The position numbers were made by a program, and so were the translations under genes. Below, piece after piece: positions 1 to 64,000 of a stretch of DNA of 64,000 bases. Source of the stretch: Pseudotabrizicola sediminis (GTDB lineage: Bacteria > Pseudomonadota > Alphaproteobacteria > Rhodobacterales > Rhodobacteraceae); assembly GCF_004745575.1 (NCBI RefSeq), contig NZ_RPEM01000014.1, positions 1 through 64,000 on the forward strand, in the 5' to 3' direction. Under the pieces are notes generated by a model. That model was not told the DNA's origin and ran no database searches. It saw only the letters and a program-made list of their open reading frames with translations. Each line of letters starts with the position of its first letter. The stretch's first letter is position 1.

Positions 1-177
1 AAATTCTACAAATGCACCCCGTCAAAAATGGGGGGATTACCGCTTGACCCTTGCCGATTGGGTGGGTCTCCACATTTTCCGGGCAAATCCAACCCACCTC
101 CGCTCTGTGATCAGTTCAATCGGCTCAGGCCCTGATCTCGACGCCGAAACGGGGTCAGTTTTGCGTGCCTATTGACA
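1..177. mobile_element. possible right terminus of an insertion sequence (IS21-like end)
   Basis: No open frame of any credibility covers these bases. At 151-176 the sequence runs GGGGTCAGTTTTGC then GTGCCTATTGACA. Read on the minus strand this gives a TGTCAATAGGCACGC end, which resembles terminal repeats I remember from IS21-family elements of alphaproteobacteria. Upstream, 54-106 holds an imperfect GGGTGGGT / ACCCACC stem. The transposase genes would lie left of the window. The assignment rests on memory of the terminus and is weak. Confidence 0.28.
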
Positions 178-491
178 GAGAATCCTGAGATTTCAAATCA
201 TGCGGATCAACCCGCCTAGGCTTTCGAGTTTGACGACGCCCGAGGATGAAAGTTGGTTTGTCGCGGCGCACTCGTAAATTGCCAGACACTCGCGGCGACG
301 GAGGCGGAAGAAGCAGGGGATGCTCCGTTGCTGTCAGGCCAATCTCTGCCCGACGCAGAACACTCGTCATAGTGGTCGCCACGACCTACAGAACGTCCGC
401 TATGGAGGATTGTCGCAAGTGCCGGGAAGCACCACAATCGGGCTGCTCTCCGCCCTTCACGCGCGACGCACTGTATCAAACCTCGGCGAAA
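178..491. other. no recognisable gene
   Basis: About 310 bases follow the stop codon of the MarR-type gene. Short frames exist on both strands but overlap each other, show no family motif and lack a convincing ribosome binding site. The stretch may be a decayed continuation of the regulator's operon or plain spacer between the possible insertion-sequence end and the regulator. Confidence 0.5.
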
Positions 492-914
492 TCACTTCAG
501 GTTCGCCATCACTCGCGCCAGAATCACCCTTGCGCCCTCCATATTCTCCGGCGCTGTTCCTGCGAGGGCGCGAGCTTCGACGTCCTGCACGGCCACACGA
601 GCATCGACGAGAACGGTTTTTCCCTTCTCGGAAAGCGAAATGAGCACCATCCTGCTGTTGTTCGGCTCGGTTTGTCGATCGATGAAGCCATCCCGTTCGG
701 TGCGCTGAAGAGTGTTCGTCGTGGTCGAGGTCTCCAGGTCGAGGCGGCGGGCGATCATGGCCGGGCGCATGCCTCCGTGCCGCCCGATCAAATCCAGGAT
801 CGCATACTGGGCAGGTGCAAGGCCAAGCGGGGCGAGTGCCGCCGCTATTTCTCGTGACGCGATACGTGCAGCTGGCAGCACCAAATTCGTAAGAAAGCCC
901 CGTTCGTCGGTCAT
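492..914 (-). CDS. MarR-family winged-helix transcriptional regulator
   Basis: This encodes a 140-aa dimeric winged-helix repressor or activator of the MarR family. The recognition helix lies around residues 57-75 (a run starting RPAMIARRLDLE) and is followed by the family's wing, with the D/N-x-R-like NNSRMVLISLSEKGK segment. The protein has no cysteine, so a thiol redox switch of the OhrR type is excluded; its ligand is unknown. I chose the ATG at 914 because GAGGA sits 8 bases upstream; a TTG at 974 would add 20 poorly conserved residues. It is divergent from the nuclease-like gene at 1346, and four TACTAGC-type motifs lie between them. Control of itself and of the divergent operon is therefore likely, but this is inference. 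Confidence 0.9.
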   Translation of the reverse strand: MTDERGFLTNLVLPAARIASREIAAALAPLGLAPAQYAILDLIGRHGGMRPAMIARRLDLETSTTTNTLQRTERDGFIDRQTEPNNSRMVLISLSEKGKTVLVDARVAVQDVEARALAGTAPENMEGARVILARVMANLK

Positions 915-991
915 ATCAGTGGTCCTCGCAAGCCCCAAGAGATCGGTGCGAATCTGTCGTCTTGCAAGGGGCAATCCATCCGCGACCTCAA

Positions 992-1049
992 TATACTAGC
1001 ATGCTCCTATTATCAAACGCCAACCGACTTACTAGCTTACTAGTAAGTT
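992..1049. promoter_or_regulatory. two operator-like palindromes upstream of the MarR gene
   Basis: Two copies of TACTAGC lie 80-135 bases upstream of the MarR start. The first (992-1013) contains the palindrome AGCATGCT. The second (1027-1049) contains the perfect 12-base palindrome CTTACTAGTAAG at 1036-1047, preceded by a direct copy of CTTACTAG. MarR proteins bind palindromes of about this length beside their own gene, so these are plausible autoregulatory sites. No binding is shown by the sequence itself. Confidence 0.55.
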
Positions 1050-1273
1050 CGAGCGCCTCGACCTGGACGCGCCTCCCAGTTCTTCTGTCAATGAGCCATC
1101 GTCAGACGTACCACTCGTGACGACCATTCAGATGTAGCGCAGTCTCGCGCGCGGCAGGGCGAGTATCATATTTAAGAACAGTGCCCAACCGCTCGTTGAA
1201 ATGGTTCGACGCTGCCCCCCGGAGACGGATGTAGGCCCCGCCTCATGGGCCTCTGAACTTTTCTTCATCAAAG

Positions 1274-1326
1274 TTACTAGCATGCTATTGTAATCCGAGC
1301 TTCACATGAATATACTAGCATCATAG
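1274..1326. promoter_or_regulatory. two operator-like motifs upstream of the nuclease-like gene
   Basis: TTACTAGCATGCTATTGTAA at 1274-1293 contains the perfect palindrome TAGCATGCTA flanked by TTAC/GTAA. A second copy, TATACTAGCATCATAG, lies at 1311-1326, only 20 bases before the start codon at 1346. They share the TACTAGCAT core with the sites at 992 and 1027. A repressor bound here would cover the likely promoter and leader of the downstream gene. The remaining bases of the 915-1345 interval show no gene. Confidence 0.55.
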
Positions 1327-1345
1327 CCCAAATGGAGTAAATGAC

Positions 1346-1972
1346 ATGATCCACCAGCGCCCTTCACAGCTCACCCTTCCGCTGCACATGCCGCGCGACC
1401 CCGTCAGCCATATCACGCCGCCGGTGGGCAAGCCTGCCCTTGCGGATGTTCTTGGCAAGGACTTCAACAATCTCGCACGCTTTCCGGCCATCAGCCCGGC
1501 TGAGGCATCGCGCCATGCGCCCCAGATCGGTCTGGCAGGTGAAAGTCTGGTAACGTCCTGGGCGGCGCGGCGCGGGCTTGCCCCCGTCTCGATGCCTGCT
1601 GGCGCGCCGTTCGATCACATCTTCACGGTTGGTCCGCATCTGGTTCGCGCTCAGACGAAGACAACGACCGGTCCGAGGCGGGATGGTCGTTACAGTTTCA
1701 ACATGAGCAGGGGGAATTCTGGCGACCCCAATGGAACCTCCGCCTATGCGTCGAATGCATTCGATCTCGCAGCATTGGTCTTCCTTGATCTCGGGGTGAT
1801 TTACTTCACGACCGAGAAGAAATCACGCTTCCGCTTCACTACTGAGGAGGCGCAGTTGATGTCGCATATCGAGTTCGAATGCTTCTGCGACTGCCTTCTG
1901 CAACTGGCGGTGATCGACCGTAGGGCCTTCGACGTCCTGACCGATGAACCGGATTGCGAAGCCGACTGCTGA
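1346..1972 (+). CDS. PD-(D/E)XK nuclease-like protein of the element
   Basis: This 208-aa protein has the motif layout of a PD-(D/E)XK endonuclease fold: GLAGE with E66, then FDHIF with D90, then RAQTKT with Q103-x-K105. That spacing matches the small group I intron-type or Holliday-resolvase-like PD-(D/E)XK families, which hydrolyse DNA with a metal bound by the acidic residues. The N-terminal 60 residues and the Cys/acid-rich C-terminus are unassigned. The ATG at 1346 has GGAG 8 bases upstream. The gene is preceded by MarR-type operators and followed after 114 bases by the AAA+/M41 protease gene on the same strand, so the two may form an operon. The nuclease assignment rests on motifs only. 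Confidence 0.6.
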   Translation: MIHQRPSQLTLPLHMPRDPVSHITPPVGKPALADVLGKDFNNLARFPAISPAEASRHAPQIGLAGESLVTSWAARRGLAPVSMPAGAPFDHIFTVGPHLVRAQTKTTTGPRRDGRYSFNMSRGNSGDPNGTSAYASNAFDLAALVFLDLGVIYFTTEKKSRFRFTTEEAQLMSHIEFECFCDCLLQLAVIDRRAFDVLTDEPDCEADC

Positions 1973-2086
1973 CTGAGATCTGCCAAGCCTGACGGCCCGC
2001 ACGGGCCACGTTATCCAATCCACTTTCGCCAAACTCATTGATCCGCACGCTGGCGGACTGCCCCTTCTATTGCCCTGGAGACGCAC

Positions 2087-4405
2087 ATGACCGATCTCAC
2101 CACCTCTTCAAAAACGACCGACATCATCCCCGGCAACAACGCGGCGCCGCACGCAGACTGGCGCAGCTTCGCCGCCGAGATCTTGACTACGCTGGCGGAT
2201 CCGGAGCATCGGATCTGGGCATATGCCGCGTGGCACGGCAGTTCTGTGGTATCGCAGACGGATCACATCCCCGACGCAACGCCGGCGCGCGCAGATGAGG
2301 CGGCTGTTGATCCTTGGGCCGAAGATTATGAGGCGAGCGGCATTCTCGGCCTCGACTATCATGTGAATGACGCCACTGACCCGTCCCGGCCTGACCCCGA
2401 CGCGCCAGAAGACAGTAAAAGGGGTCGTCCGCGCGCATCAGTGTTGACGGCAGTGATGCGGATCGCGCGGCAGTTCGCCACGCTGCGGAATCTTCTCGGA
2501 ACTCTTGCGGCGCCGGGCGCGATCACTTTCCTGTCCTCTGGAACGCCCGAACTCGACAGCACCATCGAGCAGATCCTGAACGCAATCACCGTATCGGATC
2601 AGCGCGCACCAGGCGTGCCGAAACTGACGGCATGTACCATCGAGGAGGTATTCGCGATCGGGGACCGCAAGCGGTCGGGTCCGTTCGGCGCTTTCAGTGT
2701 CGGTGTCAAAAGGTGGATCGAAGACGGCCATCCGATCGTCATCACTGGTGCTGGGTCCGCAGTGATGCGTCCGGAACTGCAGGCCATGGTCAGCAATGTC
2801 ATCCATCTCGTGCCCTTCAGCCGCGAAATGCTGTGTGAGGTGCTCAACAGCCTCTATCCCGGTGGCGAGGTGCGGGCCGACAATCTTCCGGATTGCTTGG
2901 GTGCGGCAGAGCTCGGGTGCCTCTCGCCCGAAGCGCTGACCATTGCCACACGTGCCGCGACGCCGACGGATGCAATCCGGCGGCTGGTCGCAGACATTCC
3001 GTTGCCAACCGTAGCCGGGCCCGGACTTGCGGACTTCCCGCTGCAGCCAGCGGTTCGGGAACCTGTTGAACAGCTGCTTGCGGATATGCTGGCCTGGCAG
3101 AACGGGGACATCCCATGGTCCGATGTGTCGCGCGGCATTCTGCTGGTTGGGCCCCCGGGCTGTGGCAAAACCGAACTGCCTCGTCTCATTGCGAAAGAAG
3201 CCGGGATCACGGTCCATCCGGCCTCGATGGCCAAGTGGCAGTCCACCGGTGCGCGGTCGTCCGACATCTGCCGCGAGATGCGCAGTTTCTTCACCAAGGC
3301 TGCGGCAGCGGCACCCTGCATTGTCTTCATCGATGAGTTGGATACTTTCGGAGATCGCGGTCGACCCCAAGACCACAACAGCTCCTGGACCGACATGGTG
3401 ATCGGGGCACTGCTCGAATGTCTCGATGGATATGAAACCGGCGAAGGCGTCGTGGTGATGGCCGCGACGAATCTTCTGCACAAGATCGATGCCGCCCTGC
3501 GCCGGCCCGGCCGTTTCGACCGTGTTGTGACCGTTGGCCACCCCACGCCGGATCTGATGCCCTCGGCCTTCCGGTGGCACCTACGCGATGACCTGGAGGG
3601 GGCCGACCTGCCGGCCATCGCTGCGGCGGCGACCGGTATGACCGGAGCCGAGGTCGCTGAAAGTGTCCGGCGCGCACGGGCGTTGGCGCGGCGTGCCTGC
3701 CGTCCCCTCACGCCGGAAGATCTGGGCACTGCTATCGCGGAGAGGCGTCCGCCGCTCGCCGAGCAGTTGCGTTGGCAGGTGGCTGTCCATGAGTGCGGTC
3801 ACGCGATCGTCGCGCATGCAACCGGCCGGGCGCGACCGAAGCTGCTTTCCTTGCATACGGGGGGCGGCTCGGCCGACATGACGCGGGCTGCGAGCAACTT
3901 GCGCCGCGCTGATATCGATGATGAAATCGCCTGCTGTCTCGCTGGCCGCGCTGCGGAGCGCCTAATCGTCGGCTCCGCGAGCGGTGGGGCTGGCGGTACG
4001 GAGGACAGTGACCTCGCCCATGCGACCAGAGTGGCCGCGGGCATTGAACTGTCCTACGGTCTCGGCACCAGCGGAACCGCTTGGCATGGATCGCCGGACG
4101 CCGCACTGTATCAGATGCGCCTTGACCCGAACATCCTCGCACGGGTTCAGATTCATCTTGATGACGCGGAGGCCTTCGCCTTCGAGTTGCTGAAGACTAA
4201 CCGAGCGCTTCTTGAAGACATGGCGCGGGAGCTTATGCGGACCTGCCTGCTGACTGGCCCGACGCTGGCGGCACTCCTCGCACGCACCGACCCGCAACCC
4301 ACGGTGCGCAGGGCGGCGGGCCCGCCCCAGCAGGCACCTTCGGACCTCACCCGGACGACCACGCCAGCGCGTGCCGACAGGTTGTGGGGGCGGCGACGGA
4401 AGTGA
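2087..4405 (+). CDS. soluble FtsH-like AAA+ ATPase/M41 metalloprotease with large N-terminal extension
   Basis: This 772-aa protein should couple ATP-driven unfolding to zinc-dependent proteolysis. Residues ~300-530 form an AAA+ module: Walker A GPPGCGKT (355-362), Walker B FIDELD (414-419) and the second region of homology with RRPGRFDR (472-479). Residues ~545-740 are an M41 domain with HECGH (H568, E569, H572) and the third metal ligand D642 in DSDLAHAT. Unlike membrane FtsH (~640 aa), no N-terminal transmembrane segment is visible. Instead there are ~300 residues whose second half (about 195-300) resembles a degenerate AAA domain without a P-loop. The start at 2087 has GGAG 6 bases upstream. 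It follows the nuclease-like gene and precedes a decayed partial copy of its own C-terminus. Substrate and role are unknown; defence or element maintenance is conceivable. Confidence 0.8.
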   Translation: MTDLTTSSKTTDIIPGNNAAPHADWRSFAAEILTTLADPEHRIWAYAAWHGSSVVSQTDHIPDATPARADEAAVDPWAEDYEASGILGLDYHVNDATDPSRPDPDAPEDSKRGRPRASVLTAVMRIARQFATLRNLLGTLAAPGAITFLSSGTPELDSTIEQILNAITVSDQRAPGVPKLTACTIEEVFAIGDRKRSGPFGAFSVGVKRWIEDGHPIVITGAGSAVMRPELQAMVSNVIHLVPFSREMLCEVLNSLYPGGEVRADNLPDCLGAAELGCLSPEALTIATRAATPTDAIRRLVADIPLPTVAGPGLADFPLQPAVREPVEQLLADMLAWQNGDIPWSDVSRGILLVGPPGCGKTELPRLIAKEAGITVHPASMAKWQSTGARSSDICREMRSFFTKAAAAAPCIVFIDELDTFGDRGRPQDHNSSWTDMVIGALLECLDGYETGEGVVVMAATNLLHKIDAALRRPGRFDRVVTVGHPTPDLMPSAFRWHLRDDLEGADLPAIAAAATGMTGAEVAESVRRARALARRACRPLTPEDLGTAIAERRPPLAEQLRWQVAVHECGHAIVAHATGRARPKLLSLHTGGGSADMTRAASNLRRADIDDEIACCLAGRAAERLIVGSASGGAGGTEDSDLAHATRVAAGIELSYGLGTSGTAWHGSPDAALYQMRLDPNILARVQIHLDDAEAFAFELLKTNRALLEDMARELMRTCLLTGPTLAALLARTDPQPTVRRAAGPPQQAPSDLTRTTTPARADRLWGRRRK

Positions 4406-5178
4406 CGGGGGCTGAGATCGCGGCCAGTGTGCGCCATGACCGCGCTCACCGACCGCTCGGTCCCGACGATCTGATGGCAGCCGTCAACGAAATCCGCCCG
4501 CCGCTCGAAGACAAGTTGCGTTGGCAAGTGGCGGTCCATGAGGTCGGCTATGCGATCATGGCACACGCGACCGGCTGCGCTCGTCCGCACCTGCTGTCGT
4601 TCCATGCTGTCGGCGGTGGGGCCGAAATGACCCGTGTGCCGAATGCCCTGTACCGTAGCGATCTGGATAGTGACCTGGCCTGCCTACTTAGCTGGCCGGG
4701 CCGTGGAACTCCTGGTTCTCGGCTCGGCGAGTTGCGGCTTCGGAGGGCCGAAGGACAGCGATCTGGCACATGCGACAAGAACGGCAGCGGCGATCGAGCG
4801 GTCGTTCGGCCTCGGCGGCAGCGGAACGGCACATGTTGCGGGCTGGCGGACAGCACGCTCCAGCAGGTGCGTCTGGACATTGAACTTCTCGTGCGGGTGC
4901 AGATCCGCCTCGACAATTCCGGGGGTGTTGCGCTCGAGTTGCTGAAAACCAATCTCGCGCTTCTTGAGGAAATGTCCACGCACCTGAGGCGCACCACGGT
5001 CTTGAGTGACCCGGCCCTCGCAGACTTCCTTGCTCAGATAGATCATCCGTCCCCAGACATGATCAAACAGCCAAGCCCGCGGCAAACAAAGCTTGGGGAC
5101 GCCCATGTCACGAGCAGCAACAATGCCCAACCTCTCGTGGAAATGCCGGGCTCCCGCACGACCGGACCGCAGTCGTAA
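4384..5178 (+). pseudogene. decayed tandem partial copy of the M41 protease domain
   Basis: The sequence repeats the end of the upstream protein, from the AAA lid (TGAEV / TGAEI) through the M41 domain to the C-terminal helix (LELLKTN). The metal motif has become HEVGY, losing the second histidine. Around 4687-4690 an extra base shifts the frame. The conserved LAGRAVELLVLGSAS and DSDLAHAT segment then continues in the next frame until about 4840, where a compensating change restores the original frame at LADSTLQQVRLD. One open frame of 264 codons survives, but its middle 50 residues are nonsense relative to the family. It opens with GTG inside the end of the upstream gene. It looks like an inactive remnant of a duplication. 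Confidence 0.8.
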
Positions 5179-5218
5179 TCAGTAGCCATCTCTGAATTCT
5201 ACCCCATCACTTCTTTTC

Positions 5219-5247
5219 AATAGGAAACCGCGCCCGTGAGGGCGCGG
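5219..5247 (-). terminator. intrinsic terminator-like hairpin
   Basis: CCGCGCCC and GGGCGCGG form an 8-bp stem around a GTGA loop (5228-5247). On the minus strand the stem is followed by TTTCCTATTG. It lies 10 bases after the stop codon of the minus-strand frame 5257-5760, which is part of the argument that the frame is used. Confidence 0.5.
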
Positions 5248-5256
5248 CGCGGCGCC

Positions 5257-5760
5257 TTACATATTGGGTAATTTGTCCAAGAAGCCGCGAGAAAACTGGA
5301 AGACCGAACTTGGGCCAAGATCACCGACAATCTTGAAATCCATGACCACCGGCTTCGTTGTGACGGTTCTATGTCCAGGCAACTTCGCGGTGCATTCGAC
5401 GCGGCAGTTATTCCAGCACCGATGACCAGGAGGCCGCGATGTACGACTCCCTGGCGCTCCGCGCGCGGAAAAAAACTTGTTGATATACGCGGCAACGAGA
5501 AAGAAGCGCATATTCGGAGCACTGGCATACATGGAACGAGCTGGATGTTCTGGAACATCCCGACTTGGTGGCCACGGCGCCATCTGATTTACCTCGGAAA
5601 ACATTTTGTGGAACACCGGCAGGGCATGGGGCTTCCCATCGACAAATCTTCCGGAACATTTGAGGCTCCGGCGATCAAACTTTCCCCTTTGACCGCTTTC
5701 GGAAAACGGGGAAATCGGTTGCACGTGTTCCGCGACTTTGGACGAGAGAAGTCCCAACAT
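5257..5760 (-). CDS. hypothetical protein, uncertain
   Basis: A 167-codon frame on the minus strand ends just before a terminator-like hairpin. The C-terminal part (VVMDFKIVGDLGPSSVF) looks protein-like, but I recognise no family. Overlapping frames on both strands are almost as long, codon usage is mixed compared with the GC-rich third positions of neighbouring core genes, and no strong ribosome binding site precedes the ATG at 5760. It lies between the decayed protease copy and the integrase genes, where foreign or decaying genes are expected. Confidence 0.3.
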   Translation of the reverse strand: MLGLLSSKVAEHVQPISPFSESGQRGKFDRRSLKCSGRFVDGKPHALPVFHKMFSEVNQMAPWPPSRDVPEHPARSMYASAPNMRFFLVAAYINKFFSARGAPGSRTSRPPGHRCWNNCRVECTAKLPGHRTVTTKPVVMDFKIVGDLGPSSVFQFSRGFLDKLPNM

Positions 5761-6248
5761 ACAGTGAAACAGTCAAGCGCAAAATCGACATTTTTTATCG
5801 CTTTTTGCGGGAGTTATCCACAGGCAATCCCATGTTCCGGATAAGTATCCTTGGGATCTTGTGAACGGCTCAACTATATTTGGATGCGAGCCACAGACCT
5901 GATGCGCCTGAAACCGACCATGGCCACGACCCTCCTCGATCCGCGAATAGCGGGCCAAAGCAAGACACCGAGAGACCAAAAAATGAAGAGCTTCCAGAAC
6001 GCCATGACTTGCGCAACCGGGCTGCAACGCGACGATGTCGCTGTGCATTATGGAGCTGGTCCCAGCCTCTCTTTCAAGCTTTTTGCAGCTTTCTATTTGC
6101 CCCTCGAGTGTCGGTCTGTCGAGATTCAGAAGGCATATGAAAAGTCCTTGGTGTCGCATAGCTGTGGAATGAAGAACGCGCCCGTCGTTTCCCGCCCGAG
6201 TCTATCGATCCGACTTCCTGACCTCACTGACATCAGGAGGCTTCGACG
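5761..6248. other. no convincing gene
   Basis: About 490 bases precede the integrase pair. Frames of 128-138 codons on opposite strands cover much of it, with no motif and no good start signal. The last 15 bases hold the strong AGGAGG binding site of the next gene. It probably contains the promoter of the integrase operon and remnants of older cargo. Confidence 0.5.
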
Positions 6249-6446
6249 ATGCCCGGACCGCGCCTAAGTAAAGCGAGCCTCTCGAATGCTCTGTCCGCGT
6301 TAATGGACCTTGGGATGACGCCTCGCCAAGTGTCGATAAACACCGACGGGACCTTCACCATTGACCTCGGTGAGACGCATGCGGAACAATCAGCAGACCG
6401 TGCCACCGTGCCGAAGAAGTGGGCTTCACAGGGAGTGATCAAGTGA
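6249..6446 (+). CDS. small integrase-associated protein
   Basis: This is a 65-aa protein with a helical N-terminal half and a short strand segment around INTDGTFTID. Small proteins with a similar helix-then-DGT layout often precede integrases or sit in prophages of this group; their role is not known to me, and an excisionase-like accessory function is possible. A strong AGGAGG lies 9 bases before the ATG. The stop overlaps the GTG start of the integrase (GTGA at 6443-6446), so the two are almost certainly translationally coupled. Confidence 0.7.
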   Translation: MPGPRLSKASLSNALSALMDLGMTPRQVSINTDGTFTIDLGETHAEQSADRATVPKKWASQGVIK

Positions 6447-7720
6447 GATACCGATTTCCCGGTCTTTTGCGGGACAAGACCGCTGCAGGGACGGTTCGCT
6501 GGCGCGTTCGTGTCGAGGGACTTCCGAACAAAAAGGTTCGGATCTTTTGCGGACCCGGTGAGCCGGGCTTCGAAATGCAGTACTGTGCCGCGCGTGCAAG
6601 CCATTCCGTGGAGGTCGTGAAGCCGGTGTGTCCACAAAAGGGTACTCTGGACGAGTTGTGCGACAAGTTTCTGGAATGGATGCAAGTCCAAGTCGAAGGA
6701 AAGAACCTGTCCCCGCTGACGCTTTCCGGACGCCGTACAGGCTTGACGCAGGCGCGCGAAGTCAAGGATCCGGACGGCGACCGCATGGGATCTCTCAGTG
6801 CCGACATGCCCGAGGACGCGTTCATCCATATCTACGACTCCTTCGGGTCGAGGACCGGCGCAGCCGAGACCAGCCTCAAAGCTCTACGTGCAGCGTACAA
6901 ATGGGGACAGGATAGAGGTTTTCCCAAAAACAGCGCTGTGTTGAGGGTGAAGTCCACCCATCGAAGCAAGGGAGGGGCAACGCCATGGAGTTCAGCGGAC
7001 GCGATTAAGTTTCTGAAATACCATGGCCCAGGCACCATGGCCCGGCTCTGGTTTTGTCTTGCTTACGCAACGCATGGCAGAATCGGGGATGCTCCAACCC
7101 TTGGGCCAAGCAATGAGTTCGTTCATGATGGTAAGCGGCATCTCGAATGGCAGCCAAGAAAGAAGGGGTCGGCATACGTTTCATTTCCATTCGACGGCGC
7201 GCTGGCCGAGGAACTCGAAAACCATCCCAAGCGTGAGACCTACCTTGCAACGGACTACGGAAGGCCGTTCGCTTCGTCCGGCAGCCTCGACAACCGTGTC
7301 CGGAAGTGGATCATTGCGGCTGGCCTGTGCGTAGAAGCAACGGCGACTGACGGAAGTCTGGTCTACGAAGGCACGGGCAAGAGAAAGGTCGTCAAGAAAT
7401 TGGCCACCCGCTCGCAGCATGGCATTCGCAAAGGTGTCGCGGAACTTATGGCTGAAAACGGAGCTACGGAATACGAGCTCATGGCGTCTTTCGGCTGGAC
7501 GGACGCGAGGACCGCAGCAATCTATACGAAAAAATTCCAGCGACGTGGTGCAGCAACTGCCGCTTCAAACCGGATCCTGACTGCGCAAGGTGGACCACGG
7601 ACCAAGCGTCGTGGTCCACAAGGCCACGAAAACACCAGAAAAATAAAGGAAAAATCAATGGTGTGGCAGCCCGTAGGGGAGTCGAACCCCTCTTCCCAGG
7701 TTGAAAACCTGGTGTCCTAA
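6443..7720 (+). CDS. tyrosine recombinase/integrase
   Basis: This 425-aa site-specific recombinase has an N-terminal core-binding region (~60-180) and a catalytic domain (~185-380). The catalytic signature is visible: Arg in THGRIGDAP, His/Arg in HGIRKGV, Trp in SFGWTDART and nucleophile Tyr in AAIYTKKF. It would integrate and excise the element at the adjacent tRNA-Glu. I chose the GTG at 6443, overlapping the upstream stop, because 6419 lies within the preceding gene. The last ~19 codons (after KSM) read antisense through the 3' half of the tRNA-Glu gene, so the C-terminus is partly made of attachment-site sequence and would change on excision. Confidence 0.92.
   Translation: MRYRFPGLLRDKTAAGTVRWRVRVEGLPNKKVRIFCGPGEPGFEMQYCAARASHSVEVVKPVCPQKGTLDELCDKFLEWMQVQVEGKNLSPLTLSGRRTGLTQAREVKDPDGDRMGSLSADMPEDAFIHIYDSFGSRTGAAETSLKALRAAYKWGQDRGFPKNSAVLRVKSTHRSKGGATPWSSADAIKFLKYHGPGTMARLWFCLAYATHGRIGDAPTLGPSNEFVHDGKRHLEWQPRKKGSAYVSFPFDGALAEELENHPKRETYLATDYGRPFASSGSLDNRVRKWIIAAGLCVEATATDGSLVYEGTGKRKVVKKLATRSQHGIRKGVAELMAENGATEYELMASFGWTDARTAAIYTKKFQRRGAATAASNRILTAQGGPRTKRRGPQGHENTRKIKEKSMVWQPVGESNPSSQVENLVS
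7664..7701. other. putative attachment site in the tRNA-Glu 3' half
   Basis: The integrase sits directly against the 3' end of tRNA-Glu, and elements of this type cross over within the 3' half of a tRNA. The shared core should therefore lie between the CCA end (7664) and the anticodon loop (about 7701). No second copy of this stretch is found in 1-7663, so the other attachment site must be left of the window. The exact core length cannot be seen. Confidence 0.5.
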
Positions 7721-7738
7721 CCGATAGACGAACGGGCC
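7664..7738 (-). tRNA. tRNA-Glu (anticodon TTC)
   Basis: This 75-nt tRNA has a complete cloverleaf on the minus strand. The acceptor stem is GGCCCGT paired with ACGGGCT, the anticodon stem CCAGG/CCTGG encloses TTTTCAA with anticodon TTC, the T arm is AGGGG/CCCCT with TTCGACT, the discriminator is G and CCA is encoded. Its 3' half doubles as the likely integration site of the element to its left. Confidence 0.96.
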
Positions 7739-7815
7739 ACTGGCGGGGTGAATAGGGCAGCGGGCGGCAGCGCGCAAGGGGAAAAGTGACGGCCCTGCCA
7801 CCGATGCATCACGGC

Positions 7816-8616
7816 TCAGCCGTCGATGCGTTTGGCCATGATTGCGATGGCCTGCTGATAGACGGTGGCAGCGTTCCACTGCTGGATCACGGCAAAGTTA
7901 GGCTCGCCTTCCTGATAACCGGCACCGGGGCGCCAGCCCTTCTGGCGCAGGAAATTCGCGGTCGAGGCCATGGCATCGGTCAGGTTGTTCAGGTCGACCT
8001 TGCCGTCACCATTGCCATCCACCCCATAGATCAGCGCATTGCCGGGCAGGAACTGGGTATGACCCCATTCCCCATGCTTGGCCCCCACGGTTGATGCAGT
8101 GATCGCGCCCTCATCCACCAGTTTCAGCGCGCCGATCAGATGCGGGCGGAAAAACGCGCTGCGGCGGCAGTCATAGGTGAGCGTGGCGATGGCCGAGACA
8201 ATTCTGGTATCCCCCATGAAACCGCCAAACCCGGTTTCCATCCCATGGATCGCCACCAGAACCCCGGCCGGCACGCCATAGCGCTGCTCGATCGCGGCAA
8301 ACAGATTGGCGTTCTTTGCCTTGCGCGACCTGCCCTGACTGACAATCGTATCCGCCCCGCGCACCTGCATGAATTTTTCCAGCGTATAGCGAAAGCTGCG
8401 CTGGTTGCGGTCTGCCGCGATGGTGGGCCCGGAATAGCTGGACCCCATCAGCGCCGCCAGCCCGCGCTGCCCCACGCCTTCGGCCCGCGCCTCTGCCGCC
8501 ATCTCAGTCTTCCACGCCTCATACCGCCCGCCGGTATCGGAACACGAGGCGGCAGAGGCGGACGAGGCGAACAGCGCAACACAGATGGCGAGGGAAAACG
8601 ATTTCAAGGCAGGCAT
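7816..8616 (-). CDS. lytic murein transglycosylase, MltB-like (SLT family 3)
   Basis: This 266-aa exported enzyme cleaves peptidoglycan glycan strands with formation of 1,6-anhydro-muramic acid. It has an N-terminal signal peptide ending near SASAAS, the catalytic Glu in IHGMETGFGG, and the family's WGHTQFLP and YGVDGNGDGKVDL segments (the latter looks like an EF-hand-type calcium loop). At about 265 residues it is a short family member without a C-terminal peptidoglycan-binding domain. The ATG at 8616 has GGAG about 8 bases upstream. It is the first core gene after the tRNA-Glu. Confidence 0.9.
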   Translation of the reverse strand: MPALKSFSLAICVALFASSASAASCSDTGGRYEAWKTEMAAEARAEGVGQRGLAALMGSSYSGPTIAADRNQRSFRYTLEKFMQVRGADTIVSQGRSRKAKNANLFAAIEQRYGVPAGVLVAIHGMETGFGGFMGDTRIVSAIATLTYDCRRSAFFRPHLIGALKLVDEGAITASTVGAKHGEWGHTQFLPGNALIYGVDGNGDGKVDLNNLTDAMASTANFLRQKGWRPGAGYQEGEPNFAVIQQWNAATVYQQAIAIMAKRIDG

Positions 8617-8772
8617 CAATACACTCCGGCAGATGAATTTCCGTGCAGTGTAGTGACCCCCTCACGCGGCACAAGCGATTGCTGGGCCCGGGCGTGGGGA
8701 TTGCCGTCAAGTTTGCGTCAGCAGGGCGGGTTTCCGTCAGACCGGCGGGCCAGACGGTCGGGCGGCTGCGAG

Positions 8773-9042
8773 TCAGACCGCAGGCGCGTCTGTCGTGCCG
8801 GTGTGGCCTGCTTCCAATGCGGCGATCCGCGCCTCCAGCGCCGCGTTTTCTTCGCGCGCCTTGATCGCCATCGCCCGCACCGCGTCAAATTCCTCACGCG
8901 TCACGAAGTCGCGATCCGCCAGCCAGCGGTCGATCAGGCCCTTCATCGCCGTTTCCGCCTCGGTCTTGGCCCCTTGCGCCACGCCCATGGCGTTGGTCAT
9001 CAGGTGGCTGAGGTCGTCAAAGATCTTGTTGCGGCTTTGCAT
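8773..9042 (-). CDS. ubiK: ubiquinone biosynthesis accessory factor UbiK-like
   Basis: This 89-aa protein of the YqiC/BMFP family has an amphipathic first helix ([15 protein letters not shown]) and a predicted C-terminal coiled coil ([16 protein letters not shown]) typical of these trimeric proteins. Family members assist ubiquinone assembly at the membrane. It is divergent from lgt, with 160 bases between the two starts. Confidence 0.82.
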
Positions 9043-9202
9043 GGGGATGTCCTTACGCTGTCCTGTTCCTTATATGGTCTGGTCCGCTCACGCCGCAAGA
9101 CGGCGCTGCACATTCAAGAGACCACGCGCCGCAATCGGGCACGGCTCATTGACAAGTCGGCCCCACCTGCCGACAACGCGGGGGTTCGATAGCCGAGGTG
9201 CC

Positions 9203-10078
9203 ATGTCCTATATCCCGTTCCCGCAGATCTCGCCCGAGATCTTTGCCATTGATCTGTTTGGCATGACCTTTGCCCTGCGCTGGTATGCGGTGGCCTATAT
9301 CGTCGGGCTGATCGGCGGCTGGCGCCTGGTGCTGGACACGCAAAAGCGCGCCCACCTGTGGAACGGCACGCCCCCGATGACCGCCGATCAGGTGGAACGC
9401 CTGCTGACCTGGGTGATCATCGGGGTCATCCTGGGGGGGCGGCTGGGATTTGTGCTGTTCTATCAGCCGGGGGTCTATCTGCAGAACCCGGGCGCGATCC
9501 TGCGGGTGTGGGAAGGCGGCATGTCCTTCCACGGTGGGTTCCTTGGCGTGGTGGTCGCAGGCATCATCTTCTGCCGCCGCGAAGGTATCCCCATGCTCAA
9601 GGCCGCCGATGTCATGGCGTTGGCCGCCCCGCTGGGGCTGTTCCTTGGCCGGGTGGCAAATTTCATCAATGCCGAGCTTTGGGGCCGCCCGACAACCCTG
9701 CCATGGGGCGTGGCCTTCCCCGGCGAGGCGGCGCAGACCTGCCCCGGTGTTGCAGACATCTGCGCGCGCCACCCCAGCCAGTTGTATGAGGCGCTGCTCG
9801 AAGGCCTGCTGCTGGGCGCGGTCCTGTTGTGGCTGGCCTACCGGCGCGGCTGGCTGAAATGGCCCGGCGCGCTGACCGGCCTGTTTGTGGCGGGCTACGG
9901 CGCGGCCCGCTTTGCGGTGGAATTCGTGCGCCAGCCCGATGCGCAGTTCATCACCGAAGGCAACCCCCTGGGCCTTGCCCTGCAGGTCGGCGGCTATGGC
10001 CTGACCATGGGGCAGATCCTGTCGCTGCCGATGATCGCGGTGGGGCTATGGCTGACCTTGCGCGCCCGCCCTGCATGA
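9203..10078 (+). CDS. lgt: prolipoprotein diacylglyceryl transferase
   Basis: This 291-aa inner-membrane enzyme transfers diacylglycerol from phosphatidylglycerol to the lipobox cysteine of prolipoproteins, the first step of lipoprotein maturation. It is polytopic, with the Lgt signature [16 protein letters not shown] near the middle, FHGGFLG upstream and HPSQLYEA downstream. The ATG at 9203 follows a GAGG box; the frame remains open upstream but carries no family sequence there. The stop overlaps the start of the next gene (ATGA), giving an lgt-midA-pgeF operon. Confidence 0.96.
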
Positions 10079-11145
10079 CGGAACTCGTCGGAACACCCCT
10101 TGGCCAGATCATCGCCGCGCGGATCGCGGCCACCGGGCCGATCACCCTGGCCGAGTATATGGCCGAATGCCTTTTGCACCCCGACCACGGCTATTACACC
10201 ACCCGCACGCCCTTTGGCGCGGCAGGCGATTTCACCACCGCACCCGAGATCAGCCAGATGTTCGGCGAGCTTCTGGGCCTATGCCTCGCCCAAAGCTGGC
10301 TCGATCAGGGCGCGCCGAACCCCTTCACGCTGGCCGAACTTGGCCCCGGCCGTGGCACCCTGATGGCCGATGTGCTGCGCGCCACCCGCGCGGTGCCGGG
10401 CTTTCACGCGGGCGCGCAGGTGATGCTGGTCGAGGCCTCCCCCGCATTACGCAGCGAACAACTCGCCCGGCTGGCCCCGCGTGACATCACCCACGCCGAC
10501 AGCATCGCGGCACTGCCAGACCAGCCCCTGTTCCTGCTGGCCAATGAATTCTTCGATGCGCTGCCGATCCGTCAGTTTCAGTTCGACGGCACCCATTGGC
10601 GCGAACGGCTGGTCGGGGTGCAGGGCGGCCTGCTGGCGTTCGGCCTGTCCGACCCGCTCACCCTGCCCTTCGTCGCCCCCGCCTTCCGGGACCCCGCACC
10701 CGGCCGCGTGGTCGAGGTCTGCCCGGCGGCGCAGCCCATTGCCGAAACCATCGGCCAGCGCATACATGCTCATGGCGGCGCGGCGCTGATTGTGGATTAC
10801 GGCGGCTGGCGCTCGGCGGGCGATACGTTTCAGGCGGTGCGCGCCCATGGCTTTGCCGACCCGCTGGCCACTCCGGGACAGGCTGACCTGACCGCGCATG
10901 TGGATTTCGAAGCCCTGGCCGCCCATGCCGGGCTGCCGCATGCCTATACCGGGCAAGGGCCGTTCCTGTTGCGGCTTGGCATCGAGGCCCGCGCCGCGCG
11001 GCTTGCCCATTCGCTCACCGGCGCGCCGTTGCAATCGCACCTTGCCGCGCATCGGCGCTTGACCCATCCGCAGGAAATGGGTTCGGTGTTCAAAGTGCTG
11101 GGCCTTCACCGCCCCGGCACCCCACCACCACCTGGATTCGCCTGA
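10075..11145 (+). CDS. class I SAM-dependent methyltransferase, MidA family
   Basis: This 356-aa protein belongs to the family of mitochondrial NDUFAF7/MidA, a protein-arginine methyltransferase needed for complex I assembly. The SAM motif I is [12 protein letters not shown], and the family's [20 protein letters not shown] region is near residue 45. The start overlaps the lgt stop by 4 bases, so the genes are coupled; pgeF follows after 4 bases. Methylation of a complex I subunit is inferred from the eukaryotic homologue; the bacterial substrate is not established by sequence. Confidence 0.87.
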
Positions 11146-11149
11146 CACA

Positions 11150-11902
11150 ATGACACTGGCCCCCATCACCTCTGACGCGCTGACCGTCCGGCACGGCTTC
11201 TTCACCCGCAAGGGCGGGGCATCCTCGGGCATCTTTGCCGGGTTGAATTGCGGCGCGGGGTCGACCGATCTGTCGGATGCGGTGGCCATAAACCGCGCCC
11301 GCGTGGCGGCCACGATGGATGTGCCGCTGGACCACCTTGTCGGCGTGCATCAGGTGCATTCGGCGCAGGTCATCACCGTGACCGGCCCGCTGCCGGTGCG
11401 CCCGCATGCCGATGCGCTGGTCACCGCCACGCCCGGCGTGGCCTTGTCGGTCCTTGCTGCCGATTGTCAGCCGGTGCTGTTTGCCGACGCCCGCGCGCAG
11501 GTGATCGGGGCCGCCCATGCCGGCTGGCGCGGGGCCATGGGCGGTGTGCTGGAAGCCACGGTCGACGCGATGGAGGCGTTGGGTGCCTCGCGCGACAGTA
11601 TCGCCGCCGTGATCGGCCCCTGCATCAGCCAGCGCGCCTATGAGGTCGGGCCCGAGTTTTTCGACAGCTTCGTGGCGGATGACCCCGCCAACAGCCGGTT
11701 CTTTGCCAATGGCACCGGCGACCGGATGCTGTTTGACCTGCCCGGTTATGGCCTGCACCGTCTGCGCCAAGCCGGTGTGGGGCATGCCGAATGGACCCGG
11801 CACTGCACCTATCACGACGCCGAGCGATTCTTTTCCTTCCGTCGCACCACCCATGCGGGCGAGGCGGATTACGGTCGGCTGATATCGGTGATCCGGCTGT
11901 AG
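11150..11902 (+). CDS. pgeF: peptidoglycan editing factor PgeF (YfiH/LACC1 family)
   Basis: This 250-aa protein is of the multicopper-oxidase-like fold family DUF152. Metal and active-site motifs are visible: VHQVHS near residue 66, AADCQPV near 104 and AAHAGWRG near 120. Family members remove misincorporated L-serine from peptidoglycan precursors in E. coli or act on purine nucleosides. It is the last gene of the lgt-midA-pgeF operon, starting 4 bases after the previous stop. Confidence 0.9.
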   Translation: MTLAPITSDALTVRHGFFTRKGGASSGIFAGLNCGAGSTDLSDAVAINRARVAATMDVPLDHLVGVHQVHSAQVITVTGPLPVRPHADALVTATPGVALSVLAADCQPVLFADARAQVIGAAHAGWRGAMGGVLEATVDAMEALGASRDSIAAVIGPCISQRAYEVGPEFFDSFVADDPANSRFFANGTGDRMLFDLPGYGLHRLRQAGVGHAEWTRHCTYHDAERFFSFRRTTHAGEADYGRLISVIRL

Positions 11903-12155
11903 CCATCTCCGCTGCGGTGCCGCCGGAATATGGCAGCAATTGGCGCAAAATCCGAAAACAATGCTGCATCATTCACCCGGATTGTCGCCAAATCCAGCCA
12001 TATCAAACAGATAGCAAAGTCGACACTGCAAGCCAATTGCCTTGCCCCGCAGCGGTCTGACCACAATCTTACACAGATCACGCCCCGACCCTGCCCCAAA
12101 GTCTGGCCAGACTGGTCGCAAGAGCCAATGCTTCAAAGACCAAGGAACAGTGATC

Positions 12156-12302
12156 ATGAAAAAAGAACGCCGCTGGCTGAAATCCGCAATCGCCGCCAGC
12201 CTTGACCCTCAGATCGCGCTGCCCTGGGCGCGGGCTGCGCGCCGGAAGCCGCAAGCACTGAAAGCGGTCATCGCCCCTGCCCGGGCACAGGCCGCGCGCT
12301 GA
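12156..12302 (+). CDS. small basic protein, conserved-type hypothetical
   Basis: This 48-aa, strongly basic peptide starts MKKERRWLKSAI and contains the segment IALPWARAARRK. I recall short KERRW-type proteins in other Rhodobacterales genomes but know no function. A good AAGGA box lies 9 bases upstream, and a strong intrinsic terminator follows 18 bases after the stop, so it has the layout of an independent gene. The 250 bases before it hold no other gene and are relatively AT-rich, suitable for a promoter. Confidence 0.65.
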   Translation: MKKERRWLKSAIAASLDPQIALPWARAARRKPQALKAVIAPARAQAAR

Positions 12303-12320
12303 TCGAATCGCGTTGAAAAC

Positions 12321-12352
12321 AAACGGGCCGCGCCTTGCGCGGCCCGTTTGCG
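12321..12352 (+). terminator. intrinsic terminator after the 48-aa gene
   Basis: AAACGGGCCGCGC and GCGCGGCCCGTTT form a perfect 13-bp stem with a 3-base CTT loop, followed by GCGTTTG. Because of the A/T flanks it could act in both directions, but only the small gene ends nearby. Confidence 0.8.
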
Positions 12353-12624
12353 TTTGTCCGCAGGGCACGCACTAGCGGTTCAGATGACTGTCCAATTTTA
12401 ACCACATTTGACCGGTTTTCGTTGCTCAAAACGCAACAATCCAGGCCCCTGTTGCCGACTGGTGAAAAAGAACGATCAATGCCAGAAAAACTTTGACGCA
12501 GCGCCGGATTTTCGCCATGTTCCGACCATAGCGATTTACCATCGAAATGGTGGACTGGTTCCCGGTGTAAGACCCCCGCGCATCTGCGGTGGCAGCGTAA
12601 ACCAGAACGGTCGTTGCTTTGGCA
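12353..12624. other. intergenic region without a protein gene
   Basis: About 270 bases between two terminators contain no credible frame. The first third is AT-rich for this genome (around 12380-12430), which would suit a promoter, and the right border is a terminator that works on the plus strand. A small RNA transcribed rightward from about 12430 to 12670 is possible but not demonstrated. Confidence 0.4.
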
Positions 12625-12670
12625 AAAGCGGTCCCGGTGCTCCTCTGGCACGTTAACGGGGCCGCTTTTT
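12625..12670. terminator. bidirectional intrinsic terminator downstream of the Lrp gene
   Basis: AAAGCGGTCCCG (12625-12636) pairs with CGGGGCCGCTTT (12657-12668) in a 12-bp stem with one G-T pair. It is followed by TTGCATT on the plus strand, and by GCC after the T-run on the minus strand. It lies 42 bases after the stop of the minus-strand Lrp-type gene and most likely ends that transcript. Confidence 0.65.
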
Positions 12671-12711
12671 GCATTCTGGGTATCAGCCGCCCACGAACCG
12701 CAGCGACGCGG

Positions 12712-13212
12712 TCAGGCCGTTTTGGCCAGCCGCGCTTCCAGCACATCGAACGGCACGCCGGGGTCATCCTTGGCGCAGCGGATCACCAGACTGGTTTTCA
12801 CATTGGCCACATTCTCGGCCTTTAGAAGGTCGCCGGTCAGAAAGCTCTGGAACGACGACAGATCGGGGGCCACGCATTTCAGAATGAAATCGATCTCGCC
12901 ATTCAGCATATGGCACTCGCGCACCAGCGGCCAGGCGCGGCAGCGCGCCTCGAACGTCGCCAGATCCGCCTCGGCCTGGCTTTGCAGCCGCACCATGGCA
13001 AAGACCTGCACCTCGAACCCCAGCTCGCGCGCGTCGATATCGGCGTGATAGCCCTTGATGTACCCCGCCTCTTCCAGCGTGCGCACGCGGCGCAGGCAGG
13101 GCGGCGCCGAAATGCCGACGCGCTTGGCCAGTTCCACATTGGTCATCCGCCCGTCAGCCTGCAATTCCGCCAGAATCTGACGGTCGATCGGATCAAGCTT
13201 TGACACGGCCAT
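12712..13212 (-). CDS. Lrp/AsnC-family transcriptional regulator
   Basis: This 166-aa regulator has an N-terminal helix-turn-helix (ILAELQADGRMTNVELAKRVGISAPPCLRRV, residues ~13-45) and a C-terminal RAM ligand-binding/oligomerisation domain. Family members respond to amino acids. It is transcribed divergently from trxB across 190 bases, an arrangement I remember from other Rhodobacterales, and may share control sites with it. The effector is not predictable from sequence. Confidence 0.92.
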   Translation of the reverse strand: MAVSKLDPIDRQILAELQADGRMTNVELAKRVGISAPPCLRRVRTLEEAGYIKGYHADIDARELGFEVQVFAMVRLQSQAEADLATFEARCRAWPLVRECHMLNGEIDFILKCVAPDLSSFQSFLTGDLLKAENVANVKTSLVIRCAKDDPGVPFDVLEARLAKTA

Positions 13213-13403
13213 GGGGCACTCCTTTTGCGCCTATCTAGGCGCGGCCCCTGCTTCGCGCAACAATGTTTCAACACTGCGCAGGAATATTTCGTCAATCCAC
13301 CGCGCAGCCCGCTGTTTACGCAATGCTGCGTGCGGTCACAGGGGCTTTCCGCCCCGCCCGCAACCGCCTATATCTCTCTTGCACGAAAACGGATGAGGGC
13401 ACC

Positions 13404-14366
13404 ATGGGCAACACTCGGCATACACGCGTTCTGATCATCGGGTCGGGCCCGGCAGGATATACGGCGGCGGTGTATTCGGCCCGCGCCATGCTGAACCCCA
13501 TTCTGGTGCAGGGCCTGCAACCCGGCGGCCAGCTGACCATCACCACCGAGGTCGAAAACTGGCCCGGTGACACCCATGTGCAAGGCCCCGATCTGATGGT
13601 GCGGATGCAGGATCATGCCACCGCGATGGGGGCAGAGATCATCAGCGATTACATCACCTCGCTCGACCTGAGCCGCCGCCCCTTTGTGGCACAGGCCGAT
13701 TCCGGCACCACCTACACCGCCGATGCCGTCATCCTTGCCACCGGCGCGCAGGCCAAATGGCTGGGCCTGCCGTCGGAAGAAAAGTTCAAGGGCTTTGGCG
13801 TGTCCGCCTGTGCCACTTGCGACGGGTTCTTTTATCGCGGCAAAGAGGTCGTGGTGATCGGCGGCGGCAATACGGCGGTGGAAGAGGCGCTGTTCCTGAC
13901 CAACTTTGCCACGAAGGTGACGCTGATCCACCGCCGCGACAGCCTTCGCGCCGAAAAGATCATGCAGGACCGGCTGTTCAAGCACCCCAAGATCGAAATG
14001 CTGTGGAATTCCGAAGTCACCGAAATTCTGGGCGACGAGGCACCGCTTTCGGTCACCGCCGTCCGCACCCGCAACCTGCTGACCGGTGAGGTCAAGGATG
14101 TGCCCTGCCACGGCTTCTTCGTCGCCATCGGCCACGCCCCGGCATCGGAACTGGTGAAAGATCAGCTGGACCTGCACTCGGGCGGTTATGTCACGGTGGA
14201 ACCCGGCACCACCCGCACCGCCATCCCCGGCGTGTTCGCGGCGGGTGATCTGACCGATCATGTCTACCGCCAGGCCGTCACCAGCGCCGGCATGGGCTGC
14301 ATGGCGGCGCTGGATGCCGAACGTTTCATCGCCGCGCAGGAAGCGATGCTGAAGGCCGCCGAATAG
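13404..14366 (+). CDS. trxB: thioredoxin-disulfide reductase
   Basis: This 320-aa flavoprotein reduces thioredoxin with NADPH. Visible are the FAD motif GSGPAG (residues 13-18), the redox-active CATC (C136-C139), the NADPH motif GGGNTAVEEA and the C-terminal AAGDLTD FAD-binding segment. The ATG at 13404 was chosen because it opens directly before the first beta strand; the upstream open frame has no conserved residues. Confidence 0.96.
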   Translation: MGNTRHTRVLIIGSGPAGYTAAVYSARAMLNPILVQGLQPGGQLTITTEVENWPGDTHVQGPDLMVRMQDHATAMGAEIISDYITSLDLSRRPFVAQADSGTTYTADAVILATGAQAKWLGLPSEEKFKGFGVSACATCDGFFYRGKEVVVIGGGNTAVEEALFLTNFATKVTLIHRRDSLRAEKIMQDRLFKHPKIEMLWNSEVTEILGDEAPLSVTAVRTRNLLTGEVKDVPCHGFFVAIGHAPASELVKDQLDLHSGGYVTVEPGTTRTAIPGVFAAGDLTDHVYRQAVTSAGMGCMAALDAERFIAAQEAMLKAAE

Positions 14367-14374
14367 ACGCGCGC

Positions 14375-14941
14375 CTAGTACCGCGTGCGCGACCGCTCAC
14401 GCGACGGCAGCTCGCCTGCGTGGTCCAGGGCACCGGACGGCGCGATGTTGCGCGCCTTGTCCGCCATCGCCCCCTTGCCGGGGTCGGCCTCGGGGTCTTC
14501 GGGGTGCAGCGGGCCGCCGTCTTCCAGCATGACGTTGGCCTGCGCCCCCGACTCCTTTAGTTCCATCGCGTTTTCGGCCAGATCCTGCTGGCTGACCGCA
14601 GCTTCGGGTTCACCATCGGCCTCGGCCCGGCGCTGGCGTTCCTGTGTCACCAGATCCAGCGCAAGGCCCAGCACCCGCGCCTTGCCTTCGGTGCCCGCGT
14701 TCTGGGTGGCGGCGGCCACCCCGGATGGGTCTGCCTTGCCCCGCGCCTCACGGCGCTGACGGTTGGCCATCTCGCGCGCACGGTCGCGCCGGTCACGCAA
14801 GCGCTGCAACGTGTCGTTCAGCTCTGACTGGCCGATCTGCTGCAGATCCCCGCGCCGGGCGGTTTCGACCAGTTTCGCCTCGTCCAGATCCAGAAGACGC
14901 AAATCATCCGCGTGAAAGGTGTGGCTGTCTTGTGCGGTCAT
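14375..14941 (-). CDS. conserved-type hypothetical protein, highly charged
   Basis: This 188-aa, hydrophilic protein is rich in Arg, Glu and Ala, with a likely coiled-coil stretch around residues 40-70 (RLRDRRDRAREMANRQRR) and a low-complexity acidic C-terminal half. No enzymatic motif, membrane segment or signal peptide is visible. The ATG at 14941 has AAGGAG 9 bases upstream; the open frame extends further but without signal. It converges on trxB, 8 bases apart, and is divergent from the sulfate-activation gene. Confidence 0.7.
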   Translation of the reverse strand: MTAQDSHTFHADDLRLLDLDEAKLVETARRGDLQQIGQSELNDTLQRLRDRRDRAREMANRQRREARGKADPSGVAAATQNAGTEGKARVLGLALDLVTQERQRRAEADGEPEAAVSQQDLAENAMELKESGAQANVMLEDGGPLHPEDPEADPGKGAMADKARNIAPSGALDHAGELPSRERSRTRY

Positions 14942-15230
14942 GGCTGCATCTCCTTTTTGAAACATCTGTCCTGAAAGGAACGCCCGACTGCCCCGGTGGT
15001 TCCGCACACCCGGGGGGCTGCGCCACCGCGGCCCCGGATGAACGAAATCATCGGGCCGCGCGCGCAATGCGGAAAGGCTTCCGCTTTGCGGCGCGGATGC
15101 AGCATTTTCGCCCTCGTTTGCGGCCATACCCCTGTTTTGCTTGAATTGGGCCGCATTCACACGCTACAGCCCCGCGCGAATGACGAGGGTAAGCCCTCGC
15201 CCGGCTGTGCATGTGAAAGGCCCGTATCCG

Positions 15231-16937
15231 ATGTCGCTTCCCAACCTCGCCCCGATCCCCGAGCTCTATGTTTCGTATGAATCCGCCCAGAAGCTGAAGG
15301 CCGAGGCGGGCAATCTGCCATCCTGGGATATGACCGCGCGGCAGATCTGCGATCTGGAACTGCTGATGAACGGCGGCTTCAACCCTCTCAAGGGGTTCAT
15401 GTCGGAAGCCGATTACGACAGCGTGGTGGAAACCATGCGCACGGCCAGCGGGGCATTGTTCCCGATCCCGATCACTCTGGATGTGAACGAGAAATTCGCC
15501 GAAACCATCGAGCCGGGGCAGGACATTGCGCTCCGCGATCAGGAAGGCGTGATCCTCGCCATCCTGTCGGTCACCGACAAATGGCTGCCCAACAAGGCGA
15601 ATGAGGCCGCGAAGGTCTTTGGTGCCGACGATCTGGCCCACCCTGCCGTGAACTACCTGCACAATCAGGCGGGCCGCGTTTACCTCGGCGGCCCCATCAC
15701 CGGCATCCAGCAGCCGGTGCATTACGACTTCAAAGGCCGCCGCGACACGCCCAACGAACTGCGCGCGTTTTTCCGCAAGATGGGCTGGCGCAAGGTGGTG
15801 GCGTTCCAGACCCGCAACCCGCTGCACCGCGCGCACCAGGAACTGACCTTCCGCGCCGCGCGTGAAGCACAGGCCAACCTGCTGATCCATCCGGTCGTCG
15901 GCATGACCAAACCGGGCGATGTCGACCATTTCACCCGCGTCCGCTGCTATGAGGCGGTGCTGGACAAATACCCCCAATCCACCACCACCATGAGCCTTCT
16001 CAACCTCGCCATGCGCATGGCCGGCCCGCGTGAGGCCGTGTGGCACGGCATCATCCGCAAGAACCACGGCTGCACCCATTTCATCGTGGGCCGCGACCAC
16101 GCGGGCCCCGGCAAGAACTCTGCGGGGCAGGATTTCTACGGCCCCTATGACGCGCAAACCCTGTTCGCCGAACACGCGACAGAAATCGGCATCGAGATGG
16201 TCGATTTCAAACACATGGTCTATGTGCAGGAAAAGGCGCAATATTACCCCGCGAATGAGGTGCCGGAAAACACCACCGTGCTCGACATTTCCGGCACCGA
16301 ACTGCGCCGCCGCCTGCGCGAAGGCATCGACATTCCCGAATGGTTCAGCTTTCCCGAAGTGGTGCGCGAATTGCGCCGCACCTCGCCGCCGCGCGCGCAG
16401 CAGGGGTTCACGGTGTTCTTCACCGGCCTGTCCGGCAGCGGAAAGTCCACCATCGCCAATGCGCTGATGGTCAAGCTGATGGAAATGGGCGGCCGTCCGG
16501 TCACGCTGCTGGACGGCGACGTGGTGCGCAAGCACCTGTCCTCGGAACTCGGCTTTTCCAAGGAACACCGCGACATCAACATCAAGCGCATCGGCTATGT
16601 GGCGTCGGAAATCACCAAAAACGGCGGCATCGCCATCTGCGCCCCCATCGCCCCCTACACCGCCACCCGCCGCGCCGTGCGTGAAATGGTCGAGGCGTTC
16701 GGTGCCTTCATCGAGGTGCATGTCGCAACCGCCATCGAAGAATGCGAACGCCGCGACCGCAAGGGGCTGTACAAGCTGGCGCGTGAAGGCAAGATCAAGG
16801 AATTCACCGGCATTTCAGACCCGTATGAAGCGCCCACCAAAGCCGAACTGGTGGTCGATACCGAAGGCACCGATGTCGACCATTGCGCGCATCAGGTGAT
16901 CCTGAAACTGGAATCGCTCGGCCTGATCCGGGGCTGA
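15231..16937 (+). CDS. bifunctional sulfate adenylyltransferase/adenylylsulfate kinase
   Basis: This 568-aa fusion makes PAPS from sulfate and ATP in two steps. Residues ~1-385 are an ATP sulfurylase with QTRNPLHRAHQE, GRDHAGPG and a PUA-like N-terminal domain. Residues ~390-568 are APS kinase with Walker A GLSGSGKST and DGDVVRKHLSSELGFS. The fusion of the homomeric-type sulfurylase with CysC is typical of Rhodobacterales. The start at 15231 was chosen because MSLPNLAPIPELYVS matches the usual N-terminus; the Shine-Dalgarno (AAGG) is weak. It stands alone, with a strong hairpin behind it. Confidence 0.95.
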   Translation: MSLPNLAPIPELYVSYESAQKLKAEAGNLPSWDMTARQICDLELLMNGGFNPLKGFMSEADYDSVVETMRTASGALFPIPITLDVNEKFAETIEPGQDIALRDQEGVILAILSVTDKWLPNKANEAAKVFGADDLAHPAVNYLHNQAGRVYLGGPITGIQQPVHYDFKGRRDTPNELRAFFRKMGWRKVVAFQTRNPLHRAHQELTFRAAREAQANLLIHPVVGMTKPGDVDHFTRVRCYEAVLDKYPQSTTTMSLLNLAMRMAGPREAVWHGIIRKNHGCTHFIVGRDHAGPGKNSAGQDFYGPYDAQTLFAEHATEIGIEMVDFKHMVYVQEKAQYYPANEVPENTTVLDISGTELRRRLREGIDIPEWFSFPEVVRELRRTSPPRAQQGFTVFFTGLSGSGKSTIANALMVKLMEMGGRPVTLLDGDVVRKHLSSELGFSKEHRDINIKRIGYVASEITKNGGIAICAPIAPYTATRRAVREMVEAFGAFIEVHVATAIEECERRDRKGLYKLAREGKIKEFTGISDPYEAPTKAELVVDTEGTDVDHCAHQVILKLESLGLIRG

Positions 16938-16945
16938 CCTGAACC

Positions 16946-16983
16946 GATCCCCCGCCATCCGGGCTGACCGGATGGCGGGGATC
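16946..16983 (+). terminator. strong hairpin after the sulfate-activation gene
   Basis: GATCCCCCGCCATCCGG pairs with CCGGATGGCGGGGATC around a GCTGA loop, with one bulged base. No T-run follows, so it may act as a transcript-end stabiliser or a factor-assisted terminator rather than a classic intrinsic one. Confidence 0.55.
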
Positions 16984-17086
16984 TGACCGGCAGAACCCGC
17001 TGCCGCCCCTCACGCCTTAACCTGTCCGAAAGCCGCCCCTGCGATGCTGGTGTCACCATCTTCGGGCAACAGCAGGGGAAATGGCG

Positions 17087-17767
17087 ATGAAAGACACCGG
17101 CCTGATCACCGCCGGCGCCACAGGCGCAGATCCCATCCCCACCGCCCGCAGGCGCGGCTTTGCCCCGGCCCGGCACCCCGCCTACCGCAGCCTTGTCGCC
17201 GGTACGCTGGTCCGCACCCCTGATGGCACCGTGCTGATTGATGATCTGACCCCGGGCGATCTGGTGCTAACCGCCGATCACGGCCCGCGACCTCTGCGCC
17301 GCATTCTGCGCCGTCGTATCGGCGGGCGCGGTGCCGCCGCCCCGGTTCTGATCACGGCAGGCACCTTTGGCACCTGCCGCGATCTGCACCTGTCGCAGGA
17401 TCAGCGCATTGTGCTGTCAGACCCGCGCGCCACCGCCCTTGTCGGTGCCGCACAAGTGCTGGCCGAAGCGCGCCATCTGCTGAACGGCACCACGGTCCGG
17501 CTGTCCCCCTGCGCGGGGGTCGATTACATCCAGCTGGTGTTTGACCGGGCCGTGCTGATCTTTGCCGAAGATATGCTGATTGAAACCGCCTCTGCCGACA
17601 CCCATCCGATGGGTCCGGCACTGCGCCCCATAGCCAGCGCGTCCGATCTGGCAGCCATGATGCAGGCGCTGATCCGCCCGCCCGCGCCGCCTGCCCTCAT
17701 CCCGGCAGGCAGCCCCTTGGCCGCCCCCGGGGTCAGATCTGCGGCCGCAAAGCCGCAAACCCCCTAA
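17087..17767 (+). CDS. Hint-domain protein lacking the canonical N-terminal cysteine
   Basis: This 226-aa protein has a Hint (hedgehog/intein) fold of the type frequent in Rhodobacterales: AGTLVRTPDG, then IDDLTPGDLVLTADHG, RPLRRILRRR and DLHLSQDQRIVL. In self-processing members the domain opens with a Cys before the AGT turn. Here the corresponding stretch is AYRSLVAGT, without Cys, so autoprocessing is doubtful. The ATG at 17087 lies 7 bases after AGGGGAA and is preferred over 17081. It converges on the DUF1150 gene with a 4-base overlap. Confidence 0.75.
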   Translation: MKDTGLITAGATGADPIPTARRRGFAPARHPAYRSLVAGTLVRTPDGTVLIDDLTPGDLVLTADHGPRPLRRILRRRIGGRGAAAPVLITAGTFGTCRDLHLSQDQRIVLSDPRATALVGAAQVLAEARHLLNGTTVRLSPCAGVDYIQLVFDRAVLIFAEDMLIETASADTHPMGPALRPIASASDLAAMMQALIRPPAPPALIPAGSPLAAPGVRSAAAKPQTP

Positions 17768-17991
17768 TGCGCGCTGACCGGGGCCAGATCGTTCTGCCGT
17801 GCCAGTGAAAACGCCATGCTGCGGTCACGCACCAAAGCCAGCCGCTCGCCATCCGGGCGATGCACCGAATACACCGTCTCGACATCGCCGATCTGCTCAC
17901 GCAGGTCATCCGGCAAATCGGCCACCATAACCGGTCGCACGTAAACGATCGGGCTTTTTGCCTCGGCAACCACTTTGAAAGGACTGTTCAT
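17764..17991 (-). CDS. DUF1150 family protein
   Basis: This 75-aa protein of the small DUF1150 family has the typical YVRPV, LPDDL and YSVHRPDGERLALV segments. It lies 11 bases downstream of the small heat-shock gene on the same strand; this pairing recurs in alphaproteobacteria and suggests a shared stress role. No biochemical function is known to me. Confidence 0.85.
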   Translation of the reverse strand: MNSPFKVVAEAKSPIVYVRPVMVADLPDDLREQIGDVETVYSVHRPDGERLALVRDRSMAFSLARQNDLAPVSAH

Positions 17992-18002
17992 CTATCGTCT
18001 CC

Positions 18003-18416
18003 TTATCCGCGGCCGATACGGATGGTCTGCACCACCGCATCCGGAACCGATCGTTTCAGATCAATGTGCAGCAGGCCATGATCCATGCTGGCCCCTGCCA
18101 CCTCGACACCGTCGGCCAGAACAAAGCTACGCTGAAACGCGCGTGCAGCAATCCCCCGGTGCAGGAACACACGGTCTTGTGTGTCTTCGGGCTGCCGTCC
18201 GCGCACCACCAACTGCCGGTCCTCGACCGTAATGGCCAGGTCATCCTCGCGGAAACCGGCCACCGCCAGCGTGATGCGATAGGCGTTGTCCGCCGTGGCT
18301 TCGATGTTGAACGGCGGATACCCCTCGCCCGAGGCTTTCGCCGTCCGTTCCACCAGCCGTTCCAGCTGCTCGAACCCCAAGAGGAACGGATGTGCGCCAA
18401 AACTCAGTTTCGTCAT
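18003..18416 (-). CDS. Hsp20-family small heat-shock protein (IbpA-like)
   Basis: This 137-aa ATP-independent holdase binds unfolding proteins. The alpha-crystallin domain spans ~30-125, starting PPFNIEATADNAYRITLAVAG, with the ARAFQRSF and VEVAGASMDHGLLHIDL segments of class A IbpA-type proteins. The ATG at 18416 has AAAGGGC upstream; the open frame extends 44 codons more without conserved sequence. It heads a two-gene unit with DUF1150. I see no obvious ROSE-type thermometer in the 296-base upstream gap. Confidence 0.92.
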   Translation of the reverse strand: MTKLSFGAHPFLLGFEQLERLVERTAKASGEGYPPFNIEATADNAYRITLAVAGFREDDLAITVEDRQLVVRGRQPEDTQDRVFLHRGIAARAFQRSFVLADGVEVAGASMDHGLLHIDLKRSVPDAVVQTIRIGRG

Positions 18417-18712
18417 CTGTCTGATGCCCTTTGCAAAAGCGACATTATGCGGTGCGGGCCCCGTGACAGGCACCCGCATCTGATCAAATATGGGGAAGGC
18501 AACCGCAGGGTGCAAGGGTGCAGCCCCCGGCCCAAACCTGCGGCCCAAGGGCCTGCGCCTGTCGCACCGCGATGCATCCCGGGCCCGGCCTGAAAATCCA
18601 TGCCGCTCCCGCCATTATCTTTGCCGAAAAGCCAAAGACTCCCTATATTCTATCCACAGACAGTGACGCGACTCAGCCCCCCTCCGGCAAGCAAACCCAG
18701 CAAGCGAACATC

Positions 18713-18931
18713 ATGAACGCGCCCAGCGAACTCAACTTCGAAGACATGCTCCGCATCCGGCTGGAAGTGCTTCGGCGTGAACATCGCGATCTGGACGAAG
18801 CGATCCATGCGCTGGAGGCGACGGGCCGCCCCGATCAGCTGACCCTGCGCCGCCTGAAAAAGCAAAAGCTGTCGCTGAAAGACCAGATCGTGAAGATCGA
18901 AGATCAGCTGATCCCCGATATCATCGCCTGA
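18713..18931 (+). CDS. YdcH/DUF465 family protein
   Basis: This 72-aa helical protein has the family layout of two antiparallel helices: LRREHRDLDEAI, then LRRLKKQKLSLKDQIVKIED ending in DQL. Function is unknown. It precedes purEK on the same strand by 96 bases but probably has its own promoter in the preceding 296-base gap. Confidence 0.85.
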   Translation: MNAPSELNFEDMLRIRLEVLRREHRDLDEAIHALEATGRPDQLTLRRLKKQKLSLKDQIVKIEDQLIPDIIA

Positions 18932-19027
18932 TCCGCCCGGCACCTGGCCCCCGACCCTTGCCCCCGCCCGCATCCTGTCGTAATCGCGCCCAAGGCACTT
19001 GGGATCAAGTCACTCGGGGGAATGCGC

Positions 19028-19513
19028 ATGGCCGTTGACGTCGGACTCATCATGGGGTCGCAAAGCGACTGGCCCACGATGAAAGAAGCCGCCCTGATCC
19101 TTGATGAACTGGGCATCCGCTATGAGGCAAAAATCGTCAGCGCCCACCGCACGCCCGACCGGCTTTGGTCCTACGGGCGCGACGCTGCGGGCCGCGGGCT
19201 GAAGGTGATCATCGCAGGCGCAGGCGGTGCCGCCCACCTGCCGGGCATGATGGCCAGCAAAACCCGGGTGCCGGTGATCGGCGTGCCGGTGCAGACCAAG
19301 GCCTTGTCGGGGGTCGACAGCCTCTATTCCATCCTGCAGATGCCCAAGGGCTATCCGGTCGCCACCATGGCCATCGGCGCTGCGGGTGCCGCCAATGCCG
19401 GGCTGATGGCCGCAGGCATCCTCGCCCTGATGGACCCCGCCCTCGCCGAGCGGCTCGACGCCTGGCGCGCCGCCCTGTCGGCGTCCATCCCCGAGGAGCC
19501 GAAGGATGACTGA
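19028..19513 (+). CDS. purE: N5-carboxyaminoimidazole ribonucleotide mutase
   Basis: This 161-aa PurE class I enzyme converts N5-CAIR to CAIR in purine synthesis. It has [10 protein letters not shown] at the N-terminus, SAHRTPDR near 40 and [10 protein letters not shown] near 72, all substrate-loop residues. Of two close ATGs I chose 19028 because the GGGGGA box is then correctly spaced (6-7 bases). The 3' end overlaps purK by 8 bases. Confidence 0.95.
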
Positions 19514-20582
19514 ACCGCTGCATCCCGGCGCCACCATCGGCATCCTCGGCGGCGGCCAGCTGGGCCGCATGCTGTCGGTCGCCGCCAGCCGCCTTGGCTT
19601 TCAGTGCCACATCTATGAACCCGGCGCCGCACCCCCCGCAGGCCACGTTGCCGCCCGGGTGACCACCGCGCCCTATGAAGACCTCGCCGCGCTGCGCGCT
19701 TTCGCGCAAAGCGTCGATGTCATCACCTATGAATTCGAGAACGTCCCCACCGCCTCGCTCGACGCGCTGGAGGCGATTTGCCCGATCCGCCCCAACCGCC
19801 GCGCGCTGGCGGTGTCGCAAGAGCGGATTGCCGAGAAGGACTTCCTCACCGGCCTTGGCCTTATCACCGCGCCCTATGCCCGCGTGACCGATCTGGCGTC
19901 GCTACAGGCGGCCATCGCGCAGATCGGCACCCCCGCCATCCTGAAGACCGCCCGTCTGGGCTATGACGGCAAGGGTCAGGCCCGGATCATGACGCCGGAA
20001 GACGCCCCCGCCGCATGGGCCGCGATGAACGGGGCCGAATCGGTGCTGGAAGGCTTCATCGACTTCAGTCACGAGGTCAGCGTGATCGCCGCGCGCGGCC
20101 TCGATGGTTCGGTCGCATGCTACGACCCGGGTGAAAATGTGCACCGCGCGGGCATCCTGCACACCACCACCCTGCCCGCCCGCCTGTCGCCCACCCAGCG
20201 CAGCGACGCGGTGCTGATCGCCGCCCGCATCCTGAACGCGCTGGACTATGTCGGCGTTCTGGGGGTGGAGCTGTTCGTGACGCCGCGCGGCCTGATCGTC
20301 AACGAAATCGCCCCGCGCGTGCACAACTCCGGCCACTGGACCCAGGCCGGCTGCGCGGTCGACCAGTTCGAACAACACATCCGCGCCATCGCAGGCTGGC
20401 CGCTGGGTGACGGGTCACGCTACGCCGATGTGGTGATGGAAAACCTGATCGGCGAAGACGTGGACAAGGTGCCCGCCCTCGCCCGCGAGCGGGCCACCCA
20501 GATCCACCTTTACGGCAAGGCCGAGGTGAAACCCGGCCGCAAGATGGGCCACGTCAACCGCGTGATCAACAGGCTGACCTGA
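19506..20582 (+). CDS. purK: N5-carboxyaminoimidazole ribonucleotide synthase
   Basis: This 358-aa ATP-grasp enzyme makes N5-CAIR from AIR, bicarbonate and ATP, the step before PurE. It has the N-terminal [12 protein letters not shown] motif, ATP-grasp residues around [12 protein letters not shown] and the metal/substrate segment [14 protein letters not shown]. The start lies within the end of purE (AAGGATG), so translation is coupled. Confidence 0.96.
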
Positions 20583-20740
20583 GCACAGGGAGCCGCCCGA
20601 AGGGGCATCGAGCCCCCGCGGGCGGCATTGCCATGGCGTGGTTCTGACATCGGAGCCCTGCGGATATGGAAGAGCTTCCGGCGGGGATACTCAACAACAG
20701 GAAATAAGCATTTTCTGTCTTTGAAATATCCTGAGGGTTT

Positions 20741-20755
20741 GGGGGCAGAGCCCCC
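20741..20755. repeat. GGGGGC/GCCCCC hairpin between convergent genes
   Basis: GGGGGC and GCCCCC form a 6-bp stem around AGA, just before the stop of the minus-strand DUF4864 gene. No T-run follows on either strand. Similar short G/C hairpins are frequent at gene ends in this group and may separate the purEK and DUF4864 transcripts. Confidence 0.4.
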
Positions 20756-20759
20756 GGGC

Positions 20760-21173
20760 TTACGCCCCCACGCCGACTGACGGCAGCAGTTGCACGCCGT
20801 TGATCTGCCAGCCATCGGGCGTCTCGATCATCTGGTAGTCAAGCAGATGGGTGCGGCCCTGCTGGTCGGTGATCATCACCCTTTGCCACAGGTTCCCCGC
20901 CACCTCTCGCAGGTCAAGCATCTTCACCTCACCGGAGCGGTGAACCATCGGATAGCCCTGGCGAACCATCCTGCCGAAATTGTCCGGCGTGCCGAAAAGG
21001 CCCTTGATGGTCGGGCTGGCAAAGCTGAAGGCCGTGGCGAAATCATCCTGCCCCAGCGCGGACAGCTGGTTGCGGATGGTGTCCCGGATCGGGTCGTCCT
21101 GCGCGGCGGCGGGCAGCGCCAGCAGGCTGGCGGTCAGGAAGGCGGCGGTCAACACGGTGGTGCGCAGGCGCAT
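20760..21173 (-). CDS. DUF4864 domain-containing exported protein
   Basis: This 137-aa protein has a clear Sec signal peptide (hydrophobic core LTAAFLTASLLALP, cleavage near AAAQ) followed by a cystatin/NTF2-like DUF4864 domain with FATAFSFASPTIKGLFGTP and GWQINGVQLLP. It probably acts in the periplasm; no function is known. It lies 97 bases downstream of lysK on the same strand but may be transcribed separately. Confidence 0.82.
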   Translation of the reverse strand: MRLRTTVLTAAFLTASLLALPAAAQDDPIRDTIRNQLSALGQDDFATAFSFASPTIKGLFGTPDNFGRMVRQGYPMVHRSGEVKMLDLREVAGNLWQRVMITDQQGRTHLLDYQMIETPDGWQINGVQLLPSVGVGA

Positions 21174-21270
21174 GGCTTTGGTCCCTTCGCAAATATCCCC
21201 TTGCGAAAGGGTAGACCGGGCACGCGCCCGGTCAATGCCATCAGTCCTCGCCCTGCGTCAGCCTCCGGTG

Positions 21271-22854
21271 TCAGGCGGTTGCAAAATCGCCCGCCAGCCC
21301 CTTGTCGATCAGCGCAATCGACTCGGGCACCCCGTAAAGCGCGATGAAGCCACCAAAGCGCGGGCCGTCCGACGCGCCCAGCAATACCTCATACAGCGCC
21401 TTGAACCAGTCACGCAGCGGCTCGAACCCGTGGTCCTTGCCCACGGCAAAGACCATGGTCTGCAGCGCATCGGCATCAGTGCCGCCGTCCCACGCCGCAA
21501 GGCGCGCGCGCAGATCCTGCATCGCGGCGCGCTCCTGATCATTGGGCAGGCGGAACACCCGGTTGGGTGCGATCTTGTCAGCAAAGTAGCGCACCGCATA
21601 GCCTGCCGCCGCATCCAGATCAGGGTGGGTTTCCGGCGACGCCTCCGGCGCATAGGCCCGGATATAGCCCCACAACCCCTTGGCATCCTTGGCCCCCGCC
21701 ACCGATGCCAGGTTCAGCAGCATCGAGAACGGCACCACCATCTTCGACCCGGGCGGCATACCGCCATGGATGTGCCAGACCGGGTTGTTCACCTGCGCGT
21801 CCGCGTCCTGATCCGCGTAGGCGCGCAGCTGCTGGTGGTATTCATCCACTGCGCGCGGGATCACGTCGAAATGCATCCGCTTCGCCGTCTTGGGCTTTTG
21901 ATACATGAAATACGACAGCGATTCCGTCGCCGCATAGGTCAGCCATTCGTCGATGGTCAGGCCATTGCCCTTCGACTTCGAAATCTTCTGGCCAGACTCG
22001 TCCAAAAACAGCTCATAGCTCATGTGGTTGGGTTTCCGCCCCCCCAGCACTTCGCAGATGCCGTCATAGATCGGCGTGTTGGTGGAATGGTCTTTGCCGT
22101 ACATCTCGAAATCCACCCCCAGCGCCGCCCAGCGCGCGCCGAAATCGGGCTTCCACTGCAGCTTTACGTTGCCGCCCGTCACCGGCAGCGTCCACTCGCG
22201 ACCCGACTCGTCGTCAAAGGTGATTTCGCCGCGCACGGCATCCACATTCTTCATCGGCACATAAAGCACCCGCCCCGTCTCGGGGTGGATTGGCAAAAAC
22301 GCCGAATAGGTCTGCTGCCGCTCTTCGCGCAACGATTTCAGCATGATGGCCATGATCGCATCATAGCGTTCCGCGCACAGGCGCAGCGTGTCGTCAAACC
22401 GGCCCGACTTGTAGAACTCGGTGGCCGAGATGAACTCATACTCGAACCCGAAGGTGTCCAGAAACCGGCGCAGCATGGCGTTGTTATGCGCGCCAAAGCT
22501 GTCGTATTCGCCGTAGGGGTCCGGAACGCTTGTCAGCGGCTTTTGCATGTGGCTCCGCAGCATATCCTGCTGCGGCACGTTTTCCGGCACCTTGCGCATG
22601 CCATCCACATCATCGGAAAAACAGATCAGCCGCGTCGGAATGTCGCTGATCACCTCAAACGCGCGGCGGATCATCGTGGTGCGCGCCACTTCGCCAAAGG
22701 TGCCGATATGCGGCAGGCCCGATGGGCCATAGCCGGTCTCGAACAGCACATAACCCTTTTCGGGGGCCTGTTTTTCATAGCGTTTCAGGATGGCGCGGGC
22801 CTCTTCAAAGGGCCAGGCCTTCGATTTCATCGCCGCATCGCGCAAAGCAGACAT
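21271..22854 (-). CDS. lysK: class I lysyl-tRNA synthetase
   Basis: This 527-aa enzyme charges tRNA-Lys using the class I (Rossmann) fold, the archaeal-type LysRS found in alphaproteobacteria. The HIGH motif is [11 protein letters not shown] near residue 46 and the KMSKS motif is [10 protein letters not shown]. The ATG at 22854 was chosen because AAGGA lies 8 bases upstream; an ATG at 22863 touches that box. It is divergent from the TerB-type gene. Confidence 0.95.
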
Positions 22855-22966
22855 TGCTTTCATCCTTGAACCGCCCCCGCACCCCATGCGCGGGGAAGCC
22901 CTCGTCCTCTATTGCCGGAACCCCGGCGCGTCAATATTGTCGCCCCCAAAGCATAAGGATCACGCC

Positions 22967-23389
22967 ATGCCCAATATCCCCCCGTCTCTGTCTGCACCCG
23001 ATGCGCTGGTGGCCGTGATGGTGGCCGTGTCGGCGGCGGATGAACAGATGCGCACCTCGGAACTGGTGGCGATCCAGCGTATGGTGAACCATATGCCGGT
23101 GTTTACCGGCTATGACAGCGACCGCATCCGCACCGTCAGCCAGACCGTGTTCGACCTGTTCGAGGAAGAAGACGGGCTGGACGCCCTGTTCGGCCTGATC
23201 CGCGATGCGCTGCCGGAACGCTTGCGCGAAACCGCCTATGCTCTGGCCTGCGATGTGGTGGCCGCCGATGGCAAGCTGCCCGATATGGAGCTGCGGATGC
23301 TGGAAGAGGTGCGCGAAGAACTGGCCATCGACCGGCTGCACGCCGCCGCCATTGAATGGGGCGCGCGGGTACGGCATATGAAGCCCTGA
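22967..23389 (+). CDS. TerB-family (tellurite resistance/DjlA-like) helical protein
   Basis: This 140-aa all-helical TerB-fold protein shows the family's paired acidic metal-binding segments, VSAADEQMRTSE and CDVVAADGKLPDMELRMLEEV. No other ter genes are nearby, so a role in tellurite resistance is not implied. AAGGAT lies 6 bases before the ATG. Its stop faces a REP palindrome and then the convergent dacB. Confidence 0.82.
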   Translation: MPNIPPSLSAPDALVAVMVAVSAADEQMRTSELVAIQRMVNHMPVFTGYDSDRIRTVSQTVFDLFEEEDGLDALFGLIRDALPERLRETAYALACDVVAADGKLPDMELRMLEEVREELAIDRLHAAAIEWGARVRHMKP

Positions 23390-23436
23390 CCGCCGCCGCG
23401 CACGCCCACCGGTTTTGCACGGCGCTTCCACCATCC

Positions 23437-23495
23437 GTAGGGCGGGGTTCACCCCGCCTTGCCCGCCAGAAAAGGCGGGGTGAACCCCGCCCTAC
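23437..23495. repeat. REP palindrome A between convergent genes
   Basis: This is a perfect 24-base inverted repeat: GTAGGGCGGGGTTCACCCCG(CCTT) at 23437-23460 and its complement at 23472-23495, with an 11-base loop. Each arm is itself palindromic around GGGGTTCACCCC. It is the same element as at 27455, 27584 and 27875, near the RAYT transposase gene. It lies between TerB and dacB, where it can end both transcripts. Confidence 0.9.
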
Positions 23496-23510
23496 CGCGG
23501 GCGACAGGTG

Positions 23511-25004
23511 TCAGCCATAGGTCTGCGACCAGCGCGACAGCAGCTGCCGTTGCAGGTTGCGTGCCCGCGTGGTCCATGCCGACCCACCCGCCGGGGCCTC
23601 ACGCTCCGACTCCGGCAGGGCATCGCGGCGGGCGGTATCGCCAAGGAATATCGCAAAGATCAGCTCCTTGCCTTGCGGGTTCACGATATGCCCCGACAGG
23701 GCCGAGACAAAATTCAGCGTGCCACTTTTCGCGGTCACCCGAACCGGAGAGTTGGCAATTTCCTTGCCCTTGGCATCACGCAGCCCCAGATCGCGCAACA
23801 AGGGCTGCAACCCCGCATCCGCCCGTCCCGCCAGCCGGATGATCTGCGCCATATCGGCGACGGTGACGCGCGAGGCAGAGCCTAGCCCGGAATGGTCGAC
23901 AAAGCGGCACCCCACGCCATAACGCGCCGCCGCCCAACCCGACATCGCAGCGCCCGACGCCGCAAGATCAACGGCACCTGATGCGCGCAGCCCCACCGCT
24001 TCGGCGGTGATATTGGTGGAAAACCGCAGCATGTCGCGCAGGATCTCGGTCAGCGGTGCGCTGTCCACCCCGGCCAGTTCCTGCCCCGCAGGCTCGGCCT
24101 GCTGCGGCTGCGGGTCGGGCAGGGTGATGCCCTGCGCGCGGGCCAGCGTATGAAACACCTCGCCCACATAAACCGCTGGCCGCCGCACCGGCAGCCAGCG
24201 ACTGCCGCCCTTGCCCAAAGCCCCTGCGGCCACCGTCCATTCCTCTGCCGTGCCCCCGGCATCATAGGTGAACACCGGTGCCTCACGCGCCACCACCTGC
24301 ATCCGCGCCATCTTCACCGCGGGCACAAAGCGGTTGCCGCGCGCATCCATCGCGGTCGCCCAGCCGTCATTGGCCCGCTTCCATTCAAAATGCACCCGGT
24401 TGAAATTCAGGTTCAGCCCGCCGATCGACGGGTTATAGCCCACCTGCACCGGCTGTTCGTCGCTGATGCGCACAACCGGCGGCAAGGCCCGGTCCCAGGT
24501 CAGGAAGCGCCCGGTGACAGATGTCACCCCGCGCGCCGCCAGCGCCGCCGCCAGATCACCCAGCTGATCGGTCTGCAAGGTCGGGTCGCCCGCCCCCGCC
24601 AGCACCAGATCGCCCTGCACCACGCCGTCCACCACCGGCCCCGTCGCCAGCACGCGGGTGCGAAAGCGGAAGTCCGGCCCCAGCTGTGCCAGCGCATACA
24701 GCGCCGTCACCGCCTTGGCCACGCTCGCAGGCGGCATCGGCACCTGCGCCTCGCGCTGTTCCAGCACGGTGCCGGTCTCGGCCTCCATCACCACATAGCT
24801 GGCCACCGCCGCATCGCCAAGCCGGGCACCGGCGATCAGCACCTCAGCCGATGTGGCGGGCAGTCGTGCCGCCGGCACGCCGCGCGGCATCGGACGCACA
24901 GACCGGGCCGGTGCCTCTGCCAGCGCGGGCAAGGCCAGCCAGACAGCCCCACCGCCCAGCACCCCGCCCAGAATCTGCCGCCGTGAAATCATTGCCCGTC
25001 CCAT
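23511..25004 (-). CDS. dacB: D-alanyl-D-alanine carboxypeptidase/endopeptidase, PBP4 type
   Basis: This 497-aa class C penicillin-binding protein trims or cleaves peptidoglycan cross-bridges in the periplasm. It has SVAK (S94-K97) as catalytic motif 1, FSTNITAE (SxN-type) as motif 2 and TAKSGT (KTG variant) as motif 3. The N-terminus MISRRQILGGVLGGG carries a twin-arginine, so Tat export is likely. The ATG at 25004 has GGAG upstream; further upstream codons look non-coding. Confidence 0.93.
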   Translation of the reverse strand: MGRAMISRRQILGGVLGGGAVWLALPALAEAPARSVRPMPRGVPAARLPATSAEVLIAGARLGDAAVASYVVMEAETGTVLEQREAQVPMPPASVAKAVTALYALAQLGPDFRFRTRVLATGPVVDGVVQGDLVLAGAGDPTLQTDQLGDLAAALAARGVTSVTGRFLTWDRALPPVVRISDEQPVQVGYNPSIGGLNLNFNRVHFEWKRANDGWATAMDARGNRFVPAVKMARMQVVAREAPVFTYDAGGTAEEWTVAAGALGKGGSRWLPVRRPAVYVGEVFHTLARAQGITLPDPQPQQAEPAGQELAGVDSAPLTEILRDMLRFSTNITAEAVGLRASGAVDLAASGAAMSGWAAARYGVGCRFVDHSGLGSASRVTVADMAQIIRLAGRADAGLQPLLRDLGLRDAKGKEIANSPVRVTAKSGTLNFVSALSGHIVNPQGKELIFAIFLGDTARRDALPESEREAPAGGSAWTTRARNLQRQLLSRWSQTYG

Positions 25005-25059
25005 ATCCGCTCCGCACACCCTAGGCGATGCGCGCGCCCCCAGGCAACCGCCCGCCCGT

Positions 25060-25668
25060 TCACGTTCCCGCGCCAAAGCGCCAGCCGCCCTGCGCCCGGA
25101 TCTCACTGCTGCTGGCGTCAACCATCGGCAGGTTGATGAAAGCCCAGACCGGCGGCCGCCGCCCGCGCAAGCCTTCCCCCCGGTCCAGCTGCTTGCCGCG
25201 AAACGCCTGTGCCGCCCGGCTCAGCCGTGCCTTCACCCCCGCCCCGGGCCGCGCCAGCACCGCCACCGGCACCACACGCAGAATATCGCGCCAGCGATCC
25301 CAGCGGTGAAACTGCACCAGATTGTCCGCCCCCATCAGCCAGACAAACCGCACCCCCGGATACATCGCCTGCAACCGCACCAGCGTCTCATAGGTAAACC
25401 GCGTGCCCAAGCGCGCCTCCAGATCGGTCACCTTCACCCGCGGGTGCCGCATGATCCCCCGCCCCCGCGCAATCCGGTCCGCCATCGGGGCCGGCTGGCG
25501 TGCCTTCAGCGGGTTGCCCGGGCTCACCAGCCACCACACCTGATCCAGCCCCAGCCGCTTCATCGCCTCGCGCGTGATGTGGGCGTGCCCCTCATGCGCC
25601 GGGTCAAACGACCCGCCCAAGAGCCCCACCACCATCCCGCGCGCAGCTACCGGAAACCCGACCCGCAT
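25060..25668 (-). CDS. nadD: nicotinate-nucleotide adenylyltransferase
   Basis: This 202-aa enzyme adenylates nicotinate mononucleotide to deamido-NAD in NAD synthesis. It has the nucleotidyltransferase motif [11 protein letters not shown] at the N-terminus and the ATP motif [10 protein letters not shown] near the C-terminus. The start at 25668 gives a short leader before GLLGGSF. It lies 55 bases upstream of dacB on the same strand. Genes usually next to nadD (rsfS, proA) are absent here. Confidence 0.94.
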
Positions 25669-25793
25669 CCATAGCCCCCCATTCGGCACGCCAAACTGCC
25701 CCTGCCGCGTTGCCCTTGTCCAGCAATATCGCTACATCAGGGGCAATCCAAGCACATGCGCGCAGGCGCCCCCCCCGATACCGGAGAGTACAC

Positions 25794-27449
<1,656 letters not shown>

Positions 27450-27454
27450 ACGTG

Positions 27455-27518
27455 TAGGGCGGGGTTCACCCCGCCTACCCTTCACCACCCGGAGACGGCG
27501 GGGTGAACCCCGCCCTAC
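27455..27518. repeat. REP palindrome B downstream of ettA
   Basis: The two arms GTAGGGCGGGGTTCACCCCG(CC) and its complement ending CCCTAC enclose about 20 unrelated bases. It starts 5 bases after the ettA stop and would fold in the ettA transcript as a stable hairpin, acting as terminator or decay barrier. It is the same family as the elements at 23437, 27584 and 27875. Confidence 0.9.
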
Positions 27519-27583
27519 CCCCTCCACCCCGAACTGCGCCCATGTGGCGTCACGCGTCATGAACCATCCGTCCATGGTCACCC

Positions 27584-27648
27584 GTAGGGCGGGGTTCACC
27601 CCGCCTTTCTTTCGTCCACCCGGGGCGGCGGGGTGAACCCCGCCCTAC
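27584..27648. repeat. REP palindrome C at the 3' end of the RAYT gene
   Basis: Same arms as palindromes A and B with a ~21-base loop. Its right arm ends CGCCCTAC; on the minus strand the TAG inside this GTAGGG is the stop codon of the transposase gene, so the element overlaps the gene end by 4 bases. With palindrome B it forms a pair 65 bases apart, the clustered (BIME-like) arrangement typical around RAYT genes. Confidence 0.9.
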
Positions 27649-28205
27649 TCCCCAAATTCCCCCGCCTCATACGATCCACCCCATTCCGGCTCCACCAATC
27701 CCAACCGGATATCGCGGTGAATTGACGAATGCGGCCAATCCACGGGCCGTTGCACAAATCCATGCTTCACCGGATTGCCCCAACAATACCGGACATGGGC
27801 GGCGTAATCCGCCTCATCCCGGATATGATGTTCCCAAAACCGTGGCTGCCAAAGCCCGACCTCTCCCTTGCGCCGTAGGGCGGGGTTCACCCCGCCATTC
27901 CTGCGCCCAACCGGCAAAGGCGGGGTGAACCCCGCCCTACGCATGCCCATCGAGAACCGCGCCTTGATCGCCCCCCACCGCACCGCATAATCCCCATCCC
28001 CCGCCGGCATCTGCCACACGCAATGCAGATGGTCCGGCAGCACGACCCAAGCCTCGATCCCGAAGGGCCGCTCCGCCCGCGTCTGCGCCACCGCGCGCCG
28101 CAGCAAATCAACCTCCCGCAGCAGCAGGTCACTGCCGCGCGCAGCAAGGCAGAGGGTGAAGAACACCCGTCCGCCGGTCGATCTGGGGCGATGATAGTGC
28201 GGCAT
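27645..28205 (-). CDS. REP-associated tyrosine transposase (RAYT, Y1/HUH family) with an internal REP
   Basis: This 186-aa single-strand transposase belongs to the IS200-like family thought to mobilise REP palindromes. It has the HUH motif LPDHLHCVWQMP, the KARFS segment, WQPRFWEHHIRDE and the C-terminal RYCWGNPVKHGFVQRPVDWPHSS block, which holds the candidate nucleophile Tyr. The start at 28205 (MPHYHRP) matches the usual N-terminus; the frame upstream is not conserved. A 66-base REP (27875-27940) lies in frame between KARFSMGM and the WQPRFWEH block and is translated as an Arg/Gly/Pro-rich insert. Whether the enzyme is still active is unknown. Confidence 0.9.
   Translation of the reverse strand: MPHYHRPRSTGGRVFFTLCLAARGSDLLLREVDLLRRAVAQTRAERPFGIEAWVVLPDHLHCVWQMPAGDGDYAVRWGAIKARFSMGMRRAGFTPPLPVGRRNGGVNPALRRKGEVGLWQPRFWEHHIRDEADYAAHVRYCWGNPVKHGFVQRPVDWPHSSIHRDIRLGLVEPEWGGSYEAGEFGE
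27875..27940. repeat. REP palindrome D inside the RAYT coding sequence
   Basis: Complete arms GTAGGGCGGGGTTCACCCCG(CC) and complement, 66 bases in all (22 codons), lie inside the transposase gene without breaking its frame. The hairpin arms encode RRAGFTPP and GGVNPALR on the minus strand. The insert falls in a region that varies between family members, before the WQPRFWEH block, which may explain why it is tolerated. Confidence 0.92.
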
Positions 28206-28433
28206 CCCGCAACGCTGACAGGGCGTGGTTAACCACCCGTTACCGCCCGCCGGGAACGACCTGCCTGCGCACACACGTCATGACGTAAACCATACGCCCG
28301 CCATACGCGAACCAGACGCGTCGCATACCTAAAAAATCGCATTTTTTCAGCATCTTGACGCTTCCCCGCGCCCGCAAGGGAACCTTCCCCCGACGCGCGC
28401 GTTTCTCCCCCAGACCCAAGGAAAGGACATTCC

Positions 28434-28511
28434 ATGAAAGGCGCATTGGCCTGGCTGATCGGCATTCCGATCCCGATCATCATCATCCTCTACCTGATCG
28501 ACGTGTTCTGA
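28434..28511 (+). CDS. 25-aa single-span membrane peptide
   Basis: The peptide MKGALAWLIG then IPIPIIIILYLIDVF is almost entirely one transmembrane helix with an Ile/Pro-rich centre and a C-terminal Asp. It has an excellent GGAAAGGA binding site 6 bases upstream and a textbook terminator 54 bases after the stop, so the unit looks like a genuine monocistronic small-protein gene. I recall similar peptides in other Rhodobacterales, but know no function; candidates are regulators of a membrane complex or a toxin-like peptide. Confidence 0.72.
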   Translation: MKGALAWLIGIPIPIIIILYLIDVF

Positions 28512-28565
28512 TCAGGCTCACATCAGGCCCCAACCGGCCTGACAGGCGGCCCGCCGCCGGAACGA

Positions 28566-28596
28566 CCCCCGCTTTGCCCGAAGCGGGGGTTTTTTT
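28566..28596 (+). terminator. intrinsic terminator after the 25-aa gene
   Basis: CCCCCGCTT and AAGCGGGGG form a 9-bp stem around TGCCCG, followed directly by seven T residues. This is a classic rho-independent terminator on the plus strand. Confidence 0.93.
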
Positions 28597-28701
28597 CACA
28601 TCTGCAAGGCAGGACCGCCGTTGAAACCCGGCAAATGCCGCCAGACCAAGCCCTTGAAAACAAAGGGGGCACCAGCCCGCAACACAGATCGAAAAGGGGA
28701 A

Positions 28702-28778
28702 TGGTGAACCCGGAGCGATTCGAACGCCCGACCCTCAGATTCGTAGTCTGATGCTCTATCCAGCTGAGCTACGGGTCC
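28702..28778 (-). tRNA. tRNA-Arg (anticodon ACG)
   Basis: This 77-nt tRNA has a complete cloverleaf on the minus strand: acceptor GGACCCG/CGGGTTC, anticodon stem TCAGA/TCTGA enclosing CTACGAA with ACG at 34-36, T loop GTTCGAATC and an encoded CCA. ACG is read as ICG after deamination and decodes CGU/CGC/CGA. No integrase or element is attached to it. Confidence 0.96.
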
Positions 28779-28828
28779 ACTATGGGGGCGGATTTAGCGG
28801 CGCCCGCCGGGGTTTGCAAGGGCAAAAG

Positions 28829-30250
28829 TCAAACTGACACAAGACTGTTTTCCGAAACCTGCTTGGGCAGGTAAATCAGGAACTGCGTCCCCTCGGCATC
28901 GCTGCGCGCCAGCTCCAGCCGCCCGCCATGCCCGCGCACCAGCTCGGCCGAGATCGCCAACCCAAGCCCAGCCCCACCCTTGCGGGTGCCCCCCTGAAAG
29001 GCCGCGAACAGATGCTCCCGCGCCTTGGCGGGCATCCCCGGCCCGGTGTCGCCGACCCGCAGCCACCAGGCGGCGTCATCCTCACCGCCAGACACTTCCA
29101 CAACGCCACCCTGCCCCACAGCCTCCATCGCCTGCCGCGCATTGCGCACCAGATTGGACAGCACGCGGTACAGCTGTTCGCTGTCGGCGCGTAGGGTAAA
29201 GCCGGGGGGGATGTCGATCAGCGCCGTCACCGGGCTTTCGCCCAACAGGCCTTCGGCCTCCACCACCTCTTCGACCAGCGGGCGCAGCGCCAGCCGTTCC
29301 AGACGCGGCGGCGGCTCTTCGGCCTTGCCGAAGGCGAGTGTCGACTCGCACAGGCTGACGGCACGGCTGATCGAGCCCACAAGCTTGGGCGCGGCGCGGG
29401 CCACCATCGGGTCAGCGCTGCCCTCGATCCGATCGGCAAAAAGTTGCGCAGTTGTCAGGATGTTGCGCAGATCATGGCTGATCTTGGCCACCGCCCCGCC
29501 CAGTTGCGCCAGCCGCTCTTTCTGTCGCAGGGCCCCGGTCAGCTGCTTTTGCATGCTTTCCAGCGCATCCTCGGCCGCGCGCAACTCTACCACCGGCGAG
29601 GTGGGTGCAATCACCCGGCGCGCATCCTCGGGAGCCTCGGCATAGGCCTGCATATGGCGCACCACCCGCTGGATCGGGGTCACGATCATCCGCTGCACTG
29701 AAATGAACAGCAAAACCGCCGTCACCGCCGAAATCAGCACCGACAGCACCAGGATGCGCATTCCGTATTCGATCATCGCCACGCGCAGCGGACCGGTCTC
29801 CATCGTGACCTCGATCAGCAAGCCCGCCTGCTGCACCGGGTTGCCGATGACCCGGATCACCCGGTTCACCGGATCACGCAGCACGACGAAGGCGTCTCGG
29901 ATCAGCTCCCACGGGCCAGACATGCGCAGGTCATACGTGCCTGAAATTGCGGCGGGAATCGGCGAGGACAGCACCAGCTGCCGCACCTCGTCGCGCCGCA
30001 GCACCACGTTGAACACGCCCGCATTCACCAGCAGCTCCGCTTCCAGATCGGGGGCGATCACCTCATCCGTGGTCAGCAGGGCCAGCGAGGCGATCTGCGC
30101 CTTTTCCAGACGCAGCAGCAGATAATCGGCCCGGAACCGCGCGATGGACGGCACAAGGATCAGCACCTCGGCCAGCATGACAAAGGCGACCGTCAGCAGC
30201 AGGAACCGCCCAGAGAGCGTCTTGAAAAACCCGCCACGCCCCGCCTTCAC
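28829..30250 (-). CDS. membrane sensor histidine kinase
   Basis: This 473-aa kinase has two transmembrane segments (~16-36 and ~165-185) bracketing a periplasmic sensor region, a HAMP-like linker (~186-235), a dimerisation box with H259 in AKISHDLRN and an ATPase domain with NLVRNARQAM, DTGPGMP and GAGLGLAI. The N-x-D pairing and catalytic motifs are intact. No response regulator gene is adjacent, so it is an orphan in this window; its signal is unknown. Confidence 0.92.
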   Translation of the reverse strand: MKAGRGGFFKTLSGRFLLLTVAFVMLAEVLILVPSIARFRADYLLLRLEKAQIASLALLTTDEVIAPDLEAELLVNAGVFNVVLRRDEVRQLVLSSPIPAAISGTYDLRMSGPWELIRDAFVVLRDPVNRVIRVIGNPVQQAGLLIEVTMETGPLRVAMIEYGMRILVLSVLISAVTAVLLFISVQRMIVTPIQRVVRHMQAYAEAPEDARRVIAPTSPVVELRAAEDALESMQKQLTGALRQKERLAQLGGAVAKISHDLRNILTTAQLFADRIEGSADPMVARAAPKLVGSISRAVSLCESTLAFGKAEEPPPRLERLALRPLVEEVVEAEGLLGESPVTALIDIPPGFTLRADSEQLYRVLSNLVRNARQAMEAVGQGGVVEVSGGEDDAAWWLRVGDTGPGMPAKAREHLFAAFQGGTRKGGAGLGLAISAELVRGHGGRLELARSDAEGTQFLIYLPKQVSENSLVSV

Positions 30251-30277
30251 CTTGTTTCACCCTCCTGTAACGGCGGC

Positions 30278-31696
30278 TCAGGGCAAAACCTTTTGCACCA
30301 GCCGCACAAACCCCTTGAGTGTAGGATTATCAAAGAGTTTAGGGGAAAAATAGGCGCCTGCAGCGCGTTTCGAGATTTCGCCCAAGGTCGGGTAGGGTGC
30401 CACCATTCCAGCGATGGCCGACAGTTTCGCACGCGAAGCAATCGCAAAGGCCCAAAGCCCGATCAACTCGCCCGCCTGCGGCCCCACGATGGACGCCCCG
30501 ACCGGGCGGCCCTTGACCACCATCACCTTCAAGAGGCCCACGGGCTTGCCCTCGGCTTGTGCGCGGTCGTTGTGCGCGAACTCCTGCCGCAGCACGCTCA
30601 CCGCCGTGCCATGCGCCTTGCGCGCCGCGGCCTCGGTCAGCCCCACCTGCGCCAGTTCCGGGTCGGTATAGGTGACCCAAGGGATGTGGCGGGTGCTGGT
30701 CTTTGCCGGCAGGCCCAGCACGATCTGGCGGATCACGATGCCCGCATGATAGCCCGCAACATGGGTGAACTGCAGCCCGCCCGCCGCATCCCCCACCGCA
30801 TAGACCCGGCGGTTGGTGCTGCGCAGATCTGCCCCCACCGTGACGCCTTTGCCGTCATGCTTCACCCCGGCAACCTCAAGGTTCAGCCCGTCCAGATGCA
30901 CCTTGCGCCCCGCCGCCAGCAGCAGATGCGTGCCCTGCACCTGGCGGCCGTCTTCCAGCGCCACGGTGATGTCACCCGCCTGCCCCGACAGCGCGACCAC
31001 CTTGGCGCCTTCCAGAACCTCTACCCCCTCGGCCCGCAGGTTGGCCAGCACGATGGCAGACAGCTCCGGATCATCGTGGCCAAGTGCTTTGGAGCCCTCG
31101 ATCACGGTCACCTTGCAACCCAGCCGCCGGTGGGCCTGCGCCATCTCCATCCCGATGGGACCACCCCCAATGATCAGCAGATGCGCGGGCCTGTCGCGCA
31201 AGCCAAAGATCGTCTCATTGGTAAGGTAAGGCACTGTATCGACGCCCGGAATCGGAGGGACCAGCGGGCGGCTGCCGGTGGCGATGACAAAGCGGCGGGC
31301 CTTGATGCGGTGGCCGCCGGCCTCGACCGTGTCAGGCCCGGAGAACTTTGCCCAGTCGCGGATGACGCGCACACCCAGGCCCTCGAACCGCTCCTGGCTG
31401 TCGACCGGCGCGATGGTTTCAATGACCCGCGCCACGTGATCCTTCACCGCGCCGAAGTCCACCTCCGGCTCTGTCGGGGTGATCCCGAACCGCGCCCCGT
31501 CACGCATCGCCTGCGCCGCCTTGGCCGCCGCGATCAGGGCCTTGGATGGGATGCAGCCCGCATTCAGGCAATCGCCGCCCATCTCGCCGCCCTCGATCAG
31601 CACGACCCGAGCGCCCATCTGGACCGCTCCCGCAGCAATAGACAACCCGCCAGAGCCCGCGCCGATGATGCAGATGTCGGTGGTGATCAGGCTCAT
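30278..31696 (-). CDS. FAD-dependent pyridine nucleotide-disulfide oxidoreductase (mercuric reductase/Lpd-like)
   Basis: This 472-aa class I flavoprotein disulfide reductase has the FAD motif GAGSGG (12-17), redox cysteines GGDCLNAGC (C43, C48), the NAD(P) motif IGGGPIGMEMA and the C-terminal dimerisation domain. The C-terminus lacks the Cys pair of mercuric reductase and the HAHPT motif of E3. This subgroup often sits beside a TVP38/TMEM64 membrane protein, as here (1-base gap). The substrate cannot be told from sequence. Confidence 0.88.
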   Translation of the reverse strand: MSLITTDICIIGAGSGGLSIAAGAVQMGARVVLIEGGEMGGDCLNAGCIPSKALIAAAKAAQAMRDGARFGITPTEPEVDFGAVKDHVARVIETIAPVDSQERFEGLGVRVIRDWAKFSGPDTVEAGGHRIKARRFVIATGSRPLVPPIPGVDTVPYLTNETIFGLRDRPAHLLIIGGGPIGMEMAQAHRRLGCKVTVIEGSKALGHDDPELSAIVLANLRAEGVEVLEGAKVVALSGQAGDITVALEDGRQVQGTHLLLAAGRKVHLDGLNLEVAGVKHDGKGVTVGADLRSTNRRVYAVGDAAGGLQFTHVAGYHAGIVIRQIVLGLPAKTSTRHIPWVTYTDPELAQVGLTEAAARKAHGTAVSVLRQEFAHNDRAQAEGKPVGLLKVMVVKGRPVGASIVGPQAGELIGLWAFAIASRAKLSAIAGMVAPYPTLGEISKRAAGAYFSPKLFDNPTLKGFVRLVQKVLP

Positions 31697-31697
31697 A

Positions 31698-32423
31698 TCA
31701 GGCCCCTTTGTTGAAGTGTTTCAGCACAATGGGCACCGCCGACAAAACTGCCAGCCCCAGAATCGGCCCAAGTATATGCGGTGCAAACAGGATCGACAGA
31801 TCGGGGGTCTCGCTGCGGGCAAACACCTCTCCCAGACCGGCCCCCACCCAGGTAAACACGAACGTCCCCGGAATGATCCCCAGAAATGTTGTCACGACAA
31901 AGCGGAACAGCGATGTGCCGACAAAGGCGGGCAGCAGATTGGCGATGAAGAACGGCACCGCAGGCACCAGCCGCATGATCAAGAGCGCCGACCATTCGTT
32001 TTCGCGCAAGCCTTGCTGCAACCGCGCCGCCGCCCCGCCCCGTTCGGTGATCTTCGCCGCCACATCGGCCCCGAACCCGGCGCGCGCGGCCAGAAACACA
32101 CCCGCCGCGCCGATGGTGGCTCCGCCGACATTGTAGAAAACGCCCGGAAACAGCCCGAACAGAAAGCCCCCCGTCAGCGTGGCAATCGTCGCCCCCGGCA
32201 GGCTGAAGGCCACGATGACGACATAGGCCGCAACAAAACCAAGGCTGGCCAAAGCCGGATTGCTGTCGCGAAACGCCAGCAGCGTATCGCGGTGCCGGGC
32301 CAGAGCCTCAAAACTGATCTGATCGCGCAGCAGGACCGCGCCCAGCACGGCCACGCCAAGGATGACAAGAAAGGGCAGGCGTTTCAGCCATGGGTTGGGG
32401 GGTCGCTTGGGTGTGGCGGGCAT
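31698..32423 (-). CDS. TVP38/TMEM64 (VTT/DedA-like) membrane protein
   Basis: This 241-aa polytopic protein has about five hydrophobic segments. The VTT-type re-entrant motif is visible in FSLPGATIATLTGGFLFG and in the RLVPAVPFFIANLLPAFVG block. Family members are linked to lipid scrambling or undecaprenyl-phosphate recycling; some bacterial pairs with flavoprotein reductases are of unknown role. The ATG at 32423 has GAGGAT upstream; a GTG at 32444 is the alternative. It is upstream of, and cotranscribed with, the reductase gene. Confidence 0.85.
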   Translation of the reverse strand: MPATPKRPPNPWLKRLPFLVILGVAVLGAVLLRDQISFEALARHRDTLLAFRDSNPALASLGFVAAYVVIVAFSLPGATIATLTGGFLFGLFPGVFYNVGGATIGAAGVFLAARAGFGADVAAKITERGGAAARLQQGLRENEWSALLIMRLVPAVPFFIANLLPAFVGTSLFRFVVTTFLGIIPGTFVFTWVGAGLGEVFARSETPDLSILFAPHILGPILGLAVLSAVPIVLKHFNKGA

Positions 32424-32706
32424 GGCATCCTCATTCTCTGTCACTGGGCCTGTTACGCGGACCGTCCTGAACTTGTTTCAGCAAAGCCCAAATGCGACAG
32501 CCCGATCACGCCGCCTTGATCGAATGGGAGGGGTTTGACACACCATCGGCGCTGAACGACCCGGCGCAAGCGCCATCTGCGATTTGTTGTGCAAAATCGG
32601 GCTGCCTTGCGTTGACTTGGGGTCCAAGCCTGCGTAAAGGACGGGCTTCAAGTTCCCTGCCCTCGAATCCTTGGGGTTCGGGCAAGCCGTCTGATGGAGA
32701 GCCGCG

Positions 32707-32841
32707 ATGAAGCGCACATACCAACCGTCCAACCTGGTCCGCAAGCGCCGCCATGGTTTCCGCGCCCGCATGGCCACCAAAGGTGGTCGTCTGGTGCTGG
32801 CCGCCCGCCGCGCCAAGGGCCGTCACAAGCTGTCCGCATAA
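32707..32841 (+). CDS. rpmH: 50S ribosomal protein L34
   Basis: This 44-aa basic protein starts [18 protein letters not shown] and ends GRHKLSA, the invariant L34 pattern. It heads the rpmH-rnpA-yidD cluster on the plus strand. The 283-base gap before it separates it from the divergent TVP38 gene and must hold its promoter. Confidence 0.97.
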
Positions 32842-32868
32842 GATTTCCGGCCCCGGTCAGGGCCGCTT

Positions 32869-33297
32869 ATGGACAAGCAAGACATGACGCCGCCGGAGGA
32901 AATGGGCCAAGGCATCACTGCCGAGGTTCCCATTGCGCCTCCGGCGGTTTCGTTTTGCATTACGACCATGCGCCACCGTCCAGAATTCCTGCGCACCGCT
33001 TCGGCGCGCAGGCAGGGGGCCGGTGGGTTTCTGGTGCAGGCGCGGTTCCGGGCGGACGGCAAACCGGGCGTGCAGGTCGGCTTCACCGCATCCAAGAAAA
33101 TCGGCAATGCCGTGTTCCGCAACCGCGCCAAGCGCCGCCTGCGCGAGGTGGCGCGCGCTGTGCTACCGCATCTGGCGCAACCCGGGTGGGATTATGTGCT
33201 GGTCGCCCGCCCCGGTGTGACCGTAGACCGCCCCTTTGCCCAATTGCTGATCGACCTTGAAACAGCCCTGCGCGCCATCCACGGTGCGCGTGCATGA
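32869..33297 (+). CDS. rnpA: ribonuclease P protein component
   Basis: This 142-aa basic protein binds the catalytic RNase P RNA for 5' maturation of tRNAs. It has the RNR signature [10 protein letters not shown] near residue 85 and [16 protein letters not shown] before it. The N-terminal ~30 residues vary in the family, so an internal start (ATG at 32884) is possible. It lies 27 bases after rpmH and overlaps yidD by 4 bases. Confidence 0.93.
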
Positions 33298-33563
33298 CGC
33301 CTCTGGCGCATGTCATCGCCCTTCCCGTGCGCGCCTATCGCCTGTTGCTGAGCCCTTGGGTCGGTCACGGCTGCCGTTTCCAGCCCACCTGCTCCACCTA
33401 CGCGCTCGATGCGCTACAGCGCCATGGCGGGCTCAGGGGCGGCTATCTGACCGCGCATCGGATCTGCCGCTGTCACCCTTGGGGCGGTCATGGCTATGAC
33501 CCGGTGCCGGGCGCGGACCCCGCCCATGACGCATCACACCAAAGTGGCGATGATCGCGCGTAG
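33294..33563 (+). CDS. yidD: membrane protein insertion efficiency factor YidD
   Basis: This 89-aa amphipathic protein has the DUF37 pattern with conserved cysteines: [22 protein letters not shown] and [24 protein letters not shown]. It aids YidC-dependent insertion. The start overlaps rnpA (ATGA), and the 3' end overlaps the convergent engB by 30 bases. Confidence 0.95.
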
Positions 33564-34187
33564 GGTCTCGACCCCCTCACCCTTTTCCGAACTGGTCACC
33601 ACGATTTCCGGGTAGGCCGCCGGGTGCTTGGTCAAAGATGCCTGCACCTGTGCAATCGTCTCTTCGCGCGTGGCGGCGTTCACTTTGTCGGCCTTGGTCA
33701 GCACGACCTGAAAGGTTACGGCAGACTTGTCCAGCAGCGACAGAATTTCCTGATCCACCGCCTTGACGCCGTGCCGCATGTCCACCAGCACAAAGGCCCG
33801 CCGCAGCGTCTGGCGGCCCTGCAGGTAGGACCGCAGCAGCGCCTGCCATTTTTCGACCACGGCCAGCGGGGCCTCGGCATAGCCATAGCCGGGAAGGTCG
33901 ACCATATAGCGCTGCTCGCCAAGCGCGAAATAGTTGATCTCTTGCGTCCGGCCCGGCGTGTTAGACGCCCGCGCCAGCGTCTTGCGCCCGGTCAGCGCGT
34001 TGATCAGGCTGGATTTGCCAACGTTCGACCGTCCGGCAAAACACACCTCAACCCGGTCTGCCGGGGGCAGACCAGACATCGCGACCACGCCTTTGACAAA
34101 ATCCACCGGCCCGGCAAACAGCAGGCGGCCCTTTTCGCGGGAGTCAAACTCCGGCAGGTCAGCAATGGGGAAACGTGCAGCGCTCAT
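33534..34187 (-). CDS. engB: ribosome biogenesis GTPase YihA/EngB
   Basis: This 217-aa GTPase is needed for 50S assembly. It has G1 [10 protein letters not shown]3 DLPGYG, G4 TKAD and the family's [11 protein letters not shown] switch region. It is the last gene of a yidC-MOSC-engB operon, overlapping the MOSC gene by 4 bases, and converges with overlap on yidD. Confidence 0.95.
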
Positions 34188-34930
34188 AGCACCTCCACCC
34201 GATCGCCACGCGCAATGGGACCGGACTTTATGACCAAGGCATAGGTGCCAAAGTCCTGATGGCCAAATGTGGCCCGCAATGCGCCAAGGGTGTCGGCGTC
34301 TTCGGTTCCGGTGACGGGGTTGACGGTGGTGGCCTTGCAGCGGGTGATGCGTTGCTCAACCCGGACCTCTGCCCCGCCGATGCGCAGGGTGCGACCCAGA
34401 AGATCCCACTCGGCCCAAGGCTCCATCCCGTCCAGCCACAGATTGCCGCGCCAGCGGTGGATCGACAGATCCTGCCCCATCCGCGCGCCCAGGTCGGCGT
34501 TGGAGGCCGCGTTCAGCACCGCCACATAGGGTTCTGGCACATCCGTCATTGCCTGCCCGGGCAGATGATCCACCCGCACAGGTGCCGGTTTGTCTGCGGG
34601 CCACAGCGGACGCAGCCAGTCCAGCAGCCGGTCGCCGTCGGTATCGGGCGCAACCGTGATTTCCCCGGCCGTGGGGTGAGTCAGCGTCACCCGGCGCAGG
34701 TCTTCGTCCAGCCGCGCGCGGATCGCCATCAGCTCCGGCCCCGCCACACCGCGCAGAAAGTTCATCTTGTGAACCCATTCGGTCAGCGCACCGACCTTGG
34801 CCGCATCGTGCAGCACCGCCCATTCCCGATCAAACGGCAAAACGCGCCCCTCTGTCAGGGGCGCGCTTGCCAGTTCCTCAAAGCCGATGGATTTGATGGG
34901 GTGGCGGCAGATCCGGGTCAGCCGTATCAT
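34184..34930 (-). CDS. MOSC domain-containing protein (YcbX-like)
   Basis: This 248-aa protein has an N-terminal beta-barrel (ICRHPIKSIGFEEL) and a C-terminal MOSC domain with the candidate molybdenum-cofactor cysteine in EQRITRCKATTVNP. Family members are Moco-dependent N-hydroxy reductases or sulfur carriers. It lies between yidC and engB with 4-base overlaps on both sides, a conserved neighbourhood in this order, although no functional link to membrane insertion is evident. Confidence 0.9.
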   Translation of the reverse strand: MIRLTRICRHPIKSIGFEELASAPLTEGRVLPFDREWAVLHDAAKVGALTEWVHKMNFLRGVAGPELMAIRARLDEDLRRVTLTHPTAGEITVAPDTDGDRLLDWLRPLWPADKPAPVRVDHLPGQAMTDVPEPYVAVLNAASNADLGARMGQDLSIHRWRGNLWLDGMEPWAEWDLLGRTLRIGGAEVRVEQRITRCKATTVNPVTGTEDADTLGALRATFGHQDFGTYALVIKSGPIARGDRVEVL

Positions 34931-36777
34931 TTTTTCTTTGGCTTCGCGCTCTTGTCAGCCACCGGCACAACTGCGGGCTTTTTCTTGAAGCCCGATTTGA
35001 TGTTGCCGAACAGGTCCGGCTTGTGCCCATGGCTGCGCATGATGGCGTATTGCTGGGCAAAGGTGATCACGTTGTTGGTGATCCAGTACACCACCAACCC
35101 GCTGGCAAAGCCGCCGAGCATGAACATGAAGACCCAAGGCATCCACGCAAAGATCATCTGCTGGGTCGGGTCGGTGGGGGCCGGGTTGAGCTTTTGCTGC
35201 AGCCACATGGAGACGCCAAGCAGGATCGGCAGGATGCCGATGAAGATCAGCGCAAGAATCGTGCCCGGCTCGGGGGCCGCCCAGGGCAGCAGACCGAACA
35301 GGTTGTAGATCGAAGAGGTATCGGGGGCCGACAAGTCTTGCAGCCAGCCAAAGAACGGCGCGTGGCGCAGTTCGATGGTGACAAAGATCACCTTGTACAG
35401 CGCGAAGAAGATCGGAATCTGGATCAGGATCGGCAGGCAGCCCGCGGCCGGGTTAACCTTTTTGTCCTTGTACAGCTTCATCATCTCGCGCTGCATCATC
35501 TGCTTGTCTTCGCCCGCACGCTCCTTGAGCGCTTCCATCTCGGGCTGCAGTTCTTTCATCCGCGCCATGCTGACATAGGATTTGTAGGCCAGCGGCAGCA
35601 CGAGCAGCTTGAGGATGAAGGTCAGCCCGATGATCGCCAGACCCATGTTGCCGATATTGGCATTCAGCCAGTGCAGAACGGCAAAGATCGGCTTGGTCAG
35701 GAAAAAGAACCAACCCCAGTCGATCGTGTCGATAAACCCGGGAATCGGCTGGGCCGACCCCTCGACTGCGCCCTCGTTCTGATAGGCGCGCAGGGTTTCC
35801 CACCGTTTGGCCCCGGCAAACAGCCGCTGGGTCGATGTCACGGTTTCGCCCGGGGCCACAGCCACCACAGGCTGCCGGGTTTCGGTCTGGTAAATATCGG
35901 CCTGCGGCACGTATTTGGTGACCGAGGTGAAAGGCTTTCCCTGTTCCGGCACCAGAACCGTCATCCAGTACTTGTCGGTAAAGCCAATCCAGCCATCGGT
36001 CTGCGCCTCGACGACCGTCGCCTGTGCGCCTTCGCGCTGCACCAGCGGCAGGTCTGCCACATCGTCGTAATCGGTCTCGGTCAGCTTGCCATCGGCACGG
36101 GCCACGACACCTTCATGGCTGACAAAGAAATTCTCAAGATTGTTGGGTTTGCCATGGCGGGCGACGATGCCATAGGGGAACAACCGCGCCTCTGCCGTGC
36201 CAGTGTTCTGCACGCTTTCGGTCACGGTGAACATGAAATGCGCATCCACCGCGATTTCGCGGGTGAAGCTCAGGCCGTTGCCGTTGTCCCAGCGCAGGGT
36301 GACCGGCTGACCGGGGGCAAGCGTGCCACCACCGGCGGGCGTCCATTCGGTATTGGCACCCGGAACGTCCTCAAACCCCAGCGCCCCGGCAGGGCCCCAG
36401 CCGAACAGCGCATAATACGCATTCGCCTGCCCCACGGGCGCAAGCAGACGCACGATGCCAGAGCTGTCATCCTGAGTCTGCTGGTAGGCTTTCAGCTCCA
36501 GGTCATCAATACGGCCACCCAACAGCGAAATCGAGCCGGTCAGCTCGGGCGTGTCGATGGTCAGGCGTGGTGCCTCGGCGGCGGGCGCTGCCCCATCTGC
36601 GGCTGCCGTGGCAGCTGGCTGCGACGCCGCGGGGGGCGTGGTGCCATCCACGGCGGTCACCGCAGGCGCGTTCGGGTCGATCACCGGTTCGGGCGGTGGA
36701 AACAGCACGAACCAGACCATGATGACCACGAAGGACAGCACAGTTGCGAGGATGAGGTTCTTGTTTTGATCGTCCAT
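34927..36777 (-). CDS. yidC: membrane protein insertase YidC
   Basis: This 616-aa insertase of the Gram-negative long type has an N-terminal transmembrane helix after MDDQNKN, a large periplasmic beta-sandwich domain (~60-350) and the conserved five-helix core (~370-590) with RMKELQPEMEALKER (cytosolic hairpin) and NPAAGCLPILIQIP. The start at 36777 matches the family's MDDQNKN; six upstream codons are not conserved. It is the first gene of a yidC-MOSC-engB operon. Confidence 0.97.
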   Translation of the reverse strand: MDDQNKNLILATVLSFVVIMVWFVLFPPPEPVIDPNAPAVTAVDGTTPPAASQPAATAAADGAAPAAEAPRLTIDTPELTGSISLLGGRIDDLELKAYQQTQDDSSGIVRLLAPVGQANAYYALFGWGPAGALGFEDVPGANTEWTPAGGGTLAPGQPVTLRWDNGNGLSFTREIAVDAHFMFTVTESVQNTGTAEARLFPYGIVARHGKPNNLENFFVSHEGVVARADGKLTETDYDDVADLPLVQREGAQATVVEAQTDGWIGFTDKYWMTVLVPEQGKPFTSVTKYVPQADIYQTETRQPVVAVAPGETVTSTQRLFAGAKRWETLRAYQNEGAVEGSAQPIPGFIDTIDWGWFFFLTKPIFAVLHWLNANIGNMGLAIIGLTFILKLLVLPLAYKSYVSMARMKELQPEMEALKERAGEDKQMMQREMMKLYKDKKVNPAAGCLPILIQIPIFFALYKVIFVTIELRHAPFFGWLQDLSAPDTSSIYNLFGLLPWAAPEPGTILALIFIGILPILLGVSMWLQQKLNPAPTDPTQQMIFAWMPWVFMFMLGGFASGLVVYWITNNVITFAQQYAIMRSHGHKPDLFGNIKSGFKKKPAVVPVADKSAKPKKK

Positions 36778-36958
36778 CGGGACTTCCGCCGGCATTGTTC
36801 AGGTCAGCGGTCGTTCAACAGAAGGGGGCGGGAAAGGTCAAGCGGTTTTCCTGTTTGCCCGCCAGTATTGATCCCGCGTGGTCGTTGTCGGCAGGAAACG
36901 CGCAGGGATGGAAGGGCACATCGCCGCCGCGCCCGGTGCGGCCCGGCCATCAGCGCCT

Positions 36959-38485
36959 TTATCCGAACGGGGTGGCGTGCTGCCGCGCACGTTCGTGCCT
37001 GTCGATCCAGCCAAAGGTGTCCTCTATCGCCATTGGGCGCGCAATGCCGAAGCCTTGGACATGCCCGCACCCCAACTGTGCCACGGTCACATGCTCACCA
37101 GGTGTTTCAACCCCTTCGGCGACCGTTTCCAGCCCCAGATGCTCACACAATGACAAGATCGCCGCGACCATGCGTTTCTGATCCGGGTCAGTGTCGCAGC
37201 GGGTGACAAAGCAGCGGTCGACCTTGATCCGCCGGATCGCAAACCGCCGGATATTGACGATGGAGGCCTGCCCGGTGCCGAAATCATCCAGATCAATGCC
37301 GCAGCCCAATTCCGCGATCCGCGCCAGATTGGCCACGATCACATCATCGTCAGACCGCGCCGCCACCGTTTCCAACACTTCGACCGTCAGCCGGTCGGGC
37401 GACAGGGCAAAGCGGTCCAGCTCCCAATGCAGCCTGTCGGGCAGGCGCGGGTTGCGCAGTTCGACCCCGGAAAAGTTGACCGAAACCCGGGCAATGGAAT
37501 GGCCGGCTTTGTCCCATCGGTTCAGGGCTGACAAGGCACCATACAGGATCACCTCTCCCAGCCGCTCTGACAGACCGGTATCCTCGGCAAGCGGCAGAAA
37601 CTCTGACGGCGGAATAATCCCGCGCTCTGGGTGCTGCCAGCGGGCCAAGGCTTCGAACCCGGTGATTTCCCCGGTGTCGGTTGACACCTGTGGCTGAAAC
37701 CACGGGCGAATATGCCCTTCGTCCAAAGCAGCCTCCAGCCCCGCGCGCAATTCCGCCCTGTCGGCGCGGCGGCGGACCAATTCTGGCTGAAAGGCACGCA
37801 GCGCAGCGGGACCATGGCGCAGCGCCTCATCCGCAGCGGCCCACGCGGCATGCAGGAGCGACGCGCCCAGCAAGGCAGGGGCCCGGTCGGCCAGACAAAA
37901 GCCCCCCGACAGCGACGGGTGCACCGTCAAGTCATCAATGACAAGCGGGGCATTGACTGCCGCCAGCAGACGCGCTGCCATCTGCACAGCGCTTTCCAGA
38001 TCAAACCGCCGCGTCGGGGCAAGGCTGACAGCAAAGCCGTTGCCGGGCAGCATTGCCACCACATCACCTTCGCGCAAGGCGCGGCCCAGCCGTTCGCCCG
38101 TGCGCCGTATCACCCGGTCAAGCGCAAGTCGCCCATTCCGGTCTGCCAGCACAGTCAGATCATCAAACATCAGCACAAAACAGACGGTTGTCCGGCCATG
38201 CGTCACGCCGTCAGCCAACAAACGGTCAAGATTGGCCACAAACCATGCTTCACTGGCGAGCTCTTCCGCCGTGCCGCCATCATCCGGCTGAGCCATCATT
38301 TGCTTGCGCCAGACGCTCAGCGCAAAACCCACAGTCGCGGCGGCCGCGAGCGTCAGCAACCCTGCCTCACCCCCCAGCCAGAACCCCACCAATAACATGG
38401 CAGGCAACAGGATCAATCCGAGTGTACTGGAATACCTGCAAAGCAGCGCCCAGACCGCTGATGTTTTGGACGCATTTTCGTGCAT
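36959..38485 (-). CDS. membrane EAL-domain phosphodiesterase with degenerate GGDEF domain
   Basis: This 508-aa protein has two close transmembrane helices at ~18-60, a GGDEF-like domain (~80-235) and an EAL domain (~245-500). The EAL catalytic set looks complete: FEALARW, NFSGVEL, EVLET, DDFGTG, KVDRCFV and AEGVET. The GGDEF active loop is replaced by LPGNGF, so cyclase activity is unlikely. It should hydrolyse c-di-GMP, possibly controlled through the inactive GGDEF module. The ATG at 38485 was preferred over an upstream start on composition. Confidence 0.9.
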   Translation of the reverse strand: MHENASKTSAVWALLCRYSSTLGLILLPAMLLVGFWLGGEAGLLTLAAAATVGFALSVWRKQMMAQPDDGGTAEELASEAWFVANLDRLLADGVTHGRTTVCFVLMFDDLTVLADRNGRLALDRVIRRTGERLGRALREGDVVAMLPGNGFAVSLAPTRRFDLESAVQMAARLLAAVNAPLVIDDLTVHPSLSGGFCLADRAPALLGASLLHAAWAAADEALRHGPAALRAFQPELVRRRADRAELRAGLEAALDEGHIRPWFQPQVSTDTGEITGFEALARWQHPERGIIPPSEFLPLAEDTGLSERLGEVILYGALSALNRWDKAGHSIARVSVNFSGVELRNPRLPDRLHWELDRFALSPDRLTVEVLETVAARSDDDVIVANLARIAELGCGIDLDDFGTGQASIVNIRRFAIRRIKVDRCFVTRCDTDPDQKRMVAAILSLCEHLGLETVAEGVETPGEHVTVAQLGCGHVQGFGIARPMAIEDTFGWIDRHERARQHATPFG

Positions 38486-38555
38486 GCCGCCCCCCCGGAC
38501 GCGGAGGGCCATCCCCCTTGACCAGAAAGGCTAGGGTGATGCGGTATCTGAACCG

Positions 38556-39425
38556 TTAATCCGGGTCCCGAAGTTGCGGAGGATTTTCTGTATCTGTTCC
38601 CATTTGCTGCATCAGCCCGGCAAAATCGAACAGACCCGGGTCGGCCAGATGCGACGGGCGCACATTCATCAGCGACCGGAACATCACCTGCCGCCGCCCC
38701 GGCGCCCGCGCTTCCCACTCATCCAGCAGCTTTTTCACCTGCGCACGCTGCAACCCTTCCTGGCTGCCGCACAGATCACAAGGAATGATCGGATAGCCCA
38801 TGGCGCGGGCAAAACGGTCGCAATCCACCTCGGCGACAAATGCCAAGGGGCGGGCGACAAACAGATCACCATCCTCATTCAGCAGGCGCGGCGGCATCGA
38901 GGCCAGGCGACCGCCGTGGAACAGGTTCATGAAAAAGGTTTCCAGAATATCATCGCGGTGATGGCCAAGCACGACGGTCGAACAGCCTTCCTCGCGCGCG
39001 ATGCGGTACAGATTGCCGCGCCGCAGCCGGGAACACAGGCTGCACATCGTGCCGCCCGGTTTGATCTTGTCGATGACGACCGAATAGGTGTCCTGATACT
39101 CGATGCGGTGCGCAACCCCCATCCGGGTCAGAAACGCAGGCAGCACGGTGGCGGGAAAGCCGGGCTGGCCCTGATCGAGGTTGCAGGCCAAAAGGTCCAC
39201 CGGCAACAGCCCGCGCCATTTCAGCTCGTGCAGAACGGCCAGCAGAGTATAGCTGTCCTTGCCGCCTGAAAGGCAGACCAGCCAGCGTTCGCCCGGTTTG
39301 GCCATGCCATAGGTCTCAATCGCCTCGCGCGCCTGTTGCACCAGCCGCTTGCGCAGCTTGCGGAACTCCAGCCCCTTGGGGGCACCGTAGAACAACGGGT
39401 GAATGTCGTCGGCATCATCAAGCAT
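38556..39425 (-). CDS. ttcA: tRNA 2-thiocytidine biosynthesis protein TtcA
   Basis: This 289-aa enzyme thiolates C32 of certain tRNAs. It has the PP-loop SGGKDS (53-58) and the cysteines for the [4Fe-4S] cluster: CSLC (C128, C131) and CDLC (C216, C219). Length and motif spacing match the family. It lies 70 bases from the EAL gene on the same strand, with its own start. Confidence 0.94.
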
Positions 39426-39519
39426 ATCGGCCTCCGCAGGGTTGCCCGGATATGCGGGTCGCGGGCGCGCGCGTCAAGCTGTGCCGCTTGTCCCACCTGC
39501 AACAGCGCGAGTCGGTGCG

Positions 39520-40251
39520 TCACACATGCTGGGCACCGTTCACCTCGATCTCGGCCCCCGAGATATAGCTCGACTGGTCCGAACACAGGAACCAGATCAC
39601 ATCGGCCACCTCTTTGGGCTGCCCCAGCCGCTGCATCGGCAGCTTTTCAACAATCTTGTCAGTGCCCGGCGACAGGATCGCGGTTTCCACCTCGCCCGGC
39701 GCAATCGCATTCACCCGAACCCCCAAGGGCCCGAAATCATGCGCCATCTCGCGCGTCAGCGCGGCGAGCGCGGCTTTCGACGTGGCATAGGCCGCCCCGG
39801 CAAAGGGGTGCACCTTCACCCCGGCAATCGAGGTTACATTGACCACAGACCCCTTGGCCGCCGCCAGCTCCTCCTTCAACCCGCGCGCCATGATCACGGA
39901 AGAGAAGAAATTGACATGGAACACCTGTCCCCAGATCCGCAGATCGGTGTCCAGCGTGTTCAGCCGCGCGCCATCCGCCCCTTTGGGGCTGATTCCGGCA
40001 TTGTTGACCAGCGCATCGAGGCGACCGTTGATCTTGGTCTTGATCGTCTCGATCGCGACAATGGTCTTGTTCGGGTCGGCCAGGTCGATCTGGATATGAT
40101 TGTCCTCACCCCCTGGCCAGGGGCAGCGCGCATCGAACGGCTGGCGCGAACAGGTCAGCACGCGCCAGCCCTCGGCTGAAAACCGCTTGACCGTGGCATG
40201 GCCGATTCCGCGCGATGCGCCTGTCAGAACGATGGTTTTCTGCTCGGTCAT
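39520..40251 (-). CDS. SDR-family NAD(P)-dependent oxidoreductase
   Basis: This 243-aa classical short-chain dehydrogenase has the cofactor motif TGASRGIG at the N-terminus, NNAGIS, the catalytic Ser in VTSIAG and YATSK (Tyr-x-x-x-Lys). It ends with the C-terminal [14 protein letters not shown] common in FabG-like members. The substrate is unknown. It is divergent from argB, with 129 bases between the starts. Confidence 0.92.
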
Positions 40252-40380
40252 GGCCTACTCCTTGAGCTTGGCCAAACCCTACGCTTATGGTCGGAAAAGA
40301 CAAGCCAGACCCTTGAGCGGACACTGCGCTTGGCAGGCTGCGGCAAAGGGGTTACCAACCACCCTAACCCGGAGGCCCCC

Positions 40381-41280
40381 ATGAAACAGCAGACCCTGAC
40401 CATGCAAGATGCCCTGAACACCGCCAAGATGCTCTCTGAGGCCCTGCCCTATCTGCAACGATACGCAGACTCGGTCGTGGTGGTGAAGTTCGGCGGCAAT
40501 GCCATGGGCGACGATGCCGCCATGGCGGAGTTCGCCCGCGACATCGTGCTGATGCGGCAAGTCGGCGTGAACCCGGTTGTGGTGCATGGCGGCGGGCCGA
40601 TGATCAATGACATGCTGAACAAACTGGGCATCCACAGCGAATTTGTGCGCGGCAAGCGGGTGACCGACAAGGCGACCGTGCAGGTGGTCGAGATGATCCT
40701 GTCGGGTCTGGTCAACAAGCGGATCGTGCAAGCGATCATGGACGCAGGCGGCCGCGCCGTGGGGATTTCAGGCAAGGATGACGACCTGATGGTGTGTGAG
40801 GCCGATGACCCGGAGCTTGGCTTCGTTGGCCGCCCGGTCGAGATGAACGTGCAGGTGCTGCGCGACCTCTACAAGGCCGGGATCATCCCGGTGATTGCCC
40901 CCGTGGGCACCGGCATGGCGGACAACGAGACGTTCAACGTGAACGGTGACACCGCTGCAGGGGCGATTGCGGGTGCCTTGCAGGCCGACCGCCTGCTGCT
41001 TTTGACCGATGTTTCCGGCGTCAAGAACGCGGCCGGAGAGGTGATGACCCAAATCACCCCGGACGAAATCCGGCAGATGACGGCCGAGGGTGTGATCTCT
41101 GGCGGGATGATCCCCAAGACAGAAACCGCGCTGCTGGCGATTGAACAGGGCACCCGGGCGGTGACCATTCTGGATGGACGCATTCCCAACGCCTGCTTGC
41201 TGGAGCTGTTCACCGACCACGGTGCAGGATCGCAGATCCGTTCCTCCGAGCCGCGGGTGAAGCCGCTGGTGCGGCGGTGA
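40381..41280 (+). CDS. argB: acetylglutamate kinase
   Basis: This 299-aa enzyme phosphorylates N-acetylglutamate, the second step of arginine synthesis. It has VVKFGGNAM and [10 protein letters not shown] at the N-terminus and [15 protein letters not shown] for substrate and ATP binding. The N-terminal extension (first ~30 residues) is the helix found in arginine-inhibited, hexameric enzymes, suggesting feedback control. Other arg genes are not adjacent. Confidence 0.96.
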
Positions 41281-41345
41281 TCTGACGGCGGCTCTTGTGG
41301 CCACTGTCGTTGCGCGCCGCGCGGGAGTAGTTGGAGAAGGTGCAA

Positions 41346-41999
41346 ATGGCAGAGCTGAGCGTCGACCGTCTGACCGCCCTACTGGAGCCGCATTTTCTGG
41401 AAGTGCTGGGTGGATTTGACTGCACGGGCGAGGTGGAGTTTCCGGTCTGGGCGCGCAGCGTGGTGTTGCTGGCGCCGCGTGAGCCGGGGTTCTGGCCGCA
41501 TCTGAAGGCGCAGCCTGAATGGGGCGGGGCAGATCCGGTGGATCGCTGGTCGCGCCGGGTGATCGGGCGGCTGGCCTGCGATCTGGGCGGCAAGGCGCGA
41601 TTTCCCTTTGGCGGGCCGCCCTATGATCCGTTCTATCAATGGGCGCTGCGGACCGGACGGATCTGGGACAGCCCGGTGCGGTTGCTGGTGCACGGCAGCC
41701 AGGGGTTGATGGTCAGCATCCGGGGGGCGTTGGTCCTGCGCGAGGCGGTGGATCTGCCCGGAGCGGACAAGCCGTGTGATGGCTGTGCGCAGCCATGTGC
41801 TGCGGCCTGCCCCGTCACCGCGCTGACGACGGGCGGCTATGATCTACCGGCCTGCCACGCCTTTCTGGACCAGGCGGAGGGGGCAGACTGCCTGTCGGGC
41901 GGCTGCCGGGTTCGCCGCGCTTGCCCGGTGTCGCAAGGCTATGCAAGACTTGCCGAACAGTCGGCCTATCACATGGGGCGATTCCACAGGGCGGAGTAA
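41346..41999 (+). CDS. ferredoxin-like protein with C-terminal 4Fe-4S cysteines
   Basis: In this 217-aa protein the last third carries cysteine clusters C144-x2-C147-x3-C151-x3-C155-P and C182-x4-C187-x5-C193-P, a pattern able to hold two [4Fe-4S] clusters. The layout recalls the C-terminus of epoxyqueuosine reductase QueG, but the B12-binding domain is absent. The N-terminal 140 residues show no motif I know. GGAGAAGG precedes the ATG at 41346. It follows argB by 65 bases and precedes a SixA-type phosphatase by 25 bases. Confidence 0.75.
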   Translation: MAELSVDRLTALLEPHFLEVLGGFDCTGEVEFPVWARSVVLLAPREPGFWPHLKAQPEWGGADPVDRWSRRVIGRLACDLGGKARFPFGGPPYDPFYQWALRTGRIWDSPVRLLVHGSQGLMVSIRGALVLREAVDLPGADKPCDGCAQPCAAACPVTALTTGGYDLPACHAFLDQAEGADCLSGGCRVRRACPVSQGYARLAEQSAYHMGRFHRAE

Positions 42000-42024
42000 C
42001 CGCCCGTATTCGGGGGGAGTGGGA

Positions 42025-42528
42025 ATGAAGCGCCTGATCTTGACGCGACATGCGAAATCGAGCTGGGATGATCCTTTGACGCCGGACCATGACCGGCCCT
42101 TGAACGAACGCGGCCGGGCCGCGGCGGCGGATCTGGGGCAGTGGCTGGCCAGCCGGGGCTATGTGCCGGGGCAGGTGCTGTGCTCGGATGCGGCGCGGAC
42201 GCGCAAGACCTGGGCGGGGATTGCGCCCGCCCTCCCCGCGACGCCGGTGCTGGAGCTGAAACCCTCGCTTTATCATGCCGGGCCCGATGTGATGCTGGCG
42301 GTGCTTCGGCATGCCACCGACGACACGGTGATGATGATCGGGCATAACCCTGGCATTGCCGAGTTTGCGACTCGGTTGGTGGCGCATGCTCCGGTCAATC
42401 CCGAGTTTTCCCGCTATCCGACCGGGGCCACGCTGGTGGTGGATTTTGTCGCCTCCTCGTGGGCGGATGTGGGTTATGGGCAGGGTGTGGTGGACGATTT
42501 CATCGTGCCGCGGGAGATCATGGCCTGA
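42025..42528 (+). CDS. SixA-like histidine phosphatase
   Basis: This 167-aa member of the histidine phosphatase superfamily has the RHG-type catalytic motif TRHAKS at the N-terminus, CSDAARTRKTW (second Arg) and MIGHNPG (second His). It resembles SixA, which removes phosphate from phosphohistidine. GGGGAGTGGGA lies just upstream. It is followed by a GC hairpin. Confidence 0.88.
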   Translation: MKRLILTRHAKSSWDDPLTPDHDRPLNERGRAAAADLGQWLASRGYVPGQVLCSDAARTRKTWAGIAPALPATPVLELKPSLYHAGPDVMLAVLRHATDDTVMMIGHNPGIAEFATRLVAHAPVNPEFSRYPTGATLVVDFVASSWADVGYGQGVVDDFIVPREIMA

Positions 42529-42638
42529 GACTGCCCGTAGATGCACCTGTGTTGCAAGCTGTGGAAATTAATAAAATCAAAGGTTTGAACTTTTGATCTT
42601 TGCCAACTATTCAAAATCGCCCTATTCCATGGCACATC

Positions 42639-42661
42639 GGGCACCGCTTGCGGCGGTGCCC
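42639..42661 (+). terminator. terminator-like hairpin after the SixA-type gene
   Basis: GGGCACCGC and GCGGTGCCC form a 9-bp stem around TTGCG, followed by GGTTTC. The preceding 60 bases are AT-rich and contain a second weak inverted repeat (ATCAAA/TTTGAT). Confidence 0.5.
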
Positions 42662-42709
42662 GGTTTCAGGCATGACGCGTGATCAGGATCTAAAACAAGG
42701 CGACAGCCC

Positions 42710-42895
42710 ATGGATTATGCAAAATCAGGCAACCCGAAACTGAGCAAGGATCAGGGCCGCCAGAAAGACCCCAGCGCCAAGCCGGGCAAGGAATTGAAGG
42801 CCAAGGCACCGACCAAGACCCCGAACCTTCGGCCCAGCAAGGAAGAACTGCTGGAGCGGATGAAGGCCAAGACGGCGTCCAAAAGCGCCGAGTGA
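42710..42895 (+). CDS. small lysine-rich hypothetical protein
   Basis: This 61-aa, strongly basic and Pro/Lys-rich protein is predicted disordered at the N-terminus, with a short C-terminal helix (SKEELLERMKAKTAS). AAGG lies 9 bases before the ATG, and the AT-rich gap upstream could hold a promoter. Nothing in the sequence reveals function; a nucleic-acid-associated role is only suggested by charge. It converges on the rsuA-type gene. Confidence 0.6.
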   Translation: MDYAKSGNPKLSKDQGRQKDPSAKPGKELKAKAPTKTPNLRPSKEELLERMKAKTASKSAE

Positions 42896-42932
42896 CGCAC
42901 CTACCACCGGCAAAGGGTCGCTCAGCCTTTGA

Positions 42933-43667
42933 TCAGGCGAAGATCAGCGCGATCTGACTTTCGTCCAGCAGCGTCCACTGACCGGGGGACAGGTCTTCCG
43001 GCAGGGACAGCCCACCCAAACTCTCGCGGTGCAGGTCTTCGACATGGTTGCCGATGGCCGCAAACATGCGGCGCACCTGATGATAGCGACCTTCGGTTAC
43101 CGTCAGAAGGGCATTGGTGTCGGAGATCACCTGCAGATGTGCTGGGGCCAGCGGCTTCGCCTCACCCTCCAGCATCAGAGTGCCTGACGCGAACAGCGCG
43201 GCCTCGGTGCCAGCCAGCGGGCGGGCCAGCCGGGCGTGATAGGTTTTGCAGACGTGACGGCGCGGGCTGATCACCCGGTGCAGCAGCGCGCCATCATCGG
43301 TCAGCAGCAACAGGCCCGACGTCTGCTTGTCGAGCCGCCCAATGGTGGAAATCGCCGGGCTGCGCTGCCGCCAGCGTGGGGGCAAGATGTCATAAACCAG
43401 CGGCCCGGCTTCCTTGTGCGAACAGGTCATGCCAAGAGGCTTGTTCAAAAGGATGACCAGTCCCGCAACCGGATCAAGCGGTTGACCGGCGATCTTCATC
43501 CGGCTGGGCAAGTCGGGGGTGACAGCGATGCGGGCGGATGCGTCCGGCAGCGCGGTGCCGTCCAGCAAAATGCGGCCCGCCTTGGCCAGTTGCCCCATTT
43601 CGCTGCGCGAGCCATAGCCCATCGACGACAGGAGCTTGTCAACGCGGGTGGTCGGGGGCTTGGCCAT
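42933..43667 (-). CDS. RsuA-family 16S rRNA pseudouridine synthase
   Basis: This 244-aa protein has an N-terminal S4 RNA-binding domain (RVDKLLSSMGYGSRSE) and a RsuA/RluB/E/F-type catalytic domain with the catalytic Asp in GRLDKQTSGLL. NKPLGM and GRYHQVRRMFAAIGNHV support the RsuA branch, which modifies one uridine of 16S rRNA. Start at 43667; upstream codons of the frame look non-coding. Confidence 0.9.
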   Translation of the reverse strand: MAKPPTTRVDKLLSSMGYGSRSEMGQLAKAGRILLDGTALPDASARIAVTPDLPSRMKIAGQPLDPVAGLVILLNKPLGMTCSHKEAGPLVYDILPPRWRQRSPAISTIGRLDKQTSGLLLLTDDGALLHRVISPRRHVCKTYHARLARPLAGTEAALFASGTLMLEGEAKPLAPAHLQVISDTNALLTVTEGRYHQVRRMFAAIGNHVEDLHRESLGGLSLPEDLSPGQWTLLDESQIALIFA

Positions 43668-43746
43668 GGTCTTTTCTGCTTTCCCGGCTGGTGCGTCTTG
43701 GCTGCTTGCACCGCTTTTCGGACAGGACGTGCCGGGACACAAGATG

Positions 43747-43773
43747 CAAAAAGGGCCCCGAAGGGCCCTTTTC
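43747..43773. terminator. bidirectional intrinsic terminator
   Basis: AAAAGGGCCC and GGGCCCTTTT form a 10-bp stem around CGAA (43749-43772). With T-runs on both sides it can end the bzt operon transcript on the minus strand, 20 bases after the bztD stop. Confidence 0.85.
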
Positions 43774-43792
43774 CTGCCGGTTGAGGCGCGTG

Positions 43793-44596
43793 TCAGTGCC
43801 CGAGGATCTGCGACAGGAACAACTTGGTCCGGTCGCTTTGCGGGTTGTTAAAGAACTCTTTCGGATTGTTCTGTTCGACAATCTGGCCCTGATCCATGAA
43901 GATCACCCGATTGGCGACAGCCTGCGCAAAGCCCATCTCGTGCGTGACGCAGAGCATGGTCATGCCCTCTTCCGCCAGTTCGATCATGGTGTCGAGCACC
44001 TCTTTGATCATCTCGGGGTCGAGCGCGGAGGTGGGTTCATCGAAAAGCATGATGCGGGGTTTCATGCACAAGGACCGCGCGATGGCGACACGCTGCTGCT
44101 GGCCGCCCGAAAGCTGGCCGGGGTATTTGTTGGCCTGTTCCGGAATTTTGACCTTGCGCAGGTAGTGCATGGCGACTTCTTCGGCCTCTTTCTTCGGGGT
44201 CTTGCGGACCCAGATCGGGGCGAGCGTCAGGTTTTCCAGAATGGTCAGATGCGGGAACAGGTTGAAGTGCTGGAACACCATGCCAACCTCGGACCGGACC
44301 TTGTCGATGTTTTTCAGGTCGGACGTCAGTTCGGTGCCGTCGACAATGATCTGGCCCTGCTGGTGTTCTTCCAGCCGGTTGATGCAGCGGATCAGGGTGG
44401 ATTTGCCCGAACCGGATGGGCCGCAGATCACGATCCGCTCCCCCCGGTTGACGGTCATGTTGATGTCGCGCAACACATGAAAAGTGCCGTACCACTTGTT
44501 CATCTGGGTGATCTGTATGGCGACTTCGTCGCTGACCTTCATCTGGCTCGGGTCAATCTGGCGGGCAGTCAGGTCGAGGGCTGTGGCTTCGGACAT
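43793..44596 (-). CDS. bztD: glutamate/glutamine/aspartate/asparagine ABC transporter ATPase
   Basis: This 267-aa polar-amino-acid ABC ATPase has Walker [10 protein letters not shown], the Q-loop in [10 protein letters not shown], the signature [13 protein letters not shown], Walker [14 protein letters not shown] and the His switch in THEMG. It is the last gene of a bztABCD operon and powers uptake through BztBC. The identification with Bzt rather than Aap rests on the very long permease partners and on the gene order. Confidence 0.94.
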
Positions 44597-44608
44597 GTTC
44601 CGGCTCCC

Positions 44609-45919
44609 TTAGCGATGATCGGTTTTCAGCTTGGATTCCAGATACATCGAGTACCGGGACATGCCAAAGCAGAAGAGAAAAAAGATAGCGCCGACGAAGA
44701 TGTAGGGTTCCCAATAGATCCCCTTCCAGTCGGTGGAGGCGCGCACGGCGTCAGTGATGCCCTTGAGGGGGTCAAGCAGGCCCACGAAGACCACCAGCGT
44801 GGTGTCCTTGAACAGGCCGATGAAGGTCGACACGATGCCGGGGATCGAGATTTTCAGCGCCTGCGGCATGATGATCAGGCGTTGGGCTTTCCAATAATCC
44901 AGCCCCAGTGCATCGGCGGCTTCGTACTGGCCGCGCGGCAGGGCGGCGAGACCGCCGCGCACCACTTCGGCGATATAGGCTGCAGCGAACAGGACCACCA
45001 TGATGATGACGCGCAGGATGATGTCGAAATCGGTGCCCGGCGGCAGGAAATAGTTGAGCAGCAAGGATGCCGTGAACAGCAGGGTGATCAGCGGTACGCC
45101 CCGGATGAATTCGATGAAGCCGACCGACAGTTTGTTCACGATGAACATGTCTGACTGACGGCCAAGCGCCAGCATGACCCCAAGCGGCAAGGAAAAGGCG
45201 ATACCGGTGAAGCCAATGGTGAAGGCAAGGATGAAGCCGCCGAATTCCCGCGAGCGCACACCTTGGAGCGCGATCGGAAGGATGGACTGAAGGGCATCTG
45301 CGGCGGGGCCGGCGAGGAACAGCCACCAAAGCACCGGTGCAAGGACGGCGGCGATGGTGGCAAGGATGGTTCCGGCCACGGGCTGCACAACTTTGACAGC
45401 CGCGTAGCCGATGGCAAAGCCCGCCACCGCCATGACCGGCACCCAAACCGAGCCGCCCCACAAGAGCCAGAAGCCGACCGCAGGGTAGATCAGCGAAAAC
45501 CAAAGCATCTTGCGCGGCAGTCTGTCGAACAGCACAGGTGCGACGGCAACGCAAAGCAGCACAAAGGCCAGCACCGGACGCCAGTAGAGGTGCGAGGGGT
45601 AGAAGCCGAACAGGTATTGCGGCCAGCGTTCGCGGATCACCGCCCAGCAGGCACCGGTGACGCCTTCGCCCCAGCGGTCTGCGATGATCTGGCGGCATTC
45701 GGACAGGCTGCCCGCATTCCAGACCGAACGTGACAGCCAGGGTGCGATGCCGATGACAAGGTAGGCCACCACCACGATGCCCAGCACGGTCAGGATACCG
45801 TTCAGGATGGAGGAGAACAGGTTTTCGCGCACCCACTTGACCGCCCCGGCCTCGGTTAGCGGCGGGGCCTGTTCGGGCAGCATTTCGGTGCGGACGAAGG
45901 TGCTTGTGCTGGTGTTCAT
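44609..45919 (-). CDS. bztC: Bzt amino-acid ABC transporter permease
   Basis: This 436-aa inner-membrane permease is unusually long for the HisM family because of extra N-terminal helices, as in Rhodobacter BztC. The C-terminal permease core carries the EAA loop in GGLAALPRGQYEAADALGLDYWKAQRLI, which docks on BztD. It starts 1 base after the bztB stop and is followed by bztD after 12 bases. Confidence 0.94.
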   Translation of the reverse strand: MNTSTSTFVRTEMLPEQAPPLTEAGAVKWVRENLFSSILNGILTVLGIVVVAYLVIGIAPWLSRSVWNAGSLSECRQIIADRWGEGVTGACWAVIRERWPQYLFGFYPSHLYWRPVLAFVLLCVAVAPVLFDRLPRKMLWFSLIYPAVGFWLLWGGSVWVPVMAVAGFAIGYAAVKVVQPVAGTILATIAAVLAPVLWWLFLAGPAADALQSILPIALQGVRSREFGGFILAFTIGFTGIAFSLPLGVMLALGRQSDMFIVNKLSVGFIEFIRGVPLITLLFTASLLLNYFLPPGTDFDIILRVIIMVVLFAAAYIAEVVRGGLAALPRGQYEAADALGLDYWKAQRLIIMPQALKISIPGIVSTFIGLFKDTTLVVFVGLLDPLKGITDAVRASTDWKGIYWEPYIFVGAIFFLFCFGMSRYSMYLESKLKTDHR

Positions 45920-45920
45920 C

Positions 45921-47174
45921 TCAGCGCTCCTTCAGTTTGACGGAATTGTTGTAGACGTTCATCGCCGATGAGATCAGCAGGCTGACGATCAGGTAGATCA
46001 GCATCAGAAGCATCATTGCCTCCAGTCCCCGCCCGGTCTGGTTCAGCGTGATGCCGCCCAGCGTGCCGCGCAGATCCATGTAGCCGACCGCGATGGCAAG
46101 CGACGAGTTCTTGGTGAGATTGAGGTATTGCGAGATCAGCGGCGGGATGATGACCCGAAGCGCCTGCGGCAGAATGATCAGGTTCATCGTGCGGCCAGGG
46201 CGCAGACCAAGGGCGAAAGCCGCCTCGGACTGCCCGCGTGAGATGGCGTTGATCCCGGCGCGCACGATTTCGGCGATGAAGGCGGCGGTATACAGCGTCA
46301 GCGCCAGCCAGAGTGCCACCAGCGAGTTTGACACCTGCAGCCCGCCGGTGAAGTTGAAGCCTTGCAGCGAAGGGCTGTCCAGATGCGTGCCAAGGGCCAA
46401 GAGGACCAGAAAGATCGGCCCGAACAGGGCAAGGGTGCACTGCCACCAGGTGGTTGGGCGGTCGCCGGTGGCTTCCTGAATGCGGGTGGCGCGGCGCAGG
46501 ATGAAGCGGTTGAGCAAAAACCCCCCCACCAATGCGGCGACAATCGCCGCCAGATCAAGGTTCAGCCACAGCGGGCCCAACGGCAGCCAGCCAAGCGAGC
46601 GGTCAAACATCGGCCACGGAATGGCGGTATAGCGGTTGGTGAAGGCCACCGTATCGAACATCACCATCGACGCGGCCGGCGTATCACCACGGAATGCGTT
46701 AGGGGCCGGAAATGCCTCGGTAAAGATGGTGTAGATCATCAAGATCCACAAAAGCAGCGGGATGTTGCGGAAAATCTCTACATAAACAGTCATCAGCCGG
46801 GCGATGACCCAGTTGTTTGACAGGCGCAGAACCCCGGCAATGACACCCACAACCGTGGCCGCGATACAGCCCAGAAAGGCGATCAGCAGCGTGTTGAGCA
46901 GCCCGACCAGCGTGGCGCGGGCATGAGTGCTGTCATTGGTGTATTCCACCAGTGTCTGATTGATGTCATATCCGGCGCGGTTCCACAGAAACCCGAAGTC
47001 GATCCCCCGCCCCAGTGCTGCCAGATTGCTCAGCAGGTTGTCGATCAGCCAGGCAACCCCCAGCATGACAAGCATCAGCACGACGATCTGGATGGTGATG
47101 GAACGATAGCGGGTGTCGTAGATGAGCATCCCGAGCCGAAAGCCAGCTTTCGGTTCTTCCGTGACTACGGCCAT
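45921..47174 (-). CDS. bztB: Bzt amino-acid ABC transporter permease
   Basis: This 417-aa permease partner of BztC is also extended at the N-terminus. Its EAA loop is AGINAISRGQSEAAFALGLRPGRTMNLI. It has about eight hydrophobic segments, including those of the long insertion between residues ~120 and 240. It is separated from bztA by 151 bases that include an intercistronic hairpin. Confidence 0.94.
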   Translation of the reverse strand: MAVVTEEPKAGFRLGMLIYDTRYRSITIQIVVLMLVMLGVAWLIDNLLSNLAALGRGIDFGFLWNRAGYDINQTLVEYTNDSTHARATLVGLLNTLLIAFLGCIAATVVGVIAGVLRLSNNWVIARLMTVYVEIFRNIPLLLWILMIYTIFTEAFPAPNAFRGDTPAASMVMFDTVAFTNRYTAIPWPMFDRSLGWLPLGPLWLNLDLAAIVAALVGGFLLNRFILRRATRIQEATGDRPTTWWQCTLALFGPIFLVLLALGTHLDSPSLQGFNFTGGLQVSNSLVALWLALTLYTAAFIAEIVRAGINAISRGQSEAAFALGLRPGRTMNLIILPQALRVIIPPLISQYLNLTKNSSLAIAVGYMDLRGTLGGITLNQTGRGLEAMMLLMLIYLIVSLLISSAMNVYNNSVKLKER

Positions 47175-47288
47175 TTATTTTCCCCTGAAGTCCGCGCGGT
47201 CCCGGGCTTTGCCCTTGTGTGTGGGGATGCTCCCCCGACGCTGCGGATTACCCTGTTCTTGCTTTTGGAAAGGTCTGCTTTTGAAAGA

Positions 47289-47309
47289 GGCGCGCCATAC
47301 AGGCGCGCC
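47289..47309 (-). promoter_or_regulatory. intercistronic hairpin between bztA and bztB
   Basis: GGCGCGCC, ATACA, GGCGCGCC form an 8-bp perfect stem 17 bases after the bztA stop, followed on the minus strand by TCTTTC. Such hairpins after a binding-protein gene typically stabilise or partly terminate the transcript so that binding protein exceeds permease. No start codon is hidden in the gap. Confidence 0.6.
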
Positions 47310-47325
47310 CCGATGTCTTAGCCGA

Positions 47326-48351
47326 TCAACGGAACGGCGGGGTATAGAGCAGACCGCCCTGGGTCCACTGTGCGTTCAGCCCGCGCGCCAGACCGATCGG
47401 GGTCGATTCACCGATCGTTGCCGCGAAGATCTCGCCATAGTTGCCGCCGGCCTTGATCGCGTTCAGGGCCCAGTTGGCCTCCAGCCCGATCATTCCGCCC
47501 AGATTGTCCGAGGTGCCCAGCAAGCGCTGAACTTCCGGGTTTTGCGACGAGGTCGCCAGCTCGTCGATGTTGGCCGAGGTGATGCCGAATTCTTCGGCAG
47601 CGACCAGAGCGTTCATCGTCCAGCGGACCACATCACCCCATTCGCTGTCGCCATGGCGCACTGCAGGCCCAAGCGGTTCTTTGGAGATGATTTCCGGCAG
47701 GATGACGTGGTTTTCCGGGTCTGCAAAAGCAGCGCGGGTGGCCGCCAGACCGGAAGCGTCGGTGGTATAGGCGTCGCAGGCACCAGCCAGATACTGCTGT
47801 TCGCCTTCGGCGTTGGTCTCAATCGGAACCGCCGTATAGGTCATGTTGTTGGCCTTGAAGTAGTCGGCCAGGTTCAGTTCCGTGGTGGTACCGGTCTGGA
47901 TGCAGATCGTGGCACCGTTCAGCTCTTTGGCTGAAGACACGCCCAGATCGTTGCGGACCATGAAGCCCTGACCGTCATAGTAGTTCACGCCAACGAAATC
48001 CATTTTCAGGTCCGTATCGCGCGAGAAGGTCCAGGTGGTGTTGCGGATCAGCATGTCGATCCGGCCCGAGGTCAGCTGTTCAAAACGGTCCGACGAGGTC
48101 GTGGGGATATAGACCACTTTCGAGGCATCGCCGAAGATCGCGCCAGCAACGGCTTTGCACAGAGCCACGTCAAAGCCCTGCCAGTTGCCGCTTGCGTCCG
48201 GAGCGGCGAAGCCGACCAGACCGGTGTTGACGCCACAGTTCAGTTCGCCACGGTCCTTGACGGTTTGAAGCGTCGAGGTGCCCTGCGCCAGTGCCGCGCC
48301 TGCAAGCAGGGTGGTGGCCGCGAGGGTGCCGAGGAATACGGATTGTTTCAT
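47326..48351 (-). CDS. bztA: periplasmic amino-acid binding protein of the Bzt transporter
   Basis: This 341-aa solute-binding protein of family 3 has a signal peptide cut near AALAQG, and the mature part opens TLQTVKDRGELNCGVN, the usual AapJ/BztA N-terminus. The ligand-binding R of TTWTFSRD and the DAYTTD segment are present. GAGGTAAGA precedes the ATG at 48351. First gene of the bzt operon; its promoter lies in the 241-base gap upstream. Confidence 0.94.
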   Translation of the reverse strand: MKQSVFLGTLAATTLLAGAALAQGTSTLQTVKDRGELNCGVNTGLVGFAAPDASGNWQGFDVALCKAVAGAIFGDASKVVYIPTTSSDRFEQLTSGRIDMLIRNTTWTFSRDTDLKMDFVGVNYYDGQGFMVRNDLGVSSAKELNGATICIQTGTTTELNLADYFKANNMTYTAVPIETNAEGEQQYLAGACDAYTTDASGLAATRAAFADPENHVILPEIISKEPLGPAVRHGDSEWGDVVRWTMNALVAAEEFGITSANIDELATSSQNPEVQRLLGTSDNLGGMIGLEANWALNAIKAGGNYGEIFAATIGESTPIGLARGLNAQWTQGGLLYTPPFR

Positions 48352-48592
48352 TCTTACCTCATCCTGAGTTGTCGGCATTGTGCCGACGTTTTTTATGCCC
48401 CGAGGCCGGTTGATGGGCGGACGGGGGCGAAACTAGTGGAGGTGAGCCTCTCCCAGTTGGGTTAGTTTCCTCCGAAGCGGTTTGAAAGGTCAAGCGGGTC
48501 GCGGAAATTTGCCTAAATTCTTTGCAGAATAACGCTTTAGAGGCTGCTGCGGGCAAGCTTGCACCGCAATGCCTGCGTTTTGAGCAGGATTG

Positions 48593-49300
48593 TTACCCGC
48601 ACAATGCAAAGAATCGCTCTGCGGTGAGCAAGGCATCGCGGCGCAGGGCCTCCATCGCGGCGGCGTCTTCATCTGTGCCCCAGAGCTCATTCTGCCAGGA
48701 TTCGTCGATTCGGCTGAGGGCAAAAGCCTCCGCCCCGGTCAGCCGCCGCCGCGTGACGGCAAGGCCCAGAATCAGCGAGCCAGAAATGGCCACAAGGTCA
48801 TGCACGGCGGCCAGCTGGAAGGGCCCAAGTGCCGCCACATGGGCGCGCAGGCGGGCAGCGCTGGCGTCGGGTTGCGACACCGGGATGACCCCTTGGGTGA
48901 CCTTCAGCGGCGCTTGAAGTGCGTCGCGCGCCCAGTCCAGTAACGGATCCCAGCCCGCCGCCTGCCGGTCGATCAGCGGCTGCGGCGCGGTGGCACGGTA
49001 GCACAAGAGATCAGTGCTGCCGTAATTTGCTATCTCATCCACTACGCCGTCCACTTGCGGCGCGACCTTGTCGATCGCGGAATTGGCAGCGCGGGTCAGC
49101 GGCATGGTGTCGGGCCGGATCAGGCCCTGCTGCTGGTCCCATTCGGCGGCGATAGCCTGCGCCATGGCAAGCCCGGGCAACACCAGAGGCTGCTTGGCCG
49201 GGGTCTTGACTGGCTTTGCATCCAGTCGGACGGTGAAACCGCCGTCACAGGCTTCGGCCTGCGCCGCAGCCCAGAACCGTTTGGCCGCCCAGGTGCTCAC
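48593..49300 (-). CDS. ATP12-family F1-ATPase assembly chaperone
   Basis: This 235-aa homologue of mitochondrial Atp12 assists F1 alpha-subunit assembly. The family pattern is visible in FTVRLDAKPVKTPAK, EWDQQQGLIRPDTMPLTRAANSAID and YGSTDLLCYRA. It overlaps the upstream pseudouridine synthase gene by 4 bases and ends a crcB-rluC-ATP12 operon. Confidence 0.92.
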   Translation of the reverse strand: MSTWAAKRFWAAAQAEACDGGFTVRLDAKPVKTPAKQPLVLPGLAMAQAIAAEWDQQQGLIRPDTMPLTRAANSAIDKVAPQVDGVVDEIANYGSTDLLCYRATAPQPLIDRQAAGWDPLLDWARDALQAPLKVTQGVIPVSQPDASAARLRAHVAALGPFQLAAVHDLVAISGSLILGLAVTRRRLTGAEAFALSRIDESWQNELWGTDEDAAAMEALRRDALLTAERFFALCG

Positions 49301-50340
49301 CGTAGGCTCTCGAATGGGTCGGCTGGCACGTCTTTCTCGTTCCAGTCCAACAGCTTCCAGGTCCGCGCCATGTGTTCTGGCAAGGGTGCGGTGAAGGTCA
49401 TCATCTCTTTGGTGATCGGGTGCTGGACCGACAGGCTGCGGGCATGCAGGTGCATCTTTTTGGACATCTCGCCCCCCGCCTGCGCGCCCCAGCCGTCGCC
49501 CATGTTTTCCTGCGCCGTACTGCCGTATTTGCCATCACCGATGATCGGGTGGCCCAGTTCGGCCAGATGCGCGCGCAGCTGGTGCGTGCGGCCTGTCACC
49601 GGCTCCAGCGCCATCCACGACATGCGGGTGCCAAGGAACCAGAGCGTGAAGAAATCGGTGTGCGCACGCTTGGCATCGGGAAAGTCCGACATCTTGGCCG
49701 GGTGGATGCAGAGCATCTTCTCGCCCTCGCCCCGCCCGCCGCCGGGGGCCTTCATCAGCCCGTATTTGATCGACCCTTGCCGCGGGTGCGGCACCCCGGC
49801 GACCAGCGCCCAATAGATCTTGCGGGTGTTACGGTGGCGCAACGCCTCGGACAGCGCGCGCGCGACACGGTCGGTGCGCGCCAGCATCAACAGGCCCGAG
49901 GTATCCTTGTCCAAGCGGTGCACCAGTTTGGGCTTGTCCTTGTAGCCGAATTTCAAGGCTTCTGCCAACCCGTCCACATGACGCTCTCCCTGCCCTGATC
50001 CGCCTTGCGACGGCAGGCCGGCGGGCTTGTTCAGGATGATGATATGCTCATCCTTCCACAGCACCGCGTTCTGAATCAGCTTAGTATCGGCGGCGGAAAT
50101 CCTGCTTTCAGGCGACCGGCTTGGCGCTTCGGTATCCGGCAAGGGCGGGACGCGGATGGTCTGGCCGGGCGCGATGCGGTCAGCCGCCTTGGCCCGCGCG
50201 CCATCGACCCGGATCTGCCCGGTGCGGCACATCTTTTCGACATGGCCTTGCGTCAGCTGCGGAAAGCGGCGCTTGAACCATTTGTCCAGCCGCTGTTCGC
50301 CTTCGTCTTCGGACACCGTCAGGGTTTTCACGCCACTCAT
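49297..50340 (-). CDS. RluC/RluD-family 23S rRNA pseudouridine synthase
   Basis: This 347-aa protein has an N-terminal S4 domain (QRLDKWFKRRFPQLTQGHVEKM) followed by the catalytic domain with Asp in HRLDKDTSGLLML and the VTGRTHQLRAHLAELGHPIIGD block. The RluC branch is favoured, but RluD cannot be excluded without alignment. The ATG at 50340 overlaps the crcB stop, so the open frame reading further upstream is the crcB gene in another phase. Confidence 0.92.
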   Translation of the reverse strand: MSGVKTLTVSEDEGEQRLDKWFKRRFPQLTQGHVEKMCRTGQIRVDGARAKAADRIAPGQTIRVPPLPDTEAPSRSPESRISAADTKLIQNAVLWKDEHIIILNKPAGLPSQGGSGQGERHVDGLAEALKFGYKDKPKLVHRLDKDTSGLLMLARTDRVARALSEALRHRNTRKIYWALVAGVPHPRQGSIKYGLMKAPGGGRGEGEKMLCIHPAKMSDFPDAKRAHTDFFTLWFLGTRMSWMALEPVTGRTHQLRAHLAELGHPIIGDGKYGSTAQENMGDGWGAQAGGEMSKKMHLHARSLSVQHPITKEMMTFTAPLPEHMARTWKLLDWNEKDVPADPFESLR

Positions 50341-50711
50341 ATCATCGACCTTGCAAGTTGGAGGCCCGCGCCGAGCGCGCTGAGCGAAAGAATGACCGAG
50401 GCCCCGACATAGCCGAAGGAGAGCCAGCTCTCCCCGCGCTCCCACAGGCTGATGGCGTCGAGCGAAAAGGCCGAGAATGTGGTGAACCCGCCAAGGATGC
50501 CGGTCATCAGAAACGGGGCCAGACGCATGCCGCCCTTTTCCGCCAGCACCACCACCAGCATCCCCATCAGGAACGACCCTGCGACGTTGATCATCAGTGT
50601 GCCAAAGGGAAAGCCGGTGCCAAACAGGCGCAGGCTGCCAAGCTGCACCAGATAGCGCAGCGACGCACCAATGGCCCCCCCAAGGGCGACATGAGACAGG
50701 GTCATTATCAT
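50337..50711 (-). CDS. crcB: fluoride ion channel CrcB/Fluc
   Basis: This 124-aa protein has four transmembrane segments and forms dual-topology dimers that export fluoride. Hallmarks are GGAIGASLRYLV, FGTLMINVAGSFLMG (the central Asn) and GILGGFTTFSAFSLD (the Phe-box). Two ATGs (50711, 50705) are close; I took the first. No fluoride riboswitch of the canonical type is apparent in the 130 bases upstream. Confidence 0.93.
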   Translation of the reverse strand: MIMTLSHVALGGAIGASLRYLVQLGSLRLFGTGFPFGTLMINVAGSFLMGMLVVVLAEKGGMRLAPFLMTGILGGFTTFSAFSLDAISLWERGESWLSFGYVGASVILSLSALGAGLQLARSMI

Positions 50712-50841
50712 GCCCCGGTCTTTGCGTCTGTTGGGGGGAATTGTCAACGTGCGCGCGCAAAAGGTGGCGTCGGTGCGCCTTTCCCCGGGCCAGCAACGTT
50801 TCGAAACACTCCCGACGAGAGCCCTCTCGCCAAGCACACTG

Positions 50842-52155
50842 TCAGCCACTCTGCCGCTTTGCCCGCAACTTGGCGAAATACTCCACCCGCTTTTTCAGCT
50901 CGCGCTCATAGCCGCGTTCGGGGGGCAAATAGAACACCGGGCGCTTCATGCCTTCGGGGAAGTAGTCCTGCCCGGAAAAGCCATCCTCGGCCTCGTGATC
51001 GTAAGCATAGCCCGACCCATAGCCGATATCCTTCATCATTTTGGTCGGTGCGTTCAGAATGTGGCGTGGCGGCATCTGGCTGCCGGTCTCGCGCGCAGAC
51101 GCCCGTGCCGCCTTGTAGGCGACATAGACCGCGTTCGATTTGGGCGCGAGCGCAAGGTAGACCACCGCATTGGCAAGCGCCAGTTCACCCTCGGGGCTGC
51201 CAAGGCGTTCATATGTGTTCCACGCGTCCAGACAGACCGAATGGGCCTGCGGTTCGGCAAGGCCTATGTCCTCCACCGCCATCCGGGTTAGGCGACGGGC
51301 GAGGAATCGCGGGTCTTCGCCACCTTCCAGCATGCGGGCGAACCAGTAGAGGGCTGCGTCCGGGTCCGACCCGCGCACCGATTTGTGCAAGGCAGAGATC
51401 AGGTTGTAGTGTTCCTCGCCCGATTTGTCGTATTTCGCGGCGCGGCGCATCAGCCGTTTGGCCAGCTGGTCGCGGTCGATGGGTTTTTCCACCCGCCACG
51501 CCGCCACCTGCTCGATCAGGTTCAAAAGCGCCCGCCCATCGCCATCGGCCATTTCCAGAAGCGCCTCGCGCGCTTCACCGGTCAGGGGCAGTACCCGGTC
51601 GATTTCCTTTTCGGCGCGCTGCATCATGCGTTCCAGATCGGCGAGCGAAAGGCGCTCCAGCACGATGACCTGCGCGCGCGACATCAATGCCGCGTTAAGC
51701 TCGAAACTCGGGTTTTCGGTGGTGGCCCCGACCAGAAGGATGGTGCCGTCTTCCATGTGCGGCAAGAAGCCGTCCTGCTGCGCCTTGTTGAAGCGATGGA
51801 TTTCGTCAACAAAAAGCAGCGTGCCCTGCCCGTTCTGCCGACGGATCTTGGCGGATTGGAACACCTTGCGCAGATCGGGCACGCCGGTGAAAATCGCGGA
51901 GATCTGGACAAAGGCAAGATCGGTTTCCTGCGCCAACAGCCGTGCAATCGTGGTCTTGCCCACGCCGGGCGGACCCCAGAGGATGAGAGAGGACAGCGAT
52001 TTCGCCGCCAGCATCGCCCCCAGCGGCCCCTCTGGCCCAAGCACCTGCGCCTGCCCGATCACTTGCGCCAACGTCTGCGGGCGCAGCCGGTCAGCCAAAG
52101 GACGCGGGCCATCGGCTTTCGGGGTCGCGCTCGCGGTGTCGAAAAGGTCTGCCAT
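50842..52155 (-). CDS. rarA: replication-associated recombination protein RarA (MgsA)
   Basis: This 437-aa clamp-loader-like AAA+ ATPase acts at stalled forks. It has Walker A GPPGVGKTT (61-69), Walker B LLFVDEIHRF, sensor 1 GATTENPS and the C-terminal MgsA tetramerisation region (DPDAALYWFARMLEGGEDPRF and PTKMMKDIGYG). It lies 130 bases upstream of crcB on the same strand and 32 bases downstream of the Do-like protease gene. Confidence 0.95.
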   Translation of the reverse strand: MADLFDTASATPKADGPRPLADRLRPQTLAQVIGQAQVLGPEGPLGAMLAAKSLSSLILWGPPGVGKTTIARLLAQETDLAFVQISAIFTGVPDLRKVFQSAKIRRQNGQGTLLFVDEIHRFNKAQQDGFLPHMEDGTILLVGATTENPSFELNAALMSRAQVIVLERLSLADLERMMQRAEKEIDRVLPLTGEAREALLEMADGDGRALLNLIEQVAAWRVEKPIDRDQLAKRLMRRAAKYDKSGEEHYNLISALHKSVRGSDPDAALYWFARMLEGGEDPRFLARRLTRMAVEDIGLAEPQAHSVCLDAWNTYERLGSPEGELALANAVVYLALAPKSNAVYVAYKAARASARETGSQMPPRHILNAPTKMMKDIGYGSGYAYDHEAEDGFSGQDYFPEGMKRPVFYLPPERGYERELKKRVEYFAKLRAKRQSG

Positions 52156-52187
52156 GGGACCAACCTACGCCGCTGCGCGCACAACCG

Positions 52188-53576
52188 CTAGAGCCGGAAA
52201 CGCAGGCGCAGGATCTGACCGCCCCGGTTCACGTCGATGGCCCAGAGCCGGGTTTGCTCCTGCGCGGCAGTGGCCACATCTTGCGGGTCGGCGATGGCGC
52301 GGCCGTTGATCGACAACAGCACGTCGCCGGGGCGCAGCCCCACTTGCGCGGCCAGATCCTGCGCCGCCGTCACCACCACGCCTGCGGCGTCCATCAGCAG
52401 GCCCATTTCGGCCATCAGCGCAGGGTTGATGCGCGCCACGCTCAGTCCCCGCAGGGCAACCGGGTCGGTGATGCTGACCGGATCGCGGGACGGCACCTCG
52501 GGCGGCGCGATCAGGGTGACATCGACGGTCGAGGTGCCATTCTCGTGCAGGTAGGTCACCGGCACCGTGGCCCCGATGCCAAGGGCTGACAGGCGGAAGA
52601 TCATCTCTTGCGGGGTGTTCGTCGGCTCGCCGGCGACGGACAGCACCACATCGCCGGGACGAAGGCCTGCTGCGGCAAAGGGGCTTTCCGGGTGCAGATC
52701 GGAGATCAGCACGCCATCGGGGCGCGGCAGACCCATCGCCGCTGCAAGCCCGGCATCCATCGCCTGCCCGTTCACCCCAGCCCAAGGCCGTTTAAACCGC
52801 GTGCCGCCCGCCACCGCCTGCGCCACCACCGTTTCCACCAAGTTGGCGGGGATCGCAAAACCGATGCCGTTCGAGCCGCCCGAGCGGGTCAGGATCGCCG
52901 TGTTGATGCCGACCAGCCGCCCTTGCATATCCACCAGCGCGCCACCCGAATTGCCCGGGTTGATCGCCGCATCGGTCTGGATGAAATAGCCGCGCCCCAG
53001 TTCGACCGAGCTGCGCGCAAGGCCCGAGACGATGCCCGACGACACCGTCTGCCCCACCCCGAACGGGTTGCCGATGGCCAGCACCAGATCGCCCACCTCC
53101 ACGTCATCCGAATCTCGGAAGCTCAGCGCGGGCAGATCGGTCGCATCCTGCAGACGCAGGATCGCCAGATCGCTTTCCTCATCACCAAGGATCAGGTCGG
53201 CGGCATATTCGCGGCGGTCGTTCAGCACGACGCGAATCTGGGTCGCCCGGCCGACCACGTGATAATTTGACACCACGATGCCATCCGCCGAGACGATCAC
53301 ACCCGACCCCAGCGAGTTCTGCACGCGGGGCTGGCTTTGACCGTAGCCGTTGAAGAACTGGTCAAAGAAGGGGTCGCCGGCAAAGGGGGATAGGCGTTCC
53401 TCGACCACGCGGCTGGCGTAGATGTTGACCACGGCGGGAGCGGTGGATTTGACCACGGGAGCGAAGCTGAGGCTGATCTCCACAGCGTTGGCCGGGGGAC
53501 GGGTCTCAACCTGCGCTGCAAGCGGGGCGGCGAAGATCAGCGACAACGGCAGGATCAGAGCGGTGATGCGGTGCAT
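52188..53576 (-). CDS. Do-like (DegP/DegQ) periplasmic serine protease
   Basis: This 462-aa exported trypsin-like protease/chaperone has a signal peptide MHRITALILPLSLIFAAPLAAQ-type, the catalytic triad H106 (SNYHVVG), D136 (ESDLAIL) and S210 (NPGNSGGAL), and two PDZ domains (~260-350 and ~370-455). The Q-linker loop around FDQFFNGYGQSQP suggests the DegQ/DegP-like oligomer type. The ATG at 53576 opens the signal peptide. Confidence 0.93.
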   Translation of the reverse strand: MHRITALILPLSLIFAAPLAAQVETRPPANAVEISLSFAPVVKSTAPAVVNIYASRVVEERLSPFAGDPFFDQFFNGYGQSQPRVQNSLGSGVIVSADGIVVSNYHVVGRATQIRVVLNDRREYAADLILGDEESDLAILRLQDATDLPALSFRDSDDVEVGDLVLAIGNPFGVGQTVSSGIVSGLARSSVELGRGYFIQTDAAINPGNSGGALVDMQGRLVGINTAILTRSGGSNGIGFAIPANLVETVVAQAVAGGTRFKRPWAGVNGQAMDAGLAAAMGLPRPDGVLISDLHPESPFAAAGLRPGDVVLSVAGEPTNTPQEMIFRLSALGIGATVPVTYLHENGTSTVDVTLIAPPEVPSRDPVSITDPVALRGLSVARINPALMAEMGLLMDAAGVVVTAAQDLAAQVGLRPGDVLLSINGRAIADPQDVATAAQEQTRLWAIDVNRGGQILRLRFRL

Positions 53577-53652
53577 GATGGGCGTCCCTGTGGGGTTTTG
53601 GCAGCGATATGGCAAAATCGCGCCCGTTTTCAACCGCCTCATCCGCAAAACA

Positions 53653-53680
53653 AAACCCGCCCCTGTTGCCAAGGGCGGGC
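53653..53680 (-). terminator. intrinsic terminator at the end of the alpha operon
   Basis: On the minus strand GCCCGCCC pairs with GGGCGGG and is followed by TTTTGTTTT. It lies 27 bases beyond the rplQ stop and closes the ribosomal cluster before the protease gene. Confidence 0.85.
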
Positions 53681-53706
53681 TTAGAAAAAAACGGTGGCCG
53701 GGTGGC

Positions 53707-54120
53707 TTATTCTGCCTCGAACGCTTCGGTGCGCGCGTGGTCGGCGGCGCCTTTGGCATTCGGATCGCGGTCAACAAACTCGATGATCGCCATCGGGGCC
53801 ATGTCGCCATAGCGGAAGCCGGCCTTCAGCACGCGCACATAACCGCCAGCGCGGTCCTTGTAGCGGGGGCCGAGGATTTCGAACAGCCGCGCGGTGTGCA
53901 TGTCCTGCTTGAGCTGCGAATGGGCCTGACGGCGGGCGTGCAGATCGCCGCGCTTGGCCAGCGTGATCAGCTTTTCGATGATCGGACGCAATTCCTTGGC
54001 TTTCGGCAAGGTGGTCTTGATCTGTTCGTGTTCAATCAGCGAACCGGCCATGTTGGCGAACATCGCCTTGCGGTGTTCATGGGTCCGGTTCAGTTTGCGG
54101 TAGCCGTTCGAATGACGCAT
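53707..54120 (-). CDS. rplQ: 50S ribosomal protein L17
   Basis: This 137-aa ribosomal protein starts [20 protein letters not shown], the invariant L17 opening, with a short acidic C-terminal tail (EAFEAE). It is the last gene of the alpha operon rpsM-rpsK-rpoA-rplQ, 139 bases after rpoA. Confidence 0.97.
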
Positions 54121-54259
54121 GGGAATCTCCTAAAGACGCGTGTTTTGCTTTGTCCGGTGCGGCCTACGATTGGCTGCACTCACCTTGGGGCCGTGTGGCC
54201 CATGTTGTCCCCGGCAGTCCGGGCATTTGTAGCTGGGGGGCGTTGCCGCCCCCCGATTG

Positions 54260-55276
54260 TCAGAACTGGTCTTCGAAACGCTTGGCCAGATCTTCGATGT
54301 TCTCTGGCGGCCAGTCTTCGACTTCCATGCCAAGGTGCAGACCCATGCCCGACAGCACTTCCTTGATCTCGTTCAAGGACTTGCGGCCAAAGTTCGGGGT
54401 GCGGAGCATTTCGGCTTCGGTTTTCTGGATCAGATCGCCAATGTAGACGATGTTGTCGTTCTTCAGGCAGTTGGCAGACCGGACCGAAAGTTCCAGCTCG
54501 TCAACTTTCTTCAGAAGCAGTGGGTTGAATTCAAGCCCTGCATCGACTTCGCCCAGTTTCGCAGATTCCGGCTCGTCGAAGTTAACGAAGATCGACAGCT
54601 GGTCCTGCAAGATGCGCGCGGCATAGGCCACGGCGTCATCCGGCGTCAGCGAGCCATCGGTTTCCACCTTCATCGTCAGCTTGTCATAGTCCAGCACCTG
54701 ACCTTCGCGGGTGGGCTGCACTTCGTAGCTGACTTTCTTCACCGGCGAATAGATCGCATCGATCGGGATCAGACCGATCGGCGCGTCTTCGGGGCGGTTC
54801 TTGTCGGCCGAGACATAGCCTTTGCCGGTGTTCACGGTCAGCTCCATGAACACATCTGCACCGTCATCCAGGTGGCAGATCACGTGTTCGCGGTTCAGAA
54901 TCTCGATGCCGTTCGATTCCGAGATATCCGCCGCCGTCACAACGCCCGGACCCTTGGCCGAGATCGACAGGCGCTTTGGCCCCTCGACGTCCATCTTGAT
55001 GGACACGCCTTTCAGGTTCAGCACGATGTCGGTCACGTCTTCGCGCACGCCAGCGACGCTAGAAAATTCGTGCAGCACGTTATCGATCTGTACAGATGTG
55101 ATGGCCGCGCCTTGAAGGCTGCTCATCAACACGCGGCGCAGTGCGTTGCCCAGCGTCAAGCCAAAGCCGCGCTCCAGCGGTTCTGCAATCACGGTCGCCA
55201 CGCGCGCTGCGTCCGAACCCGGTTTCACAACCAGTTGGGTCGGTTTGATCAGTTCTTGCCAGTTCTTATGGATCAT
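54260..55276 (-). CDS. rpoA: RNA polymerase alpha subunit
   Basis: This 338-aa subunit has the N-terminal assembly domain (~1-235, with [15 protein letters not shown]), a linker and the C-terminal domain that binds UP elements and activators ([33 protein letters not shown]). Length is normal for alphaproteobacteria. Confidence 0.98.
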
Positions 55277-55395
55277 GCTGTCGCCTCCATTCTTGTCCCA
55301 TTGCCCATGTCCAGCAAGCGGTGGGACGCCCGAGGGTCCTTAAATGCCGAAATCGGGCCGTGCGATGTCGCACGGCCCGACAGTATGCTTGTCAA

Positions 55396-55791
55396 TCAGA
55401 CGCGACGACGCTTTGGCGGGCGGCAGCCGTTGTGCGCCAGCGGCGTCACGTCGCGGATCGAGGTGATGTTCAGGCCAACAGCCGCAAGCGCGCGCAGCGC
55501 CGATTCACGGCCCGAACCCGGACCCTGCACTTCAACCTCAACGGTCTTCATGCCATGTTCCTGAGCTTTGCGGGCCGCATCTTCAGCTGCCATCTGCGCC
55601 GCATAAGGCGTCGACTTGCGCGAGCCCTTGAAGCCCATGGTGCCCGAGGACGACCAGGAAATCGCGTTGCCCTGAACGTCGGAAATCAGGATCTTGGTGT
55701 TGTTGAACGAAGAGTTCACATGAACCACGCCAGCGGCGATGTTCTTGCGCTCTTTTTTCTTGGTGCGGGATGCTTTTGTATCGCGTGCCAT
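55396..55791 (-). CDS. rpsK: 30S ribosomal protein S11
   Basis: This 131-aa platform protein of the 30S subunit has [19 protein letters not shown] near the start and the conserved [12 protein letters not shown]-terminus. It lies 15 bases after rpsM. Confidence 0.98.
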
Positions 55792-55806
55792 ATCTGTGTG
55801 CTCCCC

Positions 55807-56175
55807 TTATTTCTTCTTGCCAGCGATGGCTTTTGCGGGGCCCTTGCGGGTGCGAGCATTGGTATGGGTGCGCTGACCGCGGACCGGCAGGCCCTTGCGG
55901 TGACGCAGGCCGCGGTAGCAGCCAAGGTCCATCAGACGCTTGATGTTCATCGAGACTTCGCGACGCAGGTCACCTTCAACGGTGAAGTTCGCGTCGATGA
56001 ATTCGCGGATCGCCAGAACTTCGGCATCCGACAGCTCATTTACGCGACGAGCGCGGTCGATGTTGAGCGAAGCGCAGACGGCTTCGGCATTGGCGGGGCC
56101 AATACCGGTGATGTAAGTGAGGGCGATCGGAACCCGTTTCTGGGTCGGAATGTTAACGCCAGCAATACGTGCCAA
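55807..56175 (-). CDS. rpsM: 30S ribosomal protein S13
   Basis: This 122-aa head protein of the 30S subunit starts [14 protein letters not shown] and ends in the basic tail [16 protein letters not shown]. The family start falls on a TTG codon at 56175, with AAAGGA 7 bases upstream and no in-frame ATG or GTG nearby, so this essential gene uses a rare start. A hairpin separates it from adk. Confidence 0.96.
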
Positions 56176-56320
56176 ACGTGTGTCCTTTTCAATGTTGCGG
56201 TTCCGTGGTGCCAGAACCTTTTTTCACAACTCCATCAGGGCATGGCCCGGATGACGCTCTTCCCGGAAATGGGAAACCTCGGCACGATTCCATGCCGGGA
56301 CGCTGTGCTTTATGGTCAAA

Positions 56321-56343
56321 CGCCGCCCTCGTCAAGGGCGGCG
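56321..56343 (-). terminator. hairpin between adk and rpsM
   Basis: CGCCGCCCT and AGGGCGGCG form a 9-bp stem around CGTCA, 10 bases beyond the adk stop. Only TTT follows on the minus strand, so partial termination or transcript processing between the spc and alpha parts is more likely than a full stop. Confidence 0.55.
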
Positions 56344-56352
56344 ACGGTGAAT

Positions 56353-56937
56353 TCAAGGTTTGTCAAGAATTTTCGCGATGTCCGCTGTAACCGCGTCCAT
56401 TTCCGCCAGACCGTCAACGGAGCGCAAGGCCCCCTTGGCATAGTAATAGCCGATCAGCGGCGCGGTGTTCTTGTAGTACTCGCGGAGGCGTACTTCGAAC
56501 ACCTCGGGGGTGTCGTCACGCCGCACGGGCTCGCCATTCAGGCGCGCCTCTTCGGCGCGCTTGACGATGCGACCGACAAGGGCCGCATCATCGACCGAAA
56601 GCTCGATCACCGCGTCCAGTGCCAGACCTTTACCCGCAAGCAGATCGGCAAGCGCGTCGGCCTGTTTCAGCGTGCGCGGAAAGCCGTCAAAGATGAAACC
56701 GCCGGCGGTACCCTTGGTCAGCTGCTCATCGATGAGGCCGATGACGATTTCATCGGTGACCAGCGCGCCCCGCTCCATCACCTCGGCCACGCGGCGGCCC
56801 ATTTCGGTGCCGCTGGTCTTGGCCGCGCGCAGCATGTCGCCGGTGGACAGCTGGACCATGCCACGCTCTTCGACCAGCCGTTTGGCCTGCGTCCCTTTAC
56901 CGGCCCCGGGAGGCCCCAGCAGAATGATGTTTGCCAT
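56353..56937 (-). CDS. adk: adenylate kinase (short type)
   Basis: This 194-aa enzyme equilibrates AMP, ADP and ATP. It has P-loop [13 protein letters not shown]-binding STGDMLRAA and [11 protein letters not shown]. The LID region is short ([21 protein letters not shown]), without the zinc-finger insertion of long types. It lies 3 bases after secY. Confidence 0.97.
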
Positions 56938-56940
56938 GGG

Positions 56941-58299
<1,359 letters not shown>

Positions 58300-58320
58300 G
58301 TCCGGTCTCTTTCAAAGACA

Positions 58321-58352
58321 GCGCCGCCGGACCGTTCTCCGGTCGGCGGCGC
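58321..58352 (-). promoter_or_regulatory. intercistronic hairpin between rplO and secY
   Basis: GCGCCGCCGGACC pairs with GGTCGGCGGCGC around GTTCTCC, with one bulged G. It lies 22 bases before the secY start codon and about 67 bases after the rplO stop. No T-run follows, so processing, or translational control of secY, is more likely than termination. Confidence 0.5.
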
Positions 58353-58418
58353 GGGAAAACTAAAGATGATGTAAGCGACCTTTGGGCCGCTCACAACACC
58401 CAATTGGCCCGAAATGGC

Positions 58419-58889
58419 TTACTCAGCCGCGCCAGCCGGAAGCGTGATCGACCCGCCAGCTGCCTTGATGGCCTCAACAGCCGCAGCGGATGCGCCAGAC
58501 ACCACCAGTTTGACAGCCGATTTGATCTCGCCCTTGTTCAGGATGCGGATGCCGTCGCGCTTGTGGTTGGTCAGGCCAGCAGCCACCAGCATGTCTTCGG
58601 TCAGGTCAAGCTTTGTGTCAAGCTTGCCGGCCTCAACGAATTTCTCGATCAGGCCCAGGTTGATGACCGCATATTCCTTGCGGTTCGGCTTGGTGAAGCC
58701 GCGCTTTGGCAGGCGGCGGTACAGCGGCATCTGGCCGCCTTCGTAGCCGCCGATGGCGACGCCCGAACGCGATTTCTGGCCCTTGATACCACGGCCAGCG
58801 GTCTTGCCCTTGCCCGAACCGGGGCCACGGGCAACGCGCTTTTGCTTCTTGTTCGCGCCGTCATTGTCACGAAGTTCATTCAATTTCAT
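58419..58889 (-). CDS. rplO: 50S ribosomal protein L15
   Basis: This 156-aa ribosomal protein starts [22 protein letters not shown] and has the Gly-rich [23 protein letters not shown] stretch typical of L15. In most bacteria it follows rpmD directly; here 970 bases with an ectoine-synthase-like gene intervene. Confidence 0.97.
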
Positions 58890-59034
58890 GTCGCACTCTC
58901 CATCGCCGGAACATCCCCGCCTGCGACGGGAGGGGACAACACAGCATTTCTTGTTGATTCTGTGACCATGTTGGTCACTGAAGGCGTATAGTGGCTGTGG
59001 CGGTGGTAGGCAAGTGCATTGGCAAGTGCCGGAT

Positions 59035-59056
59035 GGCGGGGTTAACCCCGCCCTAC
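59035..59056. repeat. single REP arm between rplO and the ectoine-synthase-like gene
   Basis: GGCGGGGTTAACCCCGCCCTAC matches the right arm of the REP family at 23437 and 27455-27940, with TTAA in place of TGAA at its centre. A diverged left-type arm (GTAGAGCGGGAGTATTCCCGCC) lies at 59097-59118, and a further related palindrome (GGCGGGCTAACCCGCCATAC) lies at 59841-59860, directly after the rpmD stop. Confidence 0.75.
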
Positions 59057-59129
59057 CCCACTTCCAGATAAGGGCGTGTTGAGTGCTAAGCCATGCGTAG
59101 AGCGGGAGTATTCCCGCCACTCATTGCCC

Positions 59130-59516
59130 CTACCCCGCCGCCGGATAGCTGCCGTCGGCGTCGTGCTTTTCCTCTCCGGTCAGGGCGGGAGTAAAGACGC
59201 AGATGATCCGCATATTGCCCCGCTGTGCCCGCAGGATGTGTTCTTCGTGCCGGTCCAGCACATAGACCGTACCGGGGGTCAGGGAGAACACTTCGTTGGT
59301 CACCACATTCTGCACCTCGCCCTCGCCTTCGATGACGTAATTGGTCTCGATGTGGTTTTTATAATGCAGCACCTGCTGGGTTCCTTCCTTGCAAATCGTA
59401 TCATGCAAGGAATAGCCAAGCCCATCCGCCGCTAGCAAAATCCGGCGACTTTCAAAGCTATCACCTTTCACGTGGGCGGCGGTGTCGAGGATGGAAGCGA
59501 GAGAGCGGACAATCAT
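59130..59516 (-). CDS. ectoine synthase-like cupin (EctC homologue), orphan
   Basis: This 128-aa cupin is similar along its whole length to EctC, which cyclises N-gamma-acetyl-diaminobutyrate to ectoine. Numbered from the ATG at 59516, the iron ligands described for EctC are in place: E57 (NHIETNY), Y85 (GTVYVLD) and H93 (RHEEHIL); R25 and T40 are also kept. That agreement in numbering supports this start over the upstream ATG at 59558. No ectA, ectB or ask is nearby; the flanks are rpmD and rplO. It may use an imported or different precursor, or have another cupin function. Confidence 0.88.
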   Translation of the reverse strand: MIVRSLASILDTAAHVKGDSFESRRILLAADGLGYSLHDTICKEGTQQVLHYKNHIETNYVIEGEGEVQNVVTNEVFSLTPGTVYVLDRHEEHILRAQRGNMRIICVFTPALTGEEKHDADGSYPAAG

Positions 59517-59745
59517 GGGGACCTCTGGTGCGGTGGATACCCAATGGTGCTGTCGCAAGCGGCCTTACGTCAAGGCGTCAGTGGCAATGCACCCGGCCTT
59601 GAGAGTTGTCCATGTGGCAGCACTGCCCAGGGGGCGAGCTTTTACGGCAGCCGCCGCCATGGGCCTGTGCTTGCAGACCGAAACTGGCCAAGCTGATAAA
59701 GACAAGTGTCGACATAAAAAGACGCACGAAAGGACCCAGACTTAA

Positions 59746-59775
59746 ATATTAACGAATATGAACAAGCGTTAACAA
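59746..59775 (-). promoter_or_regulatory. promoter-like sequence upstream of the ectoine-synthase-like gene
   Basis: On the minus strand TTGTTA (59770-59775) and TAATAT (59746-59751) are spaced 18 bases apart in an AT-rich island unusual for this genome (59735-59800). An inverted repeat TTAACG/CGTTAA (59749-59754, 59767-59772) overlaps the spacer and could be an operator. It would drive the ectC-like gene and perhaps rplO-secY-adk. The remaining 230 bases to the gene show nothing else. Confidence 0.5.
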
Positions 59776-59794
59776 ACATTCAGCACATCACCTT

Positions 59795-59825
59795 AAGAAA
59801 ACGCCCCGTGGTTTCCCACGGGGCG
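59795..59825 (-). terminator. intrinsic terminator after rpmD
   Basis: On the minus strand CGCCCCGTGG, GAAA, CCACGGGGCG form a perfect 10-bp stem with a tetraloop, followed by TTTTCTT. It lies 37 bases past the rpmD stop and should end the upstream ribosomal transcript. Confidence 0.88.
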
Positions 59826-59861
59826 CATTTGAATAGGCACGGCGGGCTAACCCGCCATACC

Positions 59862-60059
59862 TTATCCGCGCTCTTCGATGATCTTCACAAGATGCGAGAT
59901 CTTGTTGACCATGCCGCGCACGGAAGGCGTATCTTCCAGCTCGCGGGTGCGGTTCATCTTGTTCAGGCCCAGACCCTTCAGGGTCGCAGTCTGAATGGCC
60001 GGGCGGCGGGCGGCGGATGCCACCTGCTGCACGACGATGGTTTTCTTTGCTTCGGTCAT
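59862..60059 (-). CDS. rpmD: 50S ribosomal protein L30
   Basis: This 65-aa ribosomal protein has IKTVKGLGL-type core [13 protein letters not shown] and [13 protein letters not shown], the L30 pattern. It lies 2 bases after rpsE. The transcript appears to end just behind it, which is unusual for this operon. Confidence 0.95.
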
Positions 60060-60061
60060 GA

Positions 60062-60631
60062 TCAGGCCTCCTGCACTTCAGCTTCGGGCTTCTTCAGGAT
60101 CTCGGCCACCTTCTTGCCGCGACGTGCAGCAACCTGGCGGGGCGAGGTCTCTGCTTTCAGACCGTCGATGGTGGCACGGATCATGTTGTAGGGGTTCTGC
60201 GAGCCGATTGACTTCGCAACAACGTCCTGGATCCCCAGCATCTCGAACACGGCGCGCATCGGACCACCGGCGATGATGCCGGTGCCCGCAACGGCGGTGC
60301 GCATCACGACTTTTCCGGCGCCGTGACGGCCTTCCATGTCGTGGTGCAGGGTGCGGCTGTCCTTCAGCGGCACACGGATCATCTGGCGCTTGGCCTGTTC
60401 CGTTGCCTTGCGGATTGCCTCCGGCACTTCCTTGGCCTTGCCCTTGCCGAAGCCGACGCGACCACGCTGGTCGCCGACCACAACAAGTGCTGCAAAGCCA
60501 AAGCGCTTGCCGCCCTTGACGGTTTTCGAAACACGGTTGATCGCGACCAGACGGTCAGCGAATTCGGGCGTTTCCTCACGGGAGTCCTGACGACGATCTC
60601 CGCCGCGGCCCCGATTTTCACGTTCTGCCAT
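60062..60631 (-). CDS. rpsE: 30S ribosomal protein S5
   Basis: This 189-aa protein has the double-stranded RNA-binding N-domain ([24 protein letters not shown]) and the C-domain with [13 protein letters not shown]. The ATG at 60631 has GAGGAG 7 bases upstream; a TTG two codons earlier is less likely. Confidence 0.97.
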
Positions 60632-60642
60632 ATCCAAACTCC

Positions 60643-61002
60643 TCAGAACTTCAGGCCGCCTTCACGGGCAGCGTCGGCCAAAGCCTTGATCTTACCGTGA
60701 AAGAGGAAACCACCACGATCGAAGAACACTTCTTCAACCCCGGCCTTCTTCGCCCGCTCTGCAATCGCAGCGCCGATTTTGGCCGCAGCCTCGACGTTGT
60801 TCTTGCCGATCAGACCCAGATCTTTCTCCAGCGTGGAGGCAGACGCAACGGTCACGCCTTTCACGTCGTCGATCAACTGGACGCTGATGTTCTTGGACGA
60901 CCGATGCACGGACAGGCGCAGGCGCCCGTTCGACATCGCCTTGATTTTGTTCCGGACGCGCAGGCGGCGCTTGAGGAACAGCTCTCTTTTGTTCAAAGCC
61001 AT
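60643..61002 (-). CDS. rplR: 50S ribosomal protein L18
   Basis: This 119-aa 5S rRNA-binding protein has [28 protein letters not shown] and the C-terminal [26 protein letters not shown]. Start at 61002; upstream codons in frame belong to the rplF end. Confidence 0.97.
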
Positions 61003-61012
61003 TTTGCCACCC

Positions 61013-61546
61013 TTACTTCTTCTTACCTTCTTTGCGGAAGATGAACTCACCCTTATAGCGGATGCCCTTGCCCTTGTACGGCTCGGGCTTGCGCCATTCG
61101 CGGATGTTCGCGGCGACCTGGCCAACAAGCTGCTGGTCGATCCCTTCCACAACGATTTCGGTCTGCTTCGGAGACGTGACAGTCACGCCAGCCGGAACGG
61201 CGAAGTTGACCTCATGGCTATAGCCGAGCGACAGCTTCAGAACATTGCCAGCGACCGCAGCACGGTAACCAACGCCCTGAATCTCAAGCTCTTTCTTGAA
61301 GCCGGTCGAGACGCCCTGAACCAGGTTGTCGACCATCGACCGTGCCATGCCCCACTGCTGACGCGCGCGCTTCGAGGCGCCGCGCGGCGTCACCCTGATT
61401 TCTTCGCCTTCGACAGTGATCGTGACATCGTCGGTTGCAGTAAAGCTGCGGGTGCCTTTCGGCCCCTTCACTTCGACAGTCTGGCCGGACACCGACGCCG
61501 AGACGCCTTTGACCAGAGAGACGGGTTTCTTGCCGATACGAGACAT
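61013..61546 (-). CDS. rplF: 50S ribosomal protein L6
   Basis: This 177-aa protein has two related domains, starting MSRIGKKPV, with the conserved [29 protein letters not shown] and the C-terminal [23 protein letters not shown]. Start at 61546 after a GAGGAG-like box; longer frames upstream run into rpsH. Confidence 0.97.
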
Positions 61547-61556
61547 TGCACCCTCC

Positions 61557-61955
61557 TCAGAATACGGTGCAGAGCACTTCGCCGCCAACATTGGCGGAGC
61601 GTGCAGCTGCATCGGACATGACGCCTTTCGGCGTCGACACAATCGAGACACCCAGGCCATTGCGGACCGACGGGATGTCCTTGACGCCCATGTACACACG
61701 GCGGCCCGGCTTGGATACGCGCTTGATTTCGCGGATCACAGGGGTTCCTTCGTAGTACTTGAGCGAGATCACGAATTCGCCCTGACCGTTGTCGGTCGGG
61801 TTCTTTTCGTAACCGCGGATGTAACCTTCCGACAGCAGCACATCCAGAACCCGGCCGCGCAGCGTGGACGCCGGCGTCGAGACAGTGGATTTGCCGCGCA
61901 TCTGAGAGTTGCGGATGCGGGTCAGCATATCGCCGATAGGATCATTCACAGGCAT
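61557..61955 (-). CDS. rpsH: 30S ribosomal protein S8
   Basis: This 132-aa protein has MLTRIRN near the start and the C-terminal [30 protein letters not shown] block that binds 16S rRNA and, in E. coli, represses the spc operon. Confidence 0.97.
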
Positions 61956-61967
61956 ATCTGCTCTCCC

Positions 61968-62273
61968 TTACCAGCTGGACTTGACCATGCCCGGGATCTG
62001 ACCAAACGAGGCCAGTTCACGCAGCATGATCCGCGACAGTTTCAGCTTACGATAGTAAGCATGCGGGCGACCCGTCAGCTGGCAGCGGTTGTGCAACCGG
62101 ACAGCAGACGAATTGCGGGGCAGTTGTGCCAGCTTCAGGGTTGCGCCGAAGCGCTCTTCCATCGGCTTGGATTGGTCTTCGATCACCGTCTTGAGTGCTG
62201 CACGCCGCGAAGCATATTGCTTCACAAGTTTGGCGCGCTTCACTTCGCGGTTCACCATGGATTTTTTTGCCAT
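61968..62273 (-). CDS. rpsN: 30S ribosomal protein S14
   Basis: This 101-aa S14 is of the zinc-free type: the N-terminal CxxC pairs are absent and the protein is of long form. It has the C-terminal [27 protein letters not shown] block. Confidence 0.97.
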
Positions 62274-62291
62274 AACTCTGGTTCCTCGCGC

Positions 62292-62852
62292 TTACGACGT
62301 GAAGGGCATGTTGAAATGCTTCAACAGCGACTTGGCTTCCGCATCGGTTTTCGCGTTCGTGCAGATGATGATGTCCATACCCAGAACTTCATCAACTTTA
62401 TCGAAGTTGATTTCCGGGAACACGATGTGTTCTTTCAGGCCCATGGCATAGTTGCCACGGCCGTCGAACGACGAGCCTTTGACGCCACGAAAGTCACGGA
62501 CGCGCGGCAGGGCCACGTTGATCAGACGGTCCAGAAATTCGTACATCTTGTCGCCGCGCAGCGTTACCTTGCAGCCCAGCGGCATCAGTTCCCGCACGCG
62601 GAAGCCGGCAATCGACTTCTTGGCATGGGTGATGACAGCCTTCTGACCGGCGATCAGCGACAGCTCTTCAGCGGCCTGTTTCACCTTCTTGGTGTCCTTG
62701 ACCGCTTCGCCTACGCCCATGTTCAGGACAATCTTGTCCAGACGCGGGATCTGCATGTCGTTCTTGTACGCGAATTCTTCCTTCATCGCAGCGCGAATCT
62801 TGGAACCGTATTCGCCTTTCAGGCGCGGGGTGTATGTGGCTTGGTCTAACAT
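62292..62852 (-). CDS. rplE: 50S ribosomal protein L5
   Basis: This 186-aa 5S rRNA-binding protein has the [17 protein letters not shown] and [19 protein letters not shown] blocks. Its start overlaps the rplX stop (TGATG). Confidence 0.97.
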
Positions 62853-63157
62853 CAGATTGCATCCCCCGTCGTCTTGGCAAAACGCACCTTCTTGTCGCCA
62901 TCCATGCGGAAGCCGACGCGCGTGGGTTTGCCGTTCTTGTCCACGATCGCCAGGTTCGACAGGTCGATCGGCATGGACTTGGCAACACGACCGCCTTGCG
63001 ACCCAGCAGATTGCTTGGTGTGGCGGATGGCGACGTTGATGTTCTCGACGACGGCTTTGTGGGCAGTCGGGTTCACCGAGGCGATTTCGCCCTGCTTGCC
63101 CTTGTCCTTGCCGGTCAGCACGATGACGGTGTCACCCTTTTTGAGTTTCGCAGCCAT
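62852..63157 (-). CDS. rplX: 50S ribosomal protein L24
   Basis: This 101-aa protein has the KOW motif [20 protein letters not shown] at the N-terminus. It overlaps neighbouring rplN and rplE by one base on each side, showing tight translational coupling. Confidence 0.97.
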
Positions 63158-63525
63158 CAGAGCACCTCCGGAGCCAGCGAGATGATCTTCATGAAGTTCT
63201 TGGCGCGCAGTTCCCGCACGACCGGCCCGAAGATACGCGTGCCCACTGGCTCACCCTGGTTGTTCAGGATGACAGCGGCGTTGCGGTCAAAACGGATGGC
63301 GGTGCCGTCTTCACGACGAACCTCTTTGGCGGTGCGCACGACAACGGCTTTACGCACGTCGCCCTTTTTGACACGGCCTTTTGGAATAGCTTCCTTGACC
63401 GACACCACGATGATGTCGCCCACGGATGCATAGCGGCGGTGTGAACCGCCCAGAACCTTGATGCACTGAACTCGGCGAGCGCCGGAGTTATCAGCAACAT
63501 CCAGATTGGTCTGCATCTGGATCAT
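63157..63525 (-). CDS. rplN: 50S ribosomal protein L14
   Basis: This 122-aa protein starts [27 protein letters not shown], the invariant L14 opening, with ERRREDG-type loop [19 protein letters not shown] and ending [15 protein letters not shown]. Confidence 0.98.
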
Positions 63526-63606
63526 TTGGTTTCTCCCGACCTTTGGAGACTGTCATGCAGATGACGCCCCAGGGTTTCGATTATCGCAGGACGTTTGCTG
63601 CCGGCC

Positions 63607-63840
63607 TTATGCCGAAACAACCACCGTCCAACGCTTGGTTTTCGAAATCGGCGCACATTCCTCGATACGGACGGCATCGCCAATCTTGAACTTGTTCTCT
63701 GCATCATGTGCGCGATACTTTTTGGATTTACGCACAGTCTTTTGCAGCAGCGGGTGCTTGAAGCGACGCTCGACCAGAACCGTGATGGTCTGTTCGTTCT
63801 TGTCCGAGGTCACGACGCCTGAAAGGATACGCTTGGGCAT
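63607..63840 (-). CDS. rpsQ: 30S ribosomal protein S17
   Basis: This 77-aa OB-fold protein starts [21 protein letters not shown] and contains [32 protein letters not shown]. It lies 81 bases upstream of rplN, a longer gap than usual. Confidence 0.97.
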
Positions 63841-63851
63841 GATATGACCTC

Positions 63852-64000
63852 TTACTTCGCCGCTTCGGCGGCTTTTTGGTTGAGAATGGTCAGCACGCGT
63901 GCTGCGTCACGACGGACGACGCGCATGCGCGCGGTGTTCTCAAGCTGGTTCGTTGCGGCCTGGAAGCGCAGGTTGAAGGCTTCCTTCTTCAGTGCAACGA
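63852..64000 (-). CDS. rpmC: 50S ribosomal protein L29, 5' end cut by window edge
   Basis: The last ~48 codons of L29 are present. The minus strand reads [37 protein letters not shown], then NQKAAEAAK and a stop (TAA at 63852-63854). Family features are the KEAFNLRFQ helix and the RxVRRDIAR-type motif. The start lies beyond 64000. It is 11 bases upstream of rpsQ. Confidence 0.95.

Follow-up and report, generated by a model that had tools for sequence, protein, structure and literature searches.

A compact gene cassette at positions 492-4405 of the window (the whole 64,000-nucleotide stretch of Pseudotabrizicola sediminis DNA that was analysed) combines genes for a MarR regulator and a PD-(D/E)XK-type nuclease with one for a cytosolic AAA+/M41 zinc protease, and adjoins an integrase at a tRNA-Glu gene. 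The cassette recurs in marine and soil bacteria, on their mobile DNA. With about even confidence, we interpret it as a conflict module of mobile elements, in which an exchangeable nuclease is combined with a lock and with a dedicated cytosolic AAA+/M41 protease that would decide whether the nuclease is active. This interpretation builds on features read from sequence: which genes make up the cassette, how well this composition is conserved, the exchange of nuclease type, the mobile setting and the conserved catalytic residues. The features of the locus are these:

492-974, minus strand: MarR-type regulator, divergent to the cassette (Pfam MarR, E 4.3e-13).
985-1050, strand not given: operator-like sites 994 and 1030, on the MarR side (motif matches).
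1275-1325, strand not given: operator-like sites 1275 and 1313, just 5' of the nuclease gene (motif matches).
1346-1972, plus strand: PD-(D/E)XK-type nuclease, I-Ssp6803I-like (PDDEXK_5 group), 208 aa (PDDEXK_5, E 1.4e-4; profile match to 2OST; conserved residues).
2087-4405, plus strand: AAA+/M41 zinc protease, 772 aa (AAA, E 1.1e-26; Peptidase_M41, E 2e-11; adjoins 21 of 24 strong nuclease places).
4384-5178, plus strand: decayed partial duplicate of the M41 half of the protease, frame-broken and non-working.
6419-7720, plus strand: tyrosine-type integrase (phrog_1 integrase, E 4.2e-18), its 3' end inside the tRNA gene.
7664-7738, minus strand: tRNA-Glu, the insertion site of the element (tRNA annotation; collinearity with a genome of the same genus, G046).

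The nuclease signature named in the original prediction (E66, D90 and Q103-x-K105) is present in the window protein. Among 29 aligned copies D90, Q103 and K105 are invariant, and E66 is found in 27 and missing from two. Measured against PDDEXK_5 (cut-off 26.1 bits), the window nuclease (22.3 bits) and a Sulfitobacter relative (25.3 bits) fall below the cut-off and a P. jeotgali relative (40.7 bits) lies above it. A profile of the 29 copies, compared to the PDB, has a structural PD-(D/E)XK match: 2OST (E 2.3e-4), with the D and the QxK of the active site aligned, is its sole match up to E 1. On this basis the window nuclease appears to be of the PD-(D/E)XK type, and is a candidate DNA cutter. 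The protease, predicted to have intact catalytic motifs, is likewise conserved: Walker A and B, the arginine fingers, HExGH and the third zinc ligand D642, roles that we take these residues to have, are invariant in 35 of 35 proteases. No known domain type was assigned to its N-terminal part (about 112-330). A degenerate first AAA domain was considered for this part and is not claimed (profile against its own AAA domain, E 0.0099, probability only 4%).

That the two proteins might lie next to each other in many genomes had been put forward as a check, and they do so, with differing flanks. Across 390 Rhodobacterales genomes the protease is directly downstream of the nuclease at 21 of 24 strong nuclease places, of which only the window is itself a row of the nuclease profile; eight weak places were excluded from this count, six of which had a locus, and none had a protease in the stretch. 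In plasmid records the two genes are adjacent by position in 7 of 8. The stretch seen has no protease in some copies, namely on a plasmid of P. jeotgali, of which 13 kb out of 29 kb were covered, and in G335 and L122. The nuclease profile found 5 genomes among 385 of the class (strong in the window's own genome and in G652, weak in three) and 5 among 398 of the phylum (strong in the window's own genome and in G014, weak in three). G652, which belongs to another family, has the MarR/nuclease/protease order of the window. A genome contig scan with the window and G652 nucleases returned nothing; the same scan with the window protease returned three Rhodobacterales loci.

In relatives the cassette usually begins with a small gene, orfA, that has no counterpart in the window; a profile search of the window's genome found none, and none is recognisable in the G652 cassette. 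The composition first proposed holds for the pair of nuclease and protease; the usual cassette has orfA as a third gene, and the MarR gene is one that few copies have. We examined 61 orfA loci: the protease is downstream in 50, seven stop at a contig end and four have no protease. The profile used was built from 16 cassette-derived copies; ten of the 61 loci, together with L103 (identical to one plasmid copy), are rows of this profile, and their neighbour was known beforehand. Among the 385 genomes of the class it gave one weak match. Nothing in Pfam exceeded the cut-off in the four orfA copies searched (best DUF7942, E 0.066), and comparison to the PDB gave five weak matches (best E 0.1). The C-terminus is distinctive: 17 of 63 distinct orfA tails are LAA-like, compared to 4 of 313 from background ORFs (Fisher 3e-11, relatedness ignored; background tails were taken from long ORFs rather than annotated genes). 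We take this -LAA ending to resemble the ssrA tag.

The regulator of the window scores 49.4 bits against the Pfam MarR cut-off of 24.6, and its 160-aa ORF has no cysteine, as had been reported; an in-frame ATG lies 20 codons inward, and the true start is likelier near 914. The motif TACTAGCATGCTA, allowing up to two mismatches, matches 7 times over the two strands of the 64 kb together, where 0.2 are expected, and all matches fall within 994-1325. They make up four sites (994, 1030, 1275 and 1313), in agreement with the four shared motifs noted earlier, and the site at 1030 contains an exact inverted repeat, CTTACTAG-N4-CTAGTAAG. Located at divergent promoters, the four operator-like sites are putative MarR operators. 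A divergent regulator with paired operator-like sites is the arrangement of MarR-controlled divergent operons; the difference is that homologues of the window MarR stand beside few related cassettes (L146, 40%; L141, 35%; L071, 30%; L177, 37%), among which MarR is a minority feature. MarR occurs without orfA in the window, G652 and G335, both occur in two orfA cassettes, and G213 seemingly has neither; few cases lie behind this pattern linking MarR to the absence of orfA.

The slot between orfA and the protease mostly holds a GIY-YIG-like gene and often a PD-(D/E)XK nuclease. A protease tree of 60 rows requires eight exchanges of nuclease type, at least six of them on well-supported branches. 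Slot genes were scored as GIY-like by a loose sequence pattern, with an alignment check for 15, and in all 15 the residues Y215, K229-x-G231, R239 and E270, which we presume to form the GIY-YIG core, are invariant. At E <=0.05 Pfam gave MUG113 for 4 of the 15 and T5orf172 for 2 (below cut-offs where shown), and the profile of these proteins, compared to the PDB, matched no GIY-YIG structure and gave four weak other matches. On sequence evidence the slot nuclease is exchangeable among unrelated kinds, GIY-YIG-like and PD-(D/E)XK. A GIY-YIG nuclease is also found in SNIPE, a membrane nuclease acting against phage; the available text describes a single membrane protein with DUF4041, and in that text neither orfA nor a protease is described (PMC13190303).

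How might such a cassette operate? We envisage an exchangeable DNA-cutting effector held quiet by a lock, which in most copies would be orfA; in the window, and in a few further copies, the divergent MarR repressor would take this part. In the window, MarR derepression would switch on both enzymes at once, and the protease would then clear either the spent nuclease or a protein restraining it. In copies with orfA, orfA may itself be the protein that the protease clears; the window copy has no orfA, and so this degron idea does not apply to the window as it stands. The likeliest benefit would be the exclusion of rival DNA (phage, plasmid) from the element-holding cell, with stabilisation of the element second.

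It is possible, at a distinctly lower level of confidence, that the cassette is instead an addiction (toxin-antitoxin) system, serving retention of the element rather than the fighting of invaders: orfA or MarR repression would be the antidote, the nuclease the poison, and the protease would tune the stability of the antidote. The order orfA-nuclease-protease matches that of antitoxin-first operons, and both the mobile and plasmid setting of the cassettes and the LAA-like ends of orfA agree with such a role. However, a protease of more than 650 residues is unusual as a third toxin-antitoxin component, the window and G652 copies are without recognisable orfA, and in P. jeotgali and L122 orfA and nuclease occur with no protease in the stretch seen. 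There is published precedent in IetAS, an AAA ATPase (IetA) with a subtilisin protease (IetS) that the available text presents as a toxin-antitoxin pair on a plasmid, as it does a relative on SGI1, a mobilizable island (PMC5006074). The AAA domain of the window protease matches IetA models and, as in the cassette, AAA ATPase and protease functions are found on mobile elements; in the same text, however, ATPase and subtilisin are separate proteins, whereas the cassette has M41 fused to the ATPase and a nuclease as partner. No subtilisin was among the Pfam matches of the window proteins searched.

The surroundings of the cassette are rich in mobility genes. Among 137 flanking ORFs we found Resolvase 10 times, Recombinase 9, Mob_Pre 6, Relaxase 4 and Phage_integrase 3; in 137 control ORFs none of these families occurs at 2 or more among the matches listed. 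Flanking ORFs of 130 aa or more were taken by a mechanical rule, closest first and no further away than 904 bp, and 3 of the 140 so selected were dropped by hand. The set still includes small numbers of slot genes, of divergent orfA candidates and of ORFs that are likely not genes. The controls were drawn from the 151 ORFs present in 20 stretches, each of ten kb, of large contigs. PADLOC yielded 65 families in the flanks, 25 of them listed with one protein each, and 11 in the controls, with up to 3 proteins; since the controls also yield such families, there is no demonstrated excess of defence proteins in the flanks, where defence genes are few. Serine recombinases and relaxases are plentiful beside the cassette and not among the controls; of the defence genes suggested as its company there are a few. 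In an idea that we regard as unlikely, the cassette would assist transfer, replication or excision, the nuclease nicking element DNA and the protease clearing relaxosome or recombinase proteins. In its favour, a relaxase gene is found shortly upstream in three Sulfitobacter plasmids, and a large serine recombinase directly 3' of the G652 cassette. Yet the adjoining mobility genes vary among copies of a cassette that itself holds together, and one kind of nuclease is exchanged for another.

Less probable still, the nuclease would be a selfish one of the homing type and the protease its passenger, the cassette spreading by cutting uninserted sites. I-Ssp6803I, the enzyme of the sole PDB match, serves the homing of a group I intron (relatives are annotated 'group I intron-associated'), and both slot nuclease groups, we assume, fall in families that include homing enzymes. 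Two viral contigs carry free-standing relatives; a tblastn search of phages gave no nuclease match. The window nuclease differs from I-Ssp6803I in having a protease as partner, and against homing stand the conserved protease and orfA partners, the varying flanks and the fact that inspection of the cassette, outside any dedicated intron search tool, showed neither intron nor intein.

The protease has both catalytic domains of FtsH, arranged as in FtsH and with catalytic residues intact; it differs in its N-terminal part (about 340 residues) and in having no apparent N-terminal membrane segment. Its most hydrophobic 19-residue stretch reaches 1.2 on the Kyte-Doolittle scale, which gives no sign of a membrane segment and agrees with the soluble protease predicted, compared to maxima of 1.97 and 2.59 for the two FtsH copies of the genome; some relatives reach 1.95, and so the absence of a membrane segment is settled for the window protein only. 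A housekeeping role for this family, which would have told against the proposed system, was not found: FtsH identity is ruled out by a score of 173 bits on FtsH_fam (TIGR01241, cut-off 600 bits), compared to 684 and 833 for the two canonical FtsH proteins encoded elsewhere in the genome. That a housekeeping FtsH copy came to lie by chance beside an unrelated nuclease is very improbable despite the shared AAA and M41 domains, being contradicted by the adjacency counts, the two canonical copies and the lack of an apparent membrane segment.

Returning to the proposed conflict module, we found no description of the cassette in the literature, in agreement with the novelty originally claimed, from a search whose scope lay outside bioRxiv preprints and most subscription-journal papers. 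Probably the cassette serves mobile elements as a weapon or a safety system that has yet to be described. More specifically, and with somewhat less than even confidence, we suggest an undescribed family of mobile-DNA systems in Rhodobacterales and their kin. Its single conserved AAA+/M41 protease would serve two unrelated nuclease kinds, and its lock would be either a small protein with a degron tail or a MarR repressor. The outcome would be immunity or addiction through a nuclease gated by proteolysis, with the effector as a plug-in. To our knowledge, what gates nuclease-based immune and addiction modules is a small molecule, the sensing of nucleic acids or a direct inhibitor; a constant ATP-driven protease with an exchanged cutter would, if true, amount to control on another principle, would carry M41 proteases beyond membrane quality control into conflict, and would provide a role for orfA, a protein family with no Pfam name in the copies searched. 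At two or three genes and about 3 to 4 kb, the cassette is compact and testable in a laboratory strain.

The integrase lies beside a tRNA gene, as originally described; its score of 25.0 bits on Pfam Phage_integrase is just under the cut-off of 27.1. G046 is collinear with the window from 7663 on and diverges there; a second genome of the same genus, G253, matches the insertion region in the tRNA alone and is uninformative on the site. Window position 1 is the first base of the contig, and the far end of the element is therefore outside the window. A 21-bp copy of the tRNA-Glu 3' end is present at G000:C45:293682; the permease gene beside it has no match in two same-genus genomes, which makes placement of the far end on this contig tentative. 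Finally, the ORF at 4384-5178, which the range first proposed had included, lies outside the working unit: it has no Pfam match, shares 49% identity with the 3' half of the protease gene (residues 508-754) and has an HExxH without its second histidine, as befits a decayed duplicate of the M41 half.

The initial 7.66 kb of the window, whose first base is also that of the contig, appear to be an end region of an integrated element, with the following features:

492-974, (-): MarR regulator
994-1325: four operator-like sites
1346-1972, (+): nuclease
2087-4405, (+): AAA+/M41 protease
4384-5178: partial, decayed copy of the protease's M41 half
6419-7720, (+): integrase
7664-7738, (-): tRNA-Glu

The original prediction of a MarR-nuclease-protease cassette with four operator-like motifs, carried by an element integrated at a tRNA, agrees with this arrangement: the integrase overlaps the tRNA-Glu, and G046, a genome of the same genus that matches the window collinearly (87%) between 7663 and at least 8876 (the end of the compared stretch), departs from it at the 3' end of this tRNA. 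Beyond that point G046 carries ordinary transport and metabolic genes (ORFs read by eye), giving the appearance of an unoccupied site. In G253, also of the same genus, the match is limited to the tRNA. A 21-bp copy of the tRNA 3' end at G000:C45:293682-293702 (L179), 2.5 kb from the end of contig C45, may tentatively represent the element's far end; close to it lies an ORF resembling an IS110 transposase. The predicted cassette span of 492-5178 stands for the three genes (492-4405); the remainder, 4384-5178, is by its sequence a decaying duplicate, a tandem partial copy of the M41 half (49% protein identity to the protease) with a broken reading frame and one lost active-site histidine.

The nuclease profile (E up to 0.001) found matches in 25 of 390 Rhodobacterales genomes. 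Counting the window and leaving out eight weak places, 24 places are strong (E below 1e-20). The protease lies directly downstream in 21 of them; of the others, a contig end cuts one (G090), one has only an N-terminal piece of the protease by eye (G213), and one has no protease downstream (G335). On plasmids the protease is listed at the adjacent position in seven of eight nuclease records, five inspected in sequence and two by listed position. The expected co-occurrence in other genomes is thus borne out. The eighth record, a Paracoccus jeotgali plasmid (L009), has a nuclease and the small-protein gene orfA, with no protease within the inspected 13.4 of 28.8 kb, and locus L122 (genome G081) likewise has both without a protease in the stretch examined: does the protease act in trans at these two loci, or are they remnants? 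On a Rhizobium plasmid, the gene preceding a related AAA-M41 protease (L016:3879-4475) resembles by eye a PD-(D/E)XK (TnsA-like) protein; its product matches nothing in Pfam up to E 1 or in NCBIfam up to 1e-10.

The proposed nuclease signature (E66, D90, Q103-x-K105) is well conserved, with D90, Q103 and K105 invariant in 29 of 29 copies and E66 kept in 27. The window protein scores 22.3 bits against Pfam PDDEXK_5, under the 26.1 cut-off, and its P. jeotgali relative exceeds that cut-off (40.7 bits). Up to E 1 the sole PDB match of the nuclease profile is I-Ssp6803I (2OST, E 2.3e-4), in which the catalytic D and QxK line up. Two nucleases adjoining proteases in genome G080 (L036, L049) have alanine at E66; the genome search counted one internal TGA in the L049 match. 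Free-standing relatives occur on viral contigs (L018:5980-6564, L019:5980-6438), with no protease match beside them in the stretches searched.

The protease, described as a 772-aa ATPase-zinc protease with intact catalytic motifs, has AAA and M41 domains with catalytic residues invariant in 35/35. Strictly speaking it is no FtsH: it has no apparent membrane segment, scores 173 bits against the FtsH model (cut-off 600), and shares its genome with two genuine FtsH genes that score 684 and 833 bits, which argues against a housekeeping family. Since the N-terminal part of some relatives reaches a hydropathy of 1.95, near the 1.97 of one genomic FtsH, we claim absence of a membrane segment for the window protein alone.

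At 15 of the 24 strong places a third gene, orfA (about 165 aa), precedes the nuclease with a match at E below 1e-4, and at five more a weak match occupies the same position; L065 has an unmatched ORF there, and no orfA was seen in that position in the window, G213 or G335. Searched alone, the orfA profile gave 66 matches in 43 of the 390 genomes, counted as 63 loci, of which 61 were examined; of the remaining two, one lay at a contig edge and the other was broken in two. Ten of the examined loci had supplied rows to the profile. Among the 61, the protease follows on the same strand in 50; seven are cut by contig ends and four have room but no protease. At L033 and L034 orfA is seemingly duplicated in tandem inside one reading frame (about 320 aa).

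The gene between orfA and protease encodes a PD-(D/E)XK nuclease in 15 of the 61 loci. In 40 of the other 46 it encodes a zinc-ribbon protein with a GIY-YIG-like core, called by pattern and confirmed by alignment for 15 proteins; matches to Pfam MUG113 or T5orf172 among these stay below cut-off. In P. alcaliphilus the record of this form uses the GIY-YIG name. In one further locus of the 46, L143, the gene in this slot encodes a 635-aa protein that looks CoiA-like to us and matches DUF7830 at 20.8 bits, under the 27.5 cut-off. In a protease tree with 60 members (32 GIY, 27 PD, 1 other) nuclease type changes eight times, compared with about 20 times in shuffles, and at least six of the eight changes fall on branches with good support; the nuclease has therefore been exchanged several times, yet its types are clustered. 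The window protease is sister to that of L146 (47% identity), a locus with orfA, a GIY-YIG-like gene and an adjoining MarR. Its named close relatives, from Salibaculum halophilum (48%), Roseicyclus marinus (44%) and Roseicyclus sp. Amp-Y-6 (41%), all have orfA upstream, accompanied respectively by a GIY-YIG-like ORF (by eye), a MarR homologue and a PD-(D/E)XK nuclease.

MarR may stand in for orfA, although cases are few. Profile search found no orfA in the window's genome, where MarR is divergent to the cassette; G652, from another family of the class, shares the window's order of MarR(-), nuclease(+) and protease(+), has no recognised orfA, and continues with a large serine recombinase; G335 has MarR and nuclease without protease. 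The G652 MarR is 37% identical to that of the window, and the G652 intergenic region contains, by eye, the candidate repeats ATTAGG-N7-CCTAAT and ATTAG-N9-CTAAT, neither listed by a repeat finder. Where 900 bp or more of sequence upstream of orfA was available (65 loci), MarR adjoins the cassette in two (L141, L146); G213 apparently has neither gene.

Mobility genes surround the cassettes as anticipated. Among the 137 nearest ORFs (25 of 79 families listed) are Resolvase (10), Recombinase (9), Mob_Pre (6), Relaxase (4) and Phage_integrase (3) members; in 137 control ORFs from large contigs every mobility family has fewer than two (25 of 134 families listed; single members possible). For the most part, then, mobile elements carry the cassette as cargo. 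The expected association with defence genes holds only for some cassettes: the listed flanking families include one EcoRII, one AIPR and one Cas3_HD protein, and PADLOC matched 65 families in flanks (each in one protein among 25 listed) against 11 in controls (two in three proteins each), without clear excess because one protein can match several PADLOC families.

The ssrA tag ends in an LAA-like sequence. Of 63 distinct orfA tails, 17 have an LAA-like C-terminus, compared with 4 among 313 background ORFs; the pooled nuclease, protease and slot-gene tails have 6 of 130. This fits a protein meant for degradation, and we therefore favour a scheme in which the nuclease would be released or cleared by proteolysis: a constant protease, an exchangeable cutter and perhaps one of two locks, orfA or MarR. 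For the window's version, the role of lock would fall to MarR, and the protease would serve as a brake or release step.

As the original prediction supposed, our literature search found no description of this gene set, which we file as a putative mobile-element conflict module of unusual composition. By word search, the main text of DefensePredictor (PMC13092281) mentions neither FtsH, protease nor M41, and that of a phosphorothioate survey (PMC10853773) neither FtsH nor protease. Judging from excerpts of the published accounts, the nearest known systems include the nuclease system SNIPE (PMC13190303) and IetAS, an AAA ATPase plus subtilisin acting as a toxin-antitoxin on pTiC58 and SGI1 (PMC5006074).
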